DNA from: Verrucomicrobiota bacterium
GTDB lineage: Bacteria > Verrucomicrobiota > Verrucomicrobiia > Opitutales > Opitutaceae
DNA: 32,447 nucleotides
Reading direction: 5' to 3'
Assembly: GCA_030604905.1 (NCBI GenBank)
Contig: JAUVVA010000036.1
Location: 1-32,447, forward strand
The notes beneath the pieces were generated by a model, which was not told the origin of the DNA, ran no database searches, and saw only the letters and a list, made by a program, of their open reading frames with translations. Positions 1 to 32,447 of the stretch are shown one piece after another; the first letter of the stretch is position 1; the number at the start of each line of letters is the position of its first letter. The translations under genes and the position numbers were made by a program.

Positions 1-18
1 AATCCTCTTCCCTCCGCC

Positions 19-45
19 TTTCGTGTGTTTCGTGTGTTTCGTGGT
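19..45 (+). repeat. Three tandem 9-mers TTTCGTGTG at the rlmD start
   Basis: TTTCGTGTG occurs at 19-27 and 28-36, followed by the variant TTTCGTGGT at 37-45 and then TAA. The array overlaps all plausible GTG start codons of the downstream methyltransferase. From memory, this phrase ending in GTGGTTAA is a recurrent intergenic repeat in verrucomicrobial and planctomycete genomes. Confidence 0.7.
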
Positions 46-1318
46 TAAGAAAAAAGCCTTCAACGACCGTCCCTTCGCCTATCACGCCGAGCTCGAGCTG
101 GAGATCGCCACGCTCACCAACCTCGGGGTGGGGCTGGCGCGGGTGCCGCACCCGGAGGACCCGGCGGCGCGCTGGGTGGTGATGGTGCCCTTCACGCTGC
201 CCGGCGAGCGGGTGCGGGCGCGGGTGTTTCGCAACCACAAGAACTACTCCGAGGCGGACTTGGTGGAGATTTTGCAGGCCTCGCCCGAGCGCGTGGCCGA
301 GCCGCCTTGCCCGCTCTTCGGGCGCTGCGGCGGCTGCCAGTATCAGCACCTGACCTATGCGGCGCAGCTGGAGTGGAAGCGCCGCCAGGTGGAGGAGTTG
401 CTGCGGCACATGGCCGGCATCGAGTTCGCGGTGTCGCCGGTGGTCGGTTCGCCGAAGCAGTTCGGCTATCGCTCGAAGATCACGCCGCATTTCAATCCGC
501 CGCGGCCGGGGGTGGATGCGGCGCAGCTGCCGATCGGGTTTCTGCGACAGGGCACGCGCTTCGACATCGTGGACGTGCCGCGCTGCCCGATCGCGACCGA
601 CGCGATCAACGTCGAGCTGATGGCGGCGCGCGAGCGCGTGCGGGCCAAGGCCGCCGCGGGCGACTACGAGCGGGGGGCGACCCTGCTGCTGCGCGAGGCC
701 TCGGGCGCGGTGACGACCGACTACGACGCGGTGATCACCGAAACCGTGACCGATCCGGAGCGGCCGGACGCGGCGCCGCTGCGGCTCAGGTTTCTCGCGC
801 GGGATTTTTTCCAGAACAACCCCTTCATCCTGCCCGCCTTCACGGCCTACGTGCGCGCGCAGGCGGCGGCGAGCGGGGCGCGTTTCCTCGTCGACGCCTA
901 CTGCGGGAGCGGGCTCTTCGCGCTGGTCTGCGCGCGGGCCTTCGAGCGGGTGGAGGGCATCGAGATCAGCGAGAGCAGCGTGGCCTTCGCGCGGCAAAAC
1001 GCCGAGCTCAACGGCATCGCCAACGCGAGTTTCCGCGCCGGCGACGCCTCGGCGATCTTCGCGGGGCTGGACCTGCCGGCGGCCGAGACGGCGATGGTGA
1101 TCGACCCGCCGCGCAAGGGCTGCGACGAGGCGTTTTTGTCGCAACTTTTTGAATACGGGCCGCGCGTGGTGGTCTACGTCTCTTGCGATCCGGCGACGCA
1201 GATGCGCGACCTGCGGGCCTTCACCGCGGCCGGCTACGCGGTCACGGCGGTGCAGCCCTTCGACCTCTTCCCGCAGACCAGGCACCTGGAGTGCGTGACT
1301 ACCCTGCGGCGGATCTAG
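41..1318 (+). CDS. rlmD: 23S rRNA (uracil-5-)-methyltransferase, RlmD/RumA family
   Basis: SAM-dependent enzyme expected to methylate C5 of a uracil in 23S rRNA. An N-terminal TRAM-like segment (ELEIATLTNLGVGLAR) is followed by the 4Fe-4S cysteine cluster C-P-L-F-G-R-C-G-G-C, with a fourth cysteine at DVPRCPIA. The Rossmann methyltransferase core has the SAM motif VDAYCGSGLF, the DPPRKGC loop, the catalytic cysteine in VYVSCDPAT and the C-terminal ECVTTL. Length of about 425 aa is normal. The start is uncertain: in-frame GTG codons at 23, 32 and 41 all lie inside a 9-bp direct repeat, no clear Shine-Dalgarno is visible, and the frame is open to the window edge, so translation could begin upstream. 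It converges on the adenine deaminase gene with a gap of only about 33 bp. TrmA is the main alternative name, but the Fe-S cluster favours RlmD/RlmC. Confidence 0.9.
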   Translation: MVKKKAFNDRPFAYHAELELEIATLTNLGVGLARVPHPEDPAARWVVMVPFTLPGERVRARVFRNHKNYSEADLVEILQASPERVAEPPCPLFGRCGGCQYQHLTYAAQLEWKRRQVEELLRHMAGIEFAVSPVVGSPKQFGYRSKITPHFNPPRPGVDAAQLPIGFLRQGTRFDIVDVPRCPIATDAINVELMAARERVRAKAAAGDYERGATLLLREASGAVTTDYDAVITETVTDPERPDAAPLRLRFLARDFFQNNPFILPAFTAYVRAQAAASGARFLVDAYCGSGLFALVCARAFERVEGIEISESSVAFARQNAELNGIANASFRAGDASAIFAGLDLPAAETAMVIDPPRKGCDEAFLSQLFEYGPRVVVYVSCDPATQMRDLRAFTAAGYAVTAVQPFDLFPQTRHLECVTTLRRI

Positions 1319-1351
1319 CCTGGCACCCGCCGCGCCCGCTTAGGGGCCCGG

Positions 1352-3184
1352 TTACGCGCGGGCCGGCTCGAAGAGAGGGACCTGCTTCATGCCGGGCACG
1401 GTGACGAGGCCCTTGTCGGTGATGCGGATCTCGGGGATGACGGAGAGCGGGATCAGGTTGAAGCCCATGTAGGGGAGGGTGCAGCCGGCGGCGGCCCAGA
1501 CCTTTTTGAGCTTGGTCGTCTCTTTCGCGACCACGGTGGCGCGCTTGTCGCTGAGCAGGCCGGCAATGGGCAAGGCGACGGAGGCGAGGACCTTGCCCTT
1601 ATCCACGACGCAGACGCCGCCGCGGAGCTCGCGCAGGGTCTCGACGGCGAGGCGCATGTCGGCCTCGTTGGTGCCGGCGACGATGAGGTTGTGGGCGTCG
1701 TGACCGACCGTGCTGGCGACGGCGCCGGAGCGGAGACCAAAATCCTTGAGCAGACCGTGGGCGACGGCGCCGCTCTTACCGTGGCGCTCGAGCACGCTGA
1801 CGAAGCAGAGGCCGTGGGCGGCGAAGTGCTCGGCCCAGGAGGCGGCGGGGGCGAGGGAGACTTTCTCGTGAAAGAGGATGATGCCGGGGAGCGCGGTGCG
1901 GATGCAGTTGGCCGTGACGGGCTTGGTCGGCAGGGCGGGAACGAGGGGCGCGGATTTCGCGGCCGGGGGGAGCTTGACCGTGGCGTAGGCTTTTTTCGGA
2001 TACGCGTAGCGTTTGGAGAGGGCCTGGTCGAGGAGCGGGGTGATCTTGCGGTTTTTGACAACGAGCTGGCCGCCATACCAGGTGGACTGGGGCACGAGGT
2101 CGTCGTTGAGGAGGACGAGGTCGGCGCGGCGGGCGGGGGCGATGCCGCCGATCTCGGCGTCGAGACCGTAGCGGGTGGCGGGGTGGAGGGAGCCGGCGGA
2201 CCAGGCGGCGGGTTTGGAGAAGCCGGCGGCGAGGGTCTGGCGGGCCACCCAGTCGAGGCCGAAGAGGAAGAGGTCGTCGGCGTCGCGGTCGTCGGTGCAC
2301 ACGCAGACGCGTTTGGGCGAGGCGCCGAGCTCGGAGACGGTCTTGATGGCCTCGGGCAGGGAGTGCCAGGGGGTGGAGGGGTTGCCGCCGCGGAGGAAGA
2401 TCCAGAGGCCGTTTTCCAGGAAGTCGTCGGCGATGTCGCGGTCGATGGATTCGTGGGTGTCGGTGATGCCGGAGGCGGCGCCGGCGGCGACGAACTCGCG
2501 GCCGTAGATGTGGCCGCAGACGGGGCGGCCGCGCTTGAGGGCCTCGGCGAGGACGGCGTGGGAGCGGGGGTCGCCCATGGCGACCTGCACGAAGTCCATT
2601 TTTTCGCCGAGGGCCCAGGCCTCGGGCCAGCGGTCGAAGAGGGCGCCGATCTTGGCGGGGGTAAGGTCGCCGCCGGCGGTCTCGAACTTGGGCGAGGTGG
2701 CGGGGACGGTGCTGGGGACGGTGAGGAAGATGTTGAGCGGGGCCTGGCGGGCGTCGCGCAGCATCCACTCGATGCCTTCGGCGTCGCAGACGTTGCCGAT
2801 CTCGTGGGAGTCGCAGAAGAGGGTGGTGGTGCCGTTGAACAGGGCGGCCTCGGCGTAGGCGCAGGCGGTCATCATCGAGCTCTCGATGTGGACGTGCGGA
2901 TCCACGAGGCCGGGGGCGAGGAGGGCGCCGGCGGCGTCGTGGGTGGCGAATTTGGCGCCGGCGATGGTGGCGAAATGTTTTTTGGCGGTGCCGGCGGGCT
3001 TCACGCAGGCGATGCGGCCGGCCTTGAGCCAGACTTCGCGATCCGGGTGGATGCGGTCGGTGTAGGTGGAGAGGAGGCGTGCGCCGGTGATGACGAGGTC
3101 GGGCACGGAGCGGCCCATGGCGACGGCGGCGAGCTGACGGGTGACCTTGTGGAGGGGAGCGACGGAGAAGCGGGTGAGGGGCAT
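1352..3184 (-). CDS. ade: Adenine deaminase
   Basis: Hydrolyses adenine to hypoxanthine and ammonia in the cytoplasm. The 610-aa product has the amidohydrolase metal motif [13 protein letters not shown] near residue 95, then a deaminase-type SHEIGNV, GHIYGRE, a CTDDRDADD segment, and a C-terminal domain with [14 protein letters not shown], all typical of Ade. Length fits the family (about 570-610 aa). The frame stays open upstream to 3409, but that extension is only the translation of a heptamer repeat (WSLVIGH units), so I start at the ATG at 3184 ([10 protein letters not shown]). A second ATG 37 codons on (MGRSVPDL) is possible. No strong Shine-Dalgarno is visible. It is the last gene of the minus-strand purine locus and handles the free base produced by the upstream enzymes. 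Confidence 0.93.
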
Positions 3185-3208
3185 GACGTGGGGGCGCGCG
3201 GGGCGCGG

Positions 3209-3348
3209 AATGACGAATGACGAATGACGAATGACCAATGACCAATGACCAATGACCAATGACCAATGACCAATGACCAATGACCAATGACCAATGACCA
3301 ATGACCAATGACCAATGACCAATGACCAATGACCAATGACCAATGACG
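3209..3348. repeat. Heptamer tandem array (AATGACC)20
   Basis: Twenty perfect 7-bp units without a phase break: three AATGACG, sixteen AATGACC, one AATGACG. Because 3 x 7 = 21, every frame on the minus strand is open and reads WSLVIGH over and over, which artificially extends reading frames into adenine deaminase. Two shorter relatives occur at 6239-6281 and 16845-16877. The left flank (GCGCGGAATGACG) and the right flank (GGCG...GGAGCAGGC.GCGG) resemble those of the 6239 copy. The array sits between adenosine deaminase and adenine deaminase. The rest of the 3185-3527 gap holds only an 8-bp inverted repeat (GGTTCAAG 3393-3400 / CTTGAACC 3454-3461) and no convincing gene. Confidence 0.95.
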
Positions 3349-3527
3349 AGGCGCGGAGGAAGCAGGCCGCGGGCCATACAATGGGGGGGCTGGGTTCAAG
3401 GCAGCCCAAAAGTCGTTGCGGGAGTCTGCGCCTTGGTGTCTCTTATGCCTATGCTTGAACCGGCCCACGAATCATCGCCGAGGCGGTTTGCGCGGGAATC
3501 GATCTGGGGATGCGGCTGTTGAAGGAC

Positions 3528-5129
3528 CTAGACCCGTAAGGGGCCGGCGTGCGGGAGGCGGCGGGCGAGGGTGGCGAGGCCGAGGTGGCGGCGGCCGTAG
3601 CCGTAGGTCTCGGCCGGGACATTCGCGAGGGTGTCGCGCCAGGTGTCTTCGGCGAAACGAGTGCTGAACGCGGTGAGCTCGCGTTCGTAGTCGGCGAGCA
3701 GCGCGGCGCGCTCCTCGGGCGGCAGGAAGGCGTGCTCGAGGCTGTGCCGCCCGAGCTGGGTGAGCTCGCCCCAGGAGAGGTTGAAGCGGCTCACGGCGAC
3801 GAAGTATTCGTCGGTGAAATTGGAGTCCCACATGCCGCGGTCGTCGGTGTTGAGGCAGCAGGGGATGCCGTGGCGCAGGTAGATGGGGAAAGGATGCTGA
3901 TCGGGGTCGGGCACGTAGCCGAGGAGGTGGTTGCTCACGAGGTTGATCTCGATGAGGTGCCGCCCGTGGCGCAGGTGCTGGAAGGTGGGCTCGTCGCGGA
4001 TAAGGTTGATGCCGTGTCCGATGCGGCGGGCGCCGAGGCGGAGGGAGTCAAAGATGTGGCTGTCGGGTTTCTCCGCCTCGCCGGCGTGGATGGAGATGGC
4101 GATCTCGGGGTAGCGGCGGAGCAGCTCGTCGAAGACGGCGGTGAAGCGGCGCGGGTGACCCTTGTTGTTGTCCTCGCGGCCGGCCATGTCGACGCCGACC
4201 CAGAGATCGCGGGCGGAGTCGACGTGGGCGAACTGGCGGCGGGCCTGCTCCTCGGCGTCGGGCGCGAAGCGGAGGATGAGCGTCTTGAAGCGCACGAGCA
4301 CGCCGGTGGCGCGGGCATCGGCCTGCGCGAGGCGGGCGCGCCAGAAGGCGTCGGCCTCAGCGGGCGGGAGTTGGCGGCCCTTCTCGTCGCGCCAGCCGGC
4401 AAAGCCGGTCATGAGCTCGAGGTAGCGGGTGCCCTCGGCGGACATGAGGCGCATGTTTTCCACGACGAGTTCGGAGCAGACGTGGATGCTGCTGAGGAGG
4501 TGGTTCAGGCGCGTCCAGGTGTATTCGAAGAACTCGTCTCGGCCCTCTTCGGGGCGGTCGAGCTTGATGGAGGAGATCCAGGCTTCGCGCTCGGCGTCGT
4601 CGAGATCGGGCAGGGCCTTGAACTCGGCGCGCTCGTCGCTCGAGAGCGAGGCGTATTCGGCCTCGCGAATCGTCATCCAGAAGGCGGTGTGGGGGAGCGA
4701 GGCGTAGCGGCCGGTGGCAAGGCCGGTGGGCTGGAGGACGCGGTGGCGGGTGTAGAAGGTCTGGCCGCCGTTGCGGCGGCGGTCGGTGGCGACGGCGAAC
4801 CAACGGCGGGCGAGGAAGCCGCCGCCGAGGTGGTGGTGGAGGTCGCCGCCCTTGGGCATCGCGTAGAGGAAGCGGTAGAGCTGCTCGGGCGTGGCCTCGC
4901 GCTTGATGCGCTCGAAGAGCGCGGGAAAGGAGCGGGGCCGGGCCGAGGCCGGCGCGATAGAGGGCGGGGAGCGGAGGGCGGAAGGCGTGGACGGGGCTGC
5001 GGGCGCGGGGCCCGACGTAGTAATCTGTGGATACGCGGCGGCGCGGCCGAGGAAACCGAGGCCGAGGGCGGCCGCGAGACCTTGGCGGAGGAAGCGACGG
5101 CGAGGTGAAGGGGGCGGCTGGTTTGACAC
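3528..5129 (-). CDS. Tat-exported adenosine deaminase (ADGF/CECR1-like)
   Basis: Deaminates adenosine or deoxyadenosine to inosine. The 533-aa product has a twin-arginine leader (RRRFLRQGLAAALGLGFLGRAAA, residues 10-32), so it should act outside the cytoplasm. The deaminase barrel carries the zinc ligands in DLHHHLGGG (H98/H100), H348 with the proton-relay glutamate in ISIHAGE (E351), H372 in RIGHG, and D429/D430 in NTDD. Length and signal match the secreted growth-factor-like deaminases rather than the 330-aa cytosolic type. I start at GTG 5129 because it is the only start that retains the whole Tat signal; it lies about 41 bp after the upstream stop codon. The gene follows the nucleoside phosphorylase, probably in one transcript. 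The frame continues to 6608 without a stop, but that part is shadow coding. Confidence 0.9.
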   Translation of the reverse strand: MSNQPPPSPRRRFLRQGLAAALGLGFLGRAAAYPQITTSGPAPAAPSTPSALRSPPSIAPASARPRSFPALFERIKREATPEQLYRFLYAMPKGGDLHHHLGGGFLARRWFAVATDRRRNGGQTFYTRHRVLQPTGLATGRYASLPHTAFWMTIREAEYASLSSDERAEFKALPDLDDAEREAWISSIKLDRPEEGRDEFFEYTWTRLNHLLSSIHVCSELVVENMRLMSAEGTRYLELMTGFAGWRDEKGRQLPPAEADAFWRARLAQADARATGVLVRFKTLILRFAPDAEEQARRQFAHVDSARDLWVGVDMAGREDNNKGHPRRFTAVFDELLRRYPEIAISIHAGEAEKPDSHIFDSLRLGARRIGHGINLIRDEPTFQHLRHGRHLIEINLVSNHLLGYVPDPDQHPFPIYLRHGIPCCLNTDDRGMWDSNFTDEYFVAVSRFNLSWGELTQLGRHSLEHAFLPPEERAALLADYERELTAFSTRFAEDTWRDTLANVPAETYGYGRRHLGLATLARRLPHAGPLRV

Positions 5130-5170
5130 GGGAAATGGCGGCTCGTGGAGGGTGGGCGGCGGGGCGGGGT

Positions 5171-6139
5171 TTAGAGCTCCTTGGTTTCGCCCTTCGGGTT
5201 GAGGTAGCTGCCGGTGTAGGTGTCGCCGGTGCTGGAGGGCTCGGGTCCCATGGCGGCGGGATCGTCCGGGATGCGGGCGACGACCTCGAGCACGACGGGC
5301 ACGGCGAAGGCGGCGATGTTTTGCACGCTCTGCTGCATCTGGGCGAAGGTGAAGGGGCGCACGCCGACGGCGGGGTTGGACACGGAGCAGATGGAGGCGT
5401 AGCGGATGCCAAACTGGCGGGCGTAGATGATGCAGGTCGCCTGGTGCATGCTGGTGATGTCGGCTCCGAGCTGCGCCATGGCGCGGATCTCGGCGGGGCT
5501 TTCGAAGCGGCCGGGGGCGAACTGGAAAAAGACTCCGCGCTCGAGGATCTTTCCGGAGTAGCCGGTCTCGGCGGCGCGTTTGCGGGACTCCGCGACCAAG
5601 AGGGCGTGGAGGGAGGGGCTGATGGGGTGTTCGAAATTGGGGAAGACGCCGGGGCGCTGGTGACCGGAGACTTCGAGGACGTTGTTGGGTCGGGTGGTGC
5701 GAAACTCCATGAAGTCGTCGATCAGCACGATGTCGTCGAAGTCGAGCTCGGGGCGGATGCCGCCGGCGGTGGCGCCGCCGAGGGCGTGGGTGACGCCGAG
5801 CTCGTAGAGGGCGGTCCAGGTGCGCACGTGGAAGACGTGTTCGGGCTCGCCGGGCCGGCGCGAGTCCATGCCGTAGAGCGGCACGTAGTAGAAGGGCACG
5901 CCCTTGTAGCGCAGGCGGTGGATGCGCGGGCTGGGGCCGGCCTTGGTCTCGAAGCTGAAGTCGCCCTCGCGCTCGGCCAGGCCTTCGCCGAATCTCTCGG
6001 GCGTGCCGAAGGTGGTGCCGCCGACGATGGCGATGAAGACTTTCTCGCCGCCGGGCGGGGGCGGGGGTTGGGCGGAAGCGGGGAGCATGAGAGAGGCGAG
6101 GGCGAGGGCGGAGAGGGTGAAACGGAGGAGGAGTCGCAT
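5171..6139 (-). CDS. Exported MTAP/PNP-family nucleoside phosphorylase
   Basis: A 322-aa member of the PNP_UDP family, closest in motifs to 5'-methylthioadenosine phosphorylase: VFIAIVGGTTFGTPERFG at the N-terminus, LGGATAGGIRPELDFDDIVLIDDF, then DITSMHQATCIIYARQFGIRYASICSVSNPAVGV carrying the purine-ribose site. The first about 23 residues (MRLLLRFTLSALALASLMLPASA) form a Sec signal peptide with an ASA-Q cleavage site, which is unusual for this normally cytosolic family and implies periplasmic phosphorolysis of purine nucleosides or methylthioadenosine. The ATG at 6139 was chosen because it gives the intact signal; the longer frame to 6283 only adds repeat-derived residues. The adenosine deaminase gene follows 41 bp downstream. 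Whether the main substrate is adenosine, inosine or methylthioadenosine cannot be read from sequence. Confidence 0.85.
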   Translation of the reverse strand: MRLLLRFTLSALALASLMLPASAQPPPPPGGEKVFIAIVGGTTFGTPERFGEGLAEREGDFSFETKAGPSPRIHRLRYKGVPFYYVPLYGMDSRRPGEPEHVFHVRTWTALYELGVTHALGGATAGGIRPELDFDDIVLIDDFMEFRTTRPNNVLEVSGHQRPGVFPNFEHPISPSLHALLVAESRKRAAETGYSGKILERGVFFQFAPGRFESPAEIRAMAQLGADITSMHQATCIIYARQFGIRYASICSVSNPAVGVRPFTFAQMQQSVQNIAAFAVPVVLEVVARIPDDPAAMGPEPSSTGDTYTGSYLNPKGETKEL

Positions 6140-6238
6140 GGGCGCGCGTTTGCAGGCGCTGTGCCTGACGACGCCCAGGCGGCGGGGAGAGGGGCGGACT
6201 TTTGCGCGCAGGATGGGACGGGGCCGCGCTTCGCGCGG

Positions 6239-6281
6239 AATGACGAATGACGAATGACCAATGAACGAATGACCGATGACC
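6239..6281. repeat. Short degenerate heptamer array (AATGACS)6
   Basis: Units read AATGACG, AATGACG, AATGACC, AATGAACG (one inserted base), AATGACC, GATGACC. The left flank GCGCGGAATGACG is shared with the 3209 array. It lies about 100 bp upstream of the nucleoside phosphorylase ATG. Confidence 0.85.
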
Positions 6282-6319
6282 AAGGGCGGGGGGAGCAGGC
6301 GCGGTCTGCTCTGGGGAGC

Positions 6320-6336
6320 GCCGAGCCCGGCTCGGC
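6320..6336. repeat. Perfect palindrome GCCGAGC-CCG-GCTCGGC
   Basis: Seven-bp stem with a 3-nt loop in the gap between the TonB receptor and the nucleoside phosphorylase. It directly precedes the 6380 hairpin and appears to belong to the same composite intergenic element. Confidence 0.6.
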
Positions 6337-6379
6337 ACGAGACGAACCCAAGGTCGGGACGCCCATGCCACGTCTATCC

Positions 6380-6398
6380 CACGGGCAGGATGCCCGTG
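6380..6398. repeat. Intergenic hairpin CACGGGCA-GGA-TGCCCGTG
   Basis: Eight-bp perfect stem with a GGA loop. Together with the preceding GGGACGCCCATGCCACGTC it translates as HGQDARAT or HGHPARG, strings I recognise from spurious proteins in verrucomicrobial and planctomycete annotation. This marks a dispersed repeat family, not a gene. Confidence 0.7.
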
Positions 6399-6457
6399 CC
6401 ACGTCGAGCGCGGAAGCCGGGGACGGCATTTCTCCACCATGGCCGGGAGGCGGTCGC

Positions 6458-6490
6458 AAAAAGCCGCCGCCCGGGCGGGGGCGACGGCTT
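6458..6490 (-). terminator. Rho-independent terminator of the TonB receptor gene
   Basis: On the minus strand, 30 nt after the receptor stop, AAGCCGTCGCCC pairs with GGGCGGCGGCTT across a short C-rich loop and is followed by TTTTT. It should end the receptor transcript, so the downstream purine genes need their own promoter or read-through. Confidence 0.75.
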
Positions 6491-6519
6491 GAGGAGGCCG
6501 GGGCGCGGGTGCGGCTGGA

Positions 6520-8856
6520 TCAGAAGCGGTAGGCGAGGGTGAACTCGCCCCGGATGCCGCGCTCGATGAGGATCGATTCGTTGCCGTAGACGCCGTTGGG
6601 CGGGGCAAAGTTGAGCTCGTCGGTGAGGTTGAGGATGGTGAGGCGGGCCTCCCAATTTTTCCGGGTGTAGAAGACGCTGGCGTCGATGTTGAACTGCCAG
6701 GGGATGACGATGGTGCCGGCCCAGTTGTTGTTGATCTCGCTGTGGAGGGTGCCGCTGATCGAGGCGCCCCAGCCGTTGTCGAAGGTGTAGGCGGCGAGGG
6801 CGTTGAACTGGTGCTTGGGCAGGCCCTGCACGCGGATGTTGCCGACGGGGGTGAAGTCGAAGGCGCCGCCGCCGGAGGCCTGCTGCTGGCCGGGGAGGCG
6901 GGAGAACTCGAGCATGATGGCCTCGAAGCCGCTGCTGCCCGCCTCGGCGTCGATGACGGAGTAGCCGGCGGTGGCGTAGAAGTTTCGGTTCGGCTGGTAA
7001 TTCGCCTCGATCTCGAAGCCCTGGTATTTGTAGGGCACGGCGGGCGAGTTGAGCGGCTTGACGTAGCGCACCTGGTCGAAGACGGCGGTGCCGATGAAAA
7101 GGCGGTTGTCGAGGAGGGCCCACTTCACGCCGGCCTCGTAGAGGGTGCTGGGCTGGGTGAGGGAATTTTTGTTGGTGGCCGAGGGCGAGAAGCCGCCGCC
7201 GTTGGCGATCGCGCCGGCGGTGTTGCGGCTGTAGTTGTAGGTGAAATACGCGGTGGTCGCGGGCGTGACGCGGTAGGTGACGCTGCCGTTCACGTTGGGG
7301 AGGCCGACGCTCTCCTCGGCGCGGTTGGAGTTGAAGAGCGGGGTCGTGGACTCGACCTTGAGGAAATCAACGCGGCCTCCGCCGAGGAGCGTCAGCCGGT
7401 CGGTGACGCGGTAGTCGCCCTGCACGAAGGGGCCGACGCTGATGGCGGTGGAGTCGTTGGTGTCGCCGGTGTCGGCGGCGAAGTAGCCGGGGAATCCGGG
7501 CACGGGGAGGCGATCGGTGCCGATGGAGGCCTGGAAGGGGCCGGAGCGGGTGATATCGATGCCGGAGCGGGGCTGGGAGAGGTCCCAGACGTTGGCGGGC
7601 TCGAAGAAGAAGTCGTTGTAGGCGGTGACGCGGGCATAGCGGGCGGCGGCGCCGTAGTTGATCGAGCCTTGTTCGAAGCTGCGCTGGAACTCGAGGCGGG
7701 TCTCGAAGGTGATGGAGGGATCGACGACCTCGTTGTAGTAGTAGGAGCTGAAGGTCTCGCGCTGGGTGTAGGTGAACAGGTTGTTGTTCACGATGCGGAG
7801 GTCCGGGCTGGAGTCGACGGTCTGGATGGCTTGCAGCTTGAAGTTCTTGCCCAGGGAGTTGTCGCCCGGCTTGAGGAGGCGGCGTTTCGGGTCGAGGGCG
7901 ACGGTGGGGCCGAAGGCGATGATATTGGCGGCGCCCTGCACGTTGGCCGCGTTTTGCGGGTCCGCGGGGCTGGCGGCTGAGCCGCCGTTGATGTTGGTGC
8001 CGGTGACGTAGCGGCGGTTGTCGATGAGATCCTGCGTGGGGCGGTTGTAGCCCCAGTTCTCCGTATACTCCATGTAGGAGAAGGAGGAGTTGAGGAAGAG
8101 TTCGTAGGTGTTGGTCGGTTTCCAGGTGAGGGCGCCGTAGAGGGACTGGGTCTTGCGATATTCGCTTTCGTAGTAGCCCTTGCTGTCCTCGCCCGAGTAG
8201 CTGACGCGCAGGGCGAGCTGGTCGTTGACGGGCGAGTTGTGGTCGACGGTCCAGCGGTAGACGTCGTAGGAGCCGACTGTGCCGGTGAGCTCGGTGCGCT
8301 GGCCGGCGAAGCTGGGGCGCTTGGTGATGAGGTCGACGAAGCCGCCGACGTAGGCGGAGGCGCCTTGGATGGGGGTGGCGGGGCCCTTGACGATGTTGAC
8401 CGATTCGACGGCGTTGAAGTCGATCGGCAGGCCGTTGCCGTTGGACGTGATGCGCTCGCGCATGCCGTTGATGAACACGTCGGCGAACTGGCCGCGGATG
8501 TCGGGGTTGCCGGGCGCGCCGAAGTTCGTGCGGGTAAAGGACGAGGAGGTGAGCTTGGAGAAGTCCCGGACGTCGCGGATGGCGATGGCGTTGAGCTGTT
8601 CGCGGGAGATGATGGTGACGTTGCGCGGGATCTCGGTGATGTTGCGGTCGGTGCCGTAGACGGAGTTGAAGGGCCGCGAGGTCGGCATGATGTTTTGCTC
8701 GATGGGCACCTCGTTCACATCGAGGGCGTCGAGGGTGATCACTTCGTCGCCGGTGGCGGCGGGAGTGGCGGGGCTGTCTTGGGCGGGGAGGCGAAGCGCG
8801 GGCGCGGTCGCCGCCATGAGCGCCAGAAGGCGAAGTGCGAGCTTGCGGTTGGTCAT
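6520..8856 (-). CDS. TonB-dependent outer-membrane receptor
   Basis: A 778-aa outer-membrane transporter. It has a signal peptide (residues 1-26, cleaved near LRLPAQ), a possible TonB box (DEVITLDAL, about 37-45), a plug domain (about 60-180) with IPRNVTIISREQL, DIRGQ, VESVNIVKGPATPIQGASAYVGGFVDLITKRP, and a 22-strand-type barrel. It ends in FTLAYRF with the terminal phenylalanine expected for BAM-dependent insertion. The substrate is not evident from sequence; TonB receptors of this size often take siderophores, but here the gene heads a purine-salvage locus, so nucleoside or nucleobase uptake is a reasonable guess. The ATG at 8856 gives the intact signal peptide. It is divergent from the exchanger gene at 9153 across a 296-bp gap in which I found no riboswitch or convincing promoter. 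Confidence 0.93.
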   Translation of the reverse strand: MTNRKLALRLLALMAATAPALRLPAQDSPATPAATGDEVITLDALDVNEVPIEQNIMPTSRPFNSVYGTDRNITEIPRNVTIISREQLNAIAIRDVRDFSKLTSSSFTRTNFGAPGNPDIRGQFADVFINGMRERITSNGNGLPIDFNAVESVNIVKGPATPIQGASAYVGGFVDLITKRPSFAGQRTELTGTVGSYDVYRWTVDHNSPVNDQLALRVSYSGEDSKGYYESEYRKTQSLYGALTWKPTNTYELFLNSSFSYMEYTENWGYNRPTQDLIDNRRYVTGTNINGGSAASPADPQNAANVQGAANIIAFGPTVALDPKRRLLKPGDNSLGKNFKLQAIQTVDSSPDLRIVNNNLFTYTQRETFSSYYYNEVVDPSITFETRLEFQRSFEQGSINYGAAARYARVTAYNDFFFEPANVWDLSQPRSGIDITRSGPFQASIGTDRLPVPGFPGYFAADTGDTNDSTAISVGPFVQGDYRVTDRLTLLGGGRVDFLKVESTTPLFNSNRAEESVGLPNVNGSVTYRVTPATTAYFTYNYSRNTAGAIANGGGFSPSATNKNSLTQPSTLYEAGVKWALLDNRLFIGTAVFDQVRYVKPLNSPAVPYKYQGFEIEANYQPNRNFYATAGYSVIDAEAGSSGFEAIMLEFSRLPGQQQASGGGAFDFTPVGNIRVQGLPKHQFNALAAYTFDNGWGASISGTLHSEINNNWAGTIVIPWQFNIDASVFYTRKNWEARLTILNLTDELNFAPPNGVYGNESILIERGIRGEFTLAYRF

Positions 8857-9152
8857 GGTGTTGGTTGCGGGTGGACGTGCTGGCCGGGGCTTTCAGCATG
8901 CGATGTGCCGACGCCCGAGCTCGTGGCAGCGGGGCCGGAGGGTGCCAGACTGCGGACGTAAGTGCCGGGTGGATACACGTAGGTTCGGCTGCCTGACGGC
9001 CCGGGTGGGCGGCGGGGAGCATCGTCCGCCCCCCGCGGGGTTTCGACCGAAAAACCACCCTGGCGTGACGATGAGTCGGCGCGCGATTTACACCTCGGCG
9101 ACTTTTCCTCGCTGGCGTCGGGCGGGCGGGCGGTTTTGCTCGCGGGCCGTCC

Positions 9153-10202
9153 ATGTTTTCGCTGACCGGCTTTCTCGACGATACGCTCGGGCTCGGGCAT
9201 CCCGCCACCTACCTTGTCCTCTTCCTCGCCGCCTCGCTGCTGCTGGTGTGGCGGCTGGAGGTGATGCTGGAGCGAGGGCTGGAGGGCACGGCCCTGGGCG
9301 CGCTGGTCATGCCGCTCTGCTCGGGGATGGGAAACCTGCTCTTCGTCTGGGTGGCCCGCCAGCAGGGCGTGCCGGCGGAGGAGGTGGCGGTGAACGCGCT
9401 GGGCAACAATCTCACCAACTTGCTGCTCATTCTGCCGGGCGTGGCTCTGTTTGGCGCGCTGAGCCTGCGGGCGGCGGGGAGCGGGGCGAGCCCGCGGGGC
9501 GCGGGACGCGGCGCGCGCAAAAAAGCCGGGGGCGGCGGGCGGGGCAAAGTCGACGCGGATACGAAAACGCGGCTGAACGCGTTGGCGCTTCACCTCACGC
9601 TCGGCGCCGCGGCGGCCTTCGCGCTCATCGCCTGGGCGCTCGGACTGGACGGGCGTTTCGACCGGGGCGACGGCTTCGCGCTGATCGGCCTCTTTCTGCT
9701 CTGGCAGGGCTTTCACCTCTACGACGTGCGCAAGCACCAGATCACGCGGCGGCAGGGATTTTCCCCCTTGATCGTGGTGGACGTGGTGCTGGCGCTGCTG
9801 GGCGCCTGGGTGATGATGGCGAGCTTGGATTGGCTGGTGGATTGGCTGCGGGCCCGGCCGGAGGGCAGCTTGGGCGCGGATCATCTGGGTTGGGTGACGG
9901 CCTGGCTGATGGTGTTGCCCAACGCGGCGCTGGCGGGCTACTACGCGTGGCGCATGCGGGCCGACATCGTCTACGCCTCGCAGGTGGGGGACGGGCACAT
10001 CTGCATCCCGCTCTGCCTCGGGCTGGCGGCGGTGCTCATGCCTTTCGTGGCGCCCGCCTGGTTCGGCGATGCGTTGCTCGTGCTGGCGGGCACGGCGGTG
10101 TTTCATTCGCTCATGGTCGCCGTCTGCGGGGGCCTCCCGCGCTGGTTGGCCATCCTGCCCCTGCTCGGCTACGCGTGGTGCCTGCGCGAAGGTTTGTCGT
10201 GA
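9153..10202 (+). CDS. Sodium/calcium exchanger-like (CaCA) membrane protein
   Basis: A 349-aa integral membrane protein with about ten hydrophobic segments in two halves. The first half carries ALGNNLTNLLLILPG, close to the alpha-repeat signature G(S/N)N-x-x-N-x-L-x-x-x-G of Ca2+/cation antiporters. The second half has the weaker counterpart ASQVGDGHICIPLCLG. The halves are joined by a long, basic, Gly/Arg-rich loop (about residues 108-138, with RKK and GRGK), the position of the cytosolic loop in exchangers. The ion moved is unknown, and the acidic residues usual in the alpha repeats are not clearly conserved, so a divergent or repurposed exchanger is possible. ATG 9153 starts just before the first membrane segment. 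Confidence 0.7.
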   Translation: MFSLTGFLDDTLGLGHPATYLVLFLAASLLLVWRLEVMLERGLEGTALGALVMPLCSGMGNLLFVWVARQQGVPAEEVAVNALGNNLTNLLLILPGVALFGALSLRAAGSGASPRGAGRGARKKAGGGGRGKVDADTKTRLNALALHLTLGAAAAFALIAWALGLDGRFDRGDGFALIGLFLLWQGFHLYDVRKHQITRRQGFSPLIVVDVVLALLGAWVMMASLDWLVDWLRARPEGSLGADHLGWVTAWLMVLPNAALAGYYAWRMRADIVYASQVGDGHICIPLCLGLAAVLMPFVAPAWFGDALLVLAGTAVFHSLMVAVCGGLPRWLAILPLLGYAWCLREGLS

Positions 10203-10361
10203 CCGGCCGAGGCTCCGCCCCGCGTCGGAGCGGCGCCGAGGTCGGGGGGCGCCCGGGGGCCGAGGGAGGCGTGGGAAGCGCGGGGCGGGAGCCGGCGATT
10301 GGCGCGGGATAACGGGCGGCTTGTCGCGGGGCGGGCGGAGGTGCAGACTGCCCTTTTTCCT

Positions 10362-11408
10362 ATGCGCGTCCCCCAGTTTTGGTGGTGTGTGGTTTTGGCG
10401 TTGCTGAGCCTGGCCGCGTCGCGCGCGGCGGCCGAGTTTGCCCCTTTACGGCTTGTGGTGAATCCGTGGCCGGCCTCGGCGCTCAATGTGCAGGTCGCTT
10501 CGCTCTTGCTCGAACGTGAGCTGGGAAGACGCGTGCTCGTGGTCGAGGCCGACGAACAGACGCAATGGGCGCTGCTCGCCGGCGGGGGGGCCGACGCGGT
10601 GCTGGAGCTCTGGCCTTCGGGGCATCGTGCGAATTGGCAGCGCTACGTGGTCGAGCGTCGCGCGGTGGCGCCGGGCGGCCCGCTGGGAGTGAGGGGGAAA
10701 ATCGGCTGGTTTACCACGCGCGCCACCGTGGAGCGTCACCCGGAGCTCGGTTCGTGGCGCGGTCTTGGCGCGGGCGGAAGGGCGGACTTGCTTGCGCCGG
10801 GCGGGAAGGGCCGGGGGCGTCTGCTCACCGGTGATCCTACCTGGACCCAGTTTGACATGGAGATCATCGCCAACCTGGGGCTGCAACTCGAGGTCGTGCC
10901 GCTCGGCTCCGAGGCGGCGCTGGTCGCCGAGGTGCGCCGTGCGGCGAAGGCCGGAGAGCCGGTGATGTTTTATCTCTACACGCCCCACGCGCTCTTCACC
11001 GAGCTCGAACTGGTGGCGGTGGAGCTGCCCCGCCACGATCCGGATCAGTGGTCCAAGGCCGGGCAGGGCGGCGCGGCCAGCGCCTATCCGCTGGAACCGC
11101 TCACCAAGCTGTTTTCCATGCGCTTGGCGGAGTCCGATCCCGTGGCGGCGTCCTTCCTGCGCGCGATGCGTTACGGCAACGAGGCGCAACTGGCGATGCT
11201 CGCCGAGCTGGGGCGCGGCCGCTCTCCGCGGGAGGCGGCGGCGCATTGGATCGAGAACAACGGGGAGCAGTGGCGGGCCTGGGTGCTGGCGGCGCGTGCG
11301 GTGGAGGAGGCGCTGGGAGCGCGTCCGGAGCCTCCGGCCGGGGCGGTGACGGCACCCGGCGCACGGTCGGCGCCCCGAGGGGCTCGAAAAACCGGCCGCG
11401 CTTTGTAG
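10362..11408 (+). CDS. OpuAC-type glycine betaine/proline ABC substrate-binding protein
   Basis: A 348-aa exported binding protein. The signal peptide is MRVPQFWWCVVLALLSLAASRAAA. The mature part begins with PLRLVVNPWPASALNVQVASLLLERELGRRV and AVLELWPSGHRANWQRYV, matching the OpuAC/ProX fold that cages quaternary ammonium ligands with aromatic residues. GWFTTRATVERHPELGSW and GDPTWTQFDMEIIANLGL are further family signatures. No permease or ATPase gene lies beside it, so it is an orphan component or serves a transporter encoded elsewhere. I chose ATG 10362 rather than the open frame from 10299 because it places the signal peptide at the N-terminus. The C-terminal 30 residues (about 319-348) are a low-complexity Pro/Ala/Arg tail. 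Confidence 0.8.
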   Translation: MRVPQFWWCVVLALLSLAASRAAAEFAPLRLVVNPWPASALNVQVASLLLERELGRRVLVVEADEQTQWALLAGGGADAVLELWPSGHRANWQRYVVERRAVAPGGPLGVRGKIGWFTTRATVERHPELGSWRGLGAGGRADLLAPGGKGRGRLLTGDPTWTQFDMEIIANLGLQLEVVPLGSEAALVAEVRRAAKAGEPVMFYLYTPHALFTELELVAVELPRHDPDQWSKAGQGGAASAYPLEPLTKLFSMRLAESDPVAASFLRAMRYGNEAQLAMLAELGRGRSPREAAAHWIENNGEQWRAWVLAARAVEEALGARPEPPAGAVTAPGARSAPRGARKTGRAL

Positions 11409-11466
11409 TCCGCTCCAGATTGACGCCGGTGGGCGCCTCGTTTGCGTGGCCCGACTTTTTCACCGC

Positions 11467-11859
11467 ATGAAAATTCCCGCGCTCTCCTGGTGGTTGGCCG
11501 CTTACGGCTTGTTCCTGTTCACGATGGGCCTGCTCGGTTATCTCTCGAATCCCGAAAAGGCGGCCACGGCCCTGAAGTCCGGCGGCATATTCGGCGGACT
11601 CTCCTTGGCGTGGGCGATCGCGTGGGCGGCGGGGCAACGATGGGCGCTTCACGCGGCGCTCGGGACCTTGGGGCTGGTGACGCTCGCTTTTGTCTGGCGC
11701 TCTTCGGTGGGCTGGATCGCGGTCTTCCGGGGGGATGGCGACAAGCTGGTCGCGGCGCTGCTCATTTCCGCGATGTTGGTGGCGAGCCTGATCGTCCTGC
11801 CCCGCGTGGTGGACGCGCTGCGCGCGAATCGCGGCAAAAGCGCCCCCGTCTCCGCCTGA
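11467..11859 (+). CDS. Small four-helix membrane protein, TMEM14-like
   Basis: A 130-aa protein with four hydrophobic segments: LSWWLAAYGLFLFTMGLLGYL, GGIFGGLSLAWAIAWAA, HAALGTLGLVTLAFVW and LVAALLISAMLVASLIVL. The first helix with YG...GLLGYL and the following GGIFGG...A resemble the TMEM14/UPF0136 family of small membrane proteins, whose bacterial role is undefined. The start is ATG 11467; an in-frame GTG at 11446 would add seven residues. It lies 58 bp after the OpuAC-like gene on the same strand. Confidence 0.6.
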   Translation: MKIPALSWWLAAYGLFLFTMGLLGYLSNPEKAATALKSGGIFGGLSLAWAIAWAAGQRWALHAALGTLGLVTLAFVWRSSVGWIAVFRGDGDKLVAALLISAMLVASLIVLPRVVDALRANRGKSAPVSA

Positions 11860-12047
11860 GGTCTGTCCGGCGTTCGGGGGGCCGCCTGTCCGCGGATGGC
11901 CGTGGGCTTCGTCGCCGTGGGCTTGGAGCTTGGCGGCCGCGCTCCGCGGGCGCGCGGGCGCGTTCGGGGGAGGAAAGCGTGGCCACGTCCGCTCCGGGCT
12001 TGCCGCGGAGGCGGGCCTGGCCCGTCATGCGGGGGTTCTTTGGAGAC

Positions 12048-12377
12048 GGGCCTTTAGCTCAATGGTCAGAGCAGGGGACTTGAGAAATCGGGTCGGCGGC
12101 GGCGAAAGCCGCCGTCAGTCAGGTGTAACTTCGGCGAACGGTTTAAACTCCCAACGCCGAGCCAAGCGGCGCGTGGCGTGAAAACGCGGCGCACCGAAGG
12201 TGTAGAGACTATAATCACCCGCCTAAAGAGCCGCGCCGCCCGGGTGCGACTCCATGGCGAAGGCATAGTCCGGACCACGAACGCGCGACGTCCCCGGCGG
12301 GACGCCGCGCGGCGGCGAAAGCCGAAGTGGTGCGCATAATCCCTTGGTTGCGGGTTCGAATCCCGCAGGGCCCACCA
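12048..12377 (+). tRNA. ileX: tRNA-Ile(CAU), intron-containing, CCA encoded
   Basis: Exons 12048-12080 and 12335-12377 join to a 76-nt tRNA. The acceptor arm pairs GGGCCTT with AGGGCCC, the D arm is GCTC/GAGC, the anticodon stem is GGGGA/TCCCT around loop CT-CAT-AA, the T arm is GCGGG/CCCGC around TTCGAAT, then come discriminator A and encoded CCA. The body closely resembles Escherichia coli tRNA-Ile2 (CAU, read as AUA after lysidine modification by TilS) rather than elongator or initiator Met tRNAs, hence the isoleucine call. Removal of a group I intron is needed to form the anticodon loop. It lies alone between the TMEM14-like gene and the convergent TRIC gene. Confidence 0.92.
12081..12334 (+). 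other. Group I intron (IC3-like) in the tRNA anticodon loop
   Basis: About 254 nt with no open reading frame, so no homing endonuclease. P1 pairs exon GACU (12077-12080) with the guide GGUC (12091-12094), leaving the expected U-G wobble at the 5' splice site; the intron ends in the omega G at 12334. P2 is a 9-bp hairpin capped by GAAA (12095-12116). P3 is GGTG 12122-12125 with CACC 12216-12219, P4 TCGGCG 12131-12136 with CGCCGA 12155-12160, and P7 GACTA 12207-12211 with TAGTC 12266-12270. The core segments AACGCCGAGCCAAGC, GAAGGTGTAGAGACTA and GAAGGCATAGTCC are, from memory, the same as in the Azoarcus tRNA-Ile intron. The boundary positions are inferred from P1, the terminal G and restoration of a 7-nt anticodon loop. 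Confidence 0.92.
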
Positions 12378-12518
12378 AAGCGCGCAGTGGCGGGCGCCCC
12401 CGCCGCTGAAACCGGATGGGGTGCGGGAGCCAAGCCGCCGCTAGCGGGGCTCGCGGCAGCGCGGGGACCAGCGCCGCCTCGCGCCGGATCGGGCTGCCCG
12501 CGCGAAGTGTGCGAGGGC

Positions 12519-13208
12519 TTAGCCGCGTGGCATCGGGTCGTTTTTCTCGGGCGGAGGCGGCGCGCTCGCCGGAGGCAGGGGCGGGCCGAGCGGAGTGGTG
12601 TGCCAGTTGAGCCAGACCGTAAGGGTGCGGATGACGAAGGTGGCGGCGATGGTGATCACCGCCGCGGCCGGAGCGCTCAAGCCGAGCAGCGTGCCGCACA
12701 CGATGAAAATCACCGTGCCGAAAAAGGCGACGAGCACGTAGAACTGGCCGGGCTTGAAGACGAGCACCTCCTCACGCGTGAGCACATCACGGAGGATGCC
12801 GCCGCCCGCCGCGTTGAGCACTCCGATCACCATCGCGGCGGGGACGCTGAGGCCGGCCGCGAGTGATTTTTGGGTGCCGAAGGCGGCGTAGGCGCCCAGT
12901 CCGAGCGCGTCGATCGTGGCGATCACGCGGCCGAAGCGCTGCACGCGTTCTCGCAGGAGCACGCCGACAAGCGCGGCGACGGCGACGACCTGCAGGTAGC
13001 GCCCGTCGAGGAAGGCCGCGGGCGGGCCGCTCTGGATGAAGAGGCCGTCGCGGAGGAGGCCGCCGCCGAGCCCGCAGATGAGCGCGAGGAAAAAGACGCC
13101 CACGATGTCGTAGCGACGGCGAATCGCGGCGAGCGCGCCGGTGAGCGCGAAGGCGAAGGTCGCGGCGAGGTCGAAGCCGATGGGGAGCGCGAATTGGCCT
13201 TCAAGCAT
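12519..13208 (-). CDS. UPF0126 / bacterial TRIC-family cation channel
   Basis: A 229-aa membrane protein made of two homologous three-helix halves plus a final helix: FALTGALAAIRRRYDIVGVFFLALICGLGGGLLRDGLF in the first half and GLGAYAAFGTQKSLAAGLSVPAAMVIGVLNAAGGGILRDVLTRE in the second. The repeated GGG-x-x-RD motif is the hallmark of the UPF0126 (YadS/YicG) family, prokaryotic relatives of trimeric intracellular cation channels; some members have been linked to glycine transport. The C-terminus is a Pro-rich cytosolic tail. It converges on the tRNA gene. Confidence 0.88.
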   Translation of the reverse strand: MLEGQFALPIGFDLAATFAFALTGALAAIRRRYDIVGVFFLALICGLGGGLLRDGLFIQSGPPAAFLDGRYLQVVAVAALVGVLLRERVQRFGRVIATIDALGLGAYAAFGTQKSLAAGLSVPAAMVIGVLNAAGGGILRDVLTREEVLVFKPGQFYVLVAFFGTVIFIVCGTLLGLSAPAAAVITIAATFVIRTLTVWLNWHTTPLGPPLPPASAPPPPEKNDPMPRG

Positions 13209-13390
13209 GGGCGGGGGCGGCGGAGGCGCGCGTGAGGCGCGTCCCGGGCAAGGATGCGTGGTCCGGCCCGGGCGGCAAGGGCCGCACCCGGGGGAGCGCT
13301 ACGCAAACGGGTGAGGGCGGGGCACGGCAGGCGGGCGAGGCGGCACGCCCCGCGCCTCCCGGTGGGCTTCCCGTGGTCCGCTCGCCTCGC

Positions 13391-14290
13391 TCAGGCCGAG
13401 CCGGTCGCGCTCAGCTCCAGCCCGAGCGTGTCGACAAACTTGCGCATCGCCGGCGTGAGCACGCGCCCCTTGCGATGCAGGATCGCCAGCGGTCGGGTGA
13501 ACTCCTTGCCCTTCAGGGTGAGCATGGCGAGCGTGCCCGCCTTGACCTCCTGCTGCACCGTCGCCTGCGGCACGATCGCGATGCCGTGGTCGATCTCGAC
13601 CGCGCGCTTCACCGTCTCGATGTTGTCGAACTCCATCACCGGTTCGCTCTCCAGCTTGTTCTCGCGGAAGATCTGATCCACCGCCTTGCGCGTCGGGATG
13701 TCGGGATCAAAGCCGATGAACTTCTGCCCCTGCAGCTCCGCCACCGACACCTCGCCCTTCTTCGCCAGCGGATGCCCGGGCGGCGTGATCAAGACCAGCC
13801 GGTCGTTGCGGAAAGGGATCACCTCGATCTGCCGCTGCTTGAGCGGGAAGGCCACCAGGCCGAAGTCGACCGAGTTGTGCAGGATGTCCTCATACACGAG
13901 GTTCGAGCGCCGATACTCCACGCGCACGTTCACCGACGGGTAATCGTGCAGGAATTTCTTGATGTAGGGCGGCAGCTCGTGCAGGCCGATCGAGTAGATC
14001 GTCGAGATGCGGATCGTGCCGCTGATCACCTTCTTCAGCTCCTGCAGATCCGAATCCAGCTTGTCGTAGACGTGCAGGATCTCCTTCGCCGACTCGTAGA
14101 CCTGGTAACCCTCGCGCGTGAGCTGAAACTGTTTTTGGCTGCGGTCGATCAGCAGCGCCTTAAAGTGCTTCTCCATCGCCCGCGCCTGCTGGCTCACGGC
14201 CGATTGGGTGATGCCATTGATCTTGGCGGCCTTGGAAAAGCTCTTCGTCTCCACGAGGTCGGCGAAGATCTTGAAATTCTCGATTTGCAT
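13391..14290 (-). CDS. LysR-family transcriptional regulator
   Basis: A 299-aa activator-type regulator. The winged helix-turn-helix lies at residues 1-60 (FKIFADLVETKSFSKAAKINGITQSAVSQQARAMEKHF), followed by the linker helix and an effector-binding domain beginning at SGTIRISTIYSIG. The domain is complete, ending near residue 295. The effector is not predictable; overall look is CbbR/CysB-like. It is divergent from the yggS gene across 74 bp that contain a perfect dyad (14319-14332), the classic arrangement for a LysR protein controlling itself and its neighbour. Confidence 0.92.
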   Translation of the reverse strand: MQIENFKIFADLVETKSFSKAAKINGITQSAVSQQARAMEKHFKALLIDRSQKQFQLTREGYQVYESAKEILHVYDKLDSDLQELKKVISGTIRISTIYSIGLHELPPYIKKFLHDYPSVNVRVEYRRSNLVYEDILHNSVDFGLVAFPLKQRQIEVIPFRNDRLVLITPPGHPLAKKGEVSVAELQGQKFIGFDPDIPTRKAVDQIFRENKLESEPVMEFDNIETVKRAVEIDHGIAIVPQATVQQEVKAGTLAMLTLKGKEFTRPLAILHRKGRVLTPAMRKFVDTLGLELSATGSA

Positions 14291-14318
14291 GTCGGCGATT
14301 GGGGTGAACGGTCTGTCT

Positions 14319-14332
14319 GAGATAAATATCTC
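14319..14332. promoter_or_regulatory. Candidate LysR operator GAGATA-AA-TATCTC
   Basis: Perfect 6-bp inverted repeat with a 2-bp AT-rich spacer in the 74-bp divergent intergenic region between lysR and yggS. A second overlapping symmetry, GATAA...TTATC (14321-14337), makes a composite site. AT-richness contrasts with the GC-rich surroundings. Confidence 0.6.
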
Positions 14333-14364
14333 TTATCACCACGCAACCGAGAAACGTCGCGCCA

Positions 14365-15099
14365 ATGAATATCCTCTATGAAGATTTCTTTTCCCGCGTC
14401 GCCGCGGTGGAGGCCCGTATCGCCGCCGCCGCCCGCGCCGCCGGACGCGCCCCGGCCGACGTAAAACTCCTGCCGGTCACCAAGACCCATCCGGCCATCG
14501 CCGCCGTCTACGCGGCGCGCCGCGGACTCGCCGCCGTCGGCGAGAACCGCGTGCAGGAGGCCGCCGCCAAACGCCCCGAGACCGCCGCGCTCCTTGCCGC
14601 CGCCGAGACCGCCATCCCCGCCCCGCGCTGGGAACTCATCGGCCACCTGCAAAGCAACAAGGCCCGCCTCGCCGCCGAGACCTTCGATCGTATCCAGAGC
14701 GTCGATACGGAGAAGCTTGTGCGCCACCTGGATCGCGCCGCCGCCGAGCTTGGGCGCCCGCTCCCGGTGCTCCTCCAGATCAACGCCGGGCGCGATCCCG
14801 CCAAGTTTGGCTGCGAGCTCGAGGACGCCCCGCGCCTGCTCGAGGCCGCGCTTGCCGCGCCCCATCTCCGCGTCGAGGGGCTCATGACCATCGCGCCCCT
14901 CGGCGCCACCGAGGCCGAGACCGGCGAGCACGCCCGCCGCACCTTCGCCGCGCTGCGCGAGCTGCGCGACACGCTCGCCTCCCGCTTCGGCGTCTCGCTG
15001 CCCGAACTCTCCATGGGCATGAGCGGCGACCTCGAGGCGGCGATCGCCGCCGGCTCCACCTGCGTGCGCGTCGGCACCGCGCTCTACGGCGCACGCTGA
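14365..15099 (+). CDS. YggS/PLPBP-family pyridoxal phosphate homeostasis protein
   Basis: A 244-aa single-domain TIM-barrel PLP-binding protein that buffers pyridoxal 5'-phosphate and affects amino-acid balance; it has no known catalytic activity. The cofactor lysine is K40 in LLPVTKTHP. Other signatures are GENRVQEAAAK, WELIGHLQSNKAR, VDTEKLVRHLD, GLMTIAPLG and the C-terminal LSMGMSGDLEAAIAAGSTCVRVGTALYG phosphate-binding loop. Length is typical. ATG 14365 follows the LysR-controlled divergent region. Confidence 0.94.
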   Translation: MNILYEDFFSRVAAVEARIAAAARAAGRAPADVKLLPVTKTHPAIAAVYAARRGLAAVGENRVQEAAAKRPETAALLAAAETAIPAPRWELIGHLQSNKARLAAETFDRIQSVDTEKLVRHLDRAAAELGRPLPVLLQINAGRDPAKFGCELEDAPRLLEAALAAPHLRVEGLMTIAPLGATEAETGEHARRTFAALRELRDTLASRFGVSLPELSMGMSGDLEAAIAAGSTCVRVGTALYGAR

Positions 15100-15296
15100 T
15101 TCGACGCAGGTCCGAGTCTCCCTCGCGTCGTCCGCCACGTCCGGGGTCCCCGTCGGGAAATCTCCCACGGGCGAAGCAGGGGAAGACAGGGCGTCGGCGC
15201 TGCGGGTTCCCACGCATCCCCTACGCATCATTTCCCCGCTGCCGCTCCTGCTTCAGAATTGCAGGTGGGGCTGGGGAGATCTCTGGTGGCGGTGCC

Positions 15297-16163
15297 GTGA
15301 AAACCCCGATCTTCAGTCTCAGGGAACGCGAGAGTTTCTCCGCCCTGATCGACGACAGCAGCCCGACGGTTCGCGCCGCGCTCGTGGCCTTCTTCGCCGC
15401 CCGGCCCGAGGCCTCGCGCGAGTTCCTGCACTCCCTGGCCACCGGCCCCGACCGCATGCTCGCGTGGCATGCCCGCCGCCTGCTCGCCGACCTGCGCTTT
15501 ACCGATCCGGTGGCGGAGTTTCGCGGCTTCATCCGCTCGCTCCACTACGAGTTGGAGACCGGTTGTCTCCTGCTCGCCCGCACGGCCCTGCCGAAGGTCG
15601 ACGCCACGCTCGTCACCGAGGATCTCGACCGGCTCGCCGCCCGCTGTCGCGAGCTCATCTCCGAGCCGTCGAGCCTGCGCGAGCGCTGCCGCGTGATCAA
15701 CCGCGTGCTCTTCCACGAGGCCGGCTTTCACGGCAACGTCGAGCACTACGAGGACCCGCACAACAGCTTCCTCCCCAGCGTGCTTGAGCGCCGCACCGGC
15801 CTGCCCATCACCCTCTCCATCGTTTACCTGCTCGTGGCCCGGCGCATCGGCGTGGAGCTAGAGCCCGTCGCGCTGCCCGGCCACTTCCTCGTCGGCGCCT
15901 ACGCCGAGGACACCCCCTTCTTCATCGACCCCTTCGAACGCGGCGCCTTCCGCACCCAGGGCGAGCTGCTGCTCTACCTGCGCGCCCGAGGCTTTGAGCC
16001 CACGGCGGCGGATCTCGCGCCCAGCCCCGTGCGCGATGTGCTCGCGCGCTGCTGCCGCAATCTCGTCGCGCACTACAACGCGGCCGGTCACGTCAACCGC
16101 GCCCGCATGTTCGACTCCTTCGTCGGCGAATTCGAGGCCGCCTACGAACGCCACGCCGCTTGA
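15297..16163 (+). CDS. SirB1/transglutaminase-like protein (Transglut_core2)
   Basis: A 288-aa soluble protein of the SirB1 (YchA, UPF0162) family. The transglutaminase-like domain carries NRVLFHEAGFHGNVEHYEDPHNSFLPSVLERRTGLPITLSIVYLLVARRIGVELEPVALPGHFLVG, diagnostic of the family. The usual cysteine of true transglutaminases is absent and the role of the family is unclear. The C-terminus (RDVLARCCRNLVAHYN...) resembles the TPR-like tail. The start is GTG 15297. The 197-bp gap after yggS contains nothing I recognise. Confidence 0.85.
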   Translation: MKTPIFSLRERESFSALIDDSSPTVRAALVAFFAARPEASREFLHSLATGPDRMLAWHARRLLADLRFTDPVAEFRGFIRSLHYELETGCLLLARTALPKVDATLVTEDLDRLAARCRELISEPSSLRERCRVINRVLFHEAGFHGNVEHYEDPHNSFLPSVLERRTGLPITLSIVYLLVARRIGVELEPVALPGHFLVGAYAEDTPFFIDPFERGAFRTQGELLLYLRARGFEPTAADLAPSPVRDVLARCCRNLVAHYNAAGHVNRARMFDSFVGEFEAAYERHAA

Positions 16164-16171
16164 GCGGGGAG

Positions 16172-16191
16172 AGGGCACGCCCTCGTGCCCT
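16172..16191. terminator. Hairpin AGGGCACG-CCCT-CGTGCCCT between convergent genes
   Basis: Eight-bp perfect stem with a 4-nt loop, 8 bp after the sirB1-like stop and upstream (plus-strand sense) of the DUF192 stop. It could end transcription from both sides, although no long U-tract follows. A closely related hairpin lies at 23929-23950 in the same genomic situation; both are followed by CAGCAT. Confidence 0.55.
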
Positions 16192-16227
16192 TCAGCATCG
16201 CTTCTCCGCCCGCCTCCGCGTCGGCGC

Positions 16228-16809
16228 TCACTCCGCCCGCACGGCGTAGCGCTCGGGCGGGAAACCCCGCGCGCGCAGCGCCGCCGCGAGCTGGGCGTGG
16301 TTCACCTTCGCGCCGGGCCGGATGCCGTGTTGCGCGAACCAGCCCTGGTTGACCTCCAGCGCCAGCGTATAGTCGGCCGCGGCCGAGCGCACCGGCGTCT
16401 CGTCAAAGGGATACATCGGGTAAACCTCGCCCAGGGTCCCGTCCGCACGGAAAAACCCGATGTCGAGCGGGGTCGGCGTGTTCTTCATCCAAAAGCTCAT
16501 CTGCTGGGGAAAGGGATACACGAAGACCATGCCGTCGTCCGGCCCGAGATCGCGTCGCCCCATCAGGCCCCGCGCCTGCTCGGCCTGCGTCACCACCACC
16601 TGCACGCGGAGCTCGCGCCCGCCCACGGTCAGCGGAAACCAGGCCTCGGGCCCCTTCGCCTCCGCCGCCGTGGCCACCCGTGCCGGGGCCGGCGCGGCCG
16701 CCGTCGTGGCCCCGCCCTCCGCCGCGCGCTCGCTCCCCTTCGCGCAGCCCGCCAACGAGAGCACCGCCGCCATGCAAGCCATCCGCTTCAGCAGAAAGAA
16801 ATTCATCAC
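16228..16809 (-). CDS. DUF192 family lipoprotein
   Basis: A 193-aa exported lipoprotein. The lipobox LSLAGC places the lipidated cysteine at residue 22, followed by an Ala/Thr-rich linker and a DUF192 domain: RGLMGRRDLGPDDGMVFVYPFPQQMSFWMKNTPTPLDIGFFRADGTL. These motifs (RGLM, GM-F, WMKNT-PLDI) define the family, whose function is unknown. It is divergent from the M24 aminopeptidase gene with a heptamer repeat between the two starts. Confidence 0.9.
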   Translation of the reverse strand: MMNFFLLKRMACMAAVLSLAGCAKGSERAAEGGATTAAAPAPARVATAAEAKGPEAWFPLTVGGRELRVQVVVTQAEQARGLMGRRDLGPDDGMVFVYPFPQQMSFWMKNTPTPLDIGFFRADGTLGEVYPMYPFDETPVRSAAADYTLALEVNQGWFAQHGIRPGAKVNHAQLAAALRARGFPPERYAVRAE

Positions 16810-16844
16810 CCCGTCTTATCCAAGCCCGCCGCTCCGTCCACCCC

Positions 16845-16877
16845 ATTGGTCATTGGACAATGGTCATTGGTCATTCC
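16845..16877. repeat. Short heptamer array (ATTGGTC)4
   Basis: Units ATTGGTC, ATTGGAC, AATGGTC, ATTGGTC, then ATTCC. It is the reverse complement of the AATGACC family and keeps the 7-bp phase despite two substitutions. It lies between the divergent starts of the DUF192 and M24 genes. Confidence 0.85.
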
Positions 16878-16890
16878 AGCGTAGCTGGCC

Positions 16891-18027
16891 ATGCGCTCCG
16901 CGCCCGCCCTCCTCTTTTACGCCGACACCCACTCAAGCCGCGACCTGCTCTACTTCGGTCGCTTCGAGTGTCACGACCCCTTCATCGCCCTGCGTCACGA
17001 GGGCAAAAAGATCGCCGTGCTCAACGCGCTCGAGTTTGGCCGCGGCCTGAAGGAATCCGGTTTCGACCAGATCCTCGCCCTCGAGCCCCTCCTCGCCGAG
17101 GTCCGCCCCGCCGGCTCCGGCCCGCGACCCACCCCGGCCGAGATCATCGCGCTGCTCGCCGCCAAGCTTCGCATCCGCCGCTTACTCGTGCCGGAGGAGT
17201 TTCCCGCCGGCCTGCTCGAGCGCCTCCGCGCCCTGCACCTCGACGTCACCGTCGCCATCGGCCCCGTGCTGCCCGAGCGCGAGATCAAGGACGCCCGCGA
17301 GGCTGGCGCCATCCGCGCCGGCAACCGCGTGGCCGCCGCCGGCTTCGCCGCCGCCGAGGCGCTCCTCCGCCGCGCCAAGACTTCCGGCCGCAAGCTGCTC
17401 CTCGACGGCACGCCCCTTACCTCCGAGCGCGTGCGCCTCGCCATCGAGATCGCCTGCCTCGAGGCCGGCGGCCTCGCGCTCGACACCATCGTGGCGGGCG
17501 GCGACCAGGCCTGCGACCCGCACTGCCGCGGCACCGGTCCGCTCCGCCCCGGCGAGCTCATCATCATCGACATCTTCCCGCGCCACGCCGCCACCGGCTA
17601 CCATGGCGACATGACGCGCACCTACCTCAAGGGCCGCGCCTCCGCCGAACAGCGCGCCTTGGTCGAGGCCGTCGCCGCCGCGCAGCGAGCCGCCCGCAAA
17701 GTCCTCCGCGGCGGCGCCATCTCCGCGGCGGTGCACGCCGAGTGCGTAAAAGTCTTCGAGGCCCGCGGCTACCAGACCAAGTCCACGCCGAAGGGCGCGG
17801 TCGGCTTTTTCCACGGCACCGGCCACGGCCTCGGCCTCGCCGTGCACGAGGCCCCGCGCGTCAGCGCCCCGGTCAAAGAGCCGCTCAAGACCGGCGCGGT
17901 CGTCACCGTCGAGCCCGGCCTCTACTACCCCGGCCTCGGCGGCTGCCGCATCGAGGACGTCGCCTGGCTGACCGACACCGGCCACAAGCTGCTCTCCAAG
18001 CACCCCTACGCCTGGGAAATCGCCTGA
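16891..18027 (+). CDS. M24 metallopeptidase, Xaa-Pro aminopeptidase-like
   Basis: A 378-aa pita-bread-fold dimetal peptidase expected to release N-terminal residues preceding proline. The N-terminal creatinase-like domain spans about 1-130 and the catalytic domain about 135-378. All five metal ligands are present: D227 (IIIDIFPR), D240 (YHGDMTRT), H312 (GTGHGLGL), E341 (VEPGLYYPG) and E355 (RIEDV). No signal peptide is seen, so it is cytoplasmic. ATG 16891 is 14 bp after the heptamer array. Confidence 0.9.
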   Translation: MRSAPALLFYADTHSSRDLLYFGRFECHDPFIALRHEGKKIAVLNALEFGRGLKESGFDQILALEPLLAEVRPAGSGPRPTPAEIIALLAAKLRIRRLLVPEEFPAGLLERLRALHLDVTVAIGPVLPEREIKDAREAGAIRAGNRVAAAGFAAAEALLRRAKTSGRKLLLDGTPLTSERVRLAIEIACLEAGGLALDTIVAGGDQACDPHCRGTGPLRPGELIIIDIFPRHAATGYHGDMTRTYLKGRASAEQRALVEAVAAAQRAARKVLRGGAISAAVHAECVKVFEARGYQTKSTPKGAVGFFHGTGHGLGLAVHEAPRVSAPVKEPLKTGAVVTVEPGLYYPGLGGCRIEDVAWLTDTGHKLLSKHPYAWEIA

Positions 18028-18088
18028 ATCCCCAACGCGCCTGGGGAACTCGCATTGCCTTCTCCCGTCCGATTGTTTCATTCAAGCC

Positions 18089-18313
18089 ATGGTCGCCCAA
18101 CAACCACCGCGCTTCGGTCAGCTCCCGCTCGACCTTCCCGAACCGCCCGACCCCCATCAGGTGGTGATCGGTATTTTGCGCGAAGAATATCTGCGCAACA
18201 ACGGCGACCTCCGTCCCTTTTTAGCAGAAATCGCAGCTCGGCGTCCAAAGCCGCGCGACAACAGCGAGCTCTGGACGCTGGCCGGGGCAATTCTGAATAA
18301 ATCTCAGGGTTGA
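18089..18313 (+). CDS. Orphan 74-aa protein preceding a ClpP-like gene
   Basis: I do not recognise a family. The protein opens with a Pro-rich stretch (PPRFGQLPLDLPEPPDPHQ), then a predicted amphipathic part (VVIGILREEYLRNNGDLRPFLAEIAARR) and ends WTLAGAILNKSQG. It is soluble, with no cysteine. Its stop is only 9 bp before the ATG of the ClpP-like gene, so the two are almost certainly co-translated and may work together. Base composition is lower in G+C than the flanking M24 and fpg genes, which suggests transfer. Confidence 0.65.
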   Translation: MVAQQPPRFGQLPLDLPEPPDPHQVVIGILREEYLRNNGDLRPFLAEIAARRPKPRDNSELWTLAGAILNKSQG

Positions 18314-18322
18314 TCTTACTGC

Positions 18323-19492
18323 ATGCCGGCCGATTTTTATCGGGAAAACCCCGCGCGCTCGATCCATGTCTTAGGGCTGATCACGCCCGAGTTGATGACC
18401 CGGTTAATGCCGGACATCACACGGCTCCGTGCAACGCCCGGCACCCCGGTCACGGTTTATATCGATAGCCCGGGTGGCAGCACCTACGTTATGGATGCGT
18501 TGGTCGCGCTGCTCCGCACCCCCGATCACGATGGGCGCGAATGTCCGCTCACCACCGTCGTCACCCATCGTGCCGCCAGCGCCGCCGCCGATCTGCTCAT
18601 CTCAGGGGATTACGCCATCGCCTTCCCCGACGCTATCGTCCACTATCACGGCACTCGCAGTTCGGCCGATGGGGTGACGGTCGAGGATGCCCACCAAATG
18701 GCCGGCAACCTGCAAAGCGCCAACGAACGCTTCGCCTTGAGACTGGCCCAGCGGATCGTTTCGCGCCTGCTTTTTCTTCTCACAATCCATCGCCACGAGA
18801 TCGATGCCGATCCCCGCGAGGTGAACCTCTCTTCGCCGGCCGCCGTTCTCACCGAACTCATGTGTCGGCGCTTGGCCGAAATTTCCCCGGTTTTTTCGGC
18901 TTGGGTGGAAGAGGCGCGCCGCCATCAGCTTGAAACGGCCGGTCTGGTGCGTGCGCTGATCAGCGAAGTTTTTCCCAAAGACGCTCCGGCGGGAGCCGAG
19001 CAGGAGCCTTGGGTCGAGGTGGAAATCAGGCTCGTCAAAGCCCTGCTCGACTACGAGCGCAAGCGCCCGAACCGCCCCGGCGAATGGTCCCTCTCCGAAG
19101 CCGGCTGGGATGAGCTGCGCCGGCATTTTTTCCAAGTAATCGATTTTTTTGGCGGCGAACACCGCCGGCACCAAGCCAGACTGGTTGCGGAGCATGGCGC
19201 CATCATGCTCTCGAAGGATGAGTTGGAGGATTACAAGGCCCGCCGCGCAGATCCGGCCGCGGCCGAAGCGTGGCTGAAAGAGAAGTCGGGAAGCCGCATG
19301 TCCGAATTTTGGTATTTCGTGATCTGCCTCTGCCGCCGCCTGCAAACCGGTGAGAACCGCATGCCCGCTGCCGCCGCCTACTGGCTGGGGCTGGTGGACG
19401 AGGTGCTCGGCTCCGATCTGCCGTGCATGCGCATGATCTTGGAAAGTCGCACTCCGCCTCCTCCCGCTTCTACCGCTGATGCCCTCTCTTGA
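18323..19492 (+). CDS. ClpP-like serine protease with a large internal insertion
   Basis: A 389-aa protein of the ClpP/crotonase-like superfamily. The first half follows ClpP: VTVYIDSPGGSTYVMDAL (47-60), the nucleophile region HRAASAAADLLISGD (S86 in the ClpP GxxSM position) and VHYHG, where H107 or H109 would be the catalytic histidine. The closing ClpP helix-strand motif, usually (A)..YGLVDEVL some 70 residues later, instead appears at 349-362 as AAAAYWLGLVDEVLG. Roughly residues 165-345 therefore look like a charged, mostly helical insertion. The third catalytic residue is not obvious. At 389 aa it is twice the normal ClpP length. It lies downstream of the 74-aa gene and overlaps the methyltransferase remnant by 14 bp. 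No Clp ATPase gene is nearby. Lower G+C than its neighbours suggests horizontal origin. Confidence 0.7.
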   Translation: MPADFYRENPARSIHVLGLITPELMTRLMPDITRLRATPGTPVTVYIDSPGGSTYVMDALVALLRTPDHDGRECPLTTVVTHRAASAAADLLISGDYAIAFPDAIVHYHGTRSSADGVTVEDAHQMAGNLQSANERFALRLAQRIVSRLLFLLTIHRHEIDADPREVNLSSPAAVLTELMCRRLAEISPVFSAWVEEARRHQLETAGLVRALISEVFPKDAPAGAEQEPWVEVEIRLVKALLDYERKRPNRPGEWSLSEAGWDELRRHFFQVIDFFGGEHRRHQARLVAEHGAIMLSKDELEDYKARRADPAAAEAWLKEKSGSRMSEFWYFVICLCRRLQTGENRMPAAAAYWLGLVDEVLGSDLPCMRMILESRTPPPPASTADALS

Positions 19493-19593
19493 TTTCAAAG
19501 GCAAAGCCTTCGTCCACGCCCACCACCTCACCGTCCCCTTCCGCGAGCTGGTGCCCGACAAAGACAAATCCTGCCTGCCCAAGGGCTCCTGCA
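19479..19593 (+). pseudogene. Truncated N-terminus of a type III-like DNA adenine methyltransferase
   Basis: The ATG at 19479 overlaps the end of the ClpP-like gene. The first about 37 codons read LDFKGKAFV..HHLTVPFREL followed by VPDKDKSCLPKG, which matches the N-terminal signature I know from site-specific methyltransferases (FKGK-F-HHL-VP-R-LVP-KS) that lead into IIHGDNL and DPPYNTG. Here the reading continues into unrelated sequence upstream of fpg and stops at 19673 with no SAM or catalytic motif. It is a deletion remnant, not a working enzyme. The overlap shows that the lost gene was once translationally coupled to the ClpP-like gene. The assignment rests on a short match. Confidence 0.55.
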
Positions 19594-19609
19594 CCCCGGC
19601 CTTCCGCCC

Positions 19610-20443
19610 ATGCCCGAGCTCGCCGAAGTTGAATTCATCCGCCGCCGCTGGGATCCTGGCCTCGGCCATGTGATCGCCACCGTCCGCCTCCACCCCCGCG
19701 CGCGCGTGCTCCGCGGCGTGGACTGCGCCCGCCTCGCCCGCCGCCTCGCCAGCGCGCGGCTCGAGTCCTCCGCGGCCGCCGCCAAGCAGATCCTTTTCCG
19801 CCTCACCGCCGCCGACGGCGAAGCGCTCTGGCTTGGTATCCATCTCGGCATGACCGGCGAGCTGCGCGTCCGCCCCGCCGGCCTGCCCGACGCCAAGTCC
19901 GAGCACCTCATCCTTGACCAGCCGGCCGCCGGCCAGTCGCTGGTTTTCGCCGATCCGCGCATGTTTGGCCGGGTGCAGTTTCACGCCGGCTCGACCGCGC
20001 CCGAGTGGTGGACGCAGCTCGCGCCGGCGGTCACTTCCCCCGAGTTCACCCTCGAGGCCGTATCCGAATTTCTGAGACGCCGGGCCCGCGCGCCGATCAA
20101 GGCCGTGCTCCTCATGCAGCAGCGCTTCCCCGGAATCGGCAACTGGATGGCCGACGAGATCCTCTGGCGCGCCGCCATCCACCCGGCCCGCCGCTGCGGC
20201 GAGCTTTCGCCGGCCGAGGTGAAAAAGCTCCACCGCGAGACGGTCTGGGTGGCGCGCGAGGCCCTGCGCATCATCGGCGCGGCCGACACCGCCGCCGCCT
20301 GGCCCGACCCGCCCGCGACCTGGCTTTTCCAGCACCGCTGGGAAGACGGCGGCCTGTGCCCGCGCACCAAAAAACCCCTCGAACGCGCCGAGATCGGCGG
20401 CCGCACCACCTGCTGGAGCCCCGCCCGCCAAACGCTCGCCTGA
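19610..20443 (+). CDS. Formamidopyrimidine-DNA glycosylase family protein, degenerate zinc finger
   Basis: A 277-aa base-excision repair glycosylase/AP lyase of the Fpg/Nei family. The catalytic N-terminus is PELAEVE (P2 as Schiff-base nucleophile, E3), where canonical Fpg has PELPEVE. K59 in AAAKQILF fits the conserved lysine of the beta-clamp, followed by LGIHLGMTGELRV, FADPRMFGRV and the helix-two-turn-helix segment QQRFPGIGNWMADEILWRA. The C-terminal finger reads GGLCPRTKKPL...GGRTTCWSPARQ: only two of the four zinc cysteines remain, so the finger probably folds without metal. ATG 19610 gives the required Pro at position 2. The upstream sequence is the truncated methyltransferase. Confidence 0.88.
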   Translation: MPELAEVEFIRRRWDPGLGHVIATVRLHPRARVLRGVDCARLARRLASARLESSAAAAKQILFRLTAADGEALWLGIHLGMTGELRVRPAGLPDAKSEHLILDQPAAGQSLVFADPRMFGRVQFHAGSTAPEWWTQLAPAVTSPEFTLEAVSEFLRRRARAPIKAVLLMQQRFPGIGNWMADEILWRAAIHPARRCGELSPAEVKKLHRETVWVAREALRIIGAADTAAAWPDPPATWLFQHRWEDGGLCPRTKKPLERAEIGGRTTCWSPARQTLA

Positions 20444-20450
20444 GCATTTT

Positions 20451-20467
20451 GTCACCCATTGGGTGAC
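20451..20467. repeat. Palindrome GTCACCCATTGGGTGAC, copy 1
   Basis: Perfect 7-bp dyad with an ATT centre, 7 bp after the fpg stop and followed by ACTTTT. It is paired with the copy at 20546-20562. It could be an operator for a dimeric regulator or a transcript 3'-end hairpin. Confidence 0.75.
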
Positions 20468-20545
20468 ACTTTTGCATAGTCCGCTGATGCGCAGGCACTT
20501 GGTTGGTAGGGAAAGTGCGGCTAGGGCGCAGGCAGGACCTCCGTT

Positions 20546-20562
20546 GTCACCTATTGGGTGAC
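20546..20562. repeat. Palindrome GTCACCTATTGGGTGAC, copy 2
   Basis: Same element as at 20451 with one base changed, in the same orientation and also followed by ACTTTT. Centres are 95 bp apart. The pair brackets a G-rich intergenic stretch between fpg and the SGNH hydrolase gene. Confidence 0.75.
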
Positions 20563-20683
20563 ACTTTTCCGGCCTCGGGCACGGGTGCCGAGGGGGCGGG
20601 AAACGCCTTCGACAAGGCTCCGGGGGCCGCGCAAGGTGCCCGCGTTTCCGCCTCCGCGCCCCCCCGTCCACCTCCTGCTTCCT

Positions 20684-21343
20684 GTGCTTCTCCCGCCCTC
20701 CTCCCGACTCCTCTTCATCGGAGACTCCATCACCGACGCCGGCCGCGACCCGCTGGGCGAGCCCCAGCCTTGGGGCGGCGCCGGCCTTGGCCGCGGCTAC
20801 GTTTCGCTCGTCGAGTCGTGGCTGCTCGCCACCCGTCCGCAGGATCGCATCCGCGTCTTCAACCGCGGCACCTCGGGCAACACCGTGCGCCACCTCGCCG
20901 CCCGCTGGCAGCCGGACGTGCTCGCGCTCCGGCCCGACGCGGTCTCGGTGATGATCGGAGTGAACGACGTCTGGCGCCAGTTCGACACCCCTCTGCGCCA
21001 AGAGGAACACGTGCTGCCCGAGGAATACGAGCGCACGCTCGAGGACCTCGCCGCCCGGACGCTCGCCACGCTCTCCACCCCGAAGCGTCTGATCCTCGCC
21101 ACACCCTTCTTCATCGAGTCCAACCGCGCCGACCCCATGCGCGCGCGCATGGACGACTACGGCGCCATCGTGCGCCGCCTCGCCGACAAACACGGGGCGA
21201 CCTTTGTTGACACGCAGGCCGCCTTCGACGCCGTGCTCGCCCACGTGCACCCGATGACGATCGCCTGGGATCGCATCCATCCGCAGCCCGTCGGCCACAT
21301 GATCCTCGCCCGCGCCTTTCTGACGGCCCTCGGCGCGCTCTGA
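20684..21343 (+). CDS. SGNH/GDSL-family hydrolase
   Basis: A 219-aa esterase or lipase-like enzyme. Block I is [13 protein letters not shown] with the nucleophilic serine, then glycine in [15 protein letters not shown], block III GVNDVW with the asparagine, and the C-terminal D-x-x-H pair in [15 protein letters not shown]. These make the full S-G-N-H set. The natural substrate is unknown; this compact type is often an acyl or acetyl esterase on carbohydrates. I prefer GTG 20684 (nine residues before the first strand) because it matches the usual short lead; the frame is open back to 20558, and GTG 20636 is an alternative. No signal peptide is evident with this start. Confidence 0.85.
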
Positions 21344-21377
21344 GCCCGCCGCGCCCTCGTCCGCCCTTCCGCCCGCG

Positions 21378-22139
21378 ATGTCCGCCCCTTCGCCCAAAAA
21401 ACTCCGCCTCGACGAGCTGTTGGTCGCCCGCGGCCTCGCCCCGACGCGCGCCAAGGCCAAGGCCTACGTCATGGCCGGGCTCGTGCGCTCCGGCACCGAG
21501 CGGCTCGATAAACCCGGCAAGGAGTATCCGGCCGACTTTCCCGTCTCGCTAGCCGAGACCAGCCGCTTCGTCTCCCGCGGCGGCGAGAAACTCCAGGGCT
21601 GGCTCGACGCCCATCCGCTCGACCTGCGCGGCGCTCACGTGCTCGACGTCGGCGCCTCCACCGGCGGCTTCACCGACTGCGCCCTCCAGGCCGGCGCGGC
21701 CTCGGTCACCTGCCTCGACGTAGGGCGTGCGCAACTACACGGCAAACTCCTGGCCGACCCGCGCGTCACCAACCTCGAGCAGGTCAACGCCCGCCACCTC
21801 GACCCCGCCATCCTGCCGCGCCCGGCCTACGACGCGGTGGTCATGGACCTCTCCTTCATCTCGCTGCGCCACATCCTGCCGCGCGTCTGGCCCGTGCTCC
21901 GCGCCGGTGGCACGCTCGTGGCGCTCGTGAAGCCGCAGTTCGAGGCCGGCAAGGCCGAGGTGGACAAGGGCCAGGGCGTGATCCGCGACCCCGCCGTGCA
22001 GGAGCGCGTGCTCGCCGAGATCCGCGCCTTCGCCCTCGCCGAGCTGCCGGGCGCCGCCCTCGTCGGCGTGATCGACAGCCCCATCACCGGCACCGACGGC
22101 AACCGGGAGTTTCTCCTCGGTCTCACGAAGGAAAACTGA
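21378..22139 (+). CDS. tlyA: TlyA-family rRNA methyltransferase (S4 + FtsJ domains)
   Basis: A 253-aa protein expected to 2'-O-methylate cytidines of 16S/23S rRNA; homologues are often labelled hemolysin A. The S4 RNA-binding domain occupies about 8-70 ([28 protein letters not shown]). The FtsJ/RrmJ methyltransferase domain follows with SRGGEKL, the SAM loop [29 protein letters not shown] and LVKPQFEAG. The sequence GVIRDPAVQ and the end [14 protein letters not shown] are characteristic. nadK follows downstream, a common pairing. Confidence 0.93.
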
Positions 22140-22151
22140 ACCGCCGAACGA

Positions 22152-22212
22152 CGCTAAAGATCGCTAAATCCGGAAAAGATTCTGTTATCCGTGCGCATCC
22201 GTGACATCCGTG
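22152..22212 (+). repeat. Short direct repeats CGCTAAA x2 and ATCCGTG x3
   Basis: CGCTAAA at 22152-22158 and 22162-22168 (10-bp period) is followed by ATCCGTG at 22187-22193, 22197-22203 and 22206-22212 (10- and 9-bp periods). The array fills much of the tlyA-nadK gap. The style, a 7-mer at 9-10 bp spacing, parallels the 19-45 repeat. Confidence 0.65.
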
Positions 22213-22272
22213 CTTTCAAGTGCTGAATTCAGATCCAGCGCCCGCTAGCGGTTCTTCACGGTTAATCCTCCC

Positions 22273-23115
22273 ATGACGCCCATCCGACGCCTCGCCTTCG
22301 TGGTCAACGAACAGAAGCCGGGCGCCTGCGCGCTCGCCGATGATCTCGTCGCGCTCGCCGAGGCACGCGGGGTGAAGACGCGCGTGAGCCTCGCTTATCC
22401 CACCCCGCTGGAGCACTTCCGCGACGTCGACGCCTGCTGCGTGATCGGCGGCGACGGCACCCTGCTTGGCGCCGCGCCCGCCGCCGCGCAGGCCGGCATC
22501 CCTTTGATCGGCGTCAATCGCGGCACGCTCGGCTTTCTCACGCCCTTCACCGCCGACGAGGCGCGCGAGTGCCTGGCCATCCTGCTCTCCGGCGACTTCG
22601 TCACCACCGAGCGCGCCCTGCTCGCCTGCCGCGTGGGCGAGGCCCCGCCCGTGCTCGCGCTCAACGACGTGCTCATCAAGGAGGCCGCCAACTCCCGCCT
22701 CGTCCGCCTGGAGGTCTTCGCCGACGAGGAGCTCGTCACCGACTATCTCTGCGACGGCCTCATCTTCAGCACGCCCACCGGCTCCACCGCCTACAACCTC
22801 TCCGCCGGCGGGCCCTTGATCCACCCCGCCGCCGAGGTGTTGGTGATGACGCCGATCTGCCCGCACACGCTGAGCAACCGCGCCATCATCTTTCGCGCGG
22901 GCGTGACGCTGCGGGTGCGCAACGTGTCCGACTCCGGCGACGGCTTGGTGGTCGCCGCGGACGGCCGCATCCTGCCCGCGCCCGGAGCCGCCGACACCGT
23001 GGAGATCACGCTCGCCGCCCCGCGCCTGCGCTTGATCCAGCGTCGCGATCACAGCCACTTCGCCATCGCGCGCACCAAGCTGAAGTGGAGCGGCGCCGCC
23101 GTGGAGAAACGCTGA
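22273..23115 (+). CDS. nadK: NAD kinase
   Basis: Phosphorylates NAD to NADP using ATP or polyphosphate. The 280-aa product has the GGDGT motif (VIGGDGTLLGAA), NRGTLGFLTPF, the ND pair in LALNDVLIKEA, and the substrate-binding stretch CDGLIFSTPTGSTAYNLSAGGPLIHP, all standard for NadK. Later SDSGDGLVVAADGR forms part of the beta-sandwich. Length is normal. ATG 22273 follows the tlyA-nadK repeat region. Confidence 0.95.
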   Translation: MTPIRRLAFVVNEQKPGACALADDLVALAEARGVKTRVSLAYPTPLEHFRDVDACCVIGGDGTLLGAAPAAAQAGIPLIGVNRGTLGFLTPFTADEARECLAILLSGDFVTTERALLACRVGEAPPVLALNDVLIKEAANSRLVRLEVFADEELVTDYLCDGLIFSTPTGSTAYNLSAGGPLIHPAAEVLVMTPICPHTLSNRAIIFRAGVTLRVRNVSDSGDGLVVAADGRILPAPGAADTVEITLAAPRLRLIQRRDHSHFAIARTKLKWSGAAVEKR

Positions 23116-23248
23116 AACGCCCCGCGCGCGGCCCGGAGATCGCCCGATGGCGGCCGGGAAAAATCCACGCAGCCGATTCCGGAAGAGCCGGAGGCGCTGC
23201 GGCATCGACCTGCTCCGGCGCCCCCGCCTCGCTTGGACGCATCCACTT

Positions 23249-23914
23249 ATGCGTCCCGCCTCGCTCAACCACACCGCCGCCTTCGCGGCCGCCCTTCTCG
23301 CCCTTCCGCTCGCCGCCCACGCGGCCTTCGACGGCGATTTCGCCATCACCGATGTCACCACCCCCGCGGGGATCTACACGCTCGACTCCTTTGCGGGAGC
23401 GACGGGCGCGGTGACCTTCGCACAGTGGTCGGTCACCTTCGGGCCTTCGCTCGATGGCACCAGCTACCTCGACACCACGCTCGCGCCGCAGAGCATCACC
23501 TTCGGCACCGGCACGCCGTCACAAGAAGGCTTTTTTGAGAGCAAAATCTCCCTGATCGTGGAGGTTCCCTGCGACGGTTTCGTCTCCTTCAATTTCGAAA
23601 CCGAGAACGCCTCCAAAGACGGCCTCGCCTCCTTCGCCGTCTACCTCTCCGGCGAGCTCCAATACATCCTCACCGACGCGCACAAACAAGGCGGCTCCGG
23701 CTTCCAAGTCAGCGCGGGCGACACCCTCGAGTTCCGCAGCGCCACCTTGAGCTCCGGAACCAATTCCTTCGCGACCAACGTGACCACGATCTCCGATTTC
23801 GTGTTCACCGTGTCGGTCATCCCCGAGCCCGCCACCGCCGGTTTGCTGCTTGGTCTCGCGGCCATGGGCCTGACGGGCCGCCGCCGCCGTTCCGCCGAGC
23901 AGGCGGCGGTCTGA
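23249..23914 (+). CDS. PEP-CTERM sorting-domain protein
   Basis: A 221-aa exported protein of unknown function. It has a signal peptide (MRPASLNHTAAFAAALLALPLAAHA), a beta-rich middle (FDGDFAITDVTTPAGIYTL, then SFNFETENASKDGLASFAVYLSGELQYIL) and a C-terminal PEP-CTERM signal: IPEPATAGLLLGLAAMGLTGRRRR. PEP-CTERM proteins are processed by exosortase and usually reach the cell surface or exopolysaccharide matrix. The exosortase gene is not in this window. ATG 23249 was chosen for the intact signal peptide; the longer frame from 23147 adds a basic unrelated N-terminus. Confidence 0.88.
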   Translation: MRPASLNHTAAFAAALLALPLAAHAAFDGDFAITDVTTPAGIYTLDSFAGATGAVTFAQWSVTFGPSLDGTSYLDTTLAPQSITFGTGTPSQEGFFESKISLIVEVPCDGFVSFNFETENASKDGLASFAVYLSGELQYILTDAHKQGGSGFQVSAGDTLEFRSATLSSGTNSFATNVTTISDFVFTVSVIPEPATAGLLLGLAAMGLTGRRRRSAEQAAV

Positions 23915-23928
23915 GCCGGGACCGCGGA

Positions 23929-23950
23929 GCGGGCACGCTCTCGTGCCCGC
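23929..23950. terminator. Hairpin GCGGGCACG-CTCT-CGTGCCCGC between convergent genes
   Basis: Nine-bp perfect stem with a 4-nt loop, 14 bp after the PEP-CTERM gene stop and in the convergent gap before the deoC stop. It is the sister of the hairpin at 16172-16191, sharing GGGCACG/CGTGCCC and a following CAGCAT. Confidence 0.6.
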
Positions 23951-23995
23951 AGCATAATCCGTTCGTCGTGCCGCGCCCCGCGGCGCGCGCCGAGC

Positions 23996-24700
23996 TCAAT
24001 ACCCCGCGCTCGGAGCCGCCGCGGGCGCGGTGCCGTTGAACTCGGCGAGGATGGCGGCGGCGTTGCTCGTGCCGAGGCGGGTGGCGCCGGCGTCGAGCAG
24101 GGCGCGGGCGTCGGCGAGGGTTTTGATGCCGCCCGAGGCTTTGAGCTGGATGGGGCCACGACGGGCCGCGGCCCACTCGGCGATGTGGTCGACCTTGGCC
24201 CCGGCGCTGCCGAAGCCGGTGGAGGTTTTGATGAACTCCGCGCCGGCATCCTCGCAGAGGCGTAGCGCGGTGATGCGCTGGTCGGCGTCGAGGTAACAGG
24301 TCTCGACGATCACCTTGACGAGTTGGCCGTGGTTGTGGGCGCGCTGGGAGAGGGTGCGCAGCTCGGCGTCGACGAGGCCGATGTCGCCGTCGCGGAGGGC
24401 GGCGTAGTTCATCACGATGTCGACCTCGTGCGCGCCGGCCGCCGCCATGGCGTCGATCTCGGCGGCCTTGGCGGCGGTGGAGAAGCGGCCGCTGGGGACG
24501 CCGATCACGGTGCCGATCTTGATGCCGGTGCCGGCGAGCGCGCGCGCGGCGAGGGGCACGCTGGTGGGGTATATCATCACGCAGGCGAAACGGTGCGTGG
24601 CGGCCTCGGCGCAGAGCGCGGTGATGTCGGCGGCGCCGGCGTCGAGGCGGAGGTTGGTCGAATCGAGCGCGGCGGCGAGCTGGGCGGAACTGAGGTTCAT
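23996..24700 (-). CDS. deoC: Deoxyribose-phosphate aldolase
   Basis: Cleaves 2-deoxyribose 5-phosphate to glyceraldehyde 3-phosphate and acetaldehyde. The 234-aa class I aldolase carries the Schiff-base lysine K158 in EFIKTSTGFG, K187 in LKASGGIKT and D94 in HEVDIVMNY. ATG 24700 begins MNLSSAQLAAALDSTNLRLDA, a normal N-terminus; the frame open to 25768 beyond it is shadow coding over the neighbouring esterase. It is the last gene of a minus-strand group with ribokinase and a sialate O-acetylesterase. Confidence 0.94.
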   Translation of the reverse strand: MNLSSAQLAAALDSTNLRLDAGAADITALCAEAATHRFACVMIYPTSVPLAARALAGTGIKIGTVIGVPSGRFSTAAKAAEIDAMAAAGAHEVDIVMNYAALRDGDIGLVDAELRTLSQRAHNHGQLVKVIVETCYLDADQRITALRLCEDAGAEFIKTSTGFGSAGAKVDHIAEWAAARRGPIQLKASGGIKTLADARALLDAGATRLGTSNAAAILAEFNGTAPAAAPSAGY

Positions 24701-24808
24701 GGGAAGGGGAGTGAGCAGGAAAGATGCGAGGAGCAGGGCGCAACGCGAGCGAGCAGGGGGCACGGAGCACGGAGCAGGCCGTGCCTGGCCCCAGCGCGGG
24801 CCGGGGCC

Positions 24809-24854
24809 GGGGGGGGGGGGGGCGCCGGCGGAGAGGGGGGCGGGGGGGGGGGGG
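24809..24854. repeat. Two long poly-G tracts (14 and 13 G)
   Basis: Runs of G at 24809-24822 and 24842-24854, with a G6 run between, directly downstream of the acetylesterase stop (minus strand). The tract could form G-quadruplexes or slip. It is also a typical place for sequencing and assembly error. Confidence 0.9.
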
Positions 24855-24855
24855 T

Positions 24856-26433
24856 TTACCCGGGGGCGGGGGGGCCGGGGACGGCGGGCAGGCCCTCGCG
24901 ATTGAAGAGACCGGCCACGGGGGCGTTGCGCCAGGCGTAGCGGACGGCGACGGGCTCGGGCACGGCGGGGCTGGTGAGAAGCACGGTGTCGCGACCTTCG
25001 ATCTTGGCCTCGGCGGGGTGGAAGACGCGGTCCTCGCCGGCGAGCTCGAAGCCGGAGAGTTCGTTGAGCGGGGCGATGAGGCCGCCGTGGGCCTCGCCAA
25101 AGACGAGGCGGTAGGCGGCGCCTTCGCGCGTGGCGGAGGCGAGCTCCGGGCCGCGGTCGACGACCTGGAGGCCAAAGTCGCGGGCGAGGGCGAGGCGGGC
25201 GAGGCGGCGGCCGACGTCCTTTTTGGTGCGGGGGTGGATGTCGCGCACATCGCCGATGTCGAGGGTCACGGCCTGGCCGGTGGCGGGGAGGGCGAGGGTC
25301 CGCGTCTGCGCCTCGCGGAGGAAGGCCCACTCGGTGTCGGAGGCGCGGCCGCCGGGCGCGTAGTTGGCCAGTTGCACCCAGTAGAAGGGAAAGTCGCCTT
25401 GGCCGAAGCGGGCGCGCCAGCCGGTGATCAAGGCGGAGAAGAGCTCGTGGTAACGGTCGGCTTTGCCGGCGTTGGACTCGCCCTGATACCAGATCGCGCC
25501 GCGGATGGCGTAGGGGACGAGCGGGGCGATCATGGCGTTGTAGAGGCCGGAGGGTGTGGCTTGGTGGCCGGGGCCCCAGGGCACGCCGGGGCGGCGCTCG
25601 GTGAAGGCTTGCCCGGCGGCCTCGGCGGCGGCCTTGCGCTGCTCCCACGCGGCGAGGTCGGCGTCGAACTTGGCTTTGCGCTCGGGGTAGGAGGCTAGGC
25701 TGTCGCCCCACTCTTTGGCGATGTAGGCCAGGCCGGGGCTGGACGCGAGGGTGTCGGGATCGGTCCACGCCTCGGCGCGGGTGCCGCCCCAGGTGCTGTT
25801 GACGATGCCGACCGGCACGCCGAGCACGGCGTGGAGATCGCGCGCGAAGTGGTAGGCGACGGCGCTGAACTGGCCGGTGGTGGCGGGCGAGGCGGCCTCC
25901 CAGCCGCTCCGGTCAAAGGTGGTGGTGTCGGCGGGCGCGTCGGCGACGCGGCGGGTGACCTTGATGTGGCGGATGAGGGGGTTGGCGGAGCCGGCTACGT
26001 CGAGGGCGCGGTCGTAGGTGTGGTTGATCGGCCACTCCATGTTGGACTGGCCGGAGGCGAGCCAGACTTCGCCGACCAGGATGTCGGAGAGGGTGACGGT
26101 GTTTTCTCCCGCGAGGGTGAGGGTGGCGGGCGTGGCGCTGGCGGGCAGGGGGTCGAGGGTGACGCTCCAGCGTCCGGAGGCGTCGGCGGTGGCGGACTTG
26201 GTCTGGCCGGCAAAGGAGACCGTGACGCGCTCGCCGGGCGCGGCGGAGCCCCAGACGGGCAGGGGTTTGTCGCGCTGCAGCACGGCGCCGTCGCGAAAGA
26301 GCGGGGCGGGCGTCACCGCGGCGTCGCCGAGGGGCGCGGACGCGAGCAGAAGCGCGAAGAGGCGGGCGGCGAGGCCGAAGGCCGGAGCGGGGGTCGAGGC
26401 GGGGAGGGCGGGGAGGGCGGGGCTGGTTGTCAT
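24856..26433 (-). CDS. Sialate O-acetylesterase-like (SASA domain) secreted esterase
   Basis: A 525-aa exported carbohydrate esterase. After a signal peptide (about residues 1-38, ending near GDAA) comes a beta-rich N-terminal domain (RDGAVLQRDKPLPVWGSAAPGERVTVSFAG), then the SGNH-like SASA domain with the nucleophile in LASGQSNMEWP, RGAIWYQGESNAG and the D-x-x-H pair in DIGDVRDIHPRTK. Such enzymes remove acetyl groups from sialic acids or other acetylated sugars. The stop codon abuts a poly-G tract, so the last residues (AVPGPPAPG) should be treated with care. ATG 26433 is preferred over a repeat-like extension to 26607. Confidence 0.9.
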   Translation of the reverse strand: MTTSPALPALPASTPAPAFGLAARLFALLLASAPLGDAAVTPAPLFRDGAVLQRDKPLPVWGSAAPGERVTVSFAGQTKSATADASGRWSVTLDPLPASATPATLTLAGENTVTLSDILVGEVWLASGQSNMEWPINHTYDRALDVAGSANPLIRHIKVTRRVADAPADTTTFDRSGWEAASPATTGQFSAVAYHFARDLHAVLGVPVGIVNSTWGGTRAEAWTDPDTLASSPGLAYIAKEWGDSLASYPERKAKFDADLAAWEQRKAAAEAAGQAFTERRPGVPWGPGHQATPSGLYNAMIAPLVPYAIRGAIWYQGESNAGKADRYHELFSALITGWRARFGQGDFPFYWVQLANYAPGGRASDTEWAFLREAQTRTLALPATGQAVTLDIGDVRDIHPRTKKDVGRRLARLALARDFGLQVVDRGPELASATREGAAYRLVFGEAHGGLIAPLNELSGFELAGEDRVFHPAEAKIEGRDTVLLTSPAVPEPVAVRYAWRNAPVAGLFNREGLPAVPGPPAPG

Positions 26434-26542
26434 GGAAAGCTGGATACGCGGGGCGACTGCGGCCGCGGCCGCGGAGGCGGGGCCGCCCGGGGCGAACGTG
26501 GCGGCCTCCCCGACCGGACGGGCAGGCGGGCGGGGCGGCGGC

Positions 26543-27514
26543 TCACCCCGCCTTCCGCAGGAAGCGCGCGAGCTCGGCGGCGGTGGGCATGGCGGGCGCG
26601 GTGCCAAACTTGGTCACGGAGAGCGCGGCGACGGCCTGGCCTTGGCGGGCGGCGGCGAGGATGTCGCCCTCGTGGCGCACGTAGCCGGAGGCGAAGCCGC
26701 CGACAAAGGCGTCGCCCGCGCCGGTGGTGTCGACGGCCTTGACCACGTGGGCCGGGATCGCGACGCCGCCCGAGGCTTGCGAGACGAAGCAGCCGCGCTT
26801 GCCGAGCGTGACGATGACCACCGGCGGCCCGAGGCGGCGGCAAAGGGCCTGGAGCGCGGCGGGTTTTTCCTTGGCGAGGGCCGCCTCGGTGTAGGGTCGC
26901 CGGGCGCCGCCGGGCGCGAGGCCGAGCTGGTTCACGAGCGCGACAAACTCGGTCTCGTTGGGGATGAGGATGTCCACGTGGCGCAGCAGCGCGGGGTCGA
27001 AGTCCGGCCGCATGGGCGCGGGGTTGAGCACGGTGGCGGCGCCGGCGCGGCGGGCGGCGCGCAGCGTGTGCGCGACGGCGGAGAGATGGGTCTCGAGCTG
27101 GGTGACGACGATGCGCGCACCGGCGAAAAGCGCGGCCGGCAGGTCGCGGGGCGCGAGGGCCTCGTTGGCCCCGAGGGCGACGACGATCTCGTTTTGGCCG
27201 GAGTCGTCGACGAGGATGCCGGCGGTGCCGGTCGCGTGTTTCGGCTTGGGGATGAAGCGCGCCGCGATCCCGTTGTCCGCGTAGAAGCGGCGCGCCACCT
27301 CCGCGAAGGCGTCCGCCCCCACCGCGCCGACGAAGAGCGTGTCGGCCCCGGCGCGGCCGGCGGCGACGGCTTGGTTGGAGCCCTTGCCCCCGGGGCCGGT
27401 GACGAAGCGCCCGAGCACGGTCTGGCCGGCCTGGGGAAAGGCGGCGCAACGCCAGGTGAGATCTTGCACGTAACTGCCAACGACGATGACGGCGGGCGCG
27501 GGGGGAGGGGGCAT
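26543..27514 (-). CDS. rbsK: Ribokinase-family sugar kinase
   Basis: ATP-dependent kinase of the PfkB family, 323 aa. N-terminal VVGSYVQDLTWRCAAFPQAGQTVLG and GPGGKGSNQAVAAGRAGA form the ribose-binding part. DTTGAGDAFVGGFASG near the C-terminus holds the catalytic base D268 and the anion hole. These are ribokinase signatures. With deoC two genes downstream, deoxyribokinase activity is a plausible alternative. ATG 27514 (MPPPPAPAVIVVG) is used; 14 further codons upstream are possible. It is divergent from the phoB-like gene. Confidence 0.88.
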   Translation of the reverse strand: MPPPPAPAVIVVGSYVQDLTWRCAAFPQAGQTVLGRFVTGPGGKGSNQAVAAGRAGADTLFVGAVGADAFAEVARRFYADNGIAARFIPKPKHATGTAGILVDDSGQNEIVVALGANEALAPRDLPAALFAGARIVVTQLETHLSAVAHTLRAARRAGAATVLNPAPMRPDFDPALLRHVDILIPNETEFVALVNQLGLAPGGARRPYTEAALAKEKPAALQALCRRLGPPVVIVTLGKRGCFVSQASGGVAIPAHVVKAVDTTGAGDAFVGGFASGYVRHEGDILAAARQGQAVAALSVTKFGTAPAMPTAAELARFLRKAG

Positions 27515-27628
27515 GGGAAAGGGGTTGGTGTAAGCCCGCACCCCCCGCCCGCGCAAGCACTTGGCCCGCCCCGCCGCCGGATCGACAAGAGCGGGGAGCC
27601 CGCGTTTGGCCGCCTTTACCGCTGTAAC

Positions 27629-27696
27629 GTTTGTGAAACGCCCCGCCTTTGCCCTAGCCGCCGGGAGGGGCGGCGGGCTAGCCTTTCGTCACAAAC
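27629..27696. promoter_or_regulatory. Inverted repeat GTTTGTGA / TCACAAAC upstream of the phoB-like gene
   Basis: GTTTGTGA at 27629-27636 and TCACAAAC at 27689-27696 lie 33-100 bp before the response-regulator ATG. Each arm is embedded in a similar context (CGCTGTAAC before one, CTTTACCG after the other). The left arm, CTGTAAC-GTTT-GTGAAAC, is loosely Pho-box-like. Binding by the encoded regulator is a guess. Confidence 0.35.
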
Positions 27697-27728
27697 TTTA
27701 CCGTCTCTCCCGCTCCCGCTTCGCGCCC

Positions 27729-28460
27729 ATGTCGGACTCCGCCGCCTCCACCGTAAAAAAAATCCTCGTCGTGGATGACGAGACCGATGTCACCGAGCTG
27801 CTGGCCTATACGCTCAAGGCCAAAGGCTTCGTGGTCGAGACCCTCAACGACCCCAACCGCAGCATCGGCGTGGCCCGCAGCTTCCTGCCCGATCTCGTGG
27901 TGCTCGACGTGATGATGCCCGATCTCAACGGCATCCAGATCCTGCGCATGCTGCGCGCCGACGCCAAACTGAAGAAGGTGCCGGTCATCTTCCTCACCGC
28001 CAAGGCCGAGGAGGGCGACCGTATCCAGGGTCTGGAGACGGGGGCCGACGACTATCTCTGCAAGCCTTTCAGCACGAAAGAACTCGTCCTGCGCATCCAG
28101 ACCATCCTCCGCCGCGTGACCGAGACCGCGCCCGAGGCGCCCAAGCTCCTCACCGCGGGCCGCATCGTGCTCGACGGCGAGCGCCACGTGGTGACCGTCG
28201 CCGAGCAGGAGGTCGAACTGACCGCCACCGAGTTCAAGCTCTTGCGCCTGCTCATGGAGCGCCGCGGCCGCGTGCAGACCCGCGAGCACCTGCTGATCAA
28301 CGTCTGGAACTACGAGACCGAGATCGAGACCCGCACGGTCGACACCCACGTGCGCCGCCTGCGCGAGAAGCTCGGCTCCGAGGCCGACTGGATCGAGACC
28401 ATCCGCGGCGTCGGTTATCGTTTCGCCGAACGCCGCGCCGCCGAGGCCGCCAACACCTGA
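27729..28460 (+). CDS. PhoB/OmpR-family response regulator
   Basis: A 243-aa DNA-binding regulator. The receiver domain (10-125) has the acidic pair D16/D17, phosphoacceptor D60 in VVLDVMMPD, T90 and K112. The winged-helix output domain is at about 145-238 (LTATEFKLLRLLMERRGRVQTREHLLINVW...RTVDTHVRRLREKLG...IRGVGYRF). It is followed by a histidine kinase, forming a typical PhoB-PhoR pair; the phosphate link is by family resemblance only. ATG 27729 is the natural start (MSDSAASTVKKILVVDD). Confidence 0.92.
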   Translation: MSDSAASTVKKILVVDDETDVTELLAYTLKAKGFVVETLNDPNRSIGVARSFLPDLVVLDVMMPDLNGIQILRMLRADAKLKKVPVIFLTAKAEEGDRIQGLETGADDYLCKPFSTKELVLRIQTILRRVTETAPEAPKLLTAGRIVLDGERHVVTVAEQEVELTATEFKLLRLLMERRGRVQTREHLLINVWNYETEIETRTVDTHVRRLREKLGSEADWIETIRGVGYRFAERRAAEAANT

Positions 28461-28608
28461 GTTGGCAAGCGGGGCCGGCTCGTGTAGCCGCTTCGCCGCC
28501 AGGGGCCGTCGGCCCGCGTCGTCCTCCGCCGCGCGGGCCGGCTTCGCGCCCGGCCGCCAACCCGCCCGCACCCACGCTTTCTTCGTCCGCCTCGCCCCGC
28601 CGCGCCCC

Positions 28609-29967
28609 ATGCTCCTTGTCGCCTTCCTTGCCACGCTCGTCGCCCTGGGCATCGCGCTACGCCGGCTCTCCCTGCACCGCCGGGCCGTCGCCTCGCTCCG
28701 CGAATCCCTGCGCGCCGGCCGCCCGCTCCTGCGCGAGGACCTGCCGGGCGCGCTCGGGCCGGACTGGGACGATCTCTGCGTGGCCGTCGGCGAGCTCAAC
28801 TCCGAGCTCGGCCGCCTCGACCAGCAGCGCTCTGGACAGCTCGCGCAGCTCGAGGCCACCCTCGGATCCCTGCAGGAGGCGGTGTTGATCATCGACTCCC
28901 ACAACTACGTCCTCCTCGCCAACCAGGCCTTCCACGCCATCTTCCCCTCGGCCGGCCAGATCCTCGGCGAGCGCCTCGAGCTCGCCCTGCGCAGCGACGC
29001 CTTCCTCCGCCTCGTCGAGAACGTGCGCGCCGGCCGCGCCCAGCCCCGCCAGGAGATCGAGTTTGTCGACGGCCGCGGCTCCACCTGGGTGGAGGTGACC
29101 TCGACCGCCATCCCGCCCTTCAACGGCCAGACCAAGCCCAGCCTGCTGTTCGTGTTGCACAACATCACCCGCCAAAAGCGCCTCGAGGCCGTGCGGAAGG
29201 ATTTTGTGGCCAACGTCTCCCACGAGCTGCGCACGCCCCTTTCGGTGATCAAGGGCTACGTCGAGACGCTCGTCGATTCCCACGAGAGCATGCCGCTGCC
29301 CGACCGGGAACGTTTCCTCAAAACCATCCAGCGCCACACCGAGCGCCTCAACTCCCTCCTCGAGGACCTGCTCGCGCTCTCCCGCCTCGAGTCCGCCCAG
29401 CCCGGCCTCTCGCGCGAACGCGTCGACCTGGGGCAACTCCTCGCCGGCCTGCTCGACGATTTCCGCGCCCGCCCCGCCGCCGAGGCGCACCGCTTCAGCC
29501 TCGCCGTCGATCCCGGCACGCCCACCGTCCTCGCCGATCCGCTCAAGCTCGGCCAGGTCCTCGACAACCTCGTCTCCAACGCCCTCAAATACACCCCCCG
29601 CGGCTCCCGCATCGACCTCGCCACCCGCATGGCCTCGGCCAACACGGTCGAGGTCTCGGTGCGCGACAACGGCCCGGGCATCCCGCCCGAGGACCTGCCT
29701 CACATCTTCGAGCGCTTCTACCGCGTCGACAAAGGCCGTTCGCGCGAGAAAGGCGGCACCGGCCTCGGCCTGAGCATCGTCAAACACATCGTGCACCTGC
29801 ACGGCGGCCAGGTCTGGGCGGAGAGCAAACTTGGCGTCGGCTCGACCTTCTACTTCACGCTGCCCCTGCACGCCGGCGGCGGCAGCACCGGTCCCGCCCA
29901 CGGCAGCGGCGCCGGGAGCAACGGCGCCCACACCGTCCTCGCCGCCCGCAGCTCGGTGATCGTCTAG
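28609..29967 (+). CDS. PhoR-like sensor histidine kinase
   Basis: A 452-aa kinase, probably partner of the preceding response regulator. A single N-terminal membrane helix (MLLVAFLATLVALGIAL) leaves no real periplasmic domain. A PAS domain follows (about 85-190, SLQEAVLIIDSHNYVLLANQAF...), then HisKA with H205 in FVANVSHELRTPLS, and HATPase_c with the N box around N324, DNGPGIP and GGTGLGLSIVKH. The C-terminal 30 residues are a Gly/Ser-rich tail. The stop codon precedes trmB by about 98 bp. ATG 28609 retains the membrane helix. Confidence 0.92.
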   Translation: MLLVAFLATLVALGIALRRLSLHRRAVASLRESLRAGRPLLREDLPGALGPDWDDLCVAVGELNSELGRLDQQRSGQLAQLEATLGSLQEAVLIIDSHNYVLLANQAFHAIFPSAGQILGERLELALRSDAFLRLVENVRAGRAQPRQEIEFVDGRGSTWVEVTSTAIPPFNGQTKPSLLFVLHNITRQKRLEAVRKDFVANVSHELRTPLSVIKGYVETLVDSHESMPLPDRERFLKTIQRHTERLNSLLEDLLALSRLESAQPGLSRERVDLGQLLAGLLDDFRARPAAEAHRFSLAVDPGTPTVLADPLKLGQVLDNLVSNALKYTPRGSRIDLATRMASANTVEVSVRDNGPGIPPEDLPHIFERFYRVDKGRSREKGGTGLGLSIVKHIVHLHGGQVWAESKLGVGSTFYFTLPLHAGGGSTGPAHGSGAGSNGAHTVLAARSSVIV

Positions 29968-30065
29968 TGGCGCGCGGGCCGCGCCGCCGCCGGCCCGAAA
30001 GATTTGGAGTGCGACCCGCGCCCGCGCCCTGCTTGGCTGTCCGGCTTTCGTCCTTCCACCCGCCC

Positions 30066-30734
30066 GTGCCGCTCGATCTCTACGCCAGCATCCGCGACCA
30101 ACGCCTCGCCGCCCTCCGCGAGCAGGTGTTCCCGCGCCTGCCGCTCGCCGAGGACCGCCCGCTCACCCTCGAGATCGGCTGCGGCCACGGCCACTACCTC
30201 GCCGCCTACGCCGCCGCCCACCCGGAGGAGTTTTGCGTCGGCATCGATCTGCTCGAGGACCGCATCGACCGCGCCACCCGGAAGGCCACTCGCGCAAAGT
30301 TGACCAACCTCCTCTTCGCCCAGGCCGAGGCCTCGCTCTTCCTCGGCGCGCTCGCGGCCTGGAGCGGCGCGTCCCCCGTCCGCCTGCGCCGCGTCTTCAT
30401 CCTCTTCTCCGACCCTTGGCCCAAGCGCCGACATTGGAAGCATCGCGTGCTCCAGCCCGCCCTGCTCGACACCCTCGCGCCGCTCACCGCGCCCGGCGCC
30501 ACGCTCCACTTTCGCACCGACCACGCGGATTATTTTGGCTACGCCCGCGCCGTCGTCGCCGAGCACCCCGCCTGGCGCCTGGCCGACCCCGAAGAACCCG
30601 CCGCCGCCTGGCCCTTCGAGCACGTTTCCGTCTTCGAGGAACGCGCGCTGGCCGGCGCACCGCAGTCCTTTACGGCACTTCGCACCACGGCGTTCGCGCC
30701 ACCGCCCGCCACTTCGCCCGCCGCAGGCCATTAG
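30066..30734 (+). CDS. trmB: tRNA (guanine-N7-)-methyltransferase
   Basis: Forms m7G46 in the variable loop of tRNAs using SAM. The 222-aa product has the SAM loop LEIGCGHGHYLAAYA, FCVGIDLLEDRIDRA, the diagnostic FILFSDPWPKRRHWKHRVLQ and the later LHFRTDHADYF with FE(E)R, all typical of TrmB. GTG 30066 (PLDLYASIRDQRL) is chosen; upstream in-frame starts would add a basic Arg/Pro-rich stretch overlapping the kinase gene. The stop codon lies inside an inverted repeat. Confidence 0.9.
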   Translation: MPLDLYASIRDQRLAALREQVFPRLPLAEDRPLTLEIGCGHGHYLAAYAAAHPEEFCVGIDLLEDRIDRATRKATRAKLTNLLFAQAEASLFLGALAAWSGASPVRLRRVFILFSDPWPKRRHWKHRVLQPALLDTLAPLTAPGATLHFRTDHADYFGYARAVVAEHPAWRLADPEEPAAAWPFEHVSVFEERALAGAPQSFTALRTTAFAPPPATSPAAGH

Positions 30735-30767
30735 CGGGGGAAAACCCGCGCCATGGGCGCGCTAATG
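30729..30767. repeat. Inverted repeat CATTAGCG...CGCTAATG over the trmB stop
   Basis: Eight-bp perfect arms at 30729-30736 and 30760-30767 enclose two smaller competing hairpins (GCGGG/CCCGC and GCGCC-ATG-GGCGC). The left arm contains the trmB stop codon. The right arm contains an ATG that opens a 13-codon reading frame, M-T-Q-S-M-G-D-T-Y-H-F-E-D, ending at 30806, about 50 bp before atpB. Confidence 0.55.
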
Positions 30768-30853
30768 ACCCAGAGCATGGGAGATACCTACCACTTCGAA
30801 GATTGACGCACCCCCTCGCGGCTACCTACTTCCTGCCCTTTTCCCCTCTTTCC

Positions 30854-31792
30854 ATGGCTCTCCGCGTTTCCGCCTCCGCCCTCAAAACCCTCGTCGCGCT
30901 GCCGCTGTTTTTCGGCATCGCCGCGACGGCGCACGCGGCCGATCCCGCCCCCGCCGACCTCTCCCCCTACCTCGGCCTGCCGATCACCAACTCGATCCTC
31001 ACCAGCTTCGTCGTCACCACCCTCCTCATCCTCGGCATCCGCTGGATGGTGGGCACCCCCAAGATCGTCCCGAGCCGCGGCCAAGCGGTGTTTGAGACCT
31101 TGGTCGGCGGCCTGAAGGACATGCTCGAGCCCATCATCGGCAAGAAGGCCATGCCCGCCGCCTTCCCGATCCTGCTCTGCGTTTTCATCTTCATTCTCGT
31201 CCACAACTGGTCCGGCCTCCTCCCCTTCATCGGCACCGCCGGCTGGGGCTTCACCGATCCCGAGACGGGCAAGTTCCTGCTCCAGACGCCCCTCCTCCGC
31301 CCGCATACCTCCGAGGCCAACGGCACCCTCGCCCTCGCCCTCTTCTCCTTCGGCGCCTGGATCATCCTCATCTTCAAGTATGCCGGCCCCGGCGTGATCT
31401 GGCACGACCTCTTCGGCAACAAGGCCGGCAAGGGCGAGCTGCACCCCGCGATGTATTACTTCCTCACGGTGGTCTTCTTCCTCGTCGGCCTGATCGAGCT
31501 CGTCTCCATCGGCATGCGCCCGATCACCCTCTCCGCCCGCCTCTTCGGCAACGTCTTCGGCGGTGAAAACCTGCTCCACGCCACCGGCTTCATCTTCATC
31601 TTCTACTTCCTGGAGATCATCGTCGGCCTCGTGCAGGCCTTCGTCTTCACCCTGCTCTCCGCGGTCTACATCGGCCTCATCTGCAACCACGGCGACGACC
31701 ACGGCCACGAAGGTCACGGCCATGGCCACGGTCACGATGACCACGCGCACGGCCACGGCGCCGCTCCGGCCGCCGCTCCCGCCAAGCACTAA
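30854..31792 (+). CDS. atpB: ATP synthase Fo subunit a
   Basis: Proton-channel subunit of the F1Fo ATP synthase, 312 aa. The N-terminus is a cleavable-looking leader (MALRVSASALKTLVALPLFFGIAATAHAA), then membrane helices including ILTSFVVTTLLILGIRW, ILLCVFIFILVHNWSGLLPFIGTAGW, and the essential-arginine helix ITLSARLFGNVFGGE. The last helix pair ends FTLLSAVYIGLICN. Beyond it lies an unusual tail of about 35 residues (278-312) rich in histidine, ten His in 25 residues in H-G/H-D repeats. atpE and atpF follow in normal order; no atpI is seen upstream. Confidence 0.95.
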   Translation: MALRVSASALKTLVALPLFFGIAATAHAADPAPADLSPYLGLPITNSILTSFVVTTLLILGIRWMVGTPKIVPSRGQAVFETLVGGLKDMLEPIIGKKAMPAAFPILLCVFIFILVHNWSGLLPFIGTAGWGFTDPETGKFLLQTPLLRPHTSEANGTLALALFSFGAWIILIFKYAGPGVIWHDLFGNKAGKGELHPAMYYFLTVVFFLVGLIELVSIGMRPITLSARLFGNVFGGENLLHATGFIFIFYFLEIIVGLVQAFVFTLLSAVYIGLICNHGDDHGHEGHGHGHGHDDHAHGHGAAPAAAPAKH

Positions 31793-31897
31793 GCCGCCGC
31801 CCGAGCCGCCCTCCCCCTTTCCCGGAAGCTATCGCGGGCCCACGCGCCACACCAAACGCGGGTCTCCGGGCTCAACACCAAACCAACACATCCACAC

Positions 31898-32128
31898 ATG
31901 CTCCCCATCGCTCAAGCTACCGCTGCCGCCGGTGTCACCGGCAACATCGCCACCGGTCTCGCCGTTTTCGGCGCCGCCCTCGCCGTCGGTCTGATCGGCT
32001 TCCGCACCGTTGAGGCCGTCGGCCGCAACCCCCAGGCCCAGGGCAAGATCCTCCCCCTCGCCCTCGTGCTCGGCGCCTTCGCCGAAGGTCTCGGCATTCT
32101 CGCCATCTTCGTGCTCGGCGGCAACTAA
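31898..32128 (+). CDS. atpE: ATP synthase Fo subunit c
   Basis: 76-aa hairpin proteolipid forming the rotor ring. Helix 1 is NIATGLAVFGAALAVGLIGFRTVEAV; the polar loop is GRNPQA; helix 2 is ILPLALVLGAFAEGLGILAIFVLGG, with E63 as the ion-binding carboxylate. The residues around E63 (AFAEGLG) do not show the Gln/Ser set of sodium-type rings, so proton coupling is expected. It lies 105 bp after atpB and 118 bp before atpF. Confidence 0.95.
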   Translation: MLPIAQATAAAGVTGNIATGLAVFGAALAVGLIGFRTVEAVGRNPQAQGKILPLALVLGAFAEGLGILAIFVLGGN

Positions 32129-32246
32129 GCCGACCCTCGCGATCTGATCGCCCCGGCCGGGGCGGGCCGCGCTCTTCCGAGCCGCCGCCGCCCCGGCCAC
32201 TCCCCTTTTCCCTTCCCGCAGTTCGCCCACCCTCGCCCGCCGCTCC

Positions 32247-32447
32247 ATGAACGCCTTCCTCGCCGCCGCCGCCGCCACCGGCTCCGACAACCTGCTCGTC
32301 CGCTTCGGCATCCAGCCCGGATACGTGGCCATGCAGTTCGTGAGCTTCGCGATCCTGGCCTTCGTGCTCTATCGCTTCGCGATCAAGCCGACGCTCTCCA
32401 CCATGGACGAGCGCAACCGCCAGATCGAGGCCGGCCTCAAGAACGCC
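32247..32447 (+). CDS. atpF: ATP synthase Fo subunit b (cut by the window edge)
   Basis: The first 67 codons of subunit b, the peripheral stalk linking Fo and F1. The membrane anchor is about residues 25-45 (PGYVAMQFVSFAILAFVLYRF), followed by the start of the charged stalk helix, KPTLSTMDERNRQIEAGL. Gene order atpB-atpE-atpF confirms the call. The remainder lies outside the window. Confidence 0.92.
   Translation, partial: MNAFLAAAAATGSDNLLVRFGIQPGYVAMQFVSFAILAFVLYRFAIKPTLSTMDERNRQIEAGLKNA

Follow-up and report, generated by a model that had tools for sequence, protein, structure and literature searches.

A group I intron between U33 and C34 of tRNA-Ile(CAU) in Opitutaceae, in a gene that probably replaces a host tRNA broken by an integrative element

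The window, by which we mean the whole 32,447-nucleotide stretch of Opitutaceae DNA analyzed here, contains a complete tRNA-Ile(CAU) gene (positions 12048-12377, forward strand) that is interrupted between U33 and C34. The insertion is a group I intron, an object of a class that is already known, but its site, its guide and its lineage are unlike those of the textbook tRNA-Ile(CAU) ribozyme of Azoarcus. Our overall reading, to which we assign a probability of roughly 0.7, is that this is an IC3-type intron and that the split gene is an element-borne replacement of a broken host tRNA, of which the window holds a retained copy. We know of no earlier report of the site, guide, origin and setting of this intron.

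The split tRNA gene and the fold of its intron

Comparison with intronless genes of the same family located the interruption. Five such alleles were read for the sequence of the anticodon loop, which is CTCATAA in all five, and twenty more were fetched full-length; bases 1-33 and 288-330 of the query matched directly adjacent stretches. Because the exon matches are contiguous in the intronless relatives, the intron lies exactly at U33|C34, and the gene divides into a 5′ exon with tRNA positions 1-33 (12048..12080, in agreement with the span given by ARAGORN), an IC3-like intron of 254 nt (12081..12334) and a 3′ exon that runs from C34 to CCA (12335..12377), all on the forward strand. ARAGORN, one of the checks recommended in a preliminary description of this DNA, called no tRNA anywhere in the window when introns were disallowed; when they were allowed it returned the identical span and a 254-nt intron but named the gene tRNA-Ser(UGA), which we rejected because the anticodon in that call consists of intron bases. 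The folding energy of positions 12050-12378 is 4.0 standard deviations below that of shuffled sequences. The preliminary description had proposed a group I intron in tRNA-Ile(CAU) and an insert of about 254 nt between U33 and C34, and both proposals are borne out, the second to the base by the intronless relatives and the first by those alleles together with a 22-gene alignment and its covarying stems.

The P1-P9 layout was drawn by hand and then scored on this alignment of 22 complete window-type genes, which excludes the partial loci L028, L029 and L033. The chosen structure has 60 pairs (P1-P9, P9b and three tRNA stems), and 99.1% of 1320 cells are paired across the 22 sequences. Two-sided changes occur in 16 pairs, and the covariation score is 0.196, compared with 0.042 or less for slid versions. 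Within the intron the two-sided changes fall in P2, P7, P8 and P9b. P2, which ends in a GAAA loop (12095..12116), has 8 of its 9 pairs changed on both sides and 94.9% of its cells paired; P7 (5′ strand 12207..12211, pairing with the 3′ strand at 12266..12270) has two such pairs and is 100% paired; and P8 (12220..12259) has one, a change from A-U to G-C in 5 of the 22 genes. In the P3/P7 pseudoknotted core, an invariant P3 5′ strand (12122..12125) pairs with its 3′ strand at 12216..12219, P4 encloses P5 between its strands (12131..12160), and the cells of P3, P4, P6 and P7 are all paired, as are 98.9% of those of P8. The P9 region (12275..12330) is made up of a stem (12275-12278/12327-12330), a variable hairpin and a GAAA hairpin (12313-12324). 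Since P1, P3, P5 and P6 are invariable, covariation lends no support to those helices. A similar extra P5 hairpin (CATTTC...GAGATG) was observed in L031 and L032, two Opitutaceae introns from different genera.

The splice signals are constant across the family. U33, the guide GGGUC and the terminal G of the intron (12334, 22 of 22 genes) show no variation in the alignment, while the base that follows U33 is U in 19 genes and C in 3 (L023, L024 and L031), which identifies U33, and not U34, as the conserved splice base. The 5′ strand of P1 is exonic (G30-A31-C32-U33, 12077..12080) and the guide lies at 12090..12094, both invariant in all 22 genes; the last four bases of the guide pair with G30-U33, and the helix ends in a U33.G wobble at the 5′ splice site in every one of the 22. 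One exception to P1 pairing, a C in place of A31, is found in L029, outside the alignment. From this anatomy and from the established chemistry of group I introns, we infer that the window intron is self-splicing. The guide would pair with G30-A31-C32-U33, the 5′ site being set by the U33.G pair and the 3′ site by the terminal G, and two transesterifications, as known from other group I introns, would restore the loop CUCAUAA. The ligated exons of the window gene are expected to read GACUCAUAAUC, and TilS would then modify the restored loop so that the tRNA reads AUA.

The preliminary description had named the lack of an RF00028 match as grounds for refutation. No such match was obtained at the Rfam gathering score in the window or in its own genome, and a Rfam search of 531 bases of the window at E values up to 10 gave no intron match. 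However, at the gathering score RF00028 found only one of six control loci with tRNA introns and missed the other five, and its absence therefore does not refute the intron. Consistent with this behavior, the relevant passage of PMC6125680 states that a single alignment seemed unlikely to cover the diversity of group I introns.

Broken host tRNA genes, integrases and a common leader in relatives

The window lies on contig C205 of a genome (G000) that is 80.94% complete. A query with the gene matched 161 of 200 genomes of the same family, many of the listed matches being intronless genes, and the intron is present in at least 25 of the 200 (among the matches listed), including G191, which belongs to the same genus as the window's genome. 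Three of the carriers have partial loci, namely G039, which shows only the end of the intron at a contig end, and G195 and G126, which lack part of the 5′ exon. Among 387 genomes from across the phylum, intron matches (E up to 1e-12) were confined to six, all Opitutaceae, and in phage and plasmid collections the intron body was unmatched, tRNA 3′ ends being the sole matches.

When the 25 carriers were searched with an intronless tRNA-Ile for broken copies, both halves of a tRNA were clear in only three (G020, G113 and G131). Together with G227 and G136, which came from fourteen further genomes searched after the integrase search described below, there are five genomes in which the host's intronless tRNA-Ile(CAU) is split inside the 7-nt anticodon loop. 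In G020, ∼104.5 kb separate the 5′ part (bases 1-47) from the 3′ part (bases 32-76), an interval that includes the intron gene; in G113 the halves lie ∼65 kb apart, again on either side of the intron gene, and the acceptor stem that they make up, judged by eye, is perfect and differs from the one in the intron gene; and in G131 one 5′ part and two 3′ parts flank it. In G227, a member of the window's genus, the tRNA is split and the window-type intron gene is located on a different contig; in G136 the split halves are accompanied, on the contig of the 5′ half, by a gene with an Azoarcus-type intron at U36|A37. In every one of these genomes the core shared by the halves includes CTCATAA, and its length is 16, 11, 8 or 7, 16 and 16 nt in G020, G113, G131, G227 and G136, respectively. 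An intact intronless tRNA-Ile(CAU) was not found in any of these five genomes; six weaker matches from four of them proved to be tRNA-Lys(UUU) or elongator tRNA-Met, and the only intact tRNA-Ile(CAU) found carries an intron, which is window-type in four and Azoarcus-type in one. Two further candidate halves were discarded, one in G140 that is an intact CAU tRNA in a tRNA cluster and one in G014 that is a degenerate 3′ piece.

A tyrosine integrase adjoins the 3′ half in G020, G113, G227 and G136, the genomes with a core of 11 to 16 nt, and the integrases of G020 and G113 are related to each other. The G131 contig (C11) has no PF00589 match, and an integrase beside its halves was rejected: one 3′ half has a sugar transporter as its neighbor and a GH32 enzyme beyond that, and the neighbor of the 5′ half is an ISL3 transposase. 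The G020 integrase has homologues (E up to 1e-20) in 47 of 250 genomes. At 10 of the 30 integrase loci returned, a tRNA-Ile match spanning the anticodon loop lies within about 260 nt of the integrase, and 9 of these 10 (G020 included among the 10) are 3′ halves. The target is found in several states at such loci. G199 and G128 have an intact intronless gene in addition to a 3′ half by the integrase, which is the usual rebuilt state; G023 has both halves, one of them at a contig end, and no intact copy of either kind was found in it; and in G249 and G205 a 3′ half is within 1.5 kb of a U36|A37-type gene. In G126 the A31C change (L029) leaves a mismatch in P1 and a broken integrase adjoins the gene, so that this copy may be decaying.

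The intron-bearing genes also share a leader. The heptamer GTTCTTT is located 6 nt before the tRNA in the window (12035..12041, forward strand). In the 30 nt upstream of the gene it is present in 21 of 22 window-type and 11 of 11 U36|A37-type genes and in none of 20 intronless ones; this count excludes three loci whose 5′ ends are cut or filled with N. The combined difference (32 of 33 versus 0 of 20) has a Fisher p-value of 1e-13 if kinship is ignored. The exception is G020, which has a truncated gene copy with GTTCTTT just upstream. Elsewhere the motif is rare: 4 of 64 viral genes have it within 60 nt, as do none of 65 other named genes. We take it to resemble boxA of rRNA leaders; a 16S start, and hence an rRNA leader for comparison, was not found in the fetched loci, PMC4807359, in the passages searched, supplied no sequence to compare, and a query for the motif in papers gave no match. 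Because both intron types have this leader, the intron-bearing genes look like one gene lineage.

In two carriers, G003 and G096, the intron gene stands 58 and 66 nt behind a TnsB-TnsC-TniQ set. Both also have an intronless gene, which starts 32 nt (G003, L212) and 31 nt (G096, L215) from a terminus-like CGACA accompanied by repeats that are unique to these sites within the 913 kb of fetched loci. We read these repeat-bearing termini, from their sequence, as probable Tn7-like ends; the other end of the elements was not found in either genome. The end repeats stop 31-32 nt before the start of tRNA-Ile(CAU), as if TniQ aims at that gene. A TnsB-TnsC-TniQ set is also present in G192, on the other side of the gene, and a TniQ end lies upstream at L049.

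Two other comparisons were set aside. The intron loci have little gene order in common between genera, and since 20 intronless control loci are no different, gene order was dropped as evidence of mobility. With integrase and Tn queries, matches were obtained at 4 of 25 intron loci and at none of the 20 controls; this comparison is biased, the queries having been drawn from intron loci, and was not used as a test.

In the window itself, a scan of twenty ORFs found ordinary neighbors (a betaine-binding protein, a glycine transporter, LysR and others), with no integrase, transposase or split tRNA seen among them. Contig C205 has no PF00589 match, and no split tRNA-Ile(CAU) was found in the window's genome. 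Because no integrase or halves were seen in the window, the element history is documented for relatives only, and the window gene is most likely a retained replacement whose element is gone or was not assembled. In our reading, the Opitutaceae split gene belongs to a tRNA-Ile lineage that is marked by the GTTCTTT leader and is represented in part on integrative elements. Such elements would integrate at the anticodon loop of an intronless host tRNA-Ile(CAU) and so break the host gene, and the carried copy would take its place, as the anatomy in five relatives, one with the other intron type, suggests.

One explanation for an intron in such a gene, which we advance tentatively and put somewhat short of even odds, is that these introns serve as integrase-immunity devices. 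The loop of the replacement gene would be cut in DNA and restored in RNA, two intron clades (CT|CATAA and CTCAT|AA) would have been recruited in one leader-marked lineage, Tn7-like elements 31-32 bp before tRNA-Ile(CAU) would carry the same gene, and the window gene would be a domesticated survivor. On this account immunity would arise because the intron hides the replacement gene from the integrase. We also considered the possibility that the intron is neutral, a phage-derived sequence that entered tRNA-Ile(CAU) in an ancestor of the Opitutaceae and was then inherited or lost, its presence on elements being incidental since elements often carry tRNAs. This is a credible alternative that we nevertheless doubt. 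Most of the 25 carriers have no element next to the gene, introns in tRNAs are common on viral contigs (64 of 91 stretches resolved to tRNA, some of the contigs perhaps including host DNA), and the intronless loci, too, lack a shared gene order, so that relocation is no sign of mobility. Against it stand the placement of the intron gene between two halves of the broken one in G020, G113 and G131, and the second intron type, from another clade, that also splits the loop within the same leader-marked lineage.

TilS makes a CAU anticodon read AUA. It is encoded in the window's genome, and in a check for a second copy, as the preliminary description had recommended, the window gene was the only tRNA-Ile(CAU) found in that 80.94%-complete genome. 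The description's view that splicing is essential is thus likely to hold here, with a sole copy found and TilS present, but is not general, because 2 of the 25 relatives (G003 and G096) also keep an intronless tRNA-Ile(CAU); in a third, G140, a tRNA cluster includes an intact tRNA with a CAU anticodon whose identity is uncertain. The cluster itself (L217, G140:C49, 1-1212) comprises six tRNA-like genes with unusual T-arms, one of them the intact CAU tRNA. That the window gene is instead dead, its intron no longer spliced and its role filled by a second tRNA-Ile(CAU) within the portion of the genome that the assembly lacks, is improbable. The incompleteness of the assembly and the additional intronless copies in G003 and G096 would accommodate such a loss, but the core, the splice sites and the tRNA body are intact and covary across the family, no second copy was found in the window's genome, and the intron form is likewise the sole intact gene seen in G135 (95% complete) and in the single-contig genomes G020 and G113.

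Origin of the intron

The passage of PMC6274277 on the Azoarcus intron indicates that its guide reads the anticodon CAU, and the Azoarcus site is therefore U36|A37. The preliminary description was thus correct that the site differs (U33|C34 here versus U36|A37), but its suggestion of an Azoarcus intron in which either site or guide had shifted did not survive, since both differ and the two introns belong to separate clades. The window intron resembles the Azoarcus pre-tRNA-Ile(CAU) intron (IC3) in its tRNA, its catalytic core blocks and the U.G at the 5′ site, and resembles Azoarcus-type introns, as seen in betaproteobacterial relatives, in its GAAA loops; it differs in the U33|C34 site, the guide GGGUC, the clade and a branched P9 region. 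The GAAA hairpins and enlarged P9 region that the description had offered as distinguishing features both occur in tRNA-Leu and tRNA-Arg introns as well and are therefore not special to this gene. With the tRNA-Leu(UAA) group I introns of bacteria and phages, the window intron shares its P9 architecture and core, and six phage members also have a U33|34 site and the guide GGGUC, whereas the tRNA is a different one and most bacterial members found sit at U34|A35.

A pattern scan of named genomes returned at least 118 stretches, 80 of which were examined as loci. Sixteen of these have a U36|A37-type intron in tRNA-Ile(CAU) (15 were called tRNA-Met(cat) by ARAGORN, and L056, with a damaged 5′ exon, was assigned to this type by eye), seven are window-type genes that come, by title, from Opitutaceae or Verrucomicrobia, and most of the others are tRNA-Leu(UAA). 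Introns with the same core were also found on IMG/VR contigs (loci L368-L456, e.g. L383, L403, L417 and L435), in 3 stretches with a narrow pattern and 91 with a broad one; 64 of the latter were resolved to tRNA by ARAGORN, although many of its anticodon names in this set are unsafe, some contigs are repeated and some may include host DNA. Six IMG/VR tRNA-Leu(UAA) genes have an intron at U33|U34 with the guide GGGUC in all six, and two contigs (L383 and L410) have tRNA-Ile(CAU) with U33|C34 and the same guide. A 2014 review (PMC3984707) states in the relevant section that every phage intron described by that date interrupted a protein gene.

In a tree of 108 intron cores, which are a hand-picked part of the loci and for which the bootstrap had not settled, the 24 window-type Opitutaceae introns form one clade (100/97), which nests (99/94) with the six phage tRNA-Leu introns at U33|U34 and a further pair of phage introns. 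A separate clade (96/99) contains the U36|A37 introns, 11 of them from Opitutaceae, along with another pair of phage introns; one U36|A37 intron, L081, falls outside it. Forcing the window-type and Azoarcus-type introns together cost 44.8 log units (AU p-value of 0.031, with L081 left out and the groups named after the first tree). The idea that an Azoarcus-type tRNA-Ile intron slid its site and guide by three bases, for which the shared core blocks and an earlier, smaller data set that did not reject a joint clade (AU p-value of 0.341) had spoken, is very unlikely given the separate clades in the larger set, the coexistence of U36|A37 introns of another clade in the same family and the different P9 architecture. 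Because the phage tRNA-Ile U33|C34 introns (L383 and L410) lie elsewhere in the tree, this site was probably reached more than once.

The nearest kin of the window intron are phage tRNA-Leu(UAA) introns at U33|U34. Because the guide recognizes the stem base GACU rather than the anticodon, any tRNA containing this motif could receive the intron, and our reading is that this property let it pass from tRNA-Leu to tRNA-Ile. The window tRNA might also be taken for tRNA-Ile(UAU), spliced as in tRNA-Leu introns after U34 and before A35, since U34 can wobble-pair with the first G of GGGUC, but this is extremely unlikely, as the intron would then end in C in place of the invariant G, the base after U33 is C in three of the 22 aligned genes and in L028, five intronless relatives have CTCATAA, and TilS is present.

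Several related introns were observed in the course of this work. Azoarcus-type introns at U36|A37 of tRNA-Ile occur outside Proteobacteria, in 11 of 252 Opitutaceae genomes (L336-L346). A locus from Fimbriimonadaceae (L112) has a group I intron between U34 and C35 of a tRNA that ARAGORN read as Arg(UCG). A non-viral tRNA-Leu(UAA) intron with an apparent U33|U34 site and the guide GGGUC is found in Gammaproteobacteria AqS3 (L106), on a long branch whose position in the tree is unsure. At L064 the tRNA-Leu was read as CAA, and the 5′ splice pair would be C-G instead of U.G.

Comparison with known systems

The anticodon loop of tRNA genes is a common crossover site for integrases, and immunity would offer a testable reason for the persistence of self-splicing introns there: the intron would remove the DNA target without loss of the tRNA. 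The Opitutaceae provide a natural bacterial comparison, in which a single gene occurs in split, rebuilt and intron-bearing form within one family. An open-access literature search found no paper on intron-bearing replacement tRNAs, which is a weak negative.

In mechanism, the arrangement most closely resembles the tRNA-dependent lysogeny of actinobacteriophages (PMC10865867). In the sections of that paper on integration, a tyrosine integrase acts at a short common core, the host tRNA is not rebuilt, a replacement of the same isotype is carried, and the known targets include tRNA-Ile2-CAT. Likewise, an intact tRNA of the same isotype lies between the halves in G020, G113 and G131, and an integrase adjoins the split tRNA in G020, G113, G227 and G136. 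The systems differ in that the replacement tRNA, in those sections, is described without a self-splicing intron, whereas the Opitutaceae intron cuts the crossover loop; in addition, the host phylum is another one. The authors also suggest there that the tRNA gene carried by an integrating plasmid might itself become the attB site of a second plasmid. If a replacement gene could be used as attB, an intron in its crossover loop would prevent the second integration.

Introns are also present in the tRNAs of Lak megaphages (PMC6784885), where the passage concerned calls them enigmatic, names no group I class and deals with other tRNAs. The immunity idea itself was proposed earlier for archaeal introns. 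As summarized in the part of PMC4090602 that discusses it, the proposal of Randau and Soll is that archaeal tRNA introns block integration and hide the tRNA from integrases. Their introns are spliced by proteins and lie in host genes, whereas here a ribozyme intron interrupts a gene that relatives carry inside an element.
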